Assembly (NCBI RefSeq): GCF_000802205.1
Contig: NZ_CP012850.1
Location: 868,001-932,000, forward strand
DNA length: 64,000 nt
Reading direction: 5' to 3'
DNA from: Candidatus Nitrosocosmicus oleophilus
GTDB lineage: Archaea > Thermoproteota > Nitrososphaeria > Nitrososphaerales > Nitrososphaeraceae
Part shown: positions 1-64,000 of the stretch, piece after piece
How positions within the stretch are numbered: position 1 is the first letter of the stretch
Layout of the letters: the number at the start of each line of letters is the position of its first letter
The notes under the pieces: generated by a model
Seen by the model: only the letters and a program-made list of their open reading frames with translations
What the model was told of the DNA's origin: nothing
The model's database searches: none
Translations under genes and position numbers: made by a program

Positions 1-26
1 TTAAATTTGTAAATAATATAAAACCT

Positions 27-287
27 ATGAATGAATTTAATTTAATAGGAAAAATTTTCTTTGCTCCTAATACTTCTGATTCCGAATTAATCGAAAAAGC
101 CAAACTAAGATTGAAAGAACATGGGATACCTGAAGAGACAATTGAAATTAATTATAATGTTCAAGAACTAAGCGAGGGTGATCTATACATAAGTTATGAT
201 CCACCAGATTTAGTGTTGAGAAAAGTATATGCAAAGACTCCAAGTGGTTTTATTAAAATGAAAAGTGTAAAATCCATCAAACTCTAG
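27..287 (+). CDS. Small conserved-looking protein of unknown function (86 aa)
   Basis: I do not recognise this family. The 86-residue product is soluble, with no signal peptide or membrane segment. It has a charged helical stretch at about residues 18-34 followed by a beta-rich half ending in a basic tail (KMKSVKSIKL). It runs convergently towards hisS; the two stop codons are only 2 bases apart, a compact arrangement that supports both being real genes. The start codon lies 26 bases from the window edge, just downstream of an AT-rich, TATA-like stretch. Coding status is likely; function is unknown. Confidence 0.6.
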   Translation: MNEFNLIGKIFFAPNTSDSELIEKAKLRLKEHGIPEETIEINYNVQELSEGDLYISYDPPDLVLRKVYAKTPSGFIKMKSVKSIKL

Positions 288-289
288 AT

Positions 290-1600
290 TTATCCCAATC
301 TTATTTCGACTAAATCATTAACTAATTCATCAAAGCCCTTAGTTATGTTTATCTTCCTATCTGTCATTTGAAATGAGTCTCTTAATATTACTTCACCATT
401 TGTTTCTAAATCCTCTTTACTTACAATTATGATTTTTTTACTCTTCTTATTTTCTGCTTCTGCCATTTGTTTTGAAAATGATCTTCTTAACAAGTCATAG
501 TCAACTGGAAAATTGTTTCTCCTTAAATACGAGGCTAATCGTTCTACATAATCATATATTTCGATTGAGTCATATACTATATAATTCAAATCTTTAAATT
601 CATCATTTTCATCTTTCTTAAATATTCCTTGTTGTTTCATTGCCAAAACAATACGCTCGATCCCACCCGCTGCTCCAATGGCTCCAACATCCTTTCTTCC
701 AAACGCATCGGTAAGTTTGTTGTATCGACCACCTCCAACGAGGGATCCTAGATCATTTCCTGTGTCTATTGCTTCAAAAACTACCCCTGAATAATAGTCC
801 AAACCTCTTACGATGCCCAAATTAATTCGAATGTTATTTATTCCTTTATTTGATAACGACGTATTGATTTTTCCTAGATCTTCCCAGCTTTTCAGTTTGA
901 GCAAATTCATAGCACCATCTAATTCCTTGAAACTACCTTTTTTCTCTGCAAAATTAATCACTTTTTCTAGGACTTTAATATCAATTCTTTCATCATATTC
1001 TTTTAGCACACTGGCTTTTCCCTTCTTTGGTATTTTGTCAATTGCCCTAAATATCTCAAAAGTTTCTTCATCGTTTGATATCTTGAGAATATTTTTGATA
1101 TATTCTTCAATTAAATTTCTACTGCTAATATCGATTAGTATATTCCTCAATCCAAGTTTTTGTAGAAAAATTGATGTAAATTCAATTATTTCAGTATCAG
1201 ATTCTATTGATGTAGGGCCGTATATTTCAATGTCCCATTGATGGAAAAATCTGTATCTTCCTGCTTGTGGCTCATCATATCTCCAAACTCCCCCAAAGGA
1301 GGCCATTTTTGTGGGAATCTTCAGATCTCTTCGTGATACAAAGTATCTTGTTAATCCTATGGTCAAGTCAAATCTAAGAGCAATATTCCTATTCCCTTTG
1401 TCTACGAAATTGTAGATCTCCTTAGTTATAGAAGGACCTGACTTTGTCTCGAGGGTAGATAATAATTCTAATGGAGACGGTTCCATCAACATAAAATTAA
1501 AAATTCTTGCAGAGTCTATGAAAGCATTTCTGATCACATTGATGTCCTTGTACTCGTCTGGCTCTAGATCCCTCATCCCTCTCGGCAGTAGAAATTTCAT
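290..1600 (-). CDS. hisS: Histidyl-tRNA synthetase
   Basis: Class II aminoacyl-tRNA synthetase that charges tRNA-His with histidine using ATP in the cytoplasm. The 436-residue length is normal. Visible signatures are the class II motif 2 region at about 105-123 (RYDEPQAGRYRFFHQ), the histidine-binding RGLDYYSG at 265-272, GGGRY at 289-293, and a motif 3-like GAIGAAGGIERIVLA at about 306-320. The C-terminal part (about 335-436) fits the anticodon-binding domain. The ATG start is followed at once by the typical opening LLPRGMRDL. It is divergent from the archease gene, with a 76-base shared upstream region. Confidence 0.95.
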   Translation of the reverse strand: MKFLLPRGMRDLEPDEYKDINVIRNAFIDSARIFNFMLMEPSPLELLSTLETKSGPSITKEIYNFVDKGNRNIALRFDLTIGLTRYFVSRRDLKIPTKMASFGGVWRYDEPQAGRYRFFHQWDIEIYGPTSIESDTEIIEFTSIFLQKLGLRNILIDISSRNLIEEYIKNILKISNDEETFEIFRAIDKIPKKGKASVLKEYDERIDIKVLEKVINFAEKKGSFKELDGAMNLLKLKSWEDLGKINTSLSNKGINNIRINLGIVRGLDYYSGVVFEAIDTGNDLGSLVGGGRYNKLTDAFGRKDVGAIGAAGGIERIVLAMKQQGIFKKDENDEFKDLNYIVYDSIEIYDYVERLASYLRRNNFPVDYDLLRRSFSKQMAEAENKKSKKIIIVSKEDLETNGEVILRDSFQMTDRKINITKGFDELVNDLVEIRLG

Positions 1601-1676
1601 TGTTGTTTAGATTGTCAATATTTTTTAATTTAGATTTTCCGGTTCATTATAATATCTATCAGTTTAATAATGCTGT

Positions 1677-2120
1677 ATGTTTCTTGACAGTGTTGAATAT
1701 CTTGACCATATGACGGACGCATATTTACGCATCAGAGGTCAAACCATGAATGAAGCTTTTGAATATTCGGCAATGGGCTTGGTTAATATTATGTATGATA
1801 TAGAAAATATAGAGAAAAAGCAACAGATTCCTATTTTTGCAGAGGGTGACGAGTTAGAGAATCTATTGTTTGATTGGCTTGATAAAATCTTGCTGATGAT
1901 GCTCATTGATAAAGTGATTTTTTCAAAGTTTAAGATTGAAATTACCTTTGATGAATCTTCTAATAGATACTTACTTACGGGCTATGGTGAGGGCGAACTT
2001 GTCGATATTAGTAAGCATGAACTTAAGGTGGAAATTAAAGGAATAACCTATCATGAAATGAAAATACTCAATTATAAAGATACAAATGAAACCATAATTG
2101 AGTATATAGTAGATTTATAG
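1677..2120 (+). CDS. Archease (RtcB tRNA ligase cofactor)
   Basis: Archease family, a small metal-binding protein that activates the RNA ligase RtcB during tRNA splicing and RNA repair. The family opening is visible at residues 7-20 (YLDHMTDAYLRIRG), as is the central ENLLFDWLDKILLMM segment near 61-75, matching the usual 'LhxWLNELL' region. The length of 147 residues is typical. It is divergently transcribed from hisS. A tRNA splicing factor fits a genome whose tRNA-Gln gene (15.45 kb) seems to carry an insertion. RtcB itself is not in this window. Confidence 0.88.
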   Translation: MFLDSVEYLDHMTDAYLRIRGQTMNEAFEYSAMGLVNIMYDIENIEKKQQIPIFAEGDELENLLFDWLDKILLMMLIDKVIFSKFKIEITFDESSNRYLLTGYGEGELVDISKHELKVEIKGITYHEMKILNYKDTNETIIEYIVDL

Positions 2121-2881
2121 CCTTTTAGCACTTAAGATGCGTTATATCTGTTATTGCCATTCTAAACTTTATTAGTAAATTAGAATGTTATTATTCTATT
2201 TATAATAAATAGTTAAATCTAGATCTAAATGATATAAATATTTTAATTTTCGTATCATTTTATCAATAGATTGGTGCCTACAAAACACTGGAAAAAGAAT
2301 GGAGGTTAGAATATTCTTATTCTGTCTATTACATTGTTTGGGTAGATCATTTCTTTATAAGCGTTTTTTCATATAGAAATATATAGAAATATATAGAAAT
2401 ATATAGAAAATTCATGATATGCTGGTATCTCATGTGTCGGTTTATAACAGTGTGTCGCATTCTAACACATCATGATCTAATTTTTTCAGGCAGTTAATTC
2501 TACTCTTTTATCTAGCATATATAAATTAGGTAAAAAATACATTTAAAGAATTTTGTCATGGTCAAAATCGGATATCAATCTGAAGAAGAAATCATGCAAG
2601 CAATGGTATCTCAGAAATTTTTTAATTTGATAACTACAAATCATACGAGTTTTGCATAATTTCATCCTATTGATTGTGCTCAGATCTTAATTTATCATGT
2701 CATATAATAATTACAATAAAATATCTTTGAATATTTAGAAATGTAAAAAAAATCAATTTATAACAAAATATATAGTACAGTTGAATGCGGTTTATATAAA
2801 TTTAGTTTTTTATGTTAATACGTTTTCCTTAAAAATCTATTAATTTTTCATTAATATAATGATTCATGTGATCGTAAAGTC
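2121..2881. other. Long AT-rich intergenic region
   Basis: About 760 bases without a convincing gene. It holds a short 10-base tandem repeat (annotated separately). A 33-codon ORF at 2558-2659 is too weak to call. The right end carries the thioredoxin promoter. Confidence 0.5.
2371..2409. repeat. Tandem repeat of a 10-base unit, about 4 copies
   Basis: The unit atatagaaat occurs three times exactly and a fourth time without its last base. It is intergenic, in AT-rich sequence, and no function is evident. Confidence 0.9.
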
Positions 2882-2889
2882 TTATATAT
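2882..2889 (+). promoter_or_regulatory. TATA box of the thioredoxin gene
   Basis: TTATATAT lies 29-36 bases before the thioredoxin ATG at 2918. This matches an archaeal TATA box with a leader of only a few bases. It is inferred from spacing. Confidence 0.55.
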
Positions 2890-2917
2890 CAAATATTAAT
2901 ATAGATTATCCGTAAAA

Positions 2918-3271
2918 ATGACTAACGAATCAGGATCTACCTCCTCTTCTAATACTATAATAGAATTATCCGAAAATAATTTTGAACACTTTATATCTGA
3001 TAACAAGATCGTCTTAGTTGATTTTTGGGCAACATGGTGTGGCCCATGCCAATTTATGCTCCCAATATTTGATAAACTTTCCAAAAAATACACGGATAAA
3101 GTCAAATTCGGTAGATTAAACGTAGATGACAATCAATCAATAGCAATGCGTCTAGAAGTGTATGCAATACCTACATTTGTAATGTTTGTTGGTGGTAATG
3201 CAGTAGATAGAGCAGTTGGTGCAGTAGGCGAAAAGGGATTGGATAGTCTACTCCAAAAAACCCAATCCTAA
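2918..3271 (+). CDS. trxA: Thioredoxin
   Basis: Thiol-disulfide oxidoreductase that reduces protein disulfides in the cytoplasm. The 117-residue protein has the active site WCGPC at residues 40-44, preceded by the standard VDFWAT strand, and the conserved cis-proline in YAIPTF (P85). A short Ser/Thr-rich N-terminal extension of about 12 residues precedes the fold, and there is no signal peptide. The gene stands alone with its own TATA box and is followed by an oligo-T stretch. Confidence 0.95.
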   Translation: MTNESGSTSSSNTIIELSENNFEHFISDNKIVLVDFWATWCGPCQFMLPIFDKLSKKYTDKVKFGRLNVDDNQSIAMRLEVYAIPTFVMFVGGNAVDRAVGAVGEKGLDSLLQKTQS

Positions 3272-3296
3272 TAAATAAGATCAGTATAAAAACGAG

Positions 3297-3303
3297 TTTT
3301 TTT
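3297..3303 (+). terminator. Oligo-T terminator after trxA
   Basis: Seven consecutive T residues lie 26 bases after the thioredoxin stop codon, the form of an intrinsic archaeal terminator. No hairpin is needed or seen. Confidence 0.45.
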
Positions 3304-3430
3304 GCTTAATTTCCTATTTATGCAATTATATTAAAAATTGATAATAAATAACAGATGTGCTGCAAACTTGTGATTAATTATTAGAAAGAATTTATTATTG
3401 ACTTGATTTAGATATCATGAGATAAAGTAT

Positions 3431-5149
3431 TTGACGGAAACTCTTTCTTACGATATACTTATAGTAGGGTCTGGCTTGGCAGGACTTAGGGCTGCTATTA
3501 CTGCCGCCTCGAAAAACAAGAATCTAAAAATTGCTGTTCTGTCAAAAGTTCAGGTCATGCGTTCTCATTCTGTATCTGCTGAAGGGGGTACTGCTGCTGT
3601 ACTGTATGAAAACGAAGGTGATAACATAGAATCGCATATATATGATACTATTAAAGGTAGTGATTTTTTAGCAGACCAAGACGTTGCAGAAAAACTTGTA
3701 AATTGGATTCCATCTGAAATAATACAACTAGATAGATGGGGAATGCCATGGTCGAGACGGGATAATGGAAGAATCGATCAACGGAAATTTGGTGGCTATT
3801 CTTTTCCGAGGGCTACTTATGCTCAAGATAAAGTAGGATTTTATGAAATGCAAACGCTCTATGATACATGTCTTAAATATGATAATATTTTTTTCTTTAA
3901 TGAATGGTTCTGTACCTCAATCCTTCATGAAGGGAATACCTTTCAAGGATTTACTTGCATAGAGATGAAAAATGGCAATTTTGTTAAGGTCGTTGCCCCA
4001 TCAGGCATAATTTGTACCGGAGGCGCAGGCAGGATCTATAGCTTCTCTACCTATGCTTATTCTTCTACTCCAGATGGTTTAGATATGGCATACCGTGCTG
4101 GAATGGCTTTAAAGGATATGGAATTTGTTCAATTCCATCCCACGGGTATTTTGCCATCTGGAATCTTGATTACCGAAGGTGCGCGGGGAGAGGGGGGATA
4201 TTTGATCAATTCTGAAGGTGAGCGGTTTATGAAGAATTATGCAGGCGAAAAATTAGAACTTGCTCCAAGAGATGTGGTGTCTCGTTCTATGATAACTGAA
4301 ATTCAGGCAGGGAGGGGTTTTAAACATGTTACAGGTGCCGATTGTCTTAAATTGGATCTAACACATCTAGGTGCAGAAAGAATTAAAGAAAAACTTGCAG
4401 GGATCAGAGAAATTGGAATCAAATTTTCTGGAATAGACGTAATTGATGAACCCATCGAAGTGAGACCTGTGTGTCATTATATGATGGGTGGCATCCATTC
4501 TAATGTGGATGGTGCTACTGAATTTGATGGGCTGTGGGTAGCTGGTGAGGCCTCGTGTAATAGTACTCATGGAGCAAATCGTTTAGGGGCAAATTCTACT
4601 TCTGAATGTCTCGTATGGGGTGCTATTACTGGAGAATTAGCTGCCAATCACGCTTTAAGTAAAAAGAATAGCATTCCAAGTACGGATGATCATCAATTTT
4701 TGATGGAAGAAAAGAGAATTTATGATGGGATATTTAGAGGTCGTGGCGATTCTAACCCCTATGAAATTCGAAAGAATTTGACTGACACTATGGATGAAAA
4801 ATCTTATGTTTACAGAAATGAAAATGATCTCATAGAGGGACTAAAAAGAATTCGTAGTCTTAAATCTTTGAGTTGGAAACACGTTGATGATCAAGCAAAA
4901 GAATACAATACAAATTTCATTAATGTGATGGAAATAGATTCCATGATGCGAGTTGCTGAAATAGTATTGATGGGTGCAATAAATAGACGCGAATCTAGAG
5001 GAGCTCATGCACGAATAGATTATCCCAACCGCGATGATAATAACTTTTTAAAACATACTCTTGCGTATCATAATAGTGACGGGGAACCTAGGATGGAATG
5101 GCATCCGGTCGTATTTACTCGGTATGCACCAGTGGAGAGAAAATATTAA
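3431..5149 (+). CDS. sdhA: Succinate dehydrogenase flavoprotein subunit
   Basis: FAD-carrying catalytic subunit of succinate:quinone oxidoreductase (TCA cycle and respiratory complex II), on the cytoplasmic side of the membrane. The 572 residues include the FAD-binding IVGSGLAGL near 11-19, the covalent-flavin histidine in SHSVSAEGG (H46), the active-site FHPTGI (H236), RGEGG (252-256) and APRDVVSR (280 and 285). The start is TTG at 3431; the protein has the correct N-terminus there and no ATG precedes it in frame. The stop codon abuts the sdhC ATG, so this is the first gene of an sdhA-C-D-B operon. Confidence 0.95.
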   Translation: MTETLSYDILIVGSGLAGLRAAITAASKNKNLKIAVLSKVQVMRSHSVSAEGGTAAVLYENEGDNIESHIYDTIKGSDFLADQDVAEKLVNWIPSEIIQLDRWGMPWSRRDNGRIDQRKFGGYSFPRATYAQDKVGFYEMQTLYDTCLKYDNIFFFNEWFCTSILHEGNTFQGFTCIEMKNGNFVKVVAPSGIICTGGAGRIYSFSTYAYSSTPDGLDMAYRAGMALKDMEFVQFHPTGILPSGILITEGARGEGGYLINSEGERFMKNYAGEKLELAPRDVVSRSMITEIQAGRGFKHVTGADCLKLDLTHLGAERIKEKLAGIREIGIKFSGIDVIDEPIEVRPVCHYMMGGIHSNVDGATEFDGLWVAGEASCNSTHGANRLGANSTSECLVWGAITGELAANHALSKKNSIPSTDDHQFLMEEKRIYDGIFRGRGDSNPYEIRKNLTDTMDEKSYVYRNENDLIEGLKRIRSLKSLSWKHVDDQAKEYNTNFINVMEIDSMMRVAEIVLMGAINRRESRGAHARIDYPNRDDNNFLKHTLAYHNSDGEPRMEWHPVVFTRYAPVERKY

Positions 5150-5635
5150 ATGGGTATAAAATCTAATAGTGAGAATAATCCTAGTACAGGTGGCGATATT
5201 AAGCTCAAATCTGGACGTGAAGGATTGATGGGCTGGTTGAACCCTACTAGATATGGTTGGGAAAGAGTATCTTATTGGTTGCAACGTTTAACCGGAGTAG
5301 GTTTGTTAATCTACTTTATAGGGCATATATATGAAACTAGCTCATTAGTAAATGGGATTAATGCTTGGAATAGTATGTTAGAGTTGACTCAGACAACTGG
5401 AGGCCACATATTTCTATTATTGGTTATAGGTGCAAGCACTTTTCATACAGTTAACGGATTACGCCTTATTTTTACCGAGTCTGGAATAGGCATAGGTAGA
5501 CCAGGACGACCGGATTATCCATATGATGCAACTTCTTTGAATTATAAGCAAAAATCTGGCATATGGGTTGCTATGTTATTAGCTGCTATTGCCATGTTGT
5601 ATGGTGGTATGGTTATGTTTGGAGATGTGAGCTAA
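5150..5635 (+). CDS. sdhC: Succinate dehydrogenase membrane anchor, cytochrome b subunit
   Basis: Membrane anchor of complex II that binds quinone and usually haem b. The 161-residue protein has a soluble N-terminal stretch of about 40 residues, then three predicted membrane helices at about 43-62, 85-105 and 138-157. The SdhC-type signature HTVNGLR (H99) is present at the end of helix 2, and SYWLQRLTG at about 41-49 matches the conserved Arg-containing entry to helix 1. It starts immediately after the sdhA stop codon, indicating translational coupling. Confidence 0.88.
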   Translation: MGIKSNSENNPSTGGDIKLKSGREGLMGWLNPTRYGWERVSYWLQRLTGVGLLIYFIGHIYETSSLVNGINAWNSMLELTQTTGGHIFLLLVIGASTFHTVNGLRLIFTESGIGIGRPGRPDYPYDATSLNYKQKSGIWVAMLLAAIAMLYGGMVMFGDVS

Positions 5636-5695
5636 GGTTGGACATGACAAACACCTATAACAGCTTGAATTATTTTATGGAGCTTAGAATCTAGG

Positions 5696-6049
5696 ATGCC
5701 GTTATTAAAATTGCGCGAAAGTCAAATAATGAAAATTCATTATTTGACGGGGATATGTGCCGTATTCTTTGTGGCAATTCATATATTATTTAGACTTATT
5801 ATGCCCTTTGGCCAAAGTTTAGAATTTCATAACGTAGTGGCTAATTATCATAATATGTACTATGTGATACTGTTGGAATTAATCCTCGTTTTTATCTCCA
5901 TTCATGGATTTAATGGCTTGAGAATTATCTTGATAGAACTTAAACAAAATCAATGGTGGGAGTCCACAATAACTATATTGGTGCTGGCCGCAATGATTGG
6001 TGTTGTAGCATATGGTACAAGAACGATTATTATTGGGAGTCAATTATAA
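5696..6049 (+). CDS. sdhD: Succinate dehydrogenase membrane anchor, second subunit
   Basis: Second small membrane subunit of complex II. Its 117 residues hold three predicted helices at about 14-36, 54-78 and 91-111. A second copy of the anchor signature is visible in SIHGFNGLR (H70), placed as in SdhC, so the two anchors look like ancient duplicates and H70 is a candidate haem ligand. It follows sdhC by 60 bases and precedes sdhB. Confidence 0.82.
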   Translation: MPLLKLRESQIMKIHYLTGICAVFFVAIHILFRLIMPFGQSLEFHNVVANYHNMYYVILLELILVFISIHGFNGLRIILIELKQNQWWESTITILVLAAMIGVVAYGTRTIIIGSQL

Positions 6050-6141
6050 TATGTATCAAGAAAATTTAATACACTGGTCATCTTTTACACCAATTCTGAT
6101 TGTTAAACTTGAATCTGAAATAAAAACATGTGTGGATAGAT

Positions 6142-6918
6142 ATGAGCGAAGAAACTAACAAAATAAAATTAAAGGTATATAGAACTAATTATAACAAAAA
6201 AGAGTCTCCACATTATGACGAATTTGAAGTATCTGTTAAACGATGGACTACCGTTTTGGATGCACTGTTAGATGCCAAATCTTATTCTGACAGCAGCTTA
6301 GGAATTAGATATTCATGCAGAATGGCTTCGTGCGGGTCATGTGGCATGAAAATTAATGGCAAGCCCAGATTAGCATGTTATACAAAAATATCCGAATTAA
6401 ATGACCAAACAATAGTTTGTGATCCACTGCCTAGTTTCCCAAGGATAAGAGATTTAGTCACAGATTTTACAGAATTCTTCTCTCATCACAAAAAGATCGA
6501 ACCGTATATACATAATGAAAAGGTGCCCATTGAAGTTGTAAATAAAGATGATTTGGTTGAATTTAAACAGACTCCAGAAGATGTAGACAAATATTTGCAA
6601 TTCTCGTATTGTATTAAATGTGGTTTATGTTATTCTGCATGTCCTACCGTAGCAACGGATACAAAGTTTCCAGGACCTCAGGCTTTGTCTCAGGCCTATC
6701 GATATATGGCCGATAATAGAGATTCTGGCGAGTCCACTAGACTTGACATAATTGATGATAGACACGGAATTTGGAGATGCCATTTTGCGGGTTCTTGCAG
6801 TAATGTATGCCCTAAAGGGGTTGACCCGGCATTAGGGATTCAGCTTCTTAAGGGCCATCTGATCGGAATTACAAAAAATGATAAAAAAATTGCGACTCTA
6901 AGGTCAAAAGAGGAATAG
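6142..6918 (+). CDS. sdhB: Succinate dehydrogenase iron-sulfur subunit
   Basis: Electron-transfer subunit of complex II linking the flavin to quinone. From the ATG at 6142 (258 residues) the ligand cysteines are: [2Fe-2S] C59, C64, C67 and C79; [4Fe-4S] in CIKCGLCYSACP (C157, 160, 163, 167); and the last cluster in CHFAGSCSNVCP (C213, 219, 223). The frame also allows a GTG at 6130, but the ATG gives the more natural opening MSEETNKIKL. It is the last gene of the sdhA-C-D-B operon. Confidence 0.94.
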   Translation: MSEETNKIKLKVYRTNYNKKESPHYDEFEVSVKRWTTVLDALLDAKSYSDSSLGIRYSCRMASCGSCGMKINGKPRLACYTKISELNDQTIVCDPLPSFPRIRDLVTDFTEFFSHHKKIEPYIHNEKVPIEVVNKDDLVEFKQTPEDVDKYLQFSYCIKCGLCYSACPTVATDTKFPGPQALSQAYRYMADNRDSGESTRLDIIDDRHGIWRCHFAGSCSNVCPKGVDPALGIQLLKGHLIGITKNDKKIATLRSKEE

Positions 6919-6955
6919 CAAAAAATTCATTATTTGCCTAGTAACAGACTATTTT

Positions 6956-7303
6956 TCACTCTTTTTTCTCATCTGGTTTTTCTGAAGGTTTTTTACTTTC
7001 ATTTACCTGCTTGTTTATGGCTTCTGCCATGAAGTGATTGCTAACATTTACTTTTACATCGTTGATGCCTTCAACTTTAAAAATATTGTCTCTTACATCT
7101 TGTGCTATCTTAAATCCAAATACTGCTGGACAGAATGGACTTGTAAGATGCAAATCGACATCAACTTTTCCTTTATCGATGTCTACCTTGTCTATTAATT
7201 CTAACTCCATTATTGAAACTCCTATTTCTGGGTCAACTATTTTTGTAAGTTCATCAAATATTAGACGTCTAGTTAGTTGTAAATCTTGAGACATGATTAA
7301 CAT
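6956..7303 (-). CDS. MIP18/DUF59 family iron-sulfur cluster assembly protein
   Basis: Small DUF59 (MIP18, SufT/PaaD-like) protein implicated in maturation of iron-sulfur proteins. The core motifs are DPEIGVSIMEL at about 24-34 and the family's single conserved cysteine in TSPFCPA (C58). The C-terminus is Lys/Glu-rich and probably disordered. The ORF opens MLIMSQDL; the ATG at residue 4 (7294) is an equally good start. It is convergent with sdhB, so it sits next to a gene whose product needs three iron-sulfur clusters, although it is not in the same operon. Confidence 0.85.
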   Translation of the reverse strand: MLIMSQDLQLTRRLIFDELTKIVDPEIGVSIMELELIDKVDIDKGKVDVDLHLTSPFCPAVFGFKIAQDVRDNIFKVEGINDVKVNVSNHFMAEAINKQVNESKKPSEKPDEKKE

Positions 7304-7406
7304 ATATTGTCATCTTGCCTATTTATTAATTATTTACTAAATTCCAATATTTTTCGTCTAATCAATTTTATTATGTTAAAATATCCGTTTAAATTAAAAT
7401 TTTTGA

Positions 7407-8909
7407 ATGTATAGGTCCAGGCCCAGCGGAAATTTGGATGATAAAGCTCTATCATTTTTGTCTTCAATAGCCGAAGATGCTGACTTATTTTATTACGATA
7501 TTTTGGGAAGTCAGGCTCACGTAATAATGTTATATGAAGTTGGTATTCTGACTAAAAAAGAACTAGTTGCTATTTTAAAAGGTATAGATCACTTATTGAC
7601 CAATTCCGATTCATTAAACAGATATGGTGATAGCACTTCTGAAGACATCCATGAATTGATAGAATCTGCTATTATAAGGATCACCGATATCAAATCGGGT
7701 GGGAAAATGCATACTGCTAGATCGAGAAATGACCAAGTAATATTAGACATTAGAATGAAACTTCGGGATGATCTAAATCGAATAAGTGCTAATATAATTC
7801 TGCTAATAAAATCATTATTATTGCAGGCAAGCAGCAATGTTGATTCCATAATGCCTATGTACACTCATATGCAACAGGCTCAATTGGGTGTTTTTTCTCA
7901 TTATTTATTATCATATTGCTTTTCTTTAACCCGAGATTTCGAAAGATATTCAGAGTCATATGAAAGGATTAATTGTTCTCCACTGGGGGCTTGTGCTATT
8001 GGAGGAAGCAGTATGAACATAGATCGTGAAAGAGTGTCATCCATGTTAGGTTTTTCAGATATTGTCTATAACAGTATAGATGCGACGAGTTCACGAGATT
8101 CATTGATAGAATTCGCTTCTACTTCTCTGACTTGTATGTTAAACCTATGTAAGGTAGCAGAGGATCTTATTGTTTGGTCTACATCCGAATTCGGTTTTGT
8201 TTTCTTGGATGATCGATTTAGCTCATCCTCGTCCATAATGCCGCAAAAAAAGAATCCTGATCCTCTGGAACTTATTCGTGGAAAGACAGGGGTCGTACAG
8301 GGAATTTTGGTAGCAATTTCTACGATCATGAAAGGATTACCTTCAGGATATAGCAGAGATTTACAGGAAATAAAACCTTTGTTATGGAAAATTACTTCAA
8401 TACTTGAAGACTCTCTATCTATTATGGTCGGTGTGATATCCACAATGAGTGTAGATAAAAACAAAATGTACGCAGATTCATCTAAAAGTTACGCTATATC
8501 ACTAGACATTGCAGAACAACTTATAAAAAAAGGAGGAATACCTTTTAGGGAGTCTCACAAATTAATCGGTACTTTAGTAGATTATGCGGTAAAGAATGGA
8601 AATATCCCTTTGAATCTATTAAAACTGAGTGACATATCTAAAGCATTAGGACTGATCGAATATTCAAATCCCGACCTAACGCTAGAAAAGATTCAAAGTA
8701 TAATCCAAAGTTTGACTCCAGAAAATTCAATAGAATATCGCGCTACTAAAGGTTCTCCTAATAAAAATGAACAAAAAGAGATGATATCCTACATTACTAC
8801 AAGAATGAATGAATATGAGGAAATTCTTGCGGATCGTTCTAATAGGTTAAAGATTGCTAATGACAAACTCAATTTGAAAATAAAAGAATTTATTGACGAT
8901 TCTTCATAA
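7407..8909 (+). CDS. argH: Argininosuccinate lyase
   Basis: Last enzyme of arginine biosynthesis, splitting argininosuccinate into arginine and fumarate; fumarase/aspartase superfamily. At 500 residues it is at the normal upper size. Visible motifs are TARSRNDQV at 103-111, THMQQAQ at about 153-159 and the superfamily signature SSSIMPQKKNPD at 274-285, with the flexible catalytic serine loop. It opens MYRSRPSGNLDDKALSF, matching the usual substrate-binding N-terminus. No other arg gene lies beside it. Confidence 0.95.
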   Translation: MYRSRPSGNLDDKALSFLSSIAEDADLFYYDILGSQAHVIMLYEVGILTKKELVAILKGIDHLLTNSDSLNRYGDSTSEDIHELIESAIIRITDIKSGGKMHTARSRNDQVILDIRMKLRDDLNRISANIILLIKSLLLQASSNVDSIMPMYTHMQQAQLGVFSHYLLSYCFSLTRDFERYSESYERINCSPLGACAIGGSSMNIDRERVSSMLGFSDIVYNSIDATSSRDSLIEFASTSLTCMLNLCKVAEDLIVWSTSEFGFVFLDDRFSSSSSIMPQKKNPDPLELIRGKTGVVQGILVAISTIMKGLPSGYSRDLQEIKPLLWKITSILEDSLSIMVGVISTMSVDKNKMYADSSKSYAISLDIAEQLIKKGGIPFRESHKLIGTLVDYAVKNGNIPLNLLKLSDISKALGLIEYSNPDLTLEKIQSIIQSLTPENSIEYRATKGSPNKNEQKEMISYITTRMNEYEEILADRSNRLKIANDKLNLKIKEFIDDSS

Positions 8910-8952
8910 CATATTAATAAGAGATTATTCTCTATTACTAAAAAATCTTAGA

Positions 8953-8960
8953 TTTAAATT
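8953..8960 (+). promoter_or_regulatory. TATA box of the alba gene
   Basis: TTTAAATT is centred about 28 bases before the ATG at 8984, which implies a leaderless transcript. It is inferred from spacing. Confidence 0.5.
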
Positions 8961-8983
8961 ATCCCATCAAATTACTTATATTG

Positions 8984-9307
8984 ATGTCAGAAGTACACTC
9001 ACAACCTAATCAACAAAACAAAGAAAATAGCCCTACAAGAGACGCAATATACATCGGTAAAAAACCATTGATGGCTTATGTAACTTCAACACTTATTCAA
9101 TTGGCAAATCAACCTTCTGTAACTATTAAAGCCCGTGGTTTAAGCATTGGCAGAGCTGTGGATGTATCACAAATAATACTAAAGAGAATGGAAAATGCTG
9201 GCTATGCCGTTGGTGATATCCTTATAGGATCTGAAACCGTTCAAGCCGAGGACGGTAGAACAAGAAATGTTTCGACAATAGAAATTCAGATAAAAAGAAA
9301 TTCTTAA
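8984..9307 (+). CDS. albA: Alba DNA/RNA-binding chromatin protein
   Basis: Archaeal chromatin and RNA-binding protein of the Alba fold. The signature IYIGKKPLMAYVTSTL (about 23-38) contains the lysine pair that contacts nucleic acid and is acetylated in some archaea. KARGLSIGRAVDVSQIILKRM follows, and the beta-hairpin around ETVQAEDGRTRNVSTIEI is typical. An N-terminal Gln/Asn-rich tail of about 20 residues is extra. The track frame begins at a TTG (8981), but the ATG three bases later is preferred because a TATA box sits 28 bases upstream of it. Confidence 0.94.
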   Translation: MSEVHSQPNQQNKENSPTRDAIYIGKKPLMAYVTSTLIQLANQPSVTIKARGLSIGRAVDVSQIILKRMENAGYAVGDILIGSETVQAEDGRTRNVSTIEIQIKRNS

Positions 9308-9340
9308 ATACCTTTAGTTTAATTTTTCTCCCTTTGTGCT

Positions 9341-9991
9341 ATGGAAATAAAAATTGCGGCGATATTTTTAGCACATATTAACCCTTTGACTATTTCGCAC
9401 GAGTCAATTATCCAAAATCTTTTACAGAATTATAGCGTTTATATTTATCCGGTCAGGTTTTTGAAAGATGGAATGGAAATAAATACACGAAGTTTCCCAT
9501 TTTCCTACGAAATTAGAAAACAAATGATATTGGAATCTTTTAATTATCACAAAAATATTCATGTTCTTGGGGATTATGCTTTTCTTTCTCCATACATACA
9601 ATACTTTCCACCATTCGTATCCCCTGCATTTAAGAGATTAAAAAATAAGATAATTCTTAATATCCGGGAAAATTCTTTCATAACCTATACTGGAGATAGA
9701 GCCGAACGGGTTCTGTTATCCCTCTTTGGTTTTAATCCAGTTAAAGCTAATAGACAAGTTATCTCGTCAACGAATGTAAAAAATCTTTTATATAAATCGG
9801 TTTTATCCACCGAAAATCTATACCCTAATGAGGGATCAAAAAATAATGATTTGAAATGGCATGAATATGTTTCCCCTAAAGTCGGCCAAGTGATAGAAGA
9901 CAATTGGGAAACTATAAAAAATTTTTCCATTACAAAGGATGAAACTATACGTGTTATGGGTATGAAATTTCCAAAAAATGGGTTTATTTAA
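9341..9991 (+). CDS. Nucleotidylyltransferase-like protein (NMNAT-related)
   Basis: 216-residue protein that resembles the HxGH nucleotidylyltransferase superfamily (NMN adenylyltransferase and relatives), which transfers NMP from NTP. The N-terminal strand and motif appear as FLAHINPLTISHE (residues 9-21), where both histidines are kept but the usual GxFNP is altered to AHINP. The C-terminal YTGDRAERVLLSLFGFNPV and VISSTNVKNLL correspond to the TGN and ISSTxIR motifs, with Arg replaced by Lys. It lies between alba and ilvE on the same strand. The substrate cannot be told. Confidence 0.62.
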   Translation: MEIKIAAIFLAHINPLTISHESIIQNLLQNYSVYIYPVRFLKDGMEINTRSFPFSYEIRKQMILESFNYHKNIHVLGDYAFLSPYIQYFPPFVSPAFKRLKNKIILNIRENSFITYTGDRAERVLLSLFGFNPVKANRQVISSTNVKNLLYKSVLSTENLYPNEGSKNNDLKWHEYVSPKVGQVIEDNWETIKNFSITKDETIRVMGMKFPKNGFI

Positions 9992-10043
9992 GTTGATTAC
10001 TGTAGATTTAACACTTTTATAGAAGTAAAAAACTTGCAAATCT

Positions 10044-10961
10044 ATGAATACTAAAAATGCTGATTTTATTTGGTTTGACGGTGAATTCAAATCATGGGAT
10101 TCTGTTACCGTTCCTATTACAACTCATGCGTTACACTACGGAACGTCAGTCTTTGAGGGCATCAGGGGATACTCCAATGATCAAAATCTGTTTATTTTTA
10201 AACTTAAGGAGCATATGCAAAGATTACTTCAGTCTGCCGAGGTTTATTCTATAAATTCAAATTATACCCTTTCTGAAATGTGTACTTCTACTGTTGAATT
10301 ATTAAGGAAGAATAATATTAGAAAGTCTTGTTATATTAGGCCCCTATTATTTGTTGGATTACATGGCATAGACCTTAATGTTACTAAACGCTCTCCTTCT
10401 CATCTAGCCATTATTGCTTTCCCTTTTGAAAGATATTTTCCAGAAACCGGGATAAGAACATGCATTTCTTCATGGAGAAGAATAAATGAGAACTCTACTC
10501 CACCGATGGCAAAAGCTGGCGGTAATTATATGAATTCCGTGTTAGCTACTCAAGAGTGTAAAAGAAATGGATATGATGAATCGATATTACTCGATTATTA
10601 TGGGAATGTGAGTGAAGCACCAGGAGAAAATATTTTCCTAGTTCGAAATAATAAGATTTATACTCCATCATTATCGGATTCTGTGCTTGAGGGAATTACT
10701 AGAGATACTGCAATCACAATAGCAAAGCATCTTGGTTATGAGGTATACGAGCGATCCATTACCCGTACAGAATTATACATTGCCGATGAAATATTTGTTA
10801 CAGGTACTGCAGCTGAAATTACTCCAATAATAAGCGTGGATAACCATAAGGTTGGAAACGGAACAGTTGGCGAATTTACAAGAAAAATCTCTGATTACTA
10901 CCAAAAAATAGTAGTATCTGAAATACCTGATTTTAATACGTGGGTTACTTCAGTATGGTAA
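10044..10961 (+). CDS. ilvE: Branched-chain amino acid aminotransferase
   Basis: PLP-dependent class IV aminotransferase for the last step of valine, leucine and isoleucine synthesis. The 305-residue length is standard. The opening WFDGEFKSWDSVTVPITTHALHYG is interrupted here only by quoting limits: positions 10-19 (WFDGEFKSWD) and 26-33 (TTHALHYG) both match the family. The PLP lysine lies in MAKAGGNYMNS (K157). VSEAPGENIFLV, near 189-200, holds the cofactor-binding glutamate, and GTAAEITPI binds phosphate. It is an independent gene, 50 bases upstream of an oxidoreductase. Confidence 0.93.
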   Translation: MNTKNADFIWFDGEFKSWDSVTVPITTHALHYGTSVFEGIRGYSNDQNLFIFKLKEHMQRLLQSAEVYSINSNYTLSEMCTSTVELLRKNNIRKSCYIRPLLFVGLHGIDLNVTKRSPSHLAIIAFPFERYFPETGIRTCISSWRRINENSTPPMAKAGGNYMNSVLATQECKRNGYDESILLDYYGNVSEAPGENIFLVRNNKIYTPSLSDSVLEGITRDTAITIAKHLGYEVYERSITRTELYIADEIFVTGTAAEITPIISVDNHKVGNGTVGEFTRKISDYYQKIVVSEIPDFNTWVTSVW

Positions 10962-11022
10962 ATTCAATGTTATTAGTTCTACAATCAAGAAAAATAATGC
11001 TATTTAGGAGATGTTGAAACAA

Positions 11023-11976
11023 ATGGATGAAAAATCAATCAAAATTGCCGTAATTGGAACTGGTGGCTGGGGTAAGAACCACGTGCGTGTATTAAACGAT
11101 TTGGGGGTATTGTCTGCAATTTGCGATTCAGATGAGAATAGATCTCAAGCCTTAGCAAAAAAATATAAGATCAATAGTTATTCAACTGTTGAACAATTAC
11201 TTGAAAAGGAAACTTCCCTTGATGCGTGTCTAGTATGTACTCCAACCAAAACACACTTTCCAGTCGCGCAAGAAATAATTAAACATGGGATAAATGTGTT
11301 TGTAGAAAAACCATTATCTTTCTCATCAATTGAGTGCGAAGAACTTACAAAATTGTCAAAACAGAATAATGTAATTTTAACCTCTGGATACATAGAGCGT
11401 TTTAATCCTGCTGTACAGGATCTCAAGCAAATTATTGATGACAATACTTATGGGGAATTATTAATGATGGAGTTTCATAGGGAAAATAGAATGCCCATGC
11501 ATATAAAAGACGTAGGTATAATCTATGATACTTCAGTTCATGATATTGATACTGCTTTGTTTATTTTTGATAGTAAGCCAAATGTGGTTTTTGCTCGTGC
11601 AGGAAAGAAGTTTCATAATTCTGAAGATTTTGCAACAATAATGTTAGGATTTCCAAATCAAAAAGTAGCAATAATTGCATCTAATTGGATTACTCCAAAA
11701 AAAGTTAGAAGATTTTCAGCAGTTTGTTCTGAGGGAACCATAACCGGAGACTTTATCACTCAGGAAATAAAAATAGATGATGAGAACCAGACACTTATTC
11801 CACGAAGGAATATTCGAGAACCATTAACCTTGGAACTAGAAAACTTTGTTAAATCTTTGTCTGGGAATATTACCAAGTATCTCGTAACTCCTGAGGATGC
11901 TACCGCCGTAACAAAGATAGCTGAGGCAGCTTTAATTTCTAGCAACACTGGGACGCCCGTTTACCTTTCTTTCTGA
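11023..11976 (+). CDS. Gfo/Idh/MocA family oxidoreductase
   Basis: NAD(P)-dependent sugar or sugar-nucleotide dehydrogenase. From the ATG at 11023 the Rossmann motif VIGTGGWGKNH lies at about 10-20 and the family's catalytic-lysine motif VEKP near 94-97. A C-terminal beta-sheet domain follows (about 120-317). Upstream in-frame ATG (11011) and TTG (11014) also exist, but an AGGAG at 11006-11010 suits only the ATG at 11023 (12-base spacing). With the hexapeptide acetyltransferase 205 bases downstream it resembles WbpB/WbpD-type pairs that make amino-sugar acids for surface glycans; that role is inference. Confidence 0.85.
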   Translation: MDEKSIKIAVIGTGGWGKNHVRVLNDLGVLSAICDSDENRSQALAKKYKINSYSTVEQLLEKETSLDACLVCTPTKTHFPVAQEIIKHGINVFVEKPLSFSSIECEELTKLSKQNNVILTSGYIERFNPAVQDLKQIIDDNTYGELLMMEFHRENRMPMHIKDVGIIYDTSVHDIDTALFIFDSKPNVVFARAGKKFHNSEDFATIMLGFPNQKVAIIASNWITPKKVRRFSAVCSEGTITGDFITQEIKIDDENQTLIPRRNIREPLTLELENFVKSLSGNITKYLVTPEDATAVTKIAEAALISSNTGTPVYLSF

Positions 11977-12181
11977 CGTACCCGTACTTCTGCTAATAAT
12001 ATACACATTCTGAAATGCGTCTTGAATTGTAATGTTCTCTGATTAAGACATTAATGATCTTTTATCTTTGTCATTTTGGCTACTTAATTTGGTGTCTCAG
12101 TTCCTGCACCTCATCTGATAAGTAAATTCGTATTTTAAGTTAATTATAAATGGACTGCAATGGTAATCTAATTGAATTAGA

Positions 12182-12676
12182 ATGTCTGAAAAAAAAGAAA
12201 GTTCTGTAATCAATTTCATTTCTCCTAAAGCTACGATTGGTAAAAATGTTAAAATATGGCATTTTGCGTATGTTGGGGATAATACCGTTGTGGGTAATGA
12301 TGTTATGATCGGCTCACTTACTCACGTGGATTACAATGTTAAGATTGGAAACAACTGTAGGATAGAAGGTTCTGTTTATATTCCACCACTTACAGAGATT
12401 GGGAATGATGTTTTCATTGGCCCTGGAACTACCTTTACCAATGATCCTTATCCTATGAGCAAAAGAATGATTGGAGTGATAGTTGAGGATGGAGCAATCA
12501 TTGGAGGGAGATCCATTATTAAAGCTGGTGTAACAATAGGTAAAAATAGTGTTATTGCAATGGCCTCTGTTGTAACTAAAGATATACCTCCAGATGTAGT
12601 TGTAATGGGACACCCGGCAAGGATAAAATATTCTAGGTCGGAATACGATGTAAAAAAAACTAATTGGGATGTTTAG
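12182..12676 (+). CDS. Left-handed beta-helix acyltransferase (WbpD-like N-acetyltransferase)
   Basis: 164-residue hexapeptide-repeat transferase. Repeats of the [IV]GxxxxI type run from about 10 to 145 (for example IGKNVKIW, VGNDVMIG, IGNNCRIEG, IGNDVFIGPG, IGKNSVIAM), ending with the standard VVMGHPARI. The closest functional idea is N-acetylation of a UDP-amino sugar, as in WbpD/WlbB, because the gene follows a Gfo/Idh oxidoreductase as in those pathways. The acceptor cannot be told from sequence. No partner aminotransferase of the DegT class is present in the window. Confidence 0.85.
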   Translation: MSEKKESSVINFISPKATIGKNVKIWHFAYVGDNTVVGNDVMIGSLTHVDYNVKIGNNCRIEGSVYIPPLTEIGNDVFIGPGTTFTNDPYPMSKRMIGVIVEDGAIIGGRSIIKAGVTIGKNSVIAMASVVTKDIPPDVVVMGHPARIKYSRSEYDVKKTNWDV

Positions 12677-12852
12677 TATTTCCTTAAATTCCATTTTTTA
12701 TTCTCCTGACAAATTTATATTCTAAATTAGATCCTTTTTATTCGGATGATTTTATAAGGTTCTGAAGTAATGTTGAAAGTCGATGGAGAACAAATAATAC
12801 AGATCACAATTAATGCTTCATTCCTATTCAAATTTTCTGCACAATTCTCGTA

Positions 12853-14154
12853 CTACAATTCCATTGTGTTGAAAGTAGAGTTCGCCGCTATTATGATTAA
12901 CTTGTAGTTAGGATGACGGTGATTGATATTCTTTCCCATTCTATCAATTATTTTCTTATAGTCTTCACTTGAACAGGCAATTATGATGTTGTTAGTAGAA
13001 TTGGGGATATAATTTTCAACGTCTTCGATTTCTACTTCTGCAATATAATCTCGTAGTTTTGATTCCAGTAATTCTCGGATAATTGTTTTGTCTCCTCTTA
13101 TTTCGTGATTGTCAATCGTCCAAAAAATAGTAACCTTTGTTCTACTGGCCTTTATCTCCCTGAGCTTTAGTTGACTTCTTGTTTCATCAACCAAGTTTTT
13201 TATGAATCCTTCAATCGATCTAATTGTCCCATTCACCATATAGCTTAATGCAGTGGAACTAGATATAGACAAACCAATAATCCTTAGATCGAACAAGCCG
13301 TTTGCTATTTCATCAAAATATATTGATTCTACATTTTTGTAAAAGATTTCTCGTTTATCTTCTTTTGATTTACCTAATTTTGAAATCTCATTGATGCATG
13401 TTAACTTTGAATAATTGTTTATGATATTAATCGAGTATACTAATTCTGCAGATGTTATACTTGCTAATTTGATATTATTTTGAATGTGATTGTTCTCATT
13501 AATCAAATCAAAAATGCTATTTAAAAATAAATTTTCATTTCTTTGTTGATGGGAACCCAATGTTATTTCAGATCTCTTGTCTGAATTTAATGGATTATAA
13601 TAATATGTAACATCTATCCCAACCATTAAACCTGACTGATGTTCAATGAGTGTGATTATTTCATTATTTCCTCCAATTCCTAGTGGAACATTAATTACAA
13701 TTGCAGTATTTTTCCTTAAATAAGTAATTATCTCTTTAAATTTTAATATTATTTCATTCTTTACATCCTGATTGACTTTTCTTATCCTGGGTGCAAAAAA
13801 GACGATTGGAGCATTACTAATCGCTTTATCGAAAGGTTCCAAATTTAACAGGAGCTCCTCCTCATTTAAGAAGTTAATATGTGGGTATTCTTTTACAATT
13901 TCAGAAGTGAGAACAATTCCCAACCTAGAATTTTCATCAATAATGATTACTTTTGATTGCCTACGGAGTATCTTTTTTGCAATCTCATAACCCTCAGTGC
14001 TTAATCCATAAATCACAACAAGCTTGTCTTTAGGATCACTCTTTTCTGTCTCCAGATTTTCAACATTCCTTCCACTATTATGATATGTATCTTTTGATAA
14101 TTTTTTAGGTTGTTCGCTTACAGTGTCATTTGTATTATCTATTTCGTCTGAAAT
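12853..14154 (-). CDS. UDP-glucose/GDP-mannose dehydrogenase-like protein, degenerate active site
   Basis: The fold order fits the nucleotide-sugar dehydrogenase family: an N-terminal Rossmann segment (KLVVIYGLSTEGYEIAK), a central helix SAELVYSINIINNYSKL that matches the usual AExxKyxNNaf region, and a C-terminal domain starting KVTIFWTID. The catalytic-cysteine loop of true enzymes is not recognisable, so it may be a regulatory or dead paralogue. Start problem: the first canonical start is a GTG at 14016, but this cuts strand 1 of the Rossmann fold. The frame stays open to 14157 with no ATG, GTG or TTG. An ATT at 14152-14154 would give MSDEIDNTND. Next to DUF354 and glycan genes. Confidence 0.55.
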   Translation of the reverse strand: MSDEIDNTNDTVSEQPKKLSKDTYHNSGRNVENLETEKSDPKDKLVVIYGLSTEGYEIAKKILRRQSKVIIIDENSRLGIVLTSEIVKEYPHINFLNEEELLLNLEPFDKAISNAPIVFFAPRIRKVNQDVKNEIILKFKEIITYLRKNTAIVINVPLGIGGNNEIITLIEHQSGLMVGIDVTYYYNPLNSDKRSEITLGSHQQRNENLFLNSIFDLINENNHIQNNIKLASITSAELVYSINIINNYSKLTCINEISKLGKSKEDKREIFYKNVESIYFDEIANGLFDLRIIGLSISSSTALSYMVNGTIRSIEGFIKNLVDETRSQLKLREIKASRTKVTIFWTIDNHEIRGDKTIIRELLESKLRDYIAEVEIEDVENYIPNSTNNIIIACSSEDYKKIIDRMGKNINHRHPNYKLIIIAANSTFNTMEL

Positions 14155-14287
14155 TCTCTACGCCCCCAATACCTTAATTTTAGATTCTTTATTTAGTTTT
14201 GGATTTATTGATTTTTATTGCAATTTCGACTAAATAACGACTTCAAGAAACGAAAGAATTTTTTAATATTAAAGAATAATTCTAATT

Positions 14288-15403
14288 GTGAAGATTTGGT
14301 TTGACATTTTGACTCCAAAACAAATAATGTTTTTTAAACCTGCGATTAGTATATTGCAAACCCAGGGTCATGAGGTCTTATGTACATCACGAAATTACAG
14401 AGAAGCCAATGAATTATCACGATTAATGGGATTGAATCTTTTGATGATTGGTAACCATGGAGGATCAGATCTTTATGATAAACTCTTTCAAAGTTCAAAG
14501 CGAATTATGAAGCTGGCTAAAATAATTTCAAAATTTTCACCTGATTTGGTGATCAGTTTTTCATCTCCTGAAGCTTCGAGAGTTTCTTTTGGTTTGGGAA
14601 TAAATCACATTGGTTTCAATGATTCACCACATGCAGAAGCTGTTGCAAGATTAACTATCCCATTGTTAACAAAGTTGTTTTCTCCCTCTGTCATACCTAT
14701 TTCCGCTTGGAAAAAATATGGCATATCCTCTAACCAAGTCATTCAGTATAAGGGCTTAGATCCTGTTGCATGGTTGAGCCGAGACATTGATGAAACCACC
14801 TTCCGACTGAACGGTAGGAAACGACCACGTGTAGGTAAAGATTTTGAATTCTTGAAAGGGTTAAAGATAGATCACTCTCGAAAAACTATCCTGATAAGAC
14901 TTGAAGAATCAAAGGCTGCCTACATTTCTAACAAGAATTTGCGAGTACGACCATTAGATCTAGTAGATTTTGTTGTAAATAATTTTGCAGATAATACTAC
15001 CATCATTATTCTATGTAGATATCCAGATCAAATTACAGAAATGTCCAAAAGATTCAGAAATAAGGCCATTGTATTGAGACAAGTTGTTGATGGAGTTAAA
15101 TTACTACGTAATATTGATATTTTTGTTGGTGCAGGGGGCACAATGACTGCAGAGTCTGCACTACTCGGTAAACCCACTATTTCAATAGCTCCAATTCAGT
15201 TCTATATTGATGACTATTTAAGAAAAATTGGATTGGTTATTCAAGCTTCTAGTCCATTACAAATTGACAAATTATTGAAATCATTCTTAGACGATGAACA
15301 AGAATGCATTTTAATACAAAACCGTGCCGCACGGATTTTGAATAAAATGGAAGATCCGATTGAAAAACTCGTAAAATATGTATCTACAATTGATAAAAAA
15401 TAG
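14288..15403 (+). CDS. DUF354 family protein (glycosyltransferase-like)
   Basis: 371-residue protein of the DUF354 family found in archaea and some bacteria, with a GT-B-like two-domain layout related to MurG/UDP-GlcNAc epimerase-type folds. The opening MKIWFDILTPKQIMFFKPA and the following GHEVLCTSRNY are characteristic, as is the C-domain motif GAGGTMTAESALLGKPTIS (about 280-298), which is where glycosyltransferases bind the nucleotide sugar. The start is GTG at 14288. It is divergent from the UDP-sugar dehydrogenase-like gene. The exact reaction is unknown; a role in surface polysaccharide synthesis is inferred. Confidence 0.8.
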   Translation: MKIWFDILTPKQIMFFKPAISILQTQGHEVLCTSRNYREANELSRLMGLNLLMIGNHGGSDLYDKLFQSSKRIMKLAKIISKFSPDLVISFSSPEASRVSFGLGINHIGFNDSPHAEAVARLTIPLLTKLFSPSVIPISAWKKYGISSNQVIQYKGLDPVAWLSRDIDETTFRLNGRKRPRVGKDFEFLKGLKIDHSRKTILIRLEESKAAYISNKNLRVRPLDLVDFVVNNFADNTTIIILCRYPDQITEMSKRFRNKAIVLRQVVDGVKLLRNIDIFVGAGGTMTAESALLGKPTISIAPIQFYIDDYLRKIGLVIQASSPLQIDKLLKSFLDDEQECILIQNRAARILNKMEDPIEKLVKYVSTIDKK

Positions 15404-15451
15404 ATTCGTAAAATTAATAACGTCCGTACTTACAATATAGAAATGCCCGGA

Positions 15452-15540
15452 AGCCCGGTAGTATTACAAGTGCCGAGTGTAGTGGCCAAGCATAGAGGCC
15501 TTTGGAGCCTTTGACCCCAGTTCGAATCTGGGCCGGGCTA
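15452..15540 (+). tRNA. tRNA-Gln (UUG) with a 16-nt D-arm insertion, possible non-canonical intron
   Basis: The acceptor AGCCCGG pairs perfectly with CCGGGCT, with discriminator A at 15540 and no encoded CCA. The anticodon stem GAGGC/GCCTT carries the loop CTTTGGA, giving anticodon TTG. The T arm is CCCAG-TTCGAAT-CTGGG. The 89-nt span is 16 nt too long: removing 16 bases between 15461 and about 15479 (three equivalent frames because of a repeated GT) gives a 73-nt tRNA with D stem GTG/CAT and loop TAGTGGCCAAG. A convincing bulge-helix-bulge was not found by eye. Confidence 0.8.
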
Positions 15541-15867
15541 TTTCTATGAAGAAACTAATGTATGTTTGATTTTTATTTATTATGCTGTGCTGCTCTGTTC
15601 TGCGCTATTTTCTTGATAACATCTACCGATTTTTCCTAATGCAATAGTAAATCTGTGGAATTTGTTTCAAAGACCTAGAAGAAATCAAATGACTAGATTA
15701 AAGTATTTTTGTCACTAGTAAGATGCAACTTTAACTGTTGTTAATTTTGCATAGTCAAACCAATTTCATGATGCTATTCCCATGACAATCCTGAAATCTA
15801 TAGAGTAGAATCAATTGTCTCGATAATACAAACCAGATTATCCTCGCCTTAAGGACTTTTCTTTATA
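15541..15867. other. Intergenic region
   Basis: About 330 bases between the tRNA-Gln gene and the end of the UBP zinc-finger gene. I see no ORF, repeat or clear signal. Confidence 0.4.
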
Positions 15868-16128
15868 TCAACCATATGATTCATGTTCATAGCACCATTT
15901 CCACGATTTTTTTGGCAGTTCTACCATAACTGGATGTTTGTGATTCTCAAAGTGTTTCCTAGCATGAAGTCCGACCGAAGAATCGCAACAACCGACATGA
16001 CCGCAAGTAAGACACATTCGTAATGCAACCCAATTCTTTCCTTCATTTTGACATTCTTCGCATCCTATGGTGCTTGGTGTCAATTCCTTCTTGTTAGATT
16101 TATCAATATGTTCACATATTTGTGTCAT
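15868..16128 (-). CDS. UBP-type zinc finger protein
   Basis: 86-residue protein consisting of a single ZnF-UBP domain, the fold that in eukaryotic deubiquitinases binds free ubiquitin C-termini. The ligand pattern is visible: CEH at residues 5-7, CEEC near 23-26, CLTCGHVGCCD near 39-49, then HARKHFENHKHP. It ends with a Trp-Lys-Trp-Cys motif. A TATA-like TTTAAA lies 24-29 bases upstream of the ATG, so it is probably leaderless. Prokaryotic members occur as small stand-alone proteins; their partner is not established. It is not in an operon here. Confidence 0.85.
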   Translation of the reverse strand: MTQICEHIDKSNKKELTPSTIGCEECQNEGKNWVALRMCLTCGHVGCCDSSVGLHARKHFENHKHPVMVELPKKSWKWCYEHESYG

Positions 16129-16151
16129 GTGTGATTATGAATATCAATGAA

Positions 16152-16157
16152 TTTAAA
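16152..16157 (-). promoter_or_regulatory. TATA box of the UBP zinc-finger gene
   Basis: TTTAAA, read on the minus strand, lies 24-29 bases before the ATG at 16128. It is inferred from spacing. Confidence 0.45.
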
Positions 16158-16699
16158 CACTCATTAGTACGATCTCAACTTTTATGAATTGAATTAATAC
16201 GGAAATAAACTCGTTCTCCTTATCTTTACAGCATATAACCGTATCATTGGATCTGAATGGTTTCTAAAATACCACTCGATCCTTCATACCTATGTTTTAA
16301 CTTTAGAATTTAAGTATCTAATAAGTTACCAACTTCATATCTTATTGATCATACACCATATTTTAAATCCTTGAATATAAGAACTCACGACCTCAAGACA
16401 TGTTGGTGTTACTATTTTGAAAGTTTTTTATAGATTCTATTAAAGGTTCGGAGAATTCTCTAGTCTATATGAACTAATGTATAAATTATATCGCAAAGCA
16501 AAATAAACTAAAATTATTATCCTTTTTATAACTACTTTAATTTCTAGTTGAATGAATGAATGAATTCGATCATTATTGTATGTTGCTTGTTTTTAAGTTT
16601 TAAATCTTTGTTTGATTTAATATTTCAGGAATATAACAGCTATAAATCCTTGAATTGGCGGCTCAGACCTTCGATTGGACTTGACAAAGGTAATAGAGA
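16158..16699. other. Intergenic region between divergent genes
   Basis: About 540 AT-rich bases. It contains a trivial tgaa tetranucleotide run near 16549-16564 and no convincing ORF. The ends carry the promoters of the two flanking genes. Confidence 0.4.
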
Positions 16700-16706
16700 T
16701 TAAATA
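16700..16706 (+). promoter_or_regulatory. TATA box of the KGG-type stress protein gene
   Basis: TTAAATA is centred about 28 bases before the ATG at 16731, implying a leaderless transcript. It is inferred from spacing. Confidence 0.5.
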
Positions 16707-16730
16707 GTATGTTTCACATATATTGATATT

Positions 16731-16919
16731 ATGCCTCAAAATAACAACAAAAATGGTAATAATAGAGGTTTAGCTTCAGCTAGCGAAGAAACTAGAACAC
16801 GAGTAGCGAGGGCCGGCGGAAAAGCCAAGCATGATGAAAGAGGATTACAAGCAGCTAGCGAAGAAACTAGAACACGAGTAGCGAGGGCCGGCGGAAAAGC
16901 ATCACGTAAGAATACATGA
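16731..16919 (+). CDS. KGG/stress-induced repeat small protein
   Basis: 62-residue hydrophilic protein built from two 25-residue units. Each unit contains ASEETRTRVARAGGKA, close to the KGG stress-induced acidophilic repeat motif of YciG and seed Em-like proteins (there SxEkxReiaskGGkA). Such proteins are small, disordered and linked to desiccation or general stress; that role is by family analogy. It has no membrane segment. The two units share a 49-base identical DNA segment, so the duplication is recent or actively homogenised. It has its own leaderless promoter. Confidence 0.75.
   Translation: MPQNNNKNGNNRGLASASEETRTRVARAGGKAKHDERGLQAASEETRTRVARAGGKASRKNT
16777..16900 (+). repeat. Perfect 49-base direct repeat inside the KGG-type gene
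   Basis: The copies at 16777-16825 and 16852-16900 are identical over 49 bases and offset by exactly 75 bases (25 codons), so the reading frame is kept. Confidence 0.95.
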
Positions 16920-17228
16920 TCCATTTCATTATGGGTTTACACCCAATTTACTTTCCTTTTATTCAATGATTGCGGTCCTTTCGCTCTGTTTGATATTTGT
17001 ACGAATTCTGACCTTAGGTATTACTAGATTGAGGATTAAAATCTGATCTGGTTTCTGTTATTTACTTATTTTTCAGGTCTTCTAAATGTGACACCCAGTC
17101 TTTATCCATTTAAATATTTAATAAGTTTACACAAACTATTTTTAGATCATTATTGAAGATTGACTAATAACTAATTTTGAATGATCATGTTATAATACCT
17201 TAGTAAATATATGTGAGAAATAACTGAT
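16920..17228. other. Intergenic region between convergent genes
   Basis: About 310 bases between the KGG-type gene and the repeat protein. I see no ORF; the right end merges into the terminator of the repeat protein. Confidence 0.4.
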
Positions 17229-17247
17229 AAAAAAAATAGAAAAAAAA
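17229..17247 (-). terminator. Double oligo-T terminator of the secreted repeat protein gene
   Basis: Read on the minus strand, two runs of eight T residues separated by CTA lie directly after the stop codon at 17254, a typical archaeal terminator. Confidence 0.6.
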
Positions 17248-17253
17248 TTACGT

Positions 17254-18351
17254 TTATTGTTGTCCTACAGCGTTACTACCGGTGTTATTTTGACTTTGTG
17301 AGTTTGCGTTGTTTCCTGAACCAGCAGTGTTGCCACCAGATACTACACCACTACCTTGGTTAGAGGATTGTGATTGGCCTATACCTTGGTTAGCTGTGTT
17401 GCCACCACTACCACTACCACCTTGTTGTGCTGCTGCGTTGTTTCCAGTGTTTGTTTGACTTTGTGTGTTTGCGTTGTTTCCTGAACCAGCAGTGTTGCCC
17501 CCAGATACTACACCACTACCTTGGTTAGAGGATTGTGATTGGCCTATACCTTGGTTAGCTGTGTTGCCACCTTTTCCACTACCACCTTGTTGTGCTGCTG
17601 CGTTACTACCGGTGTTATTTTGACTTTGTGTGTTTGCGTTGTTTCCTGAACCAGCAGTGTTGCCACCAGATACTACACCACTACCTTGGTTAGAGGATTG
17701 TGATTGACCAATTGCTTGGTTAGCTGTGTTGCCACCTTTTCCACTACCACCTTGTTGTGCTGCTGCGTTGTTTCCAGTGTTTGTTTGACTTTGTGAGTTT
17801 GCGTTGTTTCCTGAACCAGCAGTGTTGCCACCAGATACTACACCACTACCTTGGTTAGAGGATTGTGATTGACCAATTGCTTGGTTAGCTAAATTGCCAC
17901 CACTACCACTACCACCTTGTTGTGCCAATGCATTGTTCCCGCTGTTTTGTTGGTTTTGTGCATTCAAGTTGTTACAAGAAACAAACGTTCCAGTCCCTGA
18001 TACACATAGAGCATTTTGGTTAGAGGATTGTGCTTGACCTATACCTTGGTTAGCTGTGTTGCCATCATCATCATCATCATCATCGTTGCCACCACTTTGT
18101 GCTGCTGCGTTATTTCCGCTATTTGCTTGATTTTGGTCACTTAGGTTGTTACATGAGAAAAGGGTGCCGTCACCTGATACACAAACACCAAGTTGAGTTG
18201 AGGATTGTGATTGGCCTATACCTTGGTTAGCTGTATTGGTTGTAGCAAATACATTCATGGTCATTGAAGTTGGACCTAAAAGTAGTACAAATGATATTGC
18301 TAATACCGCTGAAGTCGCTAAAAATTTATTTACAGTAATGAAACTATTCAT
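17254..18351 (-). CDS. Secreted Asn/Gln/Gly/Ser-rich tandem-repeat protein (curlin-like pattern)
   Basis: Exported protein of unknown function. The start is taken at the ATG at 18351, which gives a clean signal peptide (MNSFITVNKFL then a hydrophobic core ending near NVFAT); the frame continues upstream to 18387 but adds nothing plausible. After it come two Cys-containing units (CVSG..FSCNN), joined by a run of seven Asp, then four nearly identical 55-residue units with ANQxIGQSQSSNQ and QSQxNTGxNAAAQQ. The QxxxGxNxAxxQ spacing recalls curlin repeats, suggesting a surface fibre or amyloid; this is inference. Confidence 0.75.
   Translation of the reverse strand: MNSFITVNKFLATSAVLAISFVLLLGPTSMTMNVFATTNTANQGIGQSQSSTQLGVCVSGDGTLFSCNNLSDQNQANSGNNAAAQSGGNDDDDDDDGNTANQGIGQAQSSNQNALCVSGTGTFVSCNNLNAQNQQNSGNNALAQQGGSGSGGNLANQAIGQSQSSNQGSGVVSGGNTAGSGNNANSQSQTNTGNNAAAQQGGSGKGGNTANQAIGQSQSSNQGSGVVSGGNTAGSGNNANTQSQNNTGSNAAAQQGGSGKGGNTANQGIGQSQSSNQGSGVVSGGNTAGSGNNANTQSQTNTGNNAAAQQGGSGSGGNTANQGIGQSQSSNQGSGVVSGGNTAGSGNNANSQSQNNTGSNAVGQQ
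17257..17916 (-). repeat. Four tandem copies of a 165-base coding repeat
   Basis: The marker ttggttagaggattg recurs at 17356, 17521, 17686 and 17851, exactly 165 bases apart. Copies differ by a few substitutions only (for example TNTGN versus NNTGS). Confidence 0.95.
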
Positions 18352-18551
18352 TCGATATTTATTACTAATAAAAGTATATAAACTCATTTATGTAATTATT
18401 GAATCTAATAATATTTTGTATGTGTTTTCTGTTATATTCTTTCATAGATCAAAACCGGTATATCAATAGACATGGATTTCAACTATTGAATCAGATCATT
18501 GAATATCATTCAAATAAAAAATGATTGTTGTAATTACCAACTCGACATATT

Positions 18552-19640
18552 TTATTTGGTGTTTTCATCCTGTTTGATATTTCTATTCATATATGAAGGT
18601 CTTTTTAATTTTATATTCCTGAACCGATCCATTCTTGAAGTTACACGCGTCTCCGAAGCGGAATAAGGATGTGGTATTACCAACACTCTCTCAATGGAGG
18701 GAAATTGAGAACTAATTACCAGCTGTATTTTTAAAGATAGCATTTCGACTTCTTCTAATGATTCCTTTCCATCAACTGCTATGTGGATCTCTGCTTGATC
18801 TATCATGCCCGAAGAGCGAAGTAATACGTCTCTAACTACTATTTTTTCGTCGCTAAATTGCTCTGAAATTATGTTTTTTATTACCACTGTTAATTTTGGG
18901 TTTTGCCATGAGTCTACTAATATCAAGGATGATTTTTTAAGTGATAAATATGAAACTGAGAAGATATAACATGATATTATCATTCCGCCTATTGCGTCCA
19001 TTTGTACAAACCCAAATTGTGTTGCAATAAGTATACTAAAGAAACCAATGACTGAAGCTGATCCATCTTTTATGGAATTTCTCGCATCTGTCTTTAGTGA
19101 GAGCAAATTATACTTATTAGCTATAATGCGCATTTGAAATGCTCTATGAAGTGATAATGCACTTGCTCCGGCTAGGACTGCCATAACAATATAAGGATGT
19201 CTTATTTCATGGGGATGAATCAATGCCTGATAGGAATTATAAAAAATGACCAGACCAATCACTATCATTCCTATTGCAGCTATTAATGCTGTAAAGCTTT
19301 CAACTTTATGATACCCGAAATGAAACTTTTTGTCAGCTGGTTTATGTGCGATCCTTAGACCTAATAATACTATAAAAGAAATGGCTGCATCTGATATTGA
19401 ATCTAATCCATCAGCGGTAGCAACAACACTGCCGCTGAGAATTCCTGTAATTATTTCTACAATACCTATAGCAAGTAAAGTCACAACAGAAGTTTTCGCA
19501 ATCTTTTTACCTGCAATGATTCCTTCTTCGACTAAATTGGGCGATTGCTGTGTACTAATGCCGCTTTTTATTAGATTTTCCTTGAGGTCCGCGAGTTCAT
19601 CAGTAGATTTATTTTCTTTACTATCTTCTACATCGTCCAA
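18552..19640 (-). CDS. Cation diffusion facilitator (CDF) metal transporter
   Basis: Membrane exporter of divalent metals (Zn, Co, Fe, Mn or Cd), usually by proton antiport. The 362-residue protein has about six helices between residues 50 and 230. The metal site is visible as DGLDSISDA in helix 2 and TDARNSIKDG in helix 5, matching the Asp/His-xxx-Asp pair of the family; Asp in place of the first His of helix 2 points away from strict zinc selectivity. The C-terminal domain (about 255-340) is the ferredoxin-like cytoplasmic dimerisation domain. The substrate cannot be decided. Confidence 0.9.
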   Translation of the reverse strand: MDDVEDSKENKSTDELADLKENLIKSGISTQQSPNLVEEGIIAGKKIAKTSVVTLLAIGIVEIITGILSGSVVATADGLDSISDAAISFIVLLGLRIAHKPADKKFHFGYHKVESFTALIAAIGMIVIGLVIFYNSYQALIHPHEIRHPYIVMAVLAGASALSLHRAFQMRIIANKYNLLSLKTDARNSIKDGSASVIGFFSILIATQFGFVQMDAIGGMIISCYIFSVSYLSLKKSSLILVDSWQNPKLTVVIKNIISEQFSDEKIVVRDVLLRSSGMIDQAEIHIAVDGKESLEEVEMLSLKIQLVISSQFPSIERVLVIPHPYSASETRVTSRMDRFRNIKLKRPSYMNRNIKQDENTK

Positions 19641-19969
19641 ATTAATAATTTATTCTAGTATCCTGTTCACACTATTTAAAATTTGCGAGCTCGTCTATCT
19701 TTGTAAAAATTCTTACTAAATACATAATCAAAATTAGCAATTTATTAGTAAAATATTATTAATTTTAAATTATTTTGAACGTTTTCTGCCCATTACTAGA
19801 TAATCTAAAGTACATGCTATCATTTAGTAGTATTGGTAATATTCCTATATCAGTCTAATTTTTGTTGGTGCAATCTTTGGGTTTCTATTGATAATATATA
19901 TAACATTGTCGCAGCGTTACTTATGTGTATCATCCAAATTGGATGATCCATGAATCTATTATTCTAAAA
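19641..19969. other. Intergenic region
   Basis: About 330 bases upstream of the CDF gene and beyond the 3' end of tRNA-Pro. A TTTAAA at 19675-19680 may be the CDF TATA box with a short leader. Nothing else stands out. Confidence 0.4.
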
Positions 19970-20043
19970 TGGGATCAGCCGGATTTGAACCGACGACCTC
20001 CAGCGCCCGAGGCTGGCATCATACCAAGCTAGACTATGATCCC
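19970..20043 (-). tRNA. tRNA-Pro (CGG)
   Basis: 74-nt tRNA on the minus strand. The acceptor GGGATCA pairs with TGATCCC, with discriminator A. The anticodon stem CCAGC/GCTGG encloses the loop CTCGGGC, giving anticodon CGG. The T arm contains GGTTCAAATCC. There is no intron and no encoded CCA. Confidence 0.93.
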
Positions 20044-20135
20044 TTCCTATTTTCGAATTATACTATATTATGCCTATGGCAAAAACATGTAAGTACTGTT
20101 ATCAGCTTTTAATCCTTTGTTTATTAATTTTATGA

Positions 20136-21509
20136 TCATATAAAATCAAGATCAATTTCATACTTACAAGCTTCAATTAGTTTCTGGTCAAAAAATGCTA
20201 GTTGAGTATCCTTGTGGTCATCTTCTCGATCATTTTTTATAATCCCTCGCTGGAGAAGTTTAAAAATTATTGAATAACTTATGGGGAAGGCACCTGTGGC
20301 TCCTGGAGAATTATAATTTAATATATGAAGCATGTTATTTCTCAGCATGAAAATTGGATTCATTACAAAATTTCCTTCCTTGTCTATCAAGTTTGATCGA
20401 ATTCCAGCAGTTCCACGAATTCTAAAGTCTCTATCTTCTATAATGGGGAGAAACTTTTTCACCCTATTTATCATATATTTTTTAGAAATGCTACTTAATC
20501 CTTCCTTGTAGATTAGATTGAGCATTTCTGTACTGAATAACGTTCTAATTATTTTATTGTTTTTTCCCTTCATAAGTTTGTATATTTTGGGAAGGAATTC
20601 CCTAGCATTAACGATCTTGTTGTAGCCATAGGGTGAAAAAACAGGACATGCATTAGGTCCTACTTCTCTATTTCCGTTAGCTCTAATTATCCAGTGTGGA
20701 TCCAAAAAAGGAAATTGTTGGAATTCAGGTACTGAATAAATACTATGGTTTGTAAGTTTGTTATATTTTGGTGGTGCTATCCAATATTCACCTCTGAAAA
20801 AAAGGTCGCAATACTGATGGATTGTTTTGGTCATATCTAAAATATTAATTGAATTGCTTCCCGCGGCGCTGATCAAAAAATCACATTTAATTTCTTTTAT
20901 CTTGTTTTCAAAAAGGTTGATATATTCTAGGATAATTTCAGGACTTGGATCACTTCTATTTTTAATGTTTAGAACTTTAGATCGTGTTATAAAAGTTACT
21001 TGATGATTTTCACCGCATATCTGGGTTGCTAATCTTTGGGTAATCTGGCCGTAATTTACCGAAGCATCTTTATTACATAAGATCGCCGACTGACATTTAA
21101 GATTGGGTTCAAAAATTGATATCTCCTTTTCATCCATCATGATTATCTCCTTTTCATCTAGACCATTTTTTATTCCCCATTCCAAGTGTTGTGAAAGTGT
21201 GCTTAATGCTTTTTCATCATTTGCTACTTCAATTACTCCATCCTCTACAAACAAAATATTATTTGCTTGACAATATTTTTTCCAAAAATTATAACCATAT
21301 AAGGCAGCTTTGGCCCATATTTTCTTCTTTTCAGGATTATAGATAAAAGGTGCATGGACCTTGCCGGTATTTCTCGAACTAGTATGCAAACCTGCCCTTT
21401 CTTCTTGCTCAATTATAGTTATCTTTGAGCTTGACAGAGTAGAAATAGCATATGCTAAAGTTGTTCCTAGAATACCTGCACCAATAATTACAACGTGGCT
21501 ATTATGTAT
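20136..21509 (-). CDS. FAD-dependent oxidoreductase, L-2-hydroxyglutarate oxidase-like
   Basis: DAO-family flavoprotein most like LhgO, which oxidises L-2-hydroxyglutarate to 2-oxoglutarate. The start of the fold reads HVVIIGAGILGTT (GxGxxG), then IEQEERAGLHTSSRNTGKVH, the LhgO-type motif before the FAD site. An ORF beginning at the first canonical codon (TTG, 21389) would drop the whole dinucleotide-binding strand. The frame stays open to 21527 but has no ATG, GTG or TTG there. I chose ATA at 21509 (giving HNSHVVIIGAG after it). Alternatives are CTG at 21515, or a one-base indel joining the frame to GTG at 21519. Last gene of the XPB-Bax1 run. Confidence 0.75.
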   Translation of the reverse strand: MHNSHVVIIGAGILGTTLAYAISTLSSSKITIIEQEERAGLHTSSRNTGKVHAPFIYNPEKKKIWAKAALYGYNFWKKYCQANNILFVEDGVIEVANDEKALSTLSQHLEWGIKNGLDEKEIIMMDEKEISIFEPNLKCQSAILCNKDASVNYGQITQRLATQICGENHQVTFITRSKVLNIKNRSDPSPEIILEYINLFENKIKEIKCDFLISAAGSNSINILDMTKTIHQYCDLFFRGEYWIAPPKYNKLTNHSIYSVPEFQQFPFLDPHWIIRANGNREVGPNACPVFSPYGYNKIVNAREFLPKIYKLMKGKNNKIIRTLFSTEMLNLIYKEGLSSISKKYMINRVKKFLPIIEDRDFRIRGTAGIRSNLIDKEGNFVMNPIFMLRNNMLHILNYNSPGATGAFPISYSIIFKLLQRGIIKNDREDDHKDTQLAFFDQKLIEACKYEIDLDFI

Positions 21510-21543
21510 GGTCAGACACTCTTTCCGCTATCTCGTATTATTC

Positions 21544-21945
21544 TTATACCCCGGTCATAGTTACTTTGCCCATAATCAGCGACTGGTTAATCTCGTTTAT
21601 TTCATGACTTTTATGTTTTCTTCTTTCTATCACATACCCCGATTTAGAATGATAATATATTATCATGTCCGTTGGATAAAATGAAATTATTGAATGGTTA
21701 TCAGAATCAGATGCAAGGTGTCGAAGATGGATGCTTTCCCATTCAAAGAGTTTATCTATATTGCCATCAAAATGGAAATTGCTTCCACAAGCACACTGAA
21801 CATTTCTCCAGCTTTCCTTAATATTTCTCAACCATTTGTCCTTTTTTGGCCCTACTTCAACTTTTTCAATGTTGTTCTTTTTATCAATTATTTTTGAATC
21901 ATTAGATAGCTGCAAATCCCTTTTCTCCGCACTCTTCAAATACAA
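21544..21945 (-). CDS. Hypothetical protein (133 aa) between bax1 and the LhgO-like gene
   Basis: I do not recognise it. The 133-residue soluble protein is charged, with a CAC motif near residue 51 followed by GSNFHFDGNIDKLFEWESI and a HLRHLASDSDNHSIISFYP stretch, so a small folded domain at about 45-110 is plausible. The start is TTG at 21945. It lies between bax1 and the LhgO-like gene on the same strand; the latter's open frame begins only about 17 bases after its stop. Co-transcription is likely but unproven. Confidence 0.5.
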   Translation of the reverse strand: MYLKSAEKRDLQLSNDSKIIDKKNNIEKVEVGPKKDKWLRNIKESWRNVQCACGSNFHFDGNIDKLFEWESIHLRHLASDSDNHSIISFYPTDMIIYYHSKSGYVIERRKHKSHEINEINQSLIMGKVTMTGV

Positions 21946-22112
21946 TATATGATCTTCTTATTTTAAATCTGTTTACTTTTATGAATATATGTTATCACAT
22001 CTATTAGTTTTTTGCATAAAATGCCTCAAGCCAATTGAGAAACATGATCTCTTCTGAGGGCTATTTTGCGATTCACCTAAAAACATATTTGTATTGCTCA
22101 AAAAATAATTTG

Positions 22113-24107
22113 CTATACGGGTAAATCCCTGTTTTTCCATGTCATTTTGGCTTTCGAGTAGTCCAGACCATTCCACTCAATATGGAATCCAAGCGACGTG
22201 AGTAAATTAAGATGTATCTTTTCGGGTATTTTTTTGGAATCTAAAATATTACATGCTTCGCCCAAATTAATGATATTTTTTATATCTTTCCAAATCTTTT
22301 CAATAAACTGCGCCTTGAGGATATAATCATCAATCATTACTAGTCGTTTTTTGGATAACTCACTTTCAAATATGAATTTGAAATCATTATTCTTATCCAT
22401 CAACTCCTTGAGGCTCACCTTCAAGAATGCGTCACCATTGGTGCAATGTCTCTTCAACATTTCATCCAGGTTACCTAAATACAAAAAATTTATTTCAGAT
22501 TTTATAAATTCTTCTACGAGTCCTATCATATTTTGAATGATCTTATTCTGATTCTGTGTATTGAGAACACTACGACTTATGTAAATGTTTTCAATATCTT
22601 TAATATATTTTAGTATCTCTCTGAATGAAATCTTATCGTTCTTATAAGAGGTTATCAACACATTCCTATTATTTTTAATATGGGCTATCTTATCTTCTTC
22701 ATTTAATTCATACGACATCAAATTTTCAAGATTGATTACAAGGATCATGAAAAATTTTTCATCATAAGTCTTTTTCTGTAATATTTCAAATATTTTAGTT
22801 ATTTTCCTATCGAGATATTCTTTTGTCCAGAAACCAATAATCTCAACAAATACACTGTTGTCAAATTTTGACAAGACAAAATCTGGTATAAAAGCAGTTT
22901 TTTGTTTTGTTATAATAGGTTCCGGTTCTCGCTCGATTGTCCATCCTGTTTTAAATAGTTCAAATTTTTGAAAGAATATCTTTTCTATTTTGCTGTCAAA
23001 AAGAATCGGCACATTAGAATTATCTATCAGGTTCTCGATATTGATTTCTTGGATGTTTAAATCCTTTCTATCTTTTGAATCATATTCACTATGGGATTTC
23101 TTGTTCTTTAGAAAAGGATCTTTCTTTGATTCATTGTTCTGATAAAAGGAATTTAAGTGCATTTTAATCATTTTATCTGAAGGAAGTGAGTTTGGATAGG
23201 ACTTTTCAGATATTTCAAATTCGTAAATTAGTTTCTTTCCGCTATTTGTTACCTTGAGAATGTCTGCCTGTAGGTGCCATCTTTCTGATTTCATAATATT
23301 GGGTATTATTTTTGATATCGCGGTACCATATCTATCAGTCAATTTTATTACATTTAAAGCACCTTCAATTGAACAAATTAACGTATTTTCTTTAGAATCC
23401 TGGGTAGTTACCTCTACCACCTCTAACCAGTACATTAGACCGAGCCTTTTTACTTCTCTGAGTACTTCTTTCCACCGAGTTCCTAGATTTAAGTTCGACC
23501 CCAAATCTATTCTAATTTTTAGGCAGCTAAAAAGTAGGGTCTGAATCAAAGATACATTATAAAAAAGGAGTAACTTATTGACACTGATCGGTTCATATGT
23601 ATATATTATCATGTTTTCATCAAGATCAGACCACATTACTTTTGACAACATCTCATTGGATATTCCTAGTTTACTAGATATTTTCTCAAGAATTGTTTTC
23701 CTTGTTTGCTCACTAACGGCGATATTCTGGCTGGCTGATTCATCAAAAACGCTTCTTCTAATATCCATTGCAGAGAAATTTTTGAAAATTTCGATTGGCT
23801 GTTTTGAATCGTTATGATGAGGATCTTTTGAGTTAACTAGTGATATGGATCTAAACATGCATCTTTTTTCTAAAACTGCGGCTAATCCTCTAATGAGCTT
23901 ATAGTCTTTATAAGATTGCTCCAGACTCTTAAGAGACTGATTCAACTTTTCTTTTATAACGCTATTTTGATAGGAATATTCAAAAACTTGTATGACTTGT
24001 TTAGCTATCTCGATGTCTTTAGAGTTCTGTTCCAGAGAACATAAAATGGGATATATTTTATAACTTTTATTATCCAATTTACATCTTAGTAAATCTGAAG
24101 ATATCAT
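22113..24107 (-). CDS. bax1: Bax1 nuclease, DUF790 family (XPB partner)
   Basis: DUF790 protein; archaeal Bax1 binds XPB helicase and acts as a structure-specific nuclease in a nucleotide-excision-repair-like pathway. At 664 residues it is larger than many homologues. The catalytic core is visible at roughly 400-430: TAFIPDFVL, then VEIIGFW, a PD-(D/E)xK-type pattern with Asp in IPDF and Glu in VEIIG. The N-terminal half (about 1-350) is the DUF790 region, which includes LLFYNVSLIQTLLFSC. It follows the XPB gene by 74 bases on the same strand, the conserved pair arrangement. Confidence 0.85.
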   Translation of the reverse strand: MISSDLLRCKLDNKSYKIYPILCSLEQNSKDIEIAKQVIQVFEYSYQNSVIKEKLNQSLKSLEQSYKDYKLIRGLAAVLEKRCMFRSISLVNSKDPHHNDSKQPIEIFKNFSAMDIRRSVFDESASQNIAVSEQTRKTILEKISSKLGISNEMLSKVMWSDLDENMIIYTYEPISVNKLLLFYNVSLIQTLLFSCLKIRIDLGSNLNLGTRWKEVLREVKRLGLMYWLEVVEVTTQDSKENTLICSIEGALNVIKLTDRYGTAISKIIPNIMKSERWHLQADILKVTNSGKKLIYEFEISEKSYPNSLPSDKMIKMHLNSFYQNNESKKDPFLKNKKSHSEYDSKDRKDLNIQEINIENLIDNSNVPILFDSKIEKIFFQKFELFKTGWTIEREPEPIITKQKTAFIPDFVLSKFDNSVFVEIIGFWTKEYLDRKITKIFEILQKKTYDEKFFMILVINLENLMSYELNEEDKIAHIKNNRNVLITSYKNDKISFREILKYIKDIENIYISRSVLNTQNQNKIIQNMIGLVEEFIKSEINFLYLGNLDEMLKRHCTNGDAFLKVSLKELMDKNNDFKFIFESELSKKRLVMIDDYILKAQFIEKIWKDIKNIINLGEACNILDSKKIPEKIHLNLLTSLGFHIEWNGLDYSKAKMTWKNRDLPV

Positions 24108-24181
24108 TTCTTATTCACTGACCATTCTCTGATTGTCAGACTCGGACTATTAGATCTCTTCTCATTTAGTTCTCACTGATT

Positions 24182-25588
24182 TTATTTATCTATTAATTGT
24201 TTTTTATTGTTTATCCCTTTATTTCTTCTGTTACTAGTGAAGATTTCGCTTGTGTCGGATGAAATTATTTCAATAAGATTAGCCATGTTTTCAGCATCCT
24301 TTTTAGGTCTGAGTAATCTTCCTAGTCTTTGAACAAATTCTCTTTTGCTTCCAGTACCACTTAGTATTATGCCCATGTTGGCATCAGGTACATCTGTTCC
24401 CTCGTCCAAAACCTTGGTGGTGACAATAATTCTGTACAATCCTTTCTTGAATTTTTCTAAGATTTCATTCCTTTCTTCATTCTTTGTTTTATGTGTTATG
24501 ACAGGAATCAAAAATCTGTCTGAAATAATATAAGCCAGTTTAGTATGAACCGTAAAGATTATTGTTTTCTCTGTGGTATGGTGTTTTAATATCTTTTCTA
24601 ATTCTACAATTTTTGCATAGCTATTTAGAGCTATATCTACAGCTTCATTTCTCAAAAGTAAAGCCTTTCTAAGATTGCTATTATTTCCAGATAGGATGAT
24701 TAATCTTTCTAGTCTAATGGGATAGAAGATCTTTGCTTCCTTTAACAATTGGTTATATTGAAAAATTCTTCGTTTATATTGTAAAATTTCGTCTGGCAAC
24801 ATCTCTACCTTAATTTTTTTTAATCTAAATTTGGATAGATGATTATCTTGAGATAGTTCGTAAAAATCTTTACTAAACACTATCCTTCCTACTAATTTGT
24901 AAATATTCACATGTTTGCCATCTTCACGCTCTATTGTTGCTGTTAGACCCAATCGGTAAGGAGAAATAAACTGTTCTCCTATCAATGAATATTTATCAGA
25001 AGCCAGGTGATGTACTTCATCAAATATTAAGAATTCAAATTTGTTTCCTAGATATGCCGATTTGAGGTAAGCTGAATCATATGTTGTAATTGTAATGCTT
25101 TTTATGTCTTCATTGCCACCTCCAAGCTTGCCTATCTGGTTCTTCATCTTTAGGATATTTTCCATGGCTTCAAACCACTGTTCCATCAAGTTTAATGTTG
25201 GAACTATTACAAGCGTTGAGGTATTTGTTTTCAATATTGCATGTAAAGCAATTATTGTTTTGCCTGCACCCGTTGGTAGAATTATACATCCTTTCATATT
25301 GTGTGTTATCCATTTATTCCAAGCTTCTTTTTGATAGTCCCTTAATTCATTGGTTATTTTGAATTGGTTCCTATTGAGTGGAATGATGTAGTCTCGTACT
25401 TTATCTATATAATCAATTTTATTTCTTCTGAAATAGTGAATTATTTCCGGATAGTAGATACCTAGGGCCCGATATCTGTTAATTCTAGGGTCAAATACTG
25501 AATATGGGGTGTGAAAATCACCGTCTAATAGAATGGTGCCCTTATCATATCTTAGCTCAGTGACAGCATTTTTTTTATATGTGATATA
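24182..25588 (-). CDS. XPB (Rad25-type) DNA helicase
   Basis: SF2 helicase that opens DNA with Bax1. The first ATG (25297) opens just before Walker A (LPTGAGKT) and would remove the N-terminal damage-recognition domain. The same frame runs on to 25588 and encodes it: LRYDKGTILLDGDFHTPYS and FDPRINRYRALGIYY, then ELRDYQKEAW (Q motif). Other motifs are FDEVHHLAS (II), LTATIEREDGKH (III) and LGRLLRPKK (VI). The open stretch has no ATG, GTG or TTG. An ATG at 25567-25569 is one base out of frame: one extra G would read MAVTELRYD. Hence a single-base deletion or a non-AUG start. Confidence 0.88.
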   Translation of the reverse strand, partial: YITYKKNAVTELRYDKGTILLDGDFHTPYSVFDPRINRYRALGIYYPEIIHYFRRNKIDYIDKVRDYIIPLNRNQFKITNELRDYQKEAWNKWITHNMKGCIILPTGAGKTIIALHAILKTNTSTLVIVPTLNLMEQWFEAMENILKMKNQIGKLGGGNEDIKSITITTYDSAYLKSAYLGNKFEFLIFDEVHHLASDKYSLIGEQFISPYRLGLTATIEREDGKHVNIYKLVGRIVFSKDFYELSQDNHLSKFRLKKIKVEMLPDEILQYKRRIFQYNQLLKEAKIFYPIRLERLIILSGNNSNLRKALLLRNEAVDIALNSYAKIVELEKILKHHTTEKTIIFTVHTKLAYIISDRFLIPVITHKTKNEERNEILEKFKKGLYRIIVTTKVLDEGTDVPDANMGIILSGTGSKREFVQRLGRLLRPKKDAENMANLIEIISSDTSEIFTSNRRNKGINNKKQLIDK

Positions 25589-25828
25589 TCAAGAGGTTTT
25601 TTTATTTAAATCTATTTTCAATTCCCAATGGGGCTAGATCCTACGTGTTAATGTCGTTGGTCTAATGCCTATTTCAAAGTCTTTTTCTAACATTTGAATT
25701 ACTAGGACAGTTCATTCTGCTCCGTCCCTTCGTGCTATATATTAAAAACTTTTGGTATATTATTCTAATTGATAAGTGAATAGATAAAATTAAAAGGATA
25801 GTGAATGAAATAATTATTGATTGCATAA

Positions 25829-26158
25829 ATGTCAGGTGACGAAAGATTATCACAATTTCTAAAAGAAGGTAAAGATTGGGAAAGAAAACCTACCAACATA
25901 GCCGGCGTTTTTTTGTTTAAACTTCCTGAATATCGTGGCAGACCAGCAACGATAGCAATAGAAATTAATCCACTCAATTCAAATGGCACTCCAAGTAAAA
26001 AAAGAGGGATTGTAATCAAATCCCTAGAAGAGCTAAATTCCATATTGGAATTAATTAGTAATTCTAAGGTTTTACAATTAGCACAATCTATTGACAGTGT
26101 TAACCCTGAAAGGAAAACCATGGTAAAGAGTGAATCAAATGAGGTATTTGAGATCTGA
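25829..26158 (+). CDS. Conserved-looking small protein of unknown function (109 aa)
   Basis: I do not recognise the family. The 109-residue soluble protein has an alternating strand/charged pattern: GVFLFKLPEYRGRPATIAIEI, cut here by two natural turns at about 26-33 and 38-46, then a Gly-Pro-Ser-Lys turn, GIVIKSLEELNSILELISN (about 71-89) and a disordered tail. It sits 63 bases upstream of the Hef-like helicase gene on the same strand, so the two may be co-transcribed, which would suggest a repair-linked role; this is inference only. Confidence 0.6.
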   Translation: MSGDERLSQFLKEGKDWERKPTNIAGVFLFKLPEYRGRPATIAIEINPLNSNGTPSKKRGIVIKSLEELNSILELISNSKVLQLAQSIDSVNPERKTMVKSESNEVFEI

Positions 26159-26221
26159 ATATTGATAACTTCGATCCTATACCACCATTAGTAGCCTTCT
26201 CTGATATTTTAAAATTTAACT

Positions 26222-28576
26222 TTGGTCAATAGCTATTTTGTTCATCCTCTATTAAGGGATGAAATGATTAAATATCGACAATACCAGGAGGATATTGTAA
26301 ATAGGGCTTTATATAATAATTCATTAGTTGTGATCCCTACGTCATTAGGAAAAACAATTGTTGCCTTATTAGTTAGTCTTGACATTTTACTCAACTGGAA
26401 AAAATCAAAAGTTCTAGTTCTTGCTCCTACGCGTCCTTTGGTTTTTCAACATTTTCAATTGTTCAAAAAGAATACTTTTCTCTTAGACCAATGCATTGCC
26501 TTAACAGGTAAGATAGGACCAGAAATTAGAAAAACTATTTGGAAATCCTCTTCGTTTAGGGTGTACTTTGCTACACCCGAGTTGGTAAAGAATGATATCC
26601 GAGATGGTACACTTAATAAAGATGAATTTTACTTAATTATATTTGATGAAGCCCAAAGAGCTGTCAAGGACTATAGTTATACATCCATTTCTAGACACTT
26701 TTACAACAATTCTGATCATGGTAAGCATCCACTAATCCTAGGATTATCTGCTAGCCCCGGAGCAAAAGAAGAAAAAATCAAAGAGATTTGTTCAAATCTA
26801 TTTATAGAGCAAATCATTGCCAAATCTGAACGAGATGATGATGTGTTACCATATATCTTTGATACTAACATAGAGCATTACTCCATCGAAATGAATGATT
26901 ATCAGAAGGATCTATCAGCCCTGTTGAATTCCTTAATCAATGATAAAATCTTATGGCTAATCAATAACCAATTCATAAGAAAGAGGAAGGTTGAAAGTGT
27001 ATATAGAAAGGATCTCTTGTCACTTGGAGACTATATAAAATCGAAACTAGATCCAAAAAATATGAATTTTTTCTTACTTCGTGCTTTAAAGGTTCAATCT
27101 CTATCTCTGATCTTGTTATACTGTCGTGATTTGGTTGAATCCCAAGGCAGCTTTGCTCTCAAAAAATTCTTAGACAACGCTAAAGATAACTTCGCAAGTA
27201 AAACTTATCAAGAACTATTTTTGGATTCACGAGTAAACGAGATAATCGAAAAATTAAAGGATCATAATAATGAACCTCCACCCAAATTAATCAAAGTGTT
27301 ATCAGTAGTTAGTCAGTTTCTTGATCTAAAAGAAGACATAAAAACATCCTGGAGTTCATCTAGGGATACTGATACTTTTATTACTAAACAGGGTAATTTG
27401 AATTACAAAGACTGCAAAGACAAACTAGTACCTACTAATTATCAAAAAAAGATTTTGATTTTTTCTCAGTACCGTGATACGCTTGAAGAAATCACAAACT
27501 TTCTAAATTACAATTGTATACCCTGTCGAGGGTTCTACGGTCAATCAAATAAAAATGGACAGAGAGGCCTAAGTCAGGATAAACAATTATCCATTCTTGG
27601 TGATTTTAAAATGGGAAAATTCCCGGTCCTTGTTGCTACGTCAGTTGCAGAGGAGGGCCTTAACATCCCAAATGTTGATCTTGTACTATTTTATGAACCT
27701 GTTCCAAGCGAAATTCGGTTTATACAAAGGAAAGGTAGGACGGGTAGATTTTCCAATGGAAAGGTAGTCATTCTAATTTCTAAAAATTCTATTGATACAA
27801 AATATTTGGAGATCTCTAAAAGAAAAGTTAATCGGATGAAATCAAGTCTTCAGAATTCGAATTTTATTTTTGAGAAACATGACAAGAGAACTTTCAAGAA
27901 TCCCGACAAAATGCTTGAATCTGAACTCTTTTTCCTGTACGAAAAATCCAAACAATATTCTGAATCTGTAAATGAAGATAATTACAACGAAAATATTAAT
28001 CCCATTTTGGATTCCATTTCTTCAAATTCTAATAAGAAAATTAAAAGCCTTGTCAAGAAACTGTCCTACCGCCATCGTAGCTCCCATGATTCAGAACAAT
28101 CTATACCTTTTACAAAAAGAAACTTGGAAGATCTTTATGAAGTCTCATTGAATCTGGATAGAAAGAAATTAGTCGAGCGAGTTCAAAGACAAATACATGA
28201 CCTACTCGGAAAGGCAGGGAAAACTGGACTAGAAGTTTCATATCTAAATGAGGTAATGGGCATTGATCATGAGATTATTGGAAAGGCGATTGAAAACCTA
28301 ACCAAAATGAAGCGAACTATATGGCTGAATAAGAATACAGTTGCATTAATCGAATCTATCAAGTTTATATCTGGAAGTAAATATTCTGTATCCGTTGAAA
28401 AGATTGTAATGGGCAAAGCAATTGTAATCGTTAATGAAAAGTGGTATGCTTCTTTGGAACCCCGGGATTACTTTGGTCCTAGGGCGCTATTAAAAAAAGG
28501 TAATACTTTTGATATTATTGGCGAATTATATCGACGTGCAGGGACACTTCATTTGATTGTAAAAAAAATAATCTAG
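26222..28576 (+). CDS. Hef/FANCM-type SF2 helicase without nuclease domain
   Basis: 784-residue superfamily 2 helicase of the Hef/FANCM/MPH1 type, which remodels forks and branched DNA. The motifs are RQYQEDIVNRAL (Q/I entry), PTSLGKT (Walker A, near 39-45), LAPTRPL, FDEAQRAV (motif II is DEAQ rather than DEAH), LGLSASPG, then VATSVAEEGLNIP and RKGRTGR (motif VI). The middle alpha-helical insertion typical of Hef lies at about 230-370. The C-terminus (about 640-784) has a winged-helix-like and small beta domain and no ERKxxxD nuclease motif, so this is not the fused euryarchaeal Hef. The start is TTG at 26222. Confidence 0.85.
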   Translation: MVNSYFVHPLLRDEMIKYRQYQEDIVNRALYNNSLVVIPTSLGKTIVALLVSLDILLNWKKSKVLVLAPTRPLVFQHFQLFKKNTFLLDQCIALTGKIGPEIRKTIWKSSSFRVYFATPELVKNDIRDGTLNKDEFYLIIFDEAQRAVKDYSYTSISRHFYNNSDHGKHPLILGLSASPGAKEEKIKEICSNLFIEQIIAKSERDDDVLPYIFDTNIEHYSIEMNDYQKDLSALLNSLINDKILWLINNQFIRKRKVESVYRKDLLSLGDYIKSKLDPKNMNFFLLRALKVQSLSLILLYCRDLVESQGSFALKKFLDNAKDNFASKTYQELFLDSRVNEIIEKLKDHNNEPPPKLIKVLSVVSQFLDLKEDIKTSWSSSRDTDTFITKQGNLNYKDCKDKLVPTNYQKKILIFSQYRDTLEEITNFLNYNCIPCRGFYGQSNKNGQRGLSQDKQLSILGDFKMGKFPVLVATSVAEEGLNIPNVDLVLFYEPVPSEIRFIQRKGRTGRFSNGKVVILISKNSIDTKYLEISKRKVNRMKSSLQNSNFIFEKHDKRTFKNPDKMLESELFFLYEKSKQYSESVNEDNYNENINPILDSISSNSNKKIKSLVKKLSYRHRSSHDSEQSIPFTKRNLEDLYEVSLNLDRKKLVERVQRQIHDLLGKAGKTGLEVSYLNEVMGIDHEIIGKAIENLTKMKRTIWLNKNTVALIESIKFISGSKYSVSVEKIVMGKAIVIVNEKWYASLEPRDYFGPRALLKKGNTFDIIGELYRRAGTLHLIVKKII

Positions 28577-28612
28577 TTATTGATATGGTAGATTACTAAA
28601 ACCTATATCCTA

Positions 28613-28792
28613 ATGGATAATCATACTGCAAAGGTGCGACAGTTAGATGATCATGATCATTGTCCACCAGAAACCATTATGATTATGAAACCTAGAATGA
28701 ACTCCAATATGGCATCAAATACAGTTAAAGTTAGTATATTTGATTCTGAAAGCTGTACTATGTACGATATTAGAGCACCTATAAAGATGTAA
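28613..28792 (+). CDS. Possible small protein (59 aa)
   Basis: ORF of 59 codons opening MDNHTAKVRQLDDHDHC and ending YDIRAPIKM. It is rich in Met, His and Asp in the first half (DDHDHCPPETIMIMKPRM), then has a short beta-like segment NTVKVSIFDSESCTMYD. It follows the Hef-like gene by 36 bases on the same strand. Composition and codon use look coding, but I know no homologue. A metal-binding role would be speculation. Confidence 0.4.
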   Translation: MDNHTAKVRQLDDHDHCPPETIMIMKPRMNSNMASNTVKVSIFDSESCTMYDIRAPIKM

Positions 28793-29220
28793 ATCCAGCA
28801 AACGCAGTTATTGCATTTTATTTTTCTATTATCAGTGTGATGGACTTTTGGTAATATTTCTCAGCCTAAAAGTCTTTCATTATTTCATTCTTTATTTTCT
28901 GATGGTCAAATTGTCCGTTTTGTTCTAATTATTGTTAATTTTCTACTATTTTAATAGAAAATATTTCCTTAGTATGTGACTAGTGGTAATACTATATTAA
29001 ATATCTATATTTATTAGATAATCATACAATCAAGAAAATATCGTTATTTGTCTTTAATTTAAAATGCTAGTCATCCAACATCTCTAGGTTATGCCTTCGT
29101 CTCTGGCGGATTACACCATTCTGGAATAATTTGGTAAAGGTAGGTAGGTAAGACGATTCTGAGATGCTTCGCGAATGTGTTCAAATATGTGTTTGTATTC
29201 CCATGAAAGAGAATCAATAT
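28793..29220. other. Intergenic region between convergent genes
   Basis: About 430 AT-rich bases before the stop codon of the PAC2 gene. T-rich stretches near 28817-28826 could terminate the upstream unit. No ORF is convincing. Confidence 0.4.
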
Positions 29221-30171
29221 TTAACCATACATCAATCGATGACTTGGAACGTTCCCATCCTCAGATCCTCCTACTCCTCCTCCTCCAGCTGCAGCACGCT
29301 GCTCTTGTTCAGCTTTGATAATTTGTTCTAATTGTTTCTTCAATTTTTGTCCTTGTTCTCTCAATTGACTCGTCTCAATCTTTAGTTTATTGTCTTTAAT
29401 AAAATTATTAAATGATTCAATCAATAAAGAAGCTCCTTCAGGATCAGGAATTCCGCTCGAAGATGGAATAAGGATTGCAGCGCATGGAATTTGATTAGAT
29501 AAACAAGCAGACAACAATCCGCCTGCAATACCTCCTATGAATGTAGTATACTTCTTAGTTGAATCTTCAATCGCTTTTCTATTGAAATTACTTTGTGGGT
29601 TAGATCCATCGTCCGGGGCAAATTCGGTCTCACTTCCATTATCTTTTTTTACTTCATCATCTGTAACTTTAATTTCTTTATTTGTACTCTGTTCCATATT
29701 CTCGCTTGCCAAAATCACTGTTTTTCTATCAGAATCAGGTATGCCTTGAACAGGAATTCCATCTAAAACCATCACTTCTTCTATCGAATTTTTCATAGCC
29801 CAATCCATTACAGCATCTAGAACAAAATGTATACCATCCATCATTATGGGCGCTTCGCATACCAAAACACAAACATTTCCTTCCTTGTTTGCGTATAACC
29901 TAAATGGATGTCTTAACTTACCATCAATAAATATTACTCCGGGAGATATGTAATGAGATTCTACAAATGCAATCTGATACATTTCTAATTTGTCAATTAT
30001 ATAGCTTGTACTAATTGAGCCGACTAGCCCAGGTCCTGGGAATCCAGCAATAAGGATTGTTCGATCTTTTTTTAAGTTATTCAAGTCTGCAATAGTAATA
30101 ATTTTTGTCGTAATCGGAGTTGTAGTTGCAGTTTCACTACCACTTGATAATGATGAAGACATAGAATTCAT
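29221..30171 (-). CDS. PAC2 family protein (proteasome assembly chaperone-like)
   Basis: 316-residue archaeal PAC2-family protein related to proteasome assembly chaperone 2. The core opens at about 38 with RTILIAGFPGPGLVGSIST, the family's glycine-rich signature, followed by ESHYISPGVIFIDGKLRHP. A central acidic insertion (about 175-205) is low complexity. SSSGIPDPEGASLLIESFN (about 243-261) is the second conserved block. A coiled coil (about 265-295) and a Gly-rich C-terminus ending in HRLMYG follow. Chaperone activity in archaea is not firmly shown. Proteasome genes lie 10 kb away, not beside it. Confidence 0.85.
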   Translation of the reverse strand: MNSMSSSLSSGSETATTTPITTKIITIADLNNLKKDRTILIAGFPGPGLVGSISTSYIIDKLEMYQIAFVESHYISPGVIFIDGKLRHPFRLYANKEGNVCVLVCEAPIMMDGIHFVLDAVMDWAMKNSIEEVMVLDGIPVQGIPDSDRKTVILASENMEQSTNKEIKVTDDEVKKDNGSETEFAPDDGSNPQSNFNRKAIEDSTKKYTTFIGGIAGGLLSACLSNQIPCAAILIPSSSGIPDPEGASLLIESFNNFIKDNKLKIETSQLREQGQKLKKQLEQIIKAEQEQRAAAGGGGVGGSEDGNVPSHRLMYG

Positions 30172-30482
30172 TAATTATCTATACCTCTCATATTTGCTTA
30201 TTAATTAATATAGTTATTAATGGTTACATGGCAGAAACTTTGAACTAGATACCTTTAGGTTAACCTATCACGGAAGGACGATTTTTGATTCTTCACTGTT
30301 TTATTTCAGTATCTTTGCTTTTATGTGAATAATATATTACATTCTCTGATATAGATTTCGTGTCAAACTCTTCACTAACAGATTACATCGTAATTGAATA
30401 CCAATTGAAATAAGATTATATAGATATCAACTCAGTTTGATTGTATATATGAAATTAAAAAGGATTCAGTTACGCAATTTTG
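30172..30482. other. Intergenic region
   Basis: About 310 bases. It holds the upstream region of the PAC2 gene and the 3' side of the glycosyltransferase gene. No ORF or repeat is seen. Confidence 0.4.
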
Positions 30483-31712
30483 TTATCCCCATATATTTTC
30501 CTTGAAAGTCCATTTTTTATTAAATAAGAAATTACTAACTGATGCTATTGTGACTCCTACTAAGAGTGAAATATCATATGGAACTCCTGATTCTCTGAGC
30601 ATATATATTGACAAGAACTGTATTAGGATGCCCAATGAACTACATCCAATGAACATTCCGTATTGCCTTAAGAATCGTGTCAAATTGACATTTTTGTCTT
30701 CGAAAGTCCAGAATTTATTTAGCAAGAAATTTGTGGTTACTGATACAGCTATCCCGACTGCAGTGGCTTGCAAATATCCAAAGCTCCCCAAGATACCATT
30801 TGATAAAAGAATTGATATCAAATAATTTAAAACAAAGCCGCTGAATCCTACAGTGTAGAACCTAGCCGCCTTTGAAATGAATCGAACCGATTTTCTCTTT
30901 TCTAATTGAGTGTTTTGTTTCTTAGATTTTCTTCCATAACGATAGAGTTTCCAAACTGCCTTAATATACTCCAAAATTATTGGAAAGTTGAGTTTACTCT
31001 GTCCGTATTTTCGATCCTTAAAAGTGTAGGGTATTTCTTTCACCTTGACGGTATTTTTTTTCTTTATTAAAATTTCTAACAATATTTTAAATCCATCTGT
31101 ATTAAATTCCATGCCATGAAGTGTATGTTTTGGAAAAGCAAAAAACCCTGACATCGGGTCATAAACATTTTTTAAACATAATCCATGTCTGGCAATAAAA
31201 TTTGCTCCTATACTAAGCAATAATCTTTTAAGAGGCATCCCATTGATAGCTCCGCCTGTAATATATCTAGAACCGATAATAATGCAGTTGGGTTCTTTCT
31301 TTAACTCTGATATCATTCTGTTTATTACCTCGGGAGGATGTGAAAAATCAGCGTCCATGATTAGGACGTTTTGGCCCTCGCTTGTACTGATTCCGTTCAC
31401 AAGAGCCGAAATCAAGCCAGTTTTTTCTTTTCTATGAATTATCTTTATTGAGGTGCTTGGGTTTACCTGATCTCTATATAAAGTGCCCATTTTTTCCTTG
31501 ATATATTTTTCCACTATCAGACCAGTTCCATCAGGGGAGTTATCGTCCACTATTATGATTTCTACATTCGTTCCTGCAGGTATATTTGATTGAATTTGAT
31601 TAAGTAAATCCGTAATATTCCTAGATTCATTAAAAGTAGGTATGATGATAGATACAAATTTTTTATATTCTGTGGTTTTTGATATGGTATCATTTAGATT
31701 AAGCATCGTCAT
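30483..31712 (-). CDS. Dolichyl-phosphate sugar synthase (GT2) fused to GtrA membrane domain
   Basis: 409-residue two-part enzyme. Residues about 18-245 form a GT2 domain (SIIIPTFNESRNI, IIVDDNSPDGTG, MDADFSHPPE, SRYITGGAI), as in DPM1-type polyprenyl-phosphate mannose or glucose synthases. Residues about 275-405 form a GtrA-like domain with four membrane helices, ending NKKWTFKE, thought to help flip or anchor the lipid-linked sugar. The likely role is making lipid-linked sugar donors for N-glycosylation or glycolipids at the membrane. This fused architecture is common in archaea. Confidence 0.9.
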   Translation of the reverse strand: MTMLNLNDTISKTTEYKKFVSIIIPTFNESRNITDLLNQIQSNIPAGTNVEIIIVDDNSPDGTGLIVEKYIKEKMGTLYRDQVNPSTSIKIIHRKEKTGLISALVNGISTSEGQNVLIMDADFSHPPEVINRMISELKKEPNCIIIGSRYITGGAINGMPLKRLLLSIGANFIARHGLCLKNVYDPMSGFFAFPKHTLHGMEFNTDGFKILLEILIKKKNTVKVKEIPYTFKDRKYGQSKLNFPIILEYIKAVWKLYRYGRKSKKQNTQLEKRKSVRFISKAARFYTVGFSGFVLNYLISILLSNGILGSFGYLQATAVGIAVSVTTNFLLNKFWTFEDKNVNLTRFLRQYGMFIGCSSLGILIQFLSIYMLRESGVPYDISLLVGVTIASVSNFLFNKKWTFKENIWG

Positions 31713-32265
31713 TAGTAATCCCTCATCTCACACCATTAATTTATTAAAATACTATATAATACATACGATTGTTTTCTAATATAATATAGGTTTGTTAGAA
31801 TCAAGATTTGGTTTGCATTTAAAATTTGATTATACAATTTCATCTTTCCTACTGCATAATTTTTAGATCGGATTTTCTAATTGTTGTTTAGTGATCCTGT
31901 AATTTTATCACCAATTTGCATGAATCTAATTTATTATTTACAAGGCTGCAAATTTGCATAAATTACAATATGTGGTTTTGAGTCACCTTTTTATGATATC
32001 CTCTTTGTGATTGATTGGCTTTTGATACTTGCTGAAATCTTGACTAATTTGTTAAATTGTTGTTCTTGATTGATGATTTCTAAGATTTATTAAAGAAAAT
32101 ACAAAAAGTAGATTAGTCTGATTTCAAAACTCATGAATCAACAAAAATAATTAGATCTTAGTCTTAATTAGGAACTATTCTATAGAGATTACCATAGAGA
32201 TGAGAAAGAACATAAAGATACCCTTCTGGGTCCTCCTTGATGTTAGTGGCGATAATCAAATGATA
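31713..32265. other. Intergenic region
   Basis: About 550 AT-rich bases between two minus-strand glycosyltransferase genes. I see no ORF, repeat or RNA gene. Confidence 0.4.
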
Positions 32266-33483
32266 CTATTTTTCATCAATGTTGAATTGCTTTAATAGCC
32301 TTGGACTATCAACTACAAGTTCATGAAATTTATCTATCTCAATAGTCTTAATCGGATCCATCAAAATAATTTTATCATTTGATTTGATATTACTAAGACT
32401 ATCTTTTTGCTGTAACATGAGTAAATGATTTTTTATATCTGTAGTAATTTCAGTATTGCAGATTTTACTATTATTAATTACATTCAGGGATTCTTGAAGC
32501 ATTCCTTGAATATGTTCATTTCCTTTATTTTCATGGAAGTGGGGATTTCTTGTTTCAACTTGAAATATTTCCACACCATGTTGTCTGATGTCCACTGATT
32601 TATTGGAAATAATACCTCCATATTTTTCTAAGATATTGATTAGTTCATATGGTTCTACGGAATATCCACTAGAGAAATCTAGGTTTTCTGCAAGCGACAT
32701 AGAAAGTGAGTGTTCTCCAGCATTACCCGTTGTAATAATATCTCTCTCATATCCGGTAATGTATGAGATCAAGTCATTTAGGTATTTATTACTATATTCA
32801 GATATTCTTCCCCATTTTGGAAAATATACTTTGTTGTTTGCTATTTTTGGTTTAGAGTGCCAACATATTCTTACATTACACAGAGGAGAATTTGACATAG
32901 CAAAACCCGATGCAAAGATCTTGATATACTCATTTACTGCTCCGGGAAAATAATTGTCACTATCTACAAACCCCACATACTCTTTCTTATGCAATTTGGA
33001 TAGCAAAATCCCAATTATCATTCCTTCTGCTTTGCCTTGACGAACTTGGTTATTGTGATCCAAAATTGAAGGGTAATTAATCTTGTGGAATATTCTACCA
33101 AGGTTAGGATCCGTTTGATGTATTGTGATAATCCTTTTGTTTGAAAACAGAGAATACTGTTTAACCATTTCCACTTCCATAGCGTACCTATCAACGGGAT
33201 GTCTTTGGCTGTTTGATACTATGATTATTAAACATTCGTTAGGGATACCGCTTAAAACCCCTTCCAAAAGACTCAATTTTTCATCCTTAACTGGAATCAC
33301 AACTGCCATGGCTTGAAATATTTGTGATAATGTGTCATTGTCAAATGCCGTGGTCAAACTGTTATATGCCTGCGAAGTGGTACCAAAATTACACCCGGAA
33401 TCTATTTCATATATTTTTTGAAGTGAGTGGATCTTTACAGCACCTATGGTTTCAGTATATTTAGGTGGAAAATCTAACCTCAT
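32266..33483 (-). CDS. mpgS: Mannosyl-3-phosphoglycerate synthase
   Basis: GT55 enzyme transferring mannose from GDP-mannose to 3-phosphoglycerate, the first step towards the compatible solute mannosylglycerate. The 405-residue protein shows VVIPVKDEKLSLLEGVLSG at 61-79, SNSQRHP at 90-96, QGKAEGM at 149-155 and the metal-binding DSDNYFPGAVNEY at 174-186. An acceptor region with ISYITGYERDIITTGNAGEH follows. The phosphatase MpgP that normally completes the pathway is not adjacent and not seen in the window. The role is osmotic or heat protection by analogy. Confidence 0.88.
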   Translation of the reverse strand: MRLDFPPKYTETIGAVKIHSLQKIYEIDSGCNFGTTSQAYNSLTTAFDNDTLSQIFQAMAVVIPVKDEKLSLLEGVLSGIPNECLIIIVSNSQRHPVDRYAMEVEMVKQYSLFSNKRIITIHQTDPNLGRIFHKINYPSILDHNNQVRQGKAEGMIIGILLSKLHKKEYVGFVDSDNYFPGAVNEYIKIFASGFAMSNSPLCNVRICWHSKPKIANNKVYFPKWGRISEYSNKYLNDLISYITGYERDIITTGNAGEHSLSMSLAENLDFSSGYSVEPYELINILEKYGGIISNKSVDIRQHGVEIFQVETRNPHFHENKGNEHIQGMLQESLNVINNSKICNTEITTDIKNHLLMLQQKDSLSNIKSNDKIILMDPIKTIEIDKFHELVVDSPRLLKQFNIDEK

Positions 33484-34087
33484 TTATCTTAAGGCGTATA
33501 TACATAATTATTTAATAATATGATATATTCTGGAAATTAATTCCATGCTTCCCTTAGGTTCAAGTATTTAACTTTAACTATTATAATTCATCCTTCAAAA
33601 TGATTTGGATTTTCTTTAGGAAATCAAATCAATCTTAATCCAAATAGGGGTGAGAATTCTAATCTAATTATTGCAACCCAATTTAGTTCTCTTTACTTGA
33701 TCAGCTTTTATATCTTTTGTTTGGTAGTCTGTTACTTCATACCATACTTTATCTATGTGAACAGGATAATTACAAAGAGTAGGTCTAAAACTTGACTATT
33801 CTGTGATAAAGATTAAATGACGCACTCGGGAGTATTGAGTCTTTGTTCTGCTAATTAATTCAGAATTCAATGGAAATGATTTATCACTACCTATCATTTT
33901 TCAGTATCAGTCATTACGAAAATGATTTAACTAATTGAGACGAATTGCCTAACTTACATTGTAGGTGAAGAAATATTGTCTGATTGGTTTATTTATTTCC
34001 ATATTTCTACCAACTTTTATTGTCACAAATCATGATGTTATCATATTCGAGGATTGCCATTAATCTTATATTTATTATGGTCAGACT
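33484..34087. other. Intergenic region between divergent genes
   Basis: About 600 bases separating mpgS and the kelch gene. I see no ORF; it carries the two promoters somewhere within AT-rich sequence. Confidence 0.4.
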
Positions 34088-35089
34088 ATGAATATGAAAC
34101 AATTTCTTATACCTATTCTATGTTTTGTTTATATGTTGTCGATCTTTTTTATTGCAGTTTTTTTGGTTCCTATCTTTAATCCCTCTTTAGCGGCCGCGAC
34201 CCTCTCCGGAAAATCTATTTGAATGAAGGGTATGGATTTACCTAATCCGAGAACTGAGGTAACGGCAGCTAATTTGGATGACACAGTTTATGTGATAGGT
34301 GGTTTTACTTTTGATGGTAAAATTACAGATATTGTAGAAATGTATAATTCAACTGATAATACTTGGGCTCAAAACATAAAGTCATTACCTTTGCCTCTTC
34401 ATCATTCTTCTTCAGACACCTATGGGGGCAAGATTTATGTGGTTGGAGGATATACGGGGAATTGGATCCCTAGTAACAACCTATTCATTTATGATCCAGC
34501 TACCAACAATTGGACCGTGGGTAATCCTATGCCTACACCACGAGGTTCGCCAAATGCAAATTTCGTTAATGGAATATTGTATGTAATTGGAGGAGATAGT
34601 TATGATCATTCTCAAGTAGTTGTAGAAGGATATGACCCGATTACCACTGAATGGATGACACTATCTTCGATGCCTATATCTAGACATCATGCTGCATCTG
34701 CCGTGGTTGATGGAAATATTTATGTGATCGGGGGTAGACTTACTGGTTCATTAGTAAATGTAGATGTAAATGAGGAATATGATCCTGATTCGGATTTATG
34801 GACTACTGATCTTGAGCCAATGCCGTCAAAAAGGAGTGGTATTGCGGCCACATCAGTAAATGGGTCAATTTATGTATTGGGAGGTGAACAAAATCAAGGA
34901 ACGTTTAATAATAATGAACGTTATGATCCTGCTACTGATACTTGGAGCCAAGAATTGCCAATGCCCACTGCTCGACACGGATTGGGTGTTGCTTCATATG
35001 ATGATAAGATATATGCAAGTGGTGGAGGCCCACATACTGGATTGACTGTTTCGAATAAGAATGAGATCTATTATTTGAATCACGAGTGA
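34088..35089 (+). pseudogene. Secreted kelch-repeat protein interrupted by one in-frame TGA
   Basis: A signal-peptide ORF begins at ATG 34088 (MNMKQFLIPILCF, long hydrophobic core, then NPSLAAATLSGKSI) and ends at TGA 34220-34222. The rest of the protein continues in the same frame from the next codon. It contains about six kelch units with the pattern W-x5-MPxxR then YVIGG (for example WTVGNPMPTPR and WMTLSSMPISR). The TGA plus MKGMDLPNPR aligns exactly with these, so it replaces a kelch Trp (TGG to TGA). It is either a fresh nonsense mutation, a sequence error or readthrough. The intact product would be an extracellular beta-propeller. Confidence 0.8.
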
Positions 35090-35429
35090 ATCTAATTATT
35101 GACTCTTCTTTAATACTTGTCAAGATTTTCACTAGGATTCAATTTTTGTGGTGGGGTCTAAGGTTATCAGAGATTAAGAAAGGCGACATTCTAGGGACAT
35201 GGACTAATATTCATTACTCATTGCTATGTATTAGAGGATTCTAATTCCAATGGATAATTCCAGTTAAATTCACTGCTCTTGCAAAATATTCTTGAGAAAT
35301 TCAAGATTGTTGATGATATTATTATTTTATGTGATTAATAATGAAATAATTCTGTATAGTTGAACATTAATAGATTATTACGAAACCTTAATTAATTTAT
35401 GATATTTCTCTATATTATTAGACTTATCC
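35090..35429. other. Intergenic region
   Basis: About 340 AT-rich bases between the kelch gene and the PQQ-dehydrogenase gene. I see nothing beyond probable promoter sequence near its right end. Confidence 0.4.
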
Positions 35430-37166
35430 ATGTTTCATAGAACAAAACTATTGATTTCTTTTTTCGCTATATCTTTGATTTTACTTTCTACTATATCTTC
35501 TTCATATGTTCAGGTTTCTTATGGGGCTTATGCAAAAGCCCCTTTATCCCCCACCGGACCGACAGTCAATGATGATACCCTTACGGTTGAAAAAGTAGCT
35601 GATGGTCTGGAATTTCCTACTAGTATGGCTTTTCTTGGTCCTAATGACATTCTAGTCACTGAGAAAACTACAGGTAAAGTGATGCGAGTTACAAACGGTT
35701 TTGTGTTGCCTCAACCAGTACTTGATGTACCGGTAGCAAGTGCAATAGAACGCGGCTTGCTAGGTATAGCTGTGTCAAAACAAACAGACGGAAAAACTTA
35801 TGTTTTTCTCTCTTATACTGAATCAGGCAATGGTGTAGACGGCAGTGATGTTGATGCTCTTATTGATCCATTAGGAAATCGATTATATCGTTATGAATTT
35901 GTTGATGGTCGATTGATAAATCCAGTGTTATTATTGGATTTAACCGCAATTCCAGTAAATGGTAGGGGTGAGCACAATGGTGGTAAAATTCGAATTGGTC
36001 CTGATAATAATGTCTACTATTTAATAGGGGAAGTTGGGGGCCACAGAACCCAAGCCCAAAATATAATTGATGGGCCGGCCCCGAATGGTCTGGGAGGCGT
36101 ACTTCGAATCACTCAAGACGGTGGTATAGTAGATCCCGGTGATCCAATATTTGGGGAAGGGCTGCCTTTGAATGTCTACTATGCAATGGGTATCCGAAAT
36201 AGTTTTGGCATAGATTTCGATCCATTGACAGGGAACTTATGGGATACTGAAAATGGTCCAGTAGCGGCAGATGAAATTAATCTGGTTTTTCCTGGCTTTA
36301 ATAGTGGTTGGGAACAAATCCAGGGCTATGTGGACAAGGATTTACTAGAACATGGTACCACAGAAGCAGATTTGGTATATTTTGGGAAAAGTCAATATGC
36401 TGATCCAAAGTTTGTGTGGGATACGACAATAGGCGTGACAGCCCTTAAATTCTTAAATTCACATAGGCTTGGAGATCAATTTGCAAATAATATGTTTGTA
36501 GGTGATATCAACAATGGCTTGTTGTATAGATTTACACTGAACGAAGAACGAGATGCTATTTTCATAAATGATACTTATGTTGGTAATACAGAATTATTAC
36601 AAGATAATGAAGTAGATGAGCCTAAAGAAAACCAGCCCCTGATCTTTGGACAAGGTTTCGGGGGAATAACCGATATTCAGGTAGGTCCAGATGGGTACTT
36701 GTATGTTTTAAGCTACACGGGATCAATTTATAGAATATTGCCAATATCTGATAGCATTGAATCAAAACCTCAACCTAGCTTACCTCCCACCTCACCTCCA
36801 CAAAATGGCACTTTAGCATCCAAAACCGTATCTGCAGTGATTTTGGGAATAGATGGTGATAATTCCTATTCGCCAAACCCTATCGAGATTGAATCTGGAC
36901 AAACAGTAACGTGGTTTAATGGAGATACCATATCTCATACGGTAACTTCTGGACAGGATGGTGACTTGGATGAGGGCAATCTATTTGATTCTGATGCTAT
37001 AATTCCAAATCAGTCTTATAGTCTGACATTTGATACTCCTGGAGAATTTGATTACTATTGTATATATCATCCCACCATGGTTGGTGAAGTAATAGTGAAT
37101 GGACCAGGTACATCTTCATCCACATCAGAAGATTCCTCGGACGAAGAGTCAGATGAAGAAGATTAA
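35430..37166 (+). CDS. Secreted PQQ-type sugar dehydrogenase fused to a cupredoxin domain
   Basis: 578-residue exported protein. After a signal peptide (about 1-35) comes a GSDH-type beta-propeller (about 45-450) with LEFPTSMAFLGPNDILVTEK, NGRGEHNGGKIRIGPDNN and DIQVGPDGYLYVLSY, as in soluble glucose/sorbosone dehydrogenases. A Pro-rich linker leads to a plastocyanin-like domain (about 475-557) with complete type 1 copper ligands: H503, C544, H547 and M550. A Ser/Asp/Glu-rich tail ends it. It probably oxidises a sugar outside the cell and passes electrons to its own copper site; the substrate is unknown. Confidence 0.88.
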   Translation: MFHRTKLLISFFAISLILLSTISSSYVQVSYGAYAKAPLSPTGPTVNDDTLTVEKVADGLEFPTSMAFLGPNDILVTEKTTGKVMRVTNGFVLPQPVLDVPVASAIERGLLGIAVSKQTDGKTYVFLSYTESGNGVDGSDVDALIDPLGNRLYRYEFVDGRLINPVLLLDLTAIPVNGRGEHNGGKIRIGPDNNVYYLIGEVGGHRTQAQNIIDGPAPNGLGGVLRITQDGGIVDPGDPIFGEGLPLNVYYAMGIRNSFGIDFDPLTGNLWDTENGPVAADEINLVFPGFNSGWEQIQGYVDKDLLEHGTTEADLVYFGKSQYADPKFVWDTTIGVTALKFLNSHRLGDQFANNMFVGDINNGLLYRFTLNEERDAIFINDTYVGNTELLQDNEVDEPKENQPLIFGQGFGGITDIQVGPDGYLYVLSYTGSIYRILPISDSIESKPQPSLPPTSPPQNGTLASKTVSAVILGIDGDNSYSPNPIEIESGQTVTWFNGDTISHTVTSGQDGDLDEGNLFDSDAIIPNQSYSLTFDTPGEFDYYCIYHPTMVGEVIVNGPGTSSSTSEDSSDEESDEED

Positions 37167-37386
37167 GAAAATTGAAAATATGGATCCCCTCGGATAACTC
37201 AAGCAACTCTTACCAAAATAACTAACTATACTTTCACTCCCCTACCCATTTTTATAACATATTGAACATATTCAGCTATGAAACAATTGATCCATGATCA
37301 AAGACTACAACTACTATTCGACTCTTTTTTGAATCTACATAATTATGGGAATGTTGACATCTCTAATTCAGAATGGGGAATTTATT

Positions 37387-37764
37387 ATGTTGAGTACTAA
37401 AAATGCGCTAGCAAATATAGCTGTTAAGAATTTAGAAATTTCTAGAAAGTTTTATGAGAACATTTTGGAACTGGAAAAAATAGACTCTGTTGGAGAAGAA
37501 GTAGTGGTTTATAGATGTGGTACCTCTGCCATCATAGTATATCAATCACAATTTGCTGGAACTAATAAAGCCACTAGCGCAACTTGGGTAGTGGATGAGG
37601 ATCTGAATGTTTTGGTAAAGAACCTTAGATCTAAAGGTGTAAAGTTTGAACATTATGACTTGCCTAATACAACATTAAAAGATGATATTCATTTTGATGG
37701 TGATATGAAAGTGGCATGGTTCAAAGATCCTGATGGTAATATCCTAAATATTATTAACAAATGA
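37387..37764 (+). CDS. VOC (glyoxalase/dioxygenase superfamily) protein
   Basis: Small vicinal-oxygen-chelate fold protein of about 125 residues. From ATG 37387 it opens MLSTKNALANIAVKNLEISRK, split here as residues 1-10 and 11-21, then FYENILEL, the usual first beta-alpha unit. It ends with VAWFKDPDGNILNII, where the family places its metal-ligand Glu; here this position is Asn, and the expected first His is Asn or Val, so metal binding is doubtful. The frame extends upstream to an ATG at 37345, which adds 14 unlikely residues. Substrate unknown. Confidence 0.8.
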   Translation: MLSTKNALANIAVKNLEISRKFYENILELEKIDSVGEEVVVYRCGTSAIIVYQSQFAGTNKATSATWVVDEDLNVLVKNLRSKGVKFEHYDLPNTTLKDDIHFDGDMKVAWFKDPDGNILNIINK

Positions 37765-38094
37765 TCTTATACTATTATTCTTCATCCATATAATGAAAGT
37801 TGTTCTTTTTTAGCTCAAGTCCAATAGAATTCTACATATAACAATAATGCAAAAGAAAACAAAATGATTCATCATGAAATCGATATGATCATGATGCTAC
37901 TCCTTCTTTATCATTAACTTACCACTGTTATGATCAGTGTATAAAAATTAATTTTCTGATTTTTATAGTATGGTAAATAAAAATAATACCTTGCCATTCA
38001 TTCGGATAGTAAGTGGATGGTAAGGTAACATTTTCTTTATCTTGTTTGTGGCTTATAGATAAGCGTGTGTTCGTAGCCCACCATTAACGTTGTA
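37765..38094. other. Intergenic region between convergent genes
   Basis: About 330 bases with no convincing ORF. It separates the VOC gene from the Ser-Asp repeat protein. Confidence 0.4.
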
Positions 38095-38502
38095 CTAATT
38101 ACTTGAACCGCTATTTGAGTTTGGAGCAATGTTGTCGCTACTGTCGCTACTGTCGCTACTGTCGCTACTGTCGCTACTGTCGCTACTGTCGCTACTGTCG
38201 CTACTGTCGCTACTGTCGCTACTGTCGCTACTGGCGTCAGCGTTATCACTAGATGCTGTGTTAGCACCTGCCTCTGGATCATAAATTGGTCTAAAACAAT
38301 CCCTTATTTCGCTTTCAGATACAAATCCCTTTTCGCCTTCTGATTGAGCCAGACAATTAACAAATTCTTCATAATTGTTTTTTCCTGTTTCGTCATCGCC
38401 ATCAGATTGAGCAAATACGGAACTACTTGTTATGCCGGATGCAGCAAACAATGATACTATCGCAATTACTATGGTGACAGTTATTTTCTTAGTCATGTTC
38501 AT
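38095..38502 (-). CDS. Secreted Ser-Asp repeat protein
   Basis: 135-residue exported protein. The signal peptide is clear (MNMTKKITVTIVIAIVSLF to VFAQ, with cleavage near residue 32). A short folded part with two cysteines follows (FVNCLAQSEGEKG and RDCFRPIYDPEAG), about 40-75, then a Ser-Ser-Asp repeat tail of roughly 40 residues and an Asn/Ser-rich end. SD repeats act as extended stalks in surface proteins elsewhere; function here is unknown. The second frame over the repeat is a shadow. Confidence 0.7.
   Translation of the reverse strand: MNMTKKITVTIVIAIVSLFAASGITSSSVFAQSDGDDETGKNNYEEFVNCLAQSEGEKGFVSESEIRDCFRPIYDPEAGANTASSDNADASSDSSDSSDSSDSSDSSDSSDSSDSSDSSDSSDNIAPNSNSGSSN
38134..38232 (-). 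repeat. Eleven exact copies of a 9-base repeat (Ser-Asp tail)
   Basis: The unit gtcgctact repeats 11 times without interruption from 38134 to 38232, encoding a Ser-Ser-Asp type run. Length variation by slippage is expected. Confidence 0.95.
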
Positions 38503-39301
38503 TAAATTTACCTGATTAACATCGTATAAAAGTGGGGACCCATCATTCTACTATTATGGATTTATCCCTTATTTTTCTATGCTCTATAGAGTTTGCTGTC
38601 ATACACCATGGATAGTTTGGCGAACATAAATTTCATTATAGGGTTTAGAGTTATTAAAAGTACCAGGATTTTCTACCCCTGGCGTCGGTAAATAGACAAG
38701 CAGGATTGAAAATTCAAACAAAATACCGTATAAATAAAAAGCGGAGTTGACGATATTCAACTACATTTTATTTTTAGTACAAAAATTCATCAAATCTTTA
38801 TAAAGATATTTTGCTATCCATAGAATATATTTGGTTAATTATAGATAGTTTTGTGTCTCTAGAGACACACCCTGTTTCATCTAAAAATACTCAAACATCT
38901 AAAGCGCCTATGTTAATCCATTGCCAATCAGTATATGTCCATTTAAGTTTAAAAGGCTCACAGATTTAAACCACCCAAGGATTCATGACAATTGAGTCTA
39001 AAGATTTTAGATCATATAATACAATTTCAACATTTTTATCTTAATACTATTGGTAAAAATACAATCTCTGAATGTTTGAACATTTTGTTTCATTTTATTA
39101 TCGGATTTACGTCAATCTACTAATATCGTTTCATAGCCCTCCGAATTCAGACCCTAGAATATATCGATAACGAGGAGATTAACTATGGAACATAAAATTG
39201 AGGCCAACAATTTTCCAAATCCGATATTTGTGTGTATGAAGCTTTTTGGATACAAAAAAATAAAATTTGGTTGTATAAGGATGATGTTAGTAGATTGCTA
39301 T
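38503..39301. other. Long intergenic region with a perfect palindrome
   Basis: About 800 bases. It holds an 18-base palindrome (annotated separately) and no convincing ORF; a 48-codon frame from 39184 overlaps the next gene and is not called. Confidence 0.4.
38852..38869. promoter_or_regulatory. Perfect 18-base palindrome
   Basis: The 18 bases TGTGTCTCTAGAGACACA equal their own reverse complement. The site is intergenic, 350 bases upstream of the Ser-Asp repeat gene. A dimeric regulator site or a cruciform are both possible; function unknown. Confidence 0.6.
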
Positions 39302-39523
39302 TTATTGTGTTGTTGTGCTATTGTCTGATGTGCTATTGCCCATCATGGTATTAGCGTCCATTCCCATCCCTGTATCTGACAACTGTGTAGTGTTATCAAC
39401 TGGTGTAGATGAAGAAGTATTCATTGTCATGTTTTCTTGGGCGAATACTGGCGTGTTTGCTCCTATCAATAATACTGACGTAGCCAATACGGCTATGATT
39501 GCGACTGTAAGAATATTGTTCAT
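39302..39523 (-). CDS. Small secreted Thr/Ser/Met-rich protein
   Basis: 73-residue exported protein. Residues 1-29 form a signal peptide (MNNILTVAIIAVLATSVLLI, then PVFAQ as the cleavage site). The mature part is only about 44 residues, disordered and rich in Met, Asn, Thr and Ser (GMGMDANTMMGNSTSDNST). Met-rich segments can bind copper(I), but no real evidence exists here. It shares this style with several other exported proteins in the window. It is divergent from the His-rich gene with 238 bases between. Confidence 0.6.
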   Translation of the reverse strand: MNNILTVAIIAVLATSVLLIGANTPVFAQENMTMNTSSSTPVDNTTQLSDTGMGMDANTMMGNSTSDNSTTTQ

Positions 39524-39761
39524 TAAAAGATACTAAATAACAATATTTATAACATTCCACCATTTTTAAAACATGCTATAAATCAGTACCGATGTACAAA
39601 AATATCGTAGTCTACTTTTGTAAATCATTGACTCTAGAATTCTACAAATTAACGTTTTATACAAAAGTTTTAGATCATTTGAATTATTTGTGTACATGTA
39701 TGTATTTGATACAATAATCGTACTTTTCTTTAAATACAACCCATATAGTATTTAAATTGAA

Positions 39762-40199
39762 ATGAAGAACATTATCTTCCTGAAATCAGCAATCATATCT
39801 GTGCTTTTTGTAACATTTGGCATAACTAGTGGAGGTTGGACATCAAACAATGAAGTTTCTGCTCAATCAAATAATCAAGAAAATAGCCAGGTTCTTGCTG
39901 AATTGATCGCAAATTTAACCCAAGCACAAAATACTGTATCAAGTAATAATTCAACAGTCGCAACCGCTCAACTAACTGCAATAATAGGAGAACTTTCTGA
40001 TATTCTAGGTAAAATTACAACGGACAACGATGGTCAATATTTAGATACACACACTCACTTCTTTACTCACAATGGTCATACCCATACCGTGACCCATACT
40101 CATCCTCATCATGCAGATCATCACAGTCATCATGAGAGCTGGACCGAGAAACATCATATCTTTGATCCCAGTAATTGCAAACCAGGTAGAATGTGTTAA
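39762..40199 (+). CDS. Secreted His-rich protein, probable metal binding
   Basis: 145-residue exported protein. The signal peptide covers about 1-34 (ends EVSAQS). A helical, Asn/Thr/Ala-rich middle (about 45-85) is followed by a histidine cluster at about 98-131, with segments THTHFFTHNGHTHTVTHTHP and HHADHHSHHESW, over 15 histidines in 35 residues. It ends with two cysteines (SNCKPGRMC). Extracellular zinc, copper or nickel binding is a reasonable inference. The start ATG follows a TATA-like ttaaat by a few tens of bases. Confidence 0.7.
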   Translation: MKNIIFLKSAIISVLFVTFGITSGGWTSNNEVSAQSNNQENSQVLAELIANLTQAQNTVSSNNSTVATAQLTAIIGELSDILGKITTDNDGQYLDTHTHFFTHNGHTHTVTHTHPHHADHHSHHESWTEKHHIFDPSNCKPGRMC

Positions 40200-40538
40200 A
40201 TATTCTATCCATCTTATCCGCTCTTAATTTTTTTCTGTTGTGAATTATTTGTCATTTAATGGTTATCATTAGATGCCGTTACTGGATTTTAATATTTATT
40301 TAATAATTTTAACCACCTTGTGTTCCGTAATCCATAATCAAGAGATATTTGTTAACTTGATAGGTGAATATGGTGTATAAATTACTGAATCATGGTTAAT
40401 GGCTTAAAATATTATCGATGAGCTCTAATGATACCCTTTTAGAAATCTCCTGTGAGGTATACAACAAATTCAATGTTATAATTTTTTCGGCATGTCTTGC
40501 TAACAAATAAAGTCAACCGTGACTAACTTGAACCGAAC
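40200..40538. other. Intergenic region upstream of the proteasome operon
   Basis: About 340 bases. AAATAAA near 40505-40511 is a possible TATA box for the proteasome beta gene. No ORF is seen. Confidence 0.4.
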
Positions 40539-41162
40539 TTGGTCAATAAATTCGACTATGCTCTATATTACTATAACAAAATGACTACTATAATAGGAAT
40601 CAAAACAACTGAGGGAGTAGTACTTGCATCCGATAAACGCGCTAGTAAAGGCTTCTTTATAGGATCCAAGATAGTACAAAAAATTTCCAAAATAGATGAT
40701 ACCCTTGCAATTGCTATTGCAGGACAGCTGTCCGATGCAGAGCATTTAATCAAGGTTACTGCAGCTGAGAGAAAATTGATAGAACTACGGAGGGGATTCC
40801 CACTGAGTGTAAAAGAATCTTCAAGACTGATCGCAAATCTCGCCTACTCGGGGCTAAAGAATTATCAACCTTATTACGTCGAGTTACTAGTAGCAGGTGT
40901 AGATACCAGCGGTTCACATGTAAATGTTGCAGATATGAGTGGTGCGATTACAAATGAAGATTATGCTGCATCAGGTTCGGGAGCTCCTATAGCTTATGGA
41001 GTGCTTGAAAGCCTTTACCATTTTGATATCACAAACGACGAAGCAAAGGAAATTGCTAAAAAGGCTGTTGCAGCGGCAATGGAACGGGACCCAGGCTCTG
41101 GCAATGGAATAGATGTTTTAGTCATACCAAAATTGGTAGCAGCCGAACGTGTTGTATTATAA
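40539..41162 (+). CDS. psmB: Proteasome beta subunit (active)
   Basis: Catalytic subunit of the 20S proteasome, an N-terminal-nucleophile threonine protease. The mature form starts TTIIGIKTTEGVVLASDKR; counting from that Thr1, the catalytic D17 and K33 (IVQK) are present, as is SGSG near 129-132. The frame begins at TTG 40539, giving a 15-residue propeptide. ATG at 40581 would place only Met before Thr1, and both are possible. A TATA-like AAATAAA about 30 bases before the TTG favours transcription starting near it. The alpha-type gene follows 21 bases downstream. Confidence 0.92.
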   Translation: MVNKFDYALYYYNKMTTIIGIKTTEGVVLASDKRASKGFFIGSKIVQKISKIDDTLAIAIAGQLSDAEHLIKVTAAERKLIELRRGFPLSVKESSRLIANLAYSGLKNYQPYYVELLVAGVDTSGSHVNVADMSGAITNEDYAASGSGAPIAYGVLESLYHFDITNDEAKEIAKKAVAAAMERDPGSGNGIDVLVIPKLVAAERVVL

Positions 41163-41166
41163 GGGG

Positions 41167-41173
41167 TAGGAGG
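41167..41173 (+). promoter_or_regulatory. Strong Shine-Dalgarno site for the alpha-type proteasome gene
   Basis: TAGGAGG lies 10 bases before the ATG at 41184. It supports coupled translation of an internal operon gene and fixes that start. Confidence 0.6.
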
Positions 41174-41183
41174 ATAATAACAA

Positions 41184-41876
41184 ATGTCTGAAGATAATAA
41201 TTCTGTAGGTTCTCCTTATAGTTTTGGAAATAACAATAGATATCCATACTATTATGGACAAGGTGGTCGCCTGGTATTAGTAGATAATGCTCTAGAGGCA
41301 GTAAATAAGGGTTCAACAACAATTGGGTTAAAAACTTCGGAATTCGCCCTCATTTCAAGCCATATCAAACCCACTTTACCCTTGGTAGATCCTAATGAAA
41401 AAATATTCGTAATTGATAAACACATAGGAGCGACTGGAGCAGGCTATATTGCAGACATAGAACATTTAATAGAAGAAATAAGACTGCAAGGACAGAAACA
41501 TCGCATTTCATATGACAGCTCTATCGACATAAGATCTATCACAAAACATCTAAGTACGTATTTACACAATTACACAATTTATGCTGTAAGACCGCAAGCA
41601 GCTTCAATCATCATTACTGGAGTAGATGAAAGTGGAATACATTTGTACCGAGTTGATCCTAGTGGAACTTATTTGAAAGGAGGTGGGTTTGCAATAGGTC
41701 ATGCTTCCGATGGGGCACTAGACGTGATTCAAAAAGGATATGACACAAATATGAATATTGAACAAGCATTGAAATTGTCAAATGAAGCTATAGAAAAAGC
41801 AATCGGAGAAAAACCTGTGGTTGAGTCGGGGATAGTTACTTCAAAAGGATTTACAAAATTAAGGCAGAAACTATAA
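41184..41876 (+). CDS. Divergent proteasome alpha-type subunit
   Basis: 230-residue subunit of the proteasome alpha class. The segment GRLVLVDNALEAVNKGSTTIG (shown in part: GRLVLVDNALEAV, 28-40) corresponds to the usual GRLFQVEYAxEAVxxGsT. There is no catalytic Thr. The typical N-terminal gate sequence YDRAITVFSPDG is missing and replaced by a Ser/Asn/Tyr-rich stretch (NNNRYPYYYGQG). It is co-transcribed with psmB, with a strong ribosome site, so it probably forms the outer ring with it or a variant ring. It could be a second, specialised alpha if a canonical one exists elsewhere. Confidence 0.82.
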   Translation: MSEDNNSVGSPYSFGNNNRYPYYYGQGGRLVLVDNALEAVNKGSTTIGLKTSEFALISSHIKPTLPLVDPNEKIFVIDKHIGATGAGYIADIEHLIEEIRLQGQKHRISYDSSIDIRSITKHLSTYLHNYTIYAVRPQAASIIITGVDESGIHLYRVDPSGTYLKGGGFAIGHASDGALDVIQKGYDTNMNIEQALKLSNEAIEKAIGEKPVVESGIVTSKGFTKLRQKL

Positions 41877-42080
41877 CATAACGTGATAATGATGCCTTGG
41901 TATCAAACAATCCATTTCATGAAGCGATGATTCCTAAGTACATTTTTTTGATTTCCTATTAATTTACAAGAGGTCTATAATGTGCGAGAAAATATATTGA
42001 TTGTTTGAATTTTTGTATCTTACAATATTCTTAATTCCCGTTTTAGGTGAAAGTCATAACAGACTGAGTTTTCTATTTCT

Positions 42081-42947
42081 TCAATTATTCCTATCATGCG
42101 AAACTTTTATGTCATTAGCGTAAATGGGGGTATATTCTTTTTCTGGTTTAAGTTCTTCAAGTAAATTCTCTTGCAGAATTTTTATTATTTCCTCAATTAT
42201 CCTGTTTGAGTAATGCATAGCTTCTACCTTCTCACCATCAGAAACGGCATCAGTCTCTACAATAATATATTCTGATAAAATACTAACATTAATCTGGAAT
42301 ATTTTATTGCTACTGTGTTTGTCTACTGCTATCCACTGAAGTCTAAAACCTGTTTCTTTTTTTATCAGGCCGAACCATCTTAAATTGCCAAACCATTTCC
42401 CGGCTAAATTATCCACTATGGGTTCGATGTTACTCTTTACGGGCATATAGATCTGGATTAATTGCTTATATTTTCTATGTTTTTTTGATTTATCTATTTC
42501 TATCTCTTCATTTAAAAGATTATCTTCCAATATTGGATTGAAGTTATACATATTTCTTTCAACCAACTTGTACCCCGATGATGTTTTCTCAATTAGGTCC
42601 AAATCCAAAAGTCTTTTTAAAGCCCTTGATAGACTTTGTTGGTGAATATCAAGTTTTCTCTCAAGAGCTTTAAATGAATATGTTGCCAACATTTCTTTTT
42701 GTAGCAATGATAGAATTTTCTTATCGTTATTACGAATATCATTGATAGACGTTGTAAGCTCCTCGTTATTTACATGAGGATCAGTTTTCTGTTTTGAATT
42801 TAATGAAAAGTCATTATAATATATTTTTAATTTAGTTGTCTTATTTTGAAAATTGTTGCCAGCGTGAAGAAGCTCCACATAGTTTTGGATGTTACCATAG
42901 TCCTTAGATTCATATTGTGGTAACAATAACTTTGTCATTTCCAACAT
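42081..42947 (-). CDS. Winged-helix transcription regulator (288 aa)
   Basis: Probable DNA-binding regulator. Residues about 76-125 form a winged helix: ILSLLQKEMLATYSFKALER, then LDIHQQSLSRALKRLLDL, then LIEKTSSGYKLV as the wing. The C-terminal half (about 160-265) is a mixed alpha/beta domain with GLIKKETGFRLQWIAVD and ending LKPEKEYTPIYA, perhaps a sensor or dimerisation domain that I cannot name. It is monocistronic. Related two-part regulators are frequent in this group of archaea; the target is unknown. Confidence 0.7.
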   Translation of the reverse strand: MLEMTKLLLPQYESKDYGNIQNYVELLHAGNNFQNKTTKLKIYYNDFSLNSKQKTDPHVNNEELTTSINDIRNNDKKILSLLQKEMLATYSFKALERKLDIHQQSLSRALKRLLDLDLIEKTSSGYKLVERNMYNFNPILEDNLLNEEIEIDKSKKHRKYKQLIQIYMPVKSNIEPIVDNLAGKWFGNLRWFGLIKKETGFRLQWIAVDKHSSNKIFQINVSILSEYIIVETDAVSDGEKVEAMHYSNRIIEEIIKILQENLLEELKPEKEYTPIYANDIKVSHDRNN

Positions 42948-43460
42948 TAATTCAACCCACTGCCTAGATACGGAAATAATTTTACAAGAGTTGATGCAGA
43001 AATTTTCCCAAACATATATTCTATTTCATTCATGGACAATTCTATCCTCAATTCCATATTCTATATATCGATTAATCCGCTTAAATACTTATTTCATGGA
43101 CTTTTTTGTCTATTTGTCCAAGTCTTCGTACAGAAATTGATTAAGGGAAAGACAATTTCATCTCATTATGACTAGCGTGATAAATGCCTAAATTCTATTT
43201 CTTGTTACTAAATTTCACTAATTGAGTCTCATTAATTTGATTCCATTTTTTTGTTACACGTACATTTGGAAATGGGTATGGCGTAAGAAGTCCCGACTTG
43301 TTACTGAGGAAAAGCTTTTCGCAACTGTATATATATCATCTGCTAATATATCTGACAGAAAATTTTTGTTCATGCCATGATTATTATTAATAAATCTAAA
43401 TTTGGTAATAAAAAATACCAATGTCTGGTATCTATGTGAACTAACGAATAGGTAAGGAAT
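42948..43460. other. Intergenic region between divergent genes
   Basis: About 510 AT-rich bases. No ORF is convincing; the right end carries the promoter and inverted repeat of the secreted protein gene. Confidence 0.4.
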
Positions 43461-43480
43461 TTATATTAGTATGTACTAAT
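43461..43480 (+). promoter_or_regulatory. TATA box overlapping an inverted-repeat operator
   Basis: TTATATTA (43461-43468) lies 20-27 bases before the ATG at 43488. ATTAGTA-TG-TACTAAT (43465-43480) is a perfect 7-base inverted repeat overlapping it, the position expected for a repressor site. Confidence 0.5.
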
Positions 43481-43487
43481 ACAAAAA

Positions 43488-44000
43488 ATGGATCTTGATC
43501 AGAATTTTACCCTAACAAGACTTGAAAGAAGATTTATCCTTTCTTTTAGTTTAACTATTTTTTTAGTAGTTGGAATGGTTATTTCGACCAGTAATGCTTC
43601 TGTTGCATATGGACAGATAGGGGATACTAAAGTCGGTGTATTCAATCATACTCAGACCGATTCTTCAGGAAACACAACCTGGATAAACTCTGGTAACTGG
43701 TCTATGAGTGGAATAAATTCATCATCTCCCAGCTTGACTGCCATTATTGAAATGGCCAAACCAAACGGAAGCGCAGGACACGAACATGAGATAAATAATT
43801 TTAAATTAATAGGATCACCCGTTGTTGAAAATCAAACGATTCACCTTAATGGTACCTCTACTATAACCATGAGGGACGGACCGGTTACAAGTGAACCCAC
43901 CGTAATAGCCTTATCCCAGGAAAAAATTGATATTTACTTTGATCCTGAGAATATAAATAATCATTTTGAGAATCAGTCAATATCAGGAATAGTGAATTGA
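43488..44000 (+). CDS. Secreted or membrane-anchored protein of unknown function (170 aa)
   Basis: One hydrophobic segment at about 17-40 (RFILSFSLTIFLVVGMVIS) ends near VAYGQ, so it is a signal peptide or anchor. The mature part is about 125 residues, beta-rich, with several N-x-S/T glycosylation-type sites and the pattern HEHEINNFKLIGSPVVENQ near 99-117. I do not recognise the family; similar Asn/Ser/Thr-rich exported proteins are usual in these archaea. A TATA box with an operator-like inverted repeat precedes it, so it is probably regulated. Confidence 0.6.
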   Translation: MDLDQNFTLTRLERRFILSFSLTIFLVVGMVISTSNASVAYGQIGDTKVGVFNHTQTDSSGNTTWINSGNWSMSGINSSSPSLTAIIEMAKPNGSAGHEHEINNFKLIGSPVVENQTIHLNGTSTITMRDGPVTSEPTVIALSQEKIDIYFDPENINNHFENQSISGIVN

Positions 44001-44441
44001 GTGCATCAAAATTTTGATATGTAACAAATATATCTCTTTTTTTGATATTTCAATAGTTTTAATTACTTCAGAACAATAATTTTTCTACAACTAAAAATCA
44101 TTCCTTGAACCCTTTTATATATTGGGATAATGCTTGATTTTGAAGTTTTACATATAACTCTAACAAGTAGTGTTAATTAGTAGATAGCGTATCGTCTATT
44201 ACTAAAGCCGTTTATGAAATGTCAACAGTTCTCTATATGCATAACACTGTTGTCAAGATTCTGCTCTTATACAAAATAAATCAATGATTTTATGGTATGA
44301 GATAACTTTGTAAAGGATAAATATTAGGTCCGTATTCTAAGGATTTTTGAAGAGTGTTCGACCTGTATATCACTTGCAGTTTTATGTTTTTAAATTAATT
44401 ATGAAATATGTATACTACTTTGCATACAAACTCACTAAATA
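44001..44441. other. Intergenic region with an imperfect inverted repeat
   Basis: About 440 bases. TTAGTAGATAG and CTATTACTAA (44177-44205) form an imperfect inverted repeat around CGTATCGT. No ORF is convincing. Confidence 0.4.
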
Positions 44442-44885
44442 TTAATAAAAGAACTCCCTTAAATTCTTATTATATTCTAGATATACTTTTAAGCAACAAA
44501 CCATTTGAGTCCAACCTTGGCAGTTGCTATATGATTCGTCTAGCGATGGCTGGTCTTCATTTATCCAGCCTGCCTCTGAAATCGTTACTAGTGTCATGTC
44601 ATCTCCAAGCTGTTCAAAGTCTATCTCTACAGTCAAGCGATTAGATTCAACTGCACTAGCCCATTCAAAAACGATTTTCTGGTTCTTAATTGTCTGTTTT
44701 ACATATACTGAAAAAGTACCGGGATAATCATGAAAATCCCACATGACCTCCGTTCCTTCATCGAGTGGCCCACTTGCTCCACCTGTGGTAAAATATCTGC
44801 TTAATTTCTTTGGATTATAGACTGCATCAAATACTTCCTCTATAGGCTTTTTTATCTTGGCTTGCACTCTAAATTTCAAATTCAT
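44442..44885 (-). CDS. SRPBCC (AHSA1/START-like) domain protein
   Basis: 147-residue protein of the activator-of-Hsp90 homologue/START-like fold. The opening FRVQAKIKKPIEEVFDAVYN and the following PKKLSRYFTT match the family's first strand-helix unit. Near the end, NCQGWTQMVCCLKVYLEYN matches the usual 'GWxxxLxxLkxyLE' helix. It is divergent from an ArsR-type regulator with 52 bases between starts, an arrangement common in bacteria and archaea in which the regulator controls the SRPBCC gene. Ligand or client unknown. Confidence 0.85.
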   Translation of the reverse strand: MNLKFRVQAKIKKPIEEVFDAVYNPKKLSRYFTTGGASGPLDEGTEVMWDFHDYPGTFSVYVKQTIKNQKIVFEWASAVESNRLTVEIDFEQLGDDMTLVTISEAGWINEDQPSLDESYSNCQGWTQMVCCLKVYLEYNKNLREFFY

Positions 44886-44937
44886 GAATATACGCCGTTA
44901 TAAGGTTTATTAGTAGTATATGTTATATAAATGTAAC
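44886..44937. promoter_or_regulatory. Divergent promoter between SRPBCC and ArsR genes
   Basis: Only 52 bases separate the two start codons. The region contains ATTAGTA (44909-44915) and AT-rich TATA-like stretches for both directions, so one regulator could act on both genes. Exact boxes are not certain. Confidence 0.5.
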
Positions 44938-45258
44938 ATGTATTCAGAAAGGGAGTATGACCATATCCTTAAGGCACTAGCTCATGCTGGCAGACGTGAA
45001 ATCCTTGATTTGATAAAGGATAAACCACATACAACCTCAGAATTGTGTCTAATCTTAAAAAAAATGGATAGATGTACGGTAATGCAACATTTAAACGTCT
45101 TAGAAAAAGCGGATTTGATTCTAGTTAAACATAGCGGCAAATACCGATGGAATTACATTAACCTTCTTCCTATTCGAGAATTACATGATCGCTGGATATC
45201 CAAATTTTCTCTGGATGCCATAGACATACTTACAAAGTTGAAACAAGATATAGAATGA
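44938..45258 (+). CDS. ArsR-family transcription regulator
   Basis: Small winged-helix regulator of about 106 residues. From ATG 44938 it opens MYSEREYDHILKALAHAGRR, then EILDLIKDKPHTTSELC, a recognition region MDRCTVMQHLNVLEKADLI and a wing LVKHSGKYRWNYINLLPI. No CxC metal site of the arsenic type is present, which fits the subfamily paired with SRPBCC proteins. An ATG 18 bases further upstream is possible but adds only six residues. It is divergent from the SRPBCC gene. Confidence 0.85.
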   Translation: MYSEREYDHILKALAHAGRREILDLIKDKPHTTSELCLILKKMDRCTVMQHLNVLEKADLILVKHSGKYRWNYINLLPIRELHDRWISKFSLDAIDILTKLKQDIE

Positions 45259-45699
45259 AATCCCTGAATACCGAAATCTGAATTCTGATTCAAAAGATGC
45301 TTTGAATTATTCCTGAGCGTATGTTAAATGGCTACTGCATTTGCATTTAGGTGTATTGATTTCTCGGATCAGATGGAAATCGAATTTAAAAAGAGGAACA
45401 GTATGATTATCCGTTTGTTTTGTTACTAATATGATCAAAAATTAGATATGCCAAATAATATTTTGTTTTTGAATGCTGACAACAGACATTATTTGGAAAA
45501 TTAATAAGGCGTTTTAAAGAGGATTAAATTTAATGCTCGACGGCTAATTCGATACGGAGTTTCTATCAATTGAAAAATTCATGCTACTCTAGATGATAAC
45601 ATGTGATCCAAAACAGATTGTAAGGCACAATTCCAAGGTCCCTAAATACTCGGAATATCATTCCATAACCTTTATTTATTTTAACTATAAAGCAGTCAT
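45259..45699. other. Intergenic region
   Basis: About 440 bases with no convincing ORF, repeat or RNA gene. Confidence 0.4.
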
Positions 45700-45966
45700 A
45701 TGTGGTATCAAAAATACTTTTTATTTCTGTCAGTTCTTGCCATCATGTCACTAATATTGCCATTCAAAGTACCAATTAAAGGTTCATTAGCTCAAAATTT
45801 TACCTCGAATATCGATGCTTCATTTCTCAGTGAAGAGGATAATAAATTATATCTTCTAAAAGGCGACCAATATGTTCGCCTTACATTTTACGTGGGTCAG
45901 GGTGCAACGATGGATAGTGGTTATCCACAACCAATCAGCAATTGGGTTGATCCCCCAGATTCTTAG
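45700..45966 (+). CDS. Secreted single hemopexin-like repeat protein (88 aa)
   Basis: Exported protein with a signal peptide at about 1-32 (ends SLAQ) and a mature part of about 56 residues. IDASFLSEEDNKLYLLKGDQ (38-57) followed by YVRLTF and SGYPQPISNWV fits one hemopexin repeat: Asp-Ala-x-Phe, then Lys-x-Tyr-x-hydrophobic-Lys-Gly-x-x-Tyr, then Gly-Tyr-Pro. Hemopexin domains normally hold four such repeats forming a propeller, so a single unit would need to oligomerise or act as a small binding module. Function unknown. Confidence 0.65.
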   Translation: MWYQKYFLFLSVLAIMSLILPFKVPIKGSLAQNFTSNIDASFLSEEDNKLYLLKGDQYVRLTFYVGQGATMDSGYPQPISNWVDPPDS

Positions 45967-46557
45967 GCTCAAATAAAGGATACATCTATATCCCTACAGA
46001 ACTTTTATTTTTTCTCTTTCTCATAATGCCCTAGATATTTTTAAGCATTAATGAATTTAATTGGTTTACAGTTCGTGAATCGAAACTATACCTATTTTTT
46101 TTTGACTTTGTGTGTTTTCCCTTTGTTGTTTTAATAGATTGTTTTCCTGAGTCATTACGTACTAATTACTGATAAAGTATTTTGAGTGAAAAAAATCAAA
46201 TAATCAAACAGATCATTTTGTTATTTACTAATATTAAATATTGTCTGCCTTTACTAATATAGTATGAGTACTAATTTTTGGTTAGTTGTTAGATAGATGT
46301 GTTCTATGCACAGACCTTAAAAAGTTAAGTTATAGAATACTAATATTCATCATATAATATACAAAATACTACCATGAACAACAAGTTTGATATCTTACAC
46401 GCCAACTTGAGATCCATACTAAACACCAAAATTTCATACAACTAATTTTAACTATTCATTGATACTACAAAGGCCATTTATGGGTCAATCAAGGCAACTA
46501 TGAATGATTTAGTAACCTATACTAAATCAAATAAAAATAAAGATTTTCCCCTGATTA
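45967..46557. other. Intergenic region between convergent genes
   Basis: About 590 bases. T-rich runs after 46000 and near 46093-46101 are possible terminators. The motif TACTAAT recurs at 46226, 46252, 46269 and 46338. No ORF is convincing. Confidence 0.4.
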
Positions 46558-47655
46558 TTAAGTACTTGAAAGTATCTGCAAGTCAAAAGCTTTTATCAAA
46601 TTCGGATGAATCTGAGTATGAACGATCATCATTATATCAGTTGGTGGAACTTTGAATTCTATTGAATTTACAAGTTGCTTAATACCGCCTTCCAGATTAG
46701 TACTATATGTGGAAGTGCCGTTTTGGGATATTATTGGTTTAAGTTCTTTATTAAAAATATCCAATAGTTTTTCAGCCATGCCTTCTGCACTTTGATAATT
46801 TGCCATATTTACTATAGATTTATTAGTATTCCAATTGGTATCTGAATTATTAATTGATGGCGGCATATCCATCATCATGTTCATATCCATGTTACTATTG
46901 TTACTAGAATTATAGCTATTATTATTTTCAGCCATAGACCCTTTGTTCATATTTCCCATATTTCCCATATTTCCCATATTTCCCATATTTCCCATATTTC
47001 CCATATCGGTCATATCAAAGTCAACACTATAGGCATCACCATAATTCCTTAGTACTTCGTCTACTCCATCAGCAAATCTCATAGGATGGATTGAGCCATT
47101 GTTGTTATCCTTTTTTGGACTAAATATATTTGATATGAACATACTAACTTGATTTAGAAAGTTAGAATCTTCTGATTGTTTTTTAGCTTCCGTTAGAGTT
47201 ATGACTTTATCTACATTCGTATTGATACTTGCAACTAATTGATCTGATTGTTCTAGTTTTTGTTTTTCACCTTGAATTGAAGAAGTGGTATTTGAAAATG
47301 AAGATGTCAAGTTGCGCAAATTTTCTACTGCTAATTTAAGATCATCTCCAATTTTTTTATCCTGTTTAACTATTTCTACCAACAAGTCCCAGTAAAAAAT
47401 ACTAACAGCTTCATCTGCATGTTTTTGAGCCAAAGTTGCATTATTATTTACCAGATTTGACTGAACAAGATTCGATTCGGTCTGAAATTGATCTAAAGAC
47501 GAGAGAAATGAAGCATAATTATTTGGAGGAAAATTGTGACCATACGCATTTTGGAAAAAAGTAGAATCCGGACTAATATTTGTATTACTATGGATGATTG
47601 TGCTAAATAAAATACCTAACACTAATAGAATAGATAGTGTATTTTTCCGATTCAC
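46558..47655 (-). CDS. Secreted Met/Gly/Asn-repeat protein with helical N-terminal domain
   Basis: Exported protein of unknown function. The frame opens at TTG 47730, but GTG 47655 gives a normal signal peptide (MNRKNTLSILLVLGILF, ending about NAYGH) and is preferred. The mature N-terminal half (about 40-170) is helical and Asn/Gln-rich with HADEAVSIFYWDLLVEIVKQ, likely a helical bundle. Then six MGN triplets and a Met/Asn/Ser-rich linker lead to a C-terminal domain (about 280-365) with GMAEKLLDIFNKELKPIISQ and IMMIVHTQIHPNLIKAFDLQ. Function unknown; Met clusters might bind copper. Confidence 0.68.
   Translation of the reverse strand: MNRKNTLSILLVLGILFSTIIHSNTNISPDSTFFQNAYGHNFPPNNYASFLSSLDQFQTESNLVQSNLVNNNATLAQKHADEAVSIFYWDLLVEIVKQDKKIGDDLKLAVENLRNLTSSFSNTTSSIQGEKQKLEQSDQLVASINTNVDKVITLTEAKKQSEDSNFLNQVSMFISNIFSPKKDNNNGSIHPMRFADGVDEVLRNYGDAYSVDFDMTDMGNMGNMGNMGNMGNMGNMNKGSMAENNNSYNSSNNSNMDMNMMMDMPPSINNSDTNWNTNKSIVNMANYQSAEGMAEKLLDIFNKELKPIISQNGTSTYSTNLEGGIKQLVNSIEFKVPPTDIMMIVHTQIHPNLIKAFDLQILSST
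46951..47004 (-). repeat. Six copies of a 9-base repeat (Met-Gly-Asn)
   Basis: The unit atttcccat repeats six times exactly from 46951 to 47004, encoding consecutive Met-Gly-Asn triplets. Confidence 0.95.
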
Positions 47656-47944
47656 AATGATAAAATTATGTTTAAATGTTATAATAATACTTCGTTTGAT
47701 TACAATTAGCAACCTATGGTTTAATGGCAAATCATTTGTTGATATAATAAATGCTCTAATTTATCTACAATAAACCAAGATACAATAAAGTCCAATTGTT
47801 TTTTTTTACTAGTAGTAACTTCAACAGGTTATTCTCATTTAGCAATCAATACTTTGACTGAGACGTGTTTTTATTAAAGTAAAATGTTAATTTTCATATA
47901 GAGATACTACCAATATTATGAAGATATAATATTTTCATAATATA

Positions 47945-48106
47945 TTAGGAGACAAGGAACATGGATATCCTCTTGTTAAAAGCATTTACAAATTCTTCAA
48001 CTATTTGTACCTGTTCTTTGGTCAACCTTTCAGATTGTATCGAATTGGGATCCCTGTTTATCTTGTTGTCCATTATTTTTGCCACTTCTCTAATTGTTTT
48101 ATTCAT
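47945..48106 (-). CDS. Possible small protein (53 aa)
   Basis: ORF of 53 codons opening MNKTIREVAKIMDNKINRDP and ending FNKRISMFLVS. It has a natural amino-acid composition with two amphipathic helices (TIREVAKIMDNKIN, and LTKEQVQIVEEFVNAFNKRI), which argues for real coding. It lies between two genes of unknown function on the same strand. I know no homologue. A regulatory or toxin-antitoxin role cannot be judged. Confidence 0.5.
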   Translation of the reverse strand: MNKTIREVAKIMDNKINRDPNSIQSERLTKEQVQIVEEFVNAFNKRISMFLVS

Positions 48107-48625
48107 AGAGTGTTTATGAGCCTCAGATATTTATAGATATTGGTATCTATTGGCAATTTTAAACAATAATATTGTATTGGAGGTCAGCGCAATATAAAAT
48201 GTTTTAACCGTTTTCCAAGTTATCCCCAAATAAACATAAAACAAGGATTTTTGAGTACACCTACAAAATTGAAAAGTCAGGATTTTGAATATTTTATCCA
48301 TTCTGAAGTTTATAGTCATATATTAGAACACAATTTTCAGGAGGCCTGGGCGATTGAATTCTTTGTATTGATAGTTTTGACAAGTCATTGGTTAAAATTA
48401 TGGTCTTTTATTCATATTCGGTCTATTCATAAGCAGTTTAACTCTTTTAACAATTAATATTTTAGAAAAGAATTCAATCTTGGGTTTCGATTTGTTGGGA
48501 AAATGAGAGTATATCCAAAAGCCAATGATTTTCTTCATCAGATTGGTGTAAAATCCTATGAATATTGATTCTACCCTTTAATTCAAATCTTTTCTATACT
48601 CAAAAATATCTATATTGAAGAGAGG
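48107..48625. other. Intergenic region
   Basis: About 520 bases. Short overlapping frames on both strands near 48131-48457 have unlikely composition and are not called. Confidence 0.35.
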
Positions 48626-48937
48626 TTATCTCCGTAGAAAAGAAATATTATATTCTGATTCGTTAGTAGATATGGATTTTAAGTCAGGACAATTGTTAAA
48701 TACCCTATCTAATTTTTGTAATTCCGACTGGGATAGATTTGATATAGTCCCTTTTTCATAAGATGCAAGAAAATTTTCCTTATTTCCTTCCAGTGCAAAT
48801 AAATTATTCATTATTTCACTGGCCTTTTGTTTACATTGTTCTTCAAAAGCGAATGGGGCAATTAATCCTACTACTACTGCAGTTACGATGATTATTGGAA
48901 TAGATAAGACTATAATGATCTTTTGACTCTTTTCCAT
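48626..48937 (-). CDS. Membrane-anchored small protein (103 aa)
   Basis: The N-terminal hydrophobic segment at about 6-30 (KIIIVLSIPIIIVTAVVVGL) is an uncleaved anchor or signal; the remaining 70 residues are probably extracytoplasmic. The mature part is helical, with two cysteines (EEQCKQKASEIMNNLFALEG and NNCPDLKS) about 48 residues apart that could form a disulfide. The ATG start is in a good context. No family recognised; it is one of several small exported proteins in this region. Confidence 0.6.
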   Translation of the reverse strand: MEKSQKIIIVLSIPIIIVTAVVVGLIAPFAFEEQCKQKASEIMNNLFALEGNKENFLASYEKGTISNLSQSELQKLDRVFNNCPDLKSISTNESEYNISFLRR

Positions 48938-49352
48938 GATATATTGAATTAGTTAAATCGTATTATAATAAAGATATCATTTAGGTCTTGTTTATTGAGC
49001 TGAATTCATATCTTCTCATCTTCTTGGCAGTCTAATAATTTATTTATCTTCTTTTTACATTGTTACTTACAGTCCGATATCTTTGTATTACATTGTCAGT
49101 GATATCGACATCGATAATTTCTTTCCTAAGAAACTATAGATTTGTATAGACTAGCAGTTACTATTTCCGGGATGACCTACTAATGAATATCATTTGATGT
49201 CTATTACTATCATGATATGAAGCACAATGATCCTGTATCTTAAATGATGATACTCAGAATTAGTTTTATTGTCATGGGTAGGTGCAAGATGCAAGTTAAG
49301 CTAGCGAATTAATCTGATGTGTTGGGAATTTGTACTGCCCAAGCCAAAAATA
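48938..49352. other. Intergenic region
   Basis: About 415 AT-rich bases with no convincing ORF or repeat. Confidence 0.4.
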
Positions 49353-50279
49353 TTAAGGATTGTCATAGCATATTGCATATGTCTGTACAGTTAATGCTGA
49401 ATCCATACTTGAACTAGTGGTAATCGTGGTGGTAAATGTGCTAAGAGAATCCGGAATTGCAGAGTAAGAAATTACATTTCCATCAGAAATATCATAAATG
49501 GATCCTCCTCCCACGATCAAGTCACCATTGTGGCAAGATGCAGTAGAGGAATAAGGATTACCTCCAGTTTTATCGGTCGGCCCATGAATTATGTATATTT
49601 TTCCATCTAATGATAATGAACCAGTTGAAGATGATGAACCAGTTGAAGATGATGAACCAGTTGAAGATGATGAACCAGTTGAAGATGATGAACCCGAAAC
49701 CACTATATTATTTGTGGTATCTGTGGAACTACTTACATGATTAGCATCAGCTGAACAACCTACATTAGATGTGCCTTTGGGACCAGTTGGACAACCTACA
49801 CCTCCAATACTTTTCGCATTACCTTGACCTAGTTGGCCTCCAGCATTACCTTGACCTAGTTGGCCTCCAGCATTACCTTGACCTAGTTGGCCTCCAGCAT
49901 TACCTTGACCTAGTTGGCCTCCAGCATTACCTTGACCTAGTTGGTCTCCAGCATTACCTTGACCTAGTTGGCCTCCAGCATTACCTTGACCTAGTTGGCC
50001 TCCAGCATTACCTTGACCTAGTTGGCCTCCAGCATTACCTTGACCTAGTTGGCCTCCAGCATTACCTTGACCTAGTTGGCCTCCAGCATTACCTTGACCT
50101 AGTTGGCCTCCAGCATTACCTTGACCTAGTTGGCCTCCAGCATTCTCCATGTCTTGATTACCAAAGTGAAAATTACCTCTTTGTGCTAACGAAAAATTCA
50201 ACAGATCGGGGCTATAAGGAATGGTTAAAATTATGAAAATTAATCCACACATTAATAGTGTACTAATTAGAAAAGTCAT
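49353..50279 (-). CDS. Secreted Gly/Gln/Asn tandem-repeat protein
   Basis: 308-residue exported protein. A signal peptide or anchor covers about 1-32 (MTFLISTLLMCGLIFIILTI). Then twelve 9-residue units of the form GNAGGQLGQ (one has Asp for Gly) run from about 46 to 153. A short segment with two cysteines (VGCPTGPKG, VGCSADANH) follows, then four Ser-rich TGSSSS units (about 197-220). The C-terminal domain (about 225-308) has two more cysteines (TASCHNGD, YAICYDN) and looks folded. A fibrous or gel-like surface role is inference. Confidence 0.68.
   Translation of the reverse strand: MTFLISTLLMCGLIFIILTIPYSPDLLNFSLAQRGNFHFGNQDMENAGGQLGQGNAGGQLGQGNAGGQLGQGNAGGQLGQGNAGGQLGQGNAGGQLGQGNAGGQLGQGNAGDQLGQGNAGGQLGQGNAGGQLGQGNAGGQLGQGNAGGQLGQGNAKSIGGVGCPTGPKGTSNVGCSADANHVSSSTDTTNNIVVSGSSSSTGSSSSTGSSSSTGSSSSTGSLSLDGKIYIIHGPTDKTGGNPYSSTASCHNGDLIVGGGSIYDISDGNVISYSAIPDSLSTFTTTITTSSSMDSALTVQTYAICYDNP
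49618..49689 (-). repeat. Four exact copies of an 18-base repeat (Ser/Thr/Gly)
   Basis: The unit gaaccagttgaagatgat repeats four times without change from 49618 to 49689 inside the secreted repeat protein. Confidence 0.93.
49821..50144 (-). repeat. Twelve copies of a 27-base repeat (Gly-Gln-Asn units)
   Basis: A 27-base unit starting accttgacctagttggcc recurs every 27 bases from 49821 to 50144, twelve times, with one substitution (ggtctcc for ggcctcc, giving Asp). It encodes the GNAGGQLGQ units. Confidence 0.96.
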
Positions 50280-50623
50280 GATTTAGAAATCAGAGAATGG
50301 TAATATAGATTTTATTCATCAAAGTTTATCTTGATGCTTCTGCCTTGACAACAATAGATAATCCATGGTATTTTCCTAGCGTGTTTGGTCTCCATGTATA
50401 TATGGTTTGATCTTATCTGAATTTGTTTATTTGTCGCTGGATGACATCTTCCAGAGTTTATGCAATGCGTTTCATCTCTTTTAATTTTACACACCTATGC
50501 ATGTATGAGGAATGAACCTATCAAAAGACACTTAATAATTGAGTGTGATGGATGTTATCATCTATGAATTTTGTTATTGAATATTCTTAATTCTTTGAGA
50601 ATGTTGGCCAATGCGAATCATTG
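50280..50623. other. Intergenic region
   Basis: About 345 bases between the repeat protein and the end of the radical SAM gene. A 60-codon frame on the minus strand looks non-coding. Nothing else is seen. Confidence 0.4.
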
Positions 50624-51592
50624 TCAATTATTTTTCAATCCTTGAGCAACTAATATCGAATAACATCCCAACCCACATTTTTCACATATTGGCTTCATTG
50701 CATTACTATCGGAGCTTCCAATACAACAAGGCTGTTTTGACTTTCCTTTATGATCTAACGATAATATTGCCCACGAAGGACAGTCCACCGGGGTAGTTTT
50801 AATTCCTCCCCAATTTCCTTTCATTAATTCTAGTTGCTTTTCTGTGTTCATGATAAAATCTGGATATTTAGTTCTTAATCTTTGAATATTATTAATTATT
50901 TCAGTTCTTGTATCACCGAATGGTAACCAAAGTGGATCATTGTCTGCAAAGGGAGTATGAAATTGAAATCCTATTTTATTTATCGTATCTTTCCATTCGT
51001 CAATTAGATCTTCTATGGTGGTATAATTTAGAGAATTTATGGTCATTGTGATCCAAATGTCCTTCCAAGCTGGTTTTCCGTTGCGAGCGGGCCCGGAGAT
51101 ATAGTCTAAAATATTCTTTTTGGTTTTCGCATAAGCGCCTTTTCCTCTAATGCTATCATGTACCTGTTCTGTACCATCAAGGGATACCCAGTAAAAGTAA
51201 AGCTTGTCAAATCTTACTAAAGGATAAGTACCGTTTGTTACTACACAAATTCTTCTAGGCATCTCATCACAAAAAACCTTTATAATATCTTTACGCATCA
51301 TAGGCTCGCCTCCAACGAGTGTAACTACATAAACATGATGTTTTTTAAAGGTCTGTTTTATTATTTCTTTCCAGTCGCCGGGACTCAACTCGTCTAGTTC
51401 ATTTCTCCTAGTTTTCCACCAATAACAATGGGAACAATGTAAATTACAGACGTTGATAATGTCTGCAGAACCATAGATAAATGGTTTAGATTTAAAAAAC
51501 TTTATAGACATATATTTACTTAGGATACTAAAAATTGTAGGAGCGTCTTTTATTATATCGGTTATACCCATACCGTATACAAGATCTACCAA
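50624..51592 (-). CDS. Radical SAM protein with C-terminal Cys-rich (SPASM-like) region
   Basis: S-adenosylmethionine radical enzyme. The cluster motif is CNLHCSHC (C49, C53, C56), followed by VTLVGGEPMMRKD (the GGEP motif) and CVVTNGTYPLV. The C-terminus has extra cysteines: DCPSWAILSLD, PCCIGSS, and CEKCGLGCYS at about 303-312, as in SPASM/twitch enzymes that hold additional iron-sulfur clusters. The start is TTG 51592 or ATG 51571. No peptide or substrate gene is adjacent, apart from small ORFs, so the reaction is unknown. It is also possible that it acts on a lipid (HpnH-like). Confidence 0.86.
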   Translation of the reverse strand: MVDLVYGMGITDIIKDAPTIFSILSKYMSIKFFKSKPFIYGSADIINVCNLHCSHCYWWKTRRNELDELSPGDWKEIIKQTFKKHHVYVVTLVGGEPMMRKDIIKVFCDEMPRRICVVTNGTYPLVRFDKLYFYWVSLDGTEQVHDSIRGKGAYAKTKKNILDYISGPARNGKPAWKDIWITMTINSLNYTTIEDLIDEWKDTINKIGFQFHTPFADNDPLWLPFGDTRTEIINNIQRLRTKYPDFIMNTEKQLELMKGNWGGIKTTPVDCPSWAILSLDHKGKSKQPCCIGSSDSNAMKPICEKCGLGCYSILVAQGLKNN

Positions 51593-52003
51593 TAGTAATC
51601 ATAAATAGTATGGATTCCAAAGTATATTAATAATACCCGTAATTTGGAGATATTTTTCAGTGGACCTGCACTCATTGAAAAAGGCTAAACATTCTATATC
51701 TCTTTCATGAAATGATGTCTAATTCAATTAGAATGTCGTTGATGGATTATTTAGATAATTTGATCAATAATGACATCGAAATATTTCATGGTCAAGGTTT
51801 GTAATTTGTAATTTGTAATTTGTAATTTGTAATTTCTACTCGTAATAGTAGGTTTAGTTCAAATCCCGGATTTTATCCAATGTGCAGGTAATTGACAATA
51901 TGTGATCCCTATATTATTTCCGTATTTTGTTTCTATACCACTTTATGGATGAATTTGGAATTCAAGAAATTGTTCTAAAATTGTAAGAAACCATGACCTT
52001 CAA
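51593..52003. other. Intergenic region with a tandem repeat and a tRNA-like fragment
   Basis: About 410 bases. It contains five heptamers (51798-51832) and, 25 bases later, TTCAAATCCCGG (51858-51869), which matches a tRNA T-loop and 3' T-stem half without the rest of a tRNA. No ORF is convincing. Confidence 0.45.
51798..51832. repeat. Five tandem copies of a 7-base unit
   Basis: tttgtaa occurs five times in a row. It is AT-rich and intergenic; no function is evident. Confidence 0.9.
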
Positions 52004-52135
52004 CTATACTGTTTGTTTCTTTCTATTTCTCTTTTCCTCTGGGGGTATATCAGTGTAATTTTTTAAAGCGTTTCCCAAAACAAATTCAAGTCCATTTTCC
52101 ATCAATCGAGCAATGTCAATAAGAATGGATATCAT
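52004..52135 (-). CDS. Possible small protein (43 aa)
   Basis: ORF of 43 codons opening MISILIDIARLMENGLEFVL and ending RNRKKQTV. The first half is an amphipathic to hydrophobic helix and the second is charged, with IPPEEKRNRKK. The composition looks coding and it has a proper ATG. It lies next to a charged 119-residue protein gene on the other strand. No homologue is known to me. Confidence 0.45.
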   Translation of the reverse strand: MISILIDIARLMENGLEFVLGNALKNYTDIPPEEKRNRKKQTV

Positions 52136-52392
52136 TTCTGGTCTCTAAATAGTGTTATGCATGTTATCCGGTGCGGTAATCAGCGATATTGTCTTGAAAT
52201 AATTAACTCAAATGGTCGATCATGTCTTAGTAATTATTTTTGTTATTCTAGTTCTAGATCATGCTGTTTACTATTAGATTAATAGTTCACATGAAGGAAT
52301 CATTTTTAATAGATATCGAAATGATGATTAACACGAACTGAAAACGATATTCATCAGAATATACTTAAGAGACCTGGTATGTATATAGTAAT

Positions 52393-52752
52393 ATGGTAAT
52401 AGAAAAAAGTTATAATAATAATCACCTTCCCATTATGTCATTAGATTCTCTTCGTAAAAGTACTATGATCAATCAAACTAAAAAAGAAAGTATGGTTGTC
52501 CTTGCTGAAGAACAATCGAATGAAGATATAGAAACATCTTTTCGCCAAAGATATTCTCAAGAATTAAGAACTAAGAAACAGCAAATATATGATATGGAAA
52601 GAGGTTTTAATGAGTTAGACGATGAAAGAAGGAGTGTTAGACAACAAATGATGCGAACTCCTGGACGACGAGGAGAGCTCATAAAAGAGGAAGAAATCTC
52701 TAAGGAATTTAGCAGGAGATTTTTTGAAACTCCAGAGATACGTGCAAATTAG
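52393..52752 (+). CDS. Charged, coiled-coil-like protein of unknown function (119 aa)
   Basis: 119-residue soluble protein with a disordered first third and a highly charged helical part: DIETSFRQRYSQELRTKKQQ (about 51-70), YDMERGFNELDDERRSVRQQ and ELIKEEEISKEFSRRFFE. High Arg, Lys and Glu content with no membrane segment suggests a coiled coil, perhaps a nucleic-acid-binding protein. The frame has in-frame ATG codons at residues 1, 15 and 25; the first is used by default. No family recognised. Confidence 0.6.
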   Translation: MVIEKSYNNNHLPIMSLDSLRKSTMINQTKKESMVVLAEEQSNEDIETSFRQRYSQELRTKKQQIYDMERGFNELDDERRSVRQQMMRTPGRRGELIKEEEISKEFSRRFFETPEIRAN

Positions 52753-53324
52753 ATCTCCTTCACTATCTCATAATATCATATTTTTATGTTGTTTTATCTT
52801 TAAAAGATATATACAATTTTTACCATTTTGTAGAATTATATTTCATGTCAGGAGTGTTTATTCGTATTTTGTTTACGATATCAACATGATCTAGGCCTGC
52901 TTATAACATAAATGGGTGAGTAGGTGTTCCTAAACATGTCTTGAAATTCTCATCAAATCTGTTTGCATCGCTTTTTATTTGAACTTGTGATTCATACCTT
53001 GCTAATGTAATAACTTTATAAAGTTTTGAATTCCATAAAGCATGTCCAAATAATATCTATTCAAAATAAAGGCAAAAGTTCAACTAAATATGCTCAAAAG
53101 TCAAAACGAAAGGATTTCGAGATAATTAACCTCTAATTATATTGATTACTCTTAACGTCTATTACCAAATCTTGAGAATTTCTGCATGTGATGTTGGTTA
53201 GATAGTGAAAGAAATCTTTGTCATGTTCTATTACAATTACTTTATGTCTGATTGTGCTTGATTATATATGCCATTTAGTATGGTCTTGATAATCCTTAAT
53301 ATTGTATCATGTATATCATAAGTT
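52753..53324. other. Intergenic region
   Basis: About 570 AT-rich bases upstream of a micro zinc-finger gene. No convincing ORF. Confidence 0.4.
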
Positions 53325-53462
53325 ATGAGTAACATGAATAACATTCAATTGTTAATGTGTAAGAATTGTACCCATTCAAAGAATGAGCATAGACAACAAC
53401 CCAGTGGTCCAAGATTTTATGATCATCGATGTTTATTTTGTAAGTGCCAGCAATTCACCTAA
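53325..53462 (+). CDS. Micro zinc-finger protein (45 aa), paralogue of the one at 61079
   Basis: 45-residue protein. It has MCKNCTHSKNEHR (C12, C15), then GPRFYDHRCLFCKCQQFT with C36, C39 and C41, so four or five Cys plus His residues form a probable zinc site (CxxC...CxxCxC). A second copy at 61079-61213 shares 31 of 42 aligned residues from IQLL onward by eye, while the DNA differs at many third-codon positions. This is strong evidence for translation. Both genes have ATAAGTT directly before the ATG. Function unknown. Confidence 0.75.
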   Translation: MSNMNNIQLLMCKNCTHSKNEHRQQPSGPRFYDHRCLFCKCQQFT

Positions 53463-53812
53463 ATTTGTTCTTTATTTCCTTACCGTCTTTCTCAATTAAT
53501 GACACGATTACATGCTTCTAGTTGAACAAAAGTACACTTCTATTGTATTTCTGATTCATACTACTTATTATTATTGCCATTTTCTTCGAAATTTTCTATA
53601 TGAAACGAGAATGGAGTTAGTTTGTTTATAAATTAAGAATCGAAAGATCATCTATATACCAAAATGTATATAGTCCATCTCAGGTCAAATACCGTTAAGC
53701 ATTGCTCTAAGTGTTCTATTTAAATACCTTGCCAATAACCATATTCAATGTTTATGCCAATTCAAAACGAGGTCATCTCAAAAATCAAATTCTGTGTTGA
53801 CGATTCATCCCA
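53463..53812. other. Intergenic region with a 22-codon upstream ORF
   Basis: About 350 bases. A 22-codon ORF from ATG 53748 (MFMPIQNEVISKIKF...) ends at TGA 53814-53816, overlapping the TTG start of the GH130 gene by two bases. It may be chance or a translational coupling device. Confidence 0.4.
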
Positions 53813-54790
53813 TTGACGCCCGAGAAACCCCAAATCCTAAAGAGATATTCAGATAATCCTATACTTATTCCCAATAAGAATAACTGGTGGGAGTCCGAAG
53901 CTGTTTTTAATTGTGCAATCTTAAATGACGGAAAAAAAATTCACATGCTTTATCGTGCGATCGGTGAATATGAGCACTACCTTTCAAGAATAGGATATGC
54001 ATCTAGTGAGGATGGTTATCTCTTTCGTAGGCGTGATGAAATAGCGTTTGACCCAACAGTGGACTACGAAAAATATGGTATCGAAGATCCACGATTGTCC
54101 GAAATCGACAGTCAAGTTTACATTACTTATGTAGTATTACCTGATCGTCCAAAAAAAGGTCCAATGGTATCAACCGCATTAGCAACTACTAAAGACTATT
54201 CCAAATTCGAAAGACTGGGTATCATTACAAATGAAGGGATGGATAACAAAGATGTGGTTCTTTTTCCAACCAAATTATCTTCCAAAAATACCGTCAGTAG
54301 TGAAAAGATGACGTATTTTTGCTTGCATAGACCAAGTTCATGGGTAGGTGCCGCATACGGAATTGATAAACCTAGCATATGGATTGGAGAGGGGACTACA
54401 TTGACAAGTTTTGAAACGCATACTTTGCTCATGAAACCGGAACAAAAATGGGAAGAATTAAAGATCGGTGCTGGCTCCCCGCCTATTAGAACAAAATACG
54501 GGTGGTTGGTGATATATCATGGTGTGAGCGCAGACAGAACCTATAGTGCTGGGGCTGCACTTTTGGATTTAGAAGATCCATATAAAATAATTTGTAGAAG
54601 CAAAGAACCCATTCTAGTACCTACTACACAATATGAGAAATATGGCGATGTAAACAATGTGGTTTTTCCTACAGGTGCTTGCATTATCAATGGAGAACTT
54701 TTTGTTTATTATGGTGGTGCGGACAAGGTATGTTGTGTTGCCACTGCCAAGTTAAGCGATCTTGTAGATTATATTTTTCAAAACAGTTAG
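53813..54790 (+). CDS. GH130 family glycoside phosphorylase/hydrolase
   Basis: 325-residue five-bladed propeller of family GH130, whose members phosphorolyse beta-mannosides such as mannosyl-GlcNAc or mannobiose. Seen are NPILIPNKNNWWESEAVFNC (15-34), MLYRAIGEYEHYLSRIGYAS, GIEDPRLSEID (about 91-101, with the usual Asp), and GAGSPPIRTKYGWLVIYHG near 223-241. The start is TTG 53813. No phosphate-binding check could be made by eye. The neighbouring GT4 and mannosylglycerate genes make mannose metabolism plausible. The substrate is unknown. Confidence 0.87.
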   Translation: MTPEKPQILKRYSDNPILIPNKNNWWESEAVFNCAILNDGKKIHMLYRAIGEYEHYLSRIGYASSEDGYLFRRRDEIAFDPTVDYEKYGIEDPRLSEIDSQVYITYVVLPDRPKKGPMVSTALATTKDYSKFERLGIITNEGMDNKDVVLFPTKLSSKNTVSSEKMTYFCLHRPSSWVGAAYGIDKPSIWIGEGTTLTSFETHTLLMKPEQKWEELKIGAGSPPIRTKYGWLVIYHGVSADRTYSAGAALLDLEDPYKIICRSKEPILVPTTQYEKYGDVNNVVFPTGACIINGELFVYYGGADKVCCVATAKLSDLVDYIFQNS

Positions 54791-55120
54791 TATGTCATGA
54801 GTTGTTAACTCAATGAATTAGTGAAAGATCAAGAAAAACTGTTTTCATAGTAGGAAACAATAAAATTGGAAAAACAATTTTACCGGCTATCATTTTATGT
54901 TAATTTTTGTTCTATAGGATGTAATTTAGAAGCTATTCAAATTGTTACCTTTTACATTAACTGTTAAATATTACGACAATGCAGTAAAAACAAATTCAGA
55001 AGAAGTCTTTTCAAATTCTTATCAGAGATTTAAACAATCAAATCTCTTCCTTAATCTATGAATCCTTTGATCATATAACATAGAAGTCGATCATGATAAA
55101 ATCACAACACTGAAATTCTG
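54791..55120. other. Intergenic region between convergent genes
   Basis: About 330 AT-rich bases with no convincing ORF or repeat. Confidence 0.4.
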
Positions 55121-56437
55121 TTATGGACTAACATAAGGGAATAGGTTGTTTTTGATTCCCTCGTTCTCGCCTAAAACCGTGGTATAAAGTGCATAATGCT
55201 GTAATGCAACATTGTCCCACGTTAATTCCTTATTGAATTCGTCAATTCTCTTAGTATATTGAGAATAATTCGCTCCTAGTTTCTTTATTGCTTTAGCAAA
55301 TTCGTTAGGTCTTCTTTTTACTACTATTCCAAGTCCTTTATTTGCAAATTCTCTGAAGAAGCCTAAATCAGTCGCTATAAATGGTAACCCATGAGCCAGT
55401 GCATCAAACATTACCCCTGAACCTGAAGTTACGGTATAGGGAAGGACGATTATGTCACATGCATAAAAAAGAATTGAAAGTTCTTTATCTGTTAAGAATC
55501 CACGATTCAAATTAATTATTTTACCATGATGTGTATTTTTACTTTCTGTGTTAAGAATTGCTCTATGGTTATCATGACCATCAATTGAAGACGGCTTTAT
55601 CGTATTGAATAAATTTTCCGACTGGTTAATTACCATCGCCCAATCATCTGGAATATCCAAATTATTTAATATGTCCCACCCTTTGGTATGTGTCATGAAT
55701 CCAAAGAATAAAGCTATTTTACGATTTATTGGTAAGGTGTATACTTCCCTTGCCTCTTTTTTCTTTATAGGCATATTAAAATTTGGTTCTGCACCATGAT
55801 ATATGACAGTAAAATTTTTCAATGATTTTTCATCATTTTCAGCTATTAATTTGGCTAAATAATTTGAAAAAACAATACTGGCCTGGCTCATTTGCATTTT
55901 TTGTTTATTTGCGGTATTAAAAGATCGGTAGTTTATGAAGCGTTTCCAGTAGGCTATTATTTGCTTGCTCAGATTAATCGGAAAAGTAATCATGTCTTTA
56001 TCCATAATATTTGGGTGTTTTGACAGACCCATCCATTGTCGTAGTGGATATGCAGAATGAAATGTAGTGATTATGGGTATTTTACATTCTTTATAAAATT
56101 CGTCTATGTTCGTACTTAATTTGTTTGGATTGATGACGTCCATCTTAAGTCCATAAAGTCCATGTTCTAATTGGATGTGGACAAGATCAGGTACATACTC
56201 ATCAATCACATCTAGGATTACTTTTGAATTATTGCCATTTTCAGGATCAATACCCCCATAATCTCCTTTTCCCTTCTCGTTGCATAAAACAGAAACTTTA
56301 ATACCCGATCTTTTCAATCCCTCTGTGAGATTTTTTGCATACCTACCTACGCCTCCGGGAATGGGAGGATATTCGGTGGAAACCATTAGAATTTTTAACG
56401 AAAATTTATCATATTTATCTAACTTATAAGACATCAT
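55121..56437 (-). CDS. GT4 family glycosyltransferase
   Basis: 438-residue GT-B glycosyltransferase. The N-terminal domain opens with LKILMVSTEYPPIPGGVGRY (14-33), a hallmark of GT4, then VHIQLEHGLYG. The C-terminal domain carries the donor site: ALFFGFMTHTKGWDIL, then CDIIVLPYTVTSGSGVMFDA and HGLPFIATDLGFFREF, which includes the nucleotide-sugar-binding Glu region. Probably adds a sugar (mannose-like) to a lipid or glycan at the cytoplasmic face. It is transcribed after the uspA gene on the same strand with 102 bases between. Confidence 0.88.
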   Translation of the reverse strand: MMSYKLDKYDKFSLKILMVSTEYPPIPGGVGRYAKNLTEGLKRSGIKVSVLCNEKGKGDYGGIDPENGNNSKVILDVIDEYVPDLVHIQLEHGLYGLKMDVINPNKLSTNIDEFYKECKIPIITTFHSAYPLRQWMGLSKHPNIMDKDMITFPINLSKQIIAYWKRFINYRSFNTANKQKMQMSQASIVFSNYLAKLIAENDEKSLKNFTVIYHGAEPNFNMPIKKKEAREVYTLPINRKIALFFGFMTHTKGWDILNNLDIPDDWAMVINQSENLFNTIKPSSIDGHDNHRAILNTESKNTHHGKIINLNRGFLTDKELSILFYACDIIVLPYTVTSGSGVMFDALAHGLPFIATDLGFFREFANKGLGIVVKRRPNEFAKAIKKLGANYSQYTKRIDEFNKELTWDNVALQHYALYTTVLGENEGIKNNLFPYVSP

Positions 56438-56539
56438 AATAATAAATTATATTATACAACAAGACATATAAGCAGCTGTAATAACGCTACCAATTCATCG
56501 ATATTTACACATTTTTTACCGGTATTTACTATATTTTGG

Positions 56540-57010
56540 TTATCTTACCAAAACTACTGGACACGTTGCAACTTCTGAAATCCATCTAGAAATACTTCCT
56601 ATACCTTTTCTATCATGTCTTTTCTTTAATGATCCACTACTACCCATTATTATCATGCTTGTATTCTCTTCCTTAGATACGGTAAGGATCTCATCTGCAG
56701 GATGACCAACCCGAATTTTTGACTTAGCTGCAACACCGTCACGGATTAATCTATCTACCTCCTTTCCAACCATTATCTGGGCTCCATCTCTAATTGTCTT
56801 TTCAAAATAGTGCCTAGCTTTGTCAAGATCATCCATATTTGAAATAAATTTTGCAATTTCCTTGGGATAGAAACTTGTATCATCAATAACATACAAAACG
56901 ATTATCGTAGAACTCTGGTTTGTTGCAAGTTCTTTTGCTTTCTCTAAGGCCTTTACTGACAGCTCAGTCGCATCAAATGGAACCAAAATATTGGATTTAT
57001 TGTTATTCAT
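56540..57010 (-). CDS. Universal stress protein (UspA family)
   Basis: 156-residue single-domain USP. The first strand NILVPFDATELSVKALEKA (about 7-25) has the conserved Asp, and the C-terminal ATP-binding motif is visible as MGSSGSLKKRHDRKGIGSIS (about 122-141), the GxxGx9-10G(S/T) pattern, ending in ATCPVVLVR. It therefore belongs to the ATP-binding class. Such proteins accumulate under stress; no specific partner is seen. It may be co-transcribed with the GT4 gene. Confidence 0.9.
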   Translation of the reverse strand: MNNNKSNILVPFDATELSVKALEKAKELATNQSSTIIVLYVIDDTSFYPKEIAKFISNMDDLDKARHYFEKTIRDGAQIMVGKEVDRLIRDGVAAKSKIRVGHPADEILTVSKEENTSMIIMGSSGSLKKRHDRKGIGSISRWISEVATCPVVLVR

Positions 57011-57510
57011 TCATTATTACATAATTCTTTGAATATATAGACATCACCTTTTGCTATATGCTCTTATTTTCTCATGTCACCGACTAGATTAAAGACATTT
57101 TAAACTCAATAACACTAATTTTGTTTTCTGTATGGTGGCGTACATTCTATCATATACATTGCCTAGTTGATTACAAAGTCTATTTCATACATCCAGTTCG
57201 TCGTTTTGATTGTTGGTCTATCAATATTATGGTATATAGAATAGGAATAAGAAAATCCAACTTATTTCCGACACTAGAATGTTTAATGGAAAGAAATGGG
57301 ATGGATTTAACTTTGTTAATAAACTTAAATTCCTGGTTAGTAAATTGGACTAATTTCAACAAAGGAAGGCATATGGATCCTGATATATTAGTGATCTAAT
57401 ATATGTAATAGCCCAAAAAATACTATATTTTTTCTATACGAGCGATCACAAGGGATTGAGTGCGGAATCCCCTCGATATACTTGATAGGAATAAAGTATA
57501 TATCTAACAT
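57011..57510. other. Intergenic region
   Basis: About 500 bases. A TTG-started 92-codon frame at 57121-57399 has an unlikely Trp/His/Ile-rich composition and is not called. Confidence 0.4.
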
Positions 57511-57627
57511 ATGAAAGGTACAGGAAATTTTAGTGGAAGAATGATGTCTATGGTTTATCTACGTAAAGTAATAGCCGAAAAGAAGCTGGCAAATAAAGAT
57601 GAACTGAGTTTGAAAACGTCTGTTTGA
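57511..57627 (+). CDS. Possible small protein (38 aa)
   Basis: ORF of 38 codons opening MKGTGNFSGRMMSMVYLRKV and ending ELSLKTSV. It is basic with a helical centre. An AT-rich GTATATATC (57495-57503) lies shortly before the ATG. The composition looks coding but the length makes it uncertain. No homologue is known to me. Confidence 0.35.
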   Translation: MKGTGNFSGRMMSMVYLRKVIAEKKLANKDELSLKTSV

Positions 57628-57981
57628 AGGAAAACACTACTGACAACTATCAATACAAAAAAAAAACAAGTCCTACCATCATATTGGGACATTTATTGTT
57701 CATTTCAATTCTTAAAACTTGATATAGATTTCGTTAGGTTAAATGTTTATCCACTCGTTAGAAGTCTTGAAAAATGATTTAGGGAATTGTCTTTGATTTT
57801 CCCCTCTAGTCGTGAATTTAATAATTTTGGAACAATTACAAGTATATTTGAAGACCATCTTTCCAATGGCTGTATTCATGTTAATGTAAATTAATAAAGG
57901 ATTGAAGTTTTAAACCAGGTAAAAAACAAACTTATATTCAATAGATGTTTTAAGAAAATAATAGAATGAAGAAAATAACTT
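57628..57981. other. Intergenic region
   Basis: About 350 AT-rich bases with no convincing ORF. Confidence 0.4.
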
Positions 57982-58374
57982 ATGACATCGAGCGTCAATA
58001 ATACAATGCCGAATAAACAAGTTAAACATGATAAACAAGAAAAGCCATCAGCTAAAATAGAAATATTAAAAAAAGCAAAGAAAAAAGTATCTGATGTATC
58101 ACAATGTGATAATCTATCTATCGCTGAAATAGATGCGCTTCACTATCATTATAGCAAATTATCCCCTTTATTTAAGAATGCGCCTCATCCCACGTTCTTG
58201 GTTTTGAGGATCTTAGAACGTTATATCCAAATAGATAATATTGTTATTGGAGATGTAATAAACGAAATCAAACAAAGAGGGCTCGATGTCTCTCATACTG
58301 ATGCACAAGTAGATGCATTAGTGAATGAGCTAGCATTAAATAATAAAAAATATAAAGCAAAATCCAGTGATTAA
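57982..58374 (+). CDS. Hypothetical protein, possible winged-helix fold (130 aa)
   Basis: 130-residue soluble protein with a Lys-rich disordered N-terminus (about 1-40). The region at about 45-120 is helical: NLSIAEIDALHYHYSKLSPL, FLVLRILERYIQIDN, then IGDVINEIKQRGLDVSHTDA and QVDALVNELALNNKKY. The last two helices and short wing resemble a small helix-turn-helix, so a DNA-binding role is possible but unproven. The start is the ATG at 57982. It lies in a gene-poor region. Confidence 0.55.
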   Translation: MTSSVNNTMPNKQVKHDKQEKPSAKIEILKKAKKKVSDVSQCDNLSIAEIDALHYHYSKLSPLFKNAPHPTFLVLRILERYIQIDNIVIGDVINEIKQRGLDVSHTDAQVDALVNELALNNKKYKAKSSD

Positions 58375-58854
58375 GGCTTAAAAAGTATATCTGTGTTTAT
58401 TGACACTGGGAAACATCAATACCGTTATTGACAATATTTCTACTATTAGGTACTTATACTGAAATTAGATATTCTGTATTAATTAGTAGTATTTTGAGAT
58501 ATAAAATAAATAACTGTAATAGGATTAGGAAAGTCAATTTTACCTATGATAATTTGTAAAAAAGATCTTACAATTGCTAGAAGATCGAATGGCGTTTGTG
58601 AATGTCACGTACTGCTGGATGGATGTTGAATTCGTTGTTTAAATCCGAATTTTTCGACCTGAATGAGTATATGTATCCTATTTAAATGAAATAAAAAATG
58701 AGGTTCATAGTACAAATTCGAAATGGCGTACTAATCTATTGTTTGTTTAAGTTTGTTAATAAAATATTTTAGCACTTGTATTCTTCCTTGTTATTTCCTA
58801 TTTTTTCCGAGATAAAAAAACATGATTAAGATAGATCAGTTGAATGTTCTGAAT
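58375..58854. other. Intergenic region between convergent genes
   Basis: About 480 AT-rich bases with no convincing ORF or repeat. Confidence 0.4.
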
Positions 58855-59028
58855 CTATGACAGGTCTACATAGTCCTCAAGCGCATAATTATTCAAATGC
58901 CCTTTAGAGCATTTGAATGTTGAATTTGGATTCTTATCAGATTCATTTCTAAATTCAGTCATGTTGTCTGTATATACTCCACTAAATATTATACCACAAG
59001 TTTTACATTTTAACATAAGCATAGGCAT
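58855..59028 (-). CDS. Small zinc-ribbon-like protein (57 aa)
   Basis: 57-residue protein opening MPMLMLKCKTCGIIFSGVYT and ending ALEDYVDLS. The ligand pattern is CKTC (C8, C11) and CSKGH (C40 and H44), a plausible Cys3His zinc site with about 28 residues between halves. The spacing FKCSKGHLNNY is typical of small archaeal zinc ribbons. It is too short for usual gene finders but has a coherent composition. It lies in an otherwise gene-poor 3-kb stretch; function unknown. Confidence 0.6.
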   Translation of the reverse strand: MPMLMLKCKTCGIIFSGVYTDNMTEFRNESDKNPNSTFKCSKGHLNNYALEDYVDLS

Positions 59029-61078
59029 CTTTATTCCTTCATCCTCGACGTTCTCAATACGTTGAACTTGTTATTATCCTTACATTAATCTGGAAATCAA
59101 TAGTCAAAATCAAAATGGTTATTTGACAAGATAAGTTACTATTCAAGTATAAACTTAAATGTTTATACTAATATTTACTTCAATTTGGATTTCTAATTTC
59201 TTTTTTCTTACTCCATGAAAATCATATTTTTGTACTTATTTAGGGGAAAAATATCTATTGGTTGATTTAAAAGATAAATCGTAATTTACATCCTTCATGA
59301 CAGAATACCCAGTGTCTCAAACTTGTAGGAGTACAAGATCTTGATATATATATGCATAGTATACTCAATGATTAAAAATATTTTTTCTTGTCATGACTTA
59401 AATGATTTATTAATGTTAGTAATTCTGCATTTCAACAGAAACAGACCTTCTATACAATCTTTGGATGATTCTACTTATTAGTTTCATACAGATGGACAAG
59501 AGTAGTCCAGTGCCATTATGTGCACTAATTATTAGACAGGGTAATGACCTGACATTGCATTTAACGCCTATTGAAAAAAACCATTAGTATGTCACTGATT
59601 GGGTTAACTTAAAATGTTTCCAGTGGGAATGGATTCACGACAAAAGTAAGCAAATCCATCTACAAGAGATCTTATTCTATGGTTTAAATCGAGTTATCTA
59701 ATATGCACGCGAATATCTCCAACTGCCGTTATGAAATGTCTCAATGAATCTGATCCCTTCAGGATTATTTATTATCCTGGTGTTGCCATTCTTAGGGTTA
59801 TTAAGCTGATTTCTCCTATTAATGACCTCAATAAGTTTTCTCATATTTATATATACATTTCCTCATATAAGAACGTATAAAACATTGATAACAAATCAAA
59901 TCTTTGGAGTAGTAAAGGAGGTCTGACTAATCATGCATGCTTGTACCCACATAAAGTAAAACTTCACTTCTTAATTTGAATTATCATCTCACTCTGACTT
60001 GTTTACCACGCTAAATATTGCACTCGTAATTAGATTCGCCACTACATTTCCAAAAGGTGCATTAAATGATCCAGTTCACACTAATGTAAGTAATCTATCA
60101 GCATTTCTCTTTTATTGTCCTTGATAATTACAAATTATTCTACAATCTCATTGAAAATTCTTCATTATGGTACTAATTATCATTACTCCTTTGTTTGCGA
60201 GCATATTTTTATTCCATTTGATAAAGTATTGATTTGTGTTCCTTAATGGTTTGACAAAAGAGTCTTTAATCTTCTTTATAGATCTAAAACACTGTTGTTA
60301 TATCCTCATGCTTTCTTTGATTCAGGGGTTAGAAAGGTCCAGCTTATCTTTGTTTAATTTCAATTAGTATTATTCTTCTTTTGAGTATTTTCATTTTGGA
60401 AATACATGTGGTTATTACCTTTAGTACGCTTTGGCACGTTTGCAATTGTTGCTTCATCATCATTCTTGCTATATGACATCAATTACTATTTGGATTCATC
60501 TTATATAAGATTATATTAGGTTCTAGTTTGTCTGAGGAAACCGTAATTTTGAAAGGTAATCTAAAGTAATATCCTACAATCGATTGGCAATAAAATTTTT
60601 CAATAAATTCAAATGTTGACCTAATCTCTCTTGGACCTTTAGTTATTTTCTAAAGACAACTTATTTTAGGGTTGATTGACCTATAATTTAACCGACTGAT
60701 GATGTTTTTCTGGAATTAGATTTTTTTCCAGTGTAGGAAGCAAATGTGGTTTGCAAATAAAGTCTCCCTATGAAATTGTTCTCAATCCTCAGTCCAGAAA
60801 ATCCTAAAATCACTCAATTATTGTGGGTTGGTCGATAATCAACTGAATTTCTTTTCATATTCTCGTAGACTAGATTCTACTGCATAGTCTACATAATTGT
60901 CCATACCTTCTTGACGTATGTTTGAATCATAACTTGTCACCTTTGTGGGAAAACTTTAAGGCATTCTGAAGGGACCTTTTCAAATTCTAGCGAATTTACT
61001 GTCTTATCCATAGCCAGAAATTACTATTTTCTAGTAATTTTCCAACCATTAATATATTTGTAGGGCAAATAATAAGTT
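59029..61078. other. Gene-poor region of about 2 kb
   Basis: No ORF of 60 codons or more lies wholly inside on either strand. A 31-codon frame at 59492-59587 (MDKSSPVPLCALI...) is too short to judge. No tRNA, repeat array or mobile-element gene was recognised. It may hold untranslated RNAs or decayed genes. Confidence 0.5.
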
Positions 61079-61213
61079 ATGAATGATGCTAGTATTCAAT
61101 TATTAATCTGTAAAAATTGTACACATTCAAAGAAAGAGCACAGGAATGAACCTAATGGTCCAAAATTTTATGATCATAGGTGTCTTTTATGTAAATGCCA
61201 ACAATTTACATGA
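61079..61213 (+). CDS. Micro zinc-finger protein (44 aa), paralogue of the one at 53325
   Basis: 44-residue protein. ICKNCTHSKKEHR (C11, C14) is followed by GPKFYDHRCLLCKCQQFT with C35, C38 and C40, matching the 53325 protein nearly residue for residue after the first six. Conservation of protein sequence while codons vary shows that both are translated and under selection. The ATG is preceded by ATAAGTT as in the other copy. The flanking DNA is not similar, so any duplication was not recent. Probable zinc binding; function unknown. Confidence 0.75.
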   Translation: MNDASIQLLICKNCTHSKKEHRNEPNGPKFYDHRCLLCKCQQFT

Positions 61214-61716
61214 CCTTTCTATCCATATTTTTCACGATGAGTACAAAAAAATGTCGTCGTGTTATTAATATAAAGATGGGGTCAAGGCCAAATGGTATAC
61301 CCCAAAATGAATTACATCAGATAAGTTCTTTCTGAAATTATTGATACCATATTACAGTATACATTTGAATTTGCATCTTGCAGATAAATTGAACTTATCC
61401 TGATCTTCTTTTCTATTATCCTTTCATTCTAATCAAAGTGTTGTTGAAGTTGAAGTTTGAAATTCAATCAAATAATACATGATAGTCCATCTGAAATCTT
61501 AAAGCCCTTCTTACTACAAAAATAACCTAAAATTAATTAGGAGAAATTCTTGCATGTAGGATAAGCTAATTACGAAAACTCGATCATAATGTTAGAGGAA
61601 ATTGTTAATATAAAAAATGAGACCAATTGATGTAGCTACTGTATTTTCTGCATAGAAAAATGTTATGAACAATCTTGCATTATCATTTTTAAATTAATGT
61701 CTATAATATTTATGAG
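61214..61716. other. Intergenic region
   Basis: About 500 AT-rich bases before the PsbP-like gene. No convincing ORF. Confidence 0.4.
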
Positions 61717-62358
61717 ATGTATGGTCTTAAAGTATTGGTACCTTTTAGCATTATTTTCTGTTTTGGGTTGATGACTCTAGCATGTTATGAATACGACAAT
61801 GTCTATGGCTCGTTGGTATCAAATAATTCCACTGAAAACAATTTGAATTATACTATCTACTCTGATGATCGGTTGGGAATCAGTTTTGAATATCCTTCTG
61901 ACTGGAACGTTGAGGAGAAGATTAATAGGTTTTCAAAATATTCCGATGTACTAGTGTATAATGGTAATAATTCATTCAAAATCATGAAATCTCAATCAAA
62001 TTCCGATACAGTAATGGCAGAGAAACTAGGAGGTTTAAAGGAAGTAGTGGAAATAATTTTACCCCCTGAAGAAAGAGTAGTAGGAGAGATAGAGGAAAAC
62101 AGGTATGCAATAGATGGTTCAGATACCGTGTCAGTGCTAACTGCAATGGAGGGATTGACTAATATTCCTGACAAAGGTTTGGAAAGAATTCTATTGATAC
62201 ATGATGATGTTTTGTATATTCTTACTTACCAAAATACCGTGGTTGAATTTGATTCAAAGCAAAGTCAAGAAACAATACAACACATATTGAGTTCCTTCCG
62301 ATTTATTGACTCGACCGATGAGGAGGACCCAGATGATATCAACGAAGATGATGACTAA
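61717..62358 (+). CDS. Secreted PsbP-like protein
   Basis: 213-residue exported protein. A hydrophobic signal (about 5-24, MYGLKVLVPFSIIFCFGLMT) is followed by a Cys in TLACYE, so it could be lipid-anchored. The mature domain begins YSDDRLGISFEYPSDWNVEE (about 48-67) and ends VEFDSKQSQETIQHILSSF, the PsbP/MOG1-like pattern found in many archaeal and bacterial exported proteins of unknown function. The C-terminus is a run of acidic residues. A role outside the cell, perhaps ligand binding, is inferred. Confidence 0.7.
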   Translation: MYGLKVLVPFSIIFCFGLMTLACYEYDNVYGSLVSNNSTENNLNYTIYSDDRLGISFEYPSDWNVEEKINRFSKYSDVLVYNGNNSFKIMKSQSNSDTVMAEKLGGLKEVVEIILPPEERVVGEIEENRYAIDGSDTVSVLTAMEGLTNIPDKGLERILLIHDDVLYILTYQNTVVEFDSKQSQETIQHILSSFRFIDSTDEEDPDDINEDDD

Positions 62359-62626
62359 AATCCGATCGACCAAAAATATGGCAAACCTTTATGATGATAA
62401 AAAAATGCCTCCTCTACTTATTTTTTTCATATGTAACAAGATGAATTTAGCGGTGTATTGATCGATAAACCGTAATTAATCATGGGATCTAAAAGATTTC
62501 CAATGCTGCTGAGTGCTTCTCTCTTGAGTGCGGTCCAGTCCCATATCAATCACATGGTTCCTTAGATTAACCGTTCCATTTTAACATCTATTCGATATGG
62601 GATCGACGAGTGTTTTTATATAAAAA

Positions 62627-63796
62627 TCACGTACTTTTCTCATCATAGGTCTGAATGCTGTATAAGTATCTCTTCTTTTCTGTTCGCATTAAATAAATGA
62701 TTCCAATTACTAATACTATTTCTAATGCCTTGGCCATAATTCCTGCAAGATCCACATCTTCGGGAGTTGCGTTTGGTGAGAGTGGAGGAGGGAAAGTGAC
62801 TGAGTACAAGTATAATAATATTAGAACCAAAGACCCTGTCAATCCAATCCAGTTTAAGATTAAAGACTTTTTGTAATACTCTTTTGAAACATACTTTTTG
62901 TCGGTTTTTTTGACCGTGAGTTTATCATCAGAGAAAATTAGCAAGATATATGAAATCCCATAGAAAAGTTGTCCACCTGCGGCGGATATGAGGAATATAC
63001 TATATTCATATCTTAGAGTTGCGTGACCGGAGTATACTGCAAGGTGAACTATGGCCGCACCCAGTGCTAAAAACAAGACTGAATATTTAATAAATTCATC
63101 GTTTGATATCGGATTTGTCTTGCTTTTTCTTCTGCTTAGAAACATCCAGCTTAAAACTAATCCGACAATCAAGATAACTCCTACAGCTGAACCATAGATC
63201 ACTGTGGTAAAAATGAAGCCAAACGATTCAGTTATAGAAACATTAAATACGGCTCTTTCACAGTTGCAATTTGAATTATCGCCTAGTATTGTACGTGCGG
63301 GAGGAATTGTATTGATGATATCACCACTAGAAGCATTGGAATTATCATTTAGTATGCTTAAAACAATTTGATAATTTCCTACCTTTGGAAATATGTAGGG
63401 AATTTGGAAATCGCCTACTGCTAGCTTTGTCCAAGGGTAAGCAGACAACCGTTCATTGGTAAGTGTTGAATAAATTTCAACCATCCCTACCAAATTGCTT
63501 GTGTCTTTGCCTTGCTTATCTTGAATGCTAAATTGGATCTGTGATAATTCATTTGGTTTGGTGTATTCTGGCTCTATTTGTTGGAGAACCATATACTTAT
63601 CCCCAATTCCTGTATCTCCATTATTATAGTGGGCAGAGTGGCTGAAATGCGCCTCAGCCGAACTAAATGAGCATGAAATAAGATAACAAATAAAAATCAT
63701 TAAAGACATTGAAATTAAGAATTTGGTATTTTGCTTAAAAGAATAAATATCATTTATTCTATAATTTTTCAATTTTATATAATTATACGAAATCAT
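62627..63796 (-). CDS. Polytopic membrane protein with extracellular beta domain
   Basis: 389-residue protein. A first hydrophobic segment (about 27-47, with AHFSHSAHYNN after it) acts as a signal. An outside beta-sandwich-like domain of about 130 residues follows, with LSQIQFSIQDKQGKD and FPKVGNYQIVLSI, like FixH/YtkA-type domains. Then about five to six helices run from 197 to 380, including SAAGGQLFYGISYILLIFS. Several His (SHSAHYNN) and a CNC site (SNCNCERA) could bind metal. The family is not certain; copper or redox handling is only a guess. Confidence 0.6.
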   Translation of the reverse strand: MISYNYIKLKNYRINDIYSFKQNTKFLISMSLMIFICYLISCSFSSAEAHFSHSAHYNNGDTGIGDKYMVLQQIEPEYTKPNELSQIQFSIQDKQGKDTSNLVGMVEIYSTLTNERLSAYPWTKLAVGDFQIPYIFPKVGNYQIVLSILNDNSNASSGDIINTIPPARTILGDNSNCNCERAVFNVSITESFGFIFTTVIYGSAVGVILIVGLVLSWMFLSRRKSKTNPISNDEFIKYSVLFLALGAAIVHLAVYSGHATLRYEYSIFLISAAGGQLFYGISYILLIFSDDKLTVKKTDKKYVSKEYYKKSLILNWIGLTGSLVLILLYLYSVTFPPPLSPNATPEDVDLAGIMAKALEIVLVIGIIYLMRTEKKRYLYSIQTYDEKST

Positions 63797-64000
63797 GCTA
63801 TAAATACCGTTATCTTATTTATGATCTTCTACCTTCTAAACACCTATAGACATATCTGTTTAATGGCTATTGCTAGAAAATTTATGATAAATTGCCGTTC
63901 AATAACTTGCGTTGGCAACAAAATTCGTACTTTTAACCTCAAATAAACATCGTATACTTGATACGGTATGTTAAAGATAGATTTAAGCAGGTGGACTAAT

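Follow-up and report, generated by a model that had tools for sequence, protein, structure and literature searches.

Whether two very short, look-alike reading frames in the chromosome of Candidatus Nitrosocosmicus oleophilus are genuine genes and, if so, what family they represent and what their products might do, is the question raised by the locus analyzed here. The window, a stretch of 64,000 nucleotides, corresponds to positions 868001–932000 of a closed 3.43 Mb genome. Microprotein A (45 aa) is encoded at 53325..53462 and microprotein B (44 aa) at 61079..61213, both on the forward strand and separated by approximately 7.6–7.8 kb, so that the positions and the spacing of about 7.6 kb given by the initial annotation are correct. 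The product of A follows the pattern C-x2-C-x-H-x4-H-x13-C-x2-C-x-C-x2-F, and the Cys/His pairs read CKNCT and CLFCK in A, and CKNCT and CLLCK in B, with five Cys and three His held within 44 aa. When the whole 3.43 Mb genome is searched with A, B is recovered at an E-value of 5.7e-22 and 77% identity, which bears out the proposed paralogy. The description of both frames as below the usual gene-finding size was, however, overstated, since common gene finders apply a minimum open reading frame of 90 nt and A and B measure 135–138 nt.

The pattern of change between the two copies is that of coding sequence under constraint. In a sliding comparison, A and B show 75–90% identity across most of the reading frame, weaker similarity up to about 60 nt upstream and background levels downstream, the resemblance ending at the stop codon. 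Over a core of 38 codons the two differ at 22 nucleotides, of which 16 occupy third positions; 13 of these changes are synonymous and nine nonsynonymous (dS 1.76, dN 0.101, ratio 0.058). The difference between the copies, first noticed as shared peptide blocks with differing codons, is mostly synonymous. The initial annotation had named a lack of homologues in any other genome and a dN/dS near 1 between the copies as grounds for abandoning the idea; homologues do exist elsewhere, and the ratio lies far below 1. Most orthologue and paralogue pairs give values of 0.02–0.06, with dS saturated in several of the orthologue comparisons, and values near 0.19 are seen in two comparisons, one involving only four differences and the other a different genus. 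Purifying selection on A and B is strong, and both are real genes under selection. A segmental duplication of the region was considered and rejected, homology being absent outside the reading frame and the 60 nt or so upstream of it; A and B are the result of an old gene duplication of which the gene and its promoter alone are now recognizable.

Orthologues of A in preserved synteny are found in three further genomes (G002, G012, and G005) and orthologues of B in four (G002, G005, G007, and G012). In G002 and G012 both genes are syntenic, flanked by the same radical SAM, GH130, glycosyltransferase, universal stress, and PsbP-like genes. The B genes cluster in a nucleotide tree with support 0.96 and the A genes, including copy G004a, with support 0.95, and this separation into two groups indicates that the duplication is older than those species. 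Decayed copies, carrying internal stops or truncations, are present in G001, G004, G006, and G014; copy number therefore turns over, and the decay of several Nitrosocosmicus copies implies that individual copies are dispensable. The A orthologue of G012 has its second His replaced by Ala; in that assembly the glycosyltransferase gene, too, is broken into two parts. The close, A/B-type family occurs in 11 of the 15 Ca. Nitrosocosmicus genomes and in one genome of another genus in the same family, and most of the relatives of the loci that bear a name are metagenome-assembled genomes and isolates of Ca. Nitrosocosmicus.

Iterated profiles extend this group to a broader family defined by C-x2-C-x-H-x4-H-xn-C-x2-4-C-x-C-x2-[FY]. 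Seven residues (C11, C14, H16, H21, C35, C38, and C40 in B numbering) are invariant in 37 diverse members with a mean column identity of 34%, and the A/B type adds a near-invariant Asp-His before the third Cys. At E ≤ 1e-4 the final profile matches 209 of 330 Nitrososphaeria genomes (155 of the 220 of high quality), with the proviso that, the profiles being iterated, last-round E-values depend in part on members taken in earlier. Profile A1, from the first round, was enough on its own to reach other genera of the taxonomic family, and profile A4 matched Nitrosopumilaceae at 1e-6 to 1e-3; both of these early broad profiles under-counted the family because they included few or no Nitrosopumilaceae members yet. 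Nearly every listed genome of the Nitrosopumilaceae, the marine relatives, carries a single copy, of roughly 40–60 residues, and most genomes of group g4, probably Nitrososphaera, carry one or two. The source genome holds seven copies (A, B, and those at genome positions 772319, 785023, 786411, 2557962, and 3303863) and a sister genome of the soil genus Nitrosocosmicus up to ten. Among the genomes listed, the broader family occurs in the two families that hold ammonia oxidizers, and the final profile at the same threshold finds it in none of the listed genomes of families f4 and f12. The suggestion of a widespread archaeal family thus stands for the broader C-C-H-H-C-C-C family, which is class-wide, but not for the A/B subfamily, which is centred on Nitrosocosmicus. 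A and B fall short of the cut-off of every Pfam and NCBIfam model, and at E 0.1 no such model picks up more than one of 17 wider members. A 190-aa Nitrosopumilaceae protein, possibly viral (L108, G051:C112:11448-11546), carries C-x-C-G-H-x4-H...C-x-C-x2-F inside a longer chain. As judged by these profiles, A and B are part of an expansion, specific to their lineage, within a family spread over the ammonia-oxidizing archaea. An uncurated microprotein kept by nearly every listed Nitrosopumilaceae genome is a candidate lineage-signature gene of globally important nitrifiers, and one easily lost in annotation; the Nitrosocosmicus expansion, in turn, supplies a natural set of paralogues on which the role of such microproteins can be tested.

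The upstream regions point to how these genes may be expressed. A TATA-like TTAATA box lies at 53296..53301 (+), 29 nt before the start of A and within a segment, TTAATATTGTATCATGTA (53296-53313), common to most paralogues; the corresponding box of B, at 61049..61054 (+), lies 30 nt before its start. In most paralogues TTAATA is closely followed by GTATCATGTA, a part that B has not kept. Eleven A/B-type upstream regions were compared, those of A and B and nine taken from other genomes, and in all of them TTAATA begins 28, 29, or 30 nt ahead of the start codon. At this spacing an archaeal TATA box directs initiation to the start codon itself or to a position just ahead of it, and the resulting mRNA is leaderless. 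Leaderless transcripts are therefore predicted here, and A and B are probably expressed from promoters of their own. Several copies use GTG as start codon, and the promoter alignment helps to fix the start. The ATAAGTT heptamer emphasized by the initial annotation does precede both starts, but as a common signal it was rejected: its 23 occurrences in the window match the 22.6 expected by chance, and the orthologues have other sequence in its place.

The invariance of the Cys/His set across diverse members suggests that A, B, and the family at large likely bind zinc. The seven invariant ligands, together with the near-invariant Asp-His of the A/B type, would hold one zinc ion between the two C-x2-C pairs, and a second might be held by the two His and the last Cys. 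Such sites would fix a small fold devoid of a hydrophobic core, the rigid surface of which could work as an adaptor or regulator binding a nucleic acid or protein partner, and the Nitrosocosmicus copies, as they diverged, would probably have come to regulate different partners or to dock to them. AlphaFold2 models from two runs are not confident (pLDDT 55 and 58), and the model hence supports neither the fold nor the metal stoichiometry. Precedents for such a role come from haloarchaea, where Cys and His mutants of the zinc-finger protein Brz strongly impair bop transcription (PMC2253796) and 12 of 16 deletions of Haloferax zinc-finger micro-proteins yield a phenotype (PMC6562870). By analogy, a small adaptor or regulator role is the most likely one for A and B, and the reading that we favor, with moderate confidence, is that of functional, single-domain zinc-binding microproteins, translated from probably leaderless mRNAs, that belong to an expanded family and act as adaptors or regulators through a zinc-fixed fold.

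The same residues could instead serve metal storage, trafficking, or sensing, with metallothionein-like or chaperone peptides buffering zinc or copper, a high demand for copper being typical of ammonia oxidizers. The density of five Cys and three His per 44 aa would suit such peptides, as would the confinement of the broad family to two ammonia-oxidizer families among the genomes listed, but the fixed ligand spacing and the conserved non-ligand flanks (GPxFYDHRCL, QF) denote a folded domain unlike metallothionein, and conserved linkage to metal transporters was not noticed in the loci read; we regard this explanation as unlikely. More improbable still is an origin as remnants of viral or selfish small genes, in which phage-type CxxCxH..H..CxxCxC proteins would have been captured and spread in an expanding genome. 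A phage profile of unknown function, PHROG 1311, matches seven of 17 members (best E 1.4e-4), the Nitrosocosmicus copies are born and decay, and the 190-aa protein mentioned above embeds the motif in a longer chain, yet the stable single copy with recurring flanks over the Nitrosopumilaceae, the synteny of A and B in sister species, and the strong purifying selection all speak against it. A tblastn search of phage records returned no convincing match. The sole match among viral contigs (L095) was discarded as a chance frame.

The gene neighborhoods of the family hold recurrent companions. Between A and B, at 58855..59028 (-), lies a gene missed by the initial annotation for a second zinc-ribbon microprotein of 57 aa, microZ (MPMLMLKCKTCG..C-x3-H...DLS), which is present in 48 of 70 Nitrososphaeraceae genomes and for which no Pfam or NCBIfam match above cut-off was found. 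In the window, at two loci of G003, and in G004 it lies about 1.0–2.1 kb from a family member; in G006 a decayed copy is 0.5 kb away, in the other-genus genome G339 a member is 0.6 kb away, and in two g4 genomes (G178 and G260) the distance to a member is about 0.5–1.8 kb. This closeness recurs at several non-orthologous loci, other genera included. The second companion is a radical SAM protein of unclear family, encoded at 50624..51592 (-), of which sister species have up to four copies, the additional ones sitting close to family members at several loci and often 2–6 kb from a family microprotein. In three closed genomes, microZ is within 5 kb of four of the 13 family copies, and the radical SAM gene likewise of four of 13, values reached in none of 20,000 random placements in either case; these tests ignore the common ancestry of blocks and show linkage, not independent events. 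A further neighbor of A is a conserved 119-aa protein without family (52393..52752, +). The window also encodes a 308-aa secreted-type protein (49353-50279, -), in which a GNAGGQLGQ repeat recurs about a dozen times ahead of an SSSTGS repeat. In G003 and G004, the interval from microZ to the A/B-type gene holds the gene for a conserved 116-aa protein lacking a Pfam match (L160:11723-12073, L125:9632-9982, and L128:9310-9660), which was not seen in the window. In the Nitrosopumilaceae, the family gene often follows an alcohol-dehydrogenase-like gene, named as such by eye, and precedes the gene for a 77-aa helical protein, which is directly 3' of the single-copy member in most of the genomes read (e.g., L101:1681-1917 and L103:1698-1931). 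Since the neighborhood differs between Nitrosocosmicus and the Nitrosopumilaceae, context does not single out one pathway. A broader proposal, rather doubtful in our estimation, would make the family a near-universal conserved microprotein of ammonia-oxidizing archaea with a minimal seven-ligand, possibly two-zinc fold, serving a lineage-specific process, with up to ten paralogues in Nitrosocosmicus and microZ as a functional partner.

The linkage to the radical SAM gene, which includes non-orthologous loci, would also be expected if the microproteins were RiPP precursors or other substrates modified by the enzyme encoded nearby. This weak rival, the most improbable of those that treat A and B as proteins, faces several difficulties: conservation falls on C-x2-C pairs and His, as in zinc sites; the leader and variable core beside a dedicated maturase that mark RiPP precursors are not found in A or B, in which conservation reaches the C-terminus with fixed Cys/His spacing; neighborhoods are different in the Nitrosopumilaceae, and for some copies even the nearest copy of this radical SAM gene is distant; the best NCBIfam score of the enzyme, 66 bits, falls short of the cut-off of 306; and the linkage may stem from an old block duplication, microZ being equally well linked. 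Finally, that A and B are a non-coding element or chance reading frames, for which their small size alone would count, is refuted by the codon pattern (dN/dS 0.06 with third-position bias); homologues throughout a class speak against it too, as does an Rfam search with zero matches, on which an RNA element is rejected.

Set against known systems, the reading of A and B as zinc-binding adaptors or regulators finds partial counterparts in several short Cys-rich proteins. Pfam NinD (PF17466), a short Cys-rich phage protein, overlaps weakly with B (15.8 bits against a cut-off of 35), and PHROG 1311, a weak relative, is similar in size (about 50 aa), with a profile that overlaps the whole motif; it matches seven of 17 members but is marginal for A (0.014) and B (0.15). 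The zinc site of the mitochondrial ribosomal protein bL32m, CPECGHLKQKH, resembles CxxCGHLKxxH, although bL32m is part of a ribosome and aligns over the first 17 residues or so only, at E 0.1 or worse. The best PDB profile match, the Churchill protein (2jox), shares C-x2-C-x-H-x4-H followed by C-x2-C, with the first four ligands equally spaced, but is a longer eukaryotic protein with further zinc sites, and at E 0.076–0.089 the similarity is not significant and homology is not claimed. A parallel in kind is offered by the CPxCG-related zinc-finger proteins of archaea, such as Halobacterium Brz and those of Haloferax, which, like A and B, are single-domain, mostly under 70–100 aa, endowed with paired Cys/His, and in many cases overlooked in annotation. 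That class is defined by fewer than 100 residues, two Cys/His patterns 7–40 residues apart, and at least one pattern of the CPxCG, CPxCx, or CxxCG type (PMC2253796). With 45 and 44 aa, and with C11-x2-C14 and C35-x2-C38 of B 20 residues apart, A and B agree with the first two points, but they carry C-x2-C-x-H-x4-H and C-x2-C-x-C, with seven invariant ligands, in place of any CPxCG, CPxC, or CxxCG, and are therefore not filed in that class. CxxCG does occur in some broader members (CxxCGH; e.g., CRNCG and CSNCG) and in microZ (CKTCG), and A and B may nonetheless work in the manner of the CPxCG class. Detailed function aside, their sequences place them in a new, lineage-wide and uncurated family of a known kind, with a ligand pattern that stands apart sufficiently for a new profile family to be built on it.
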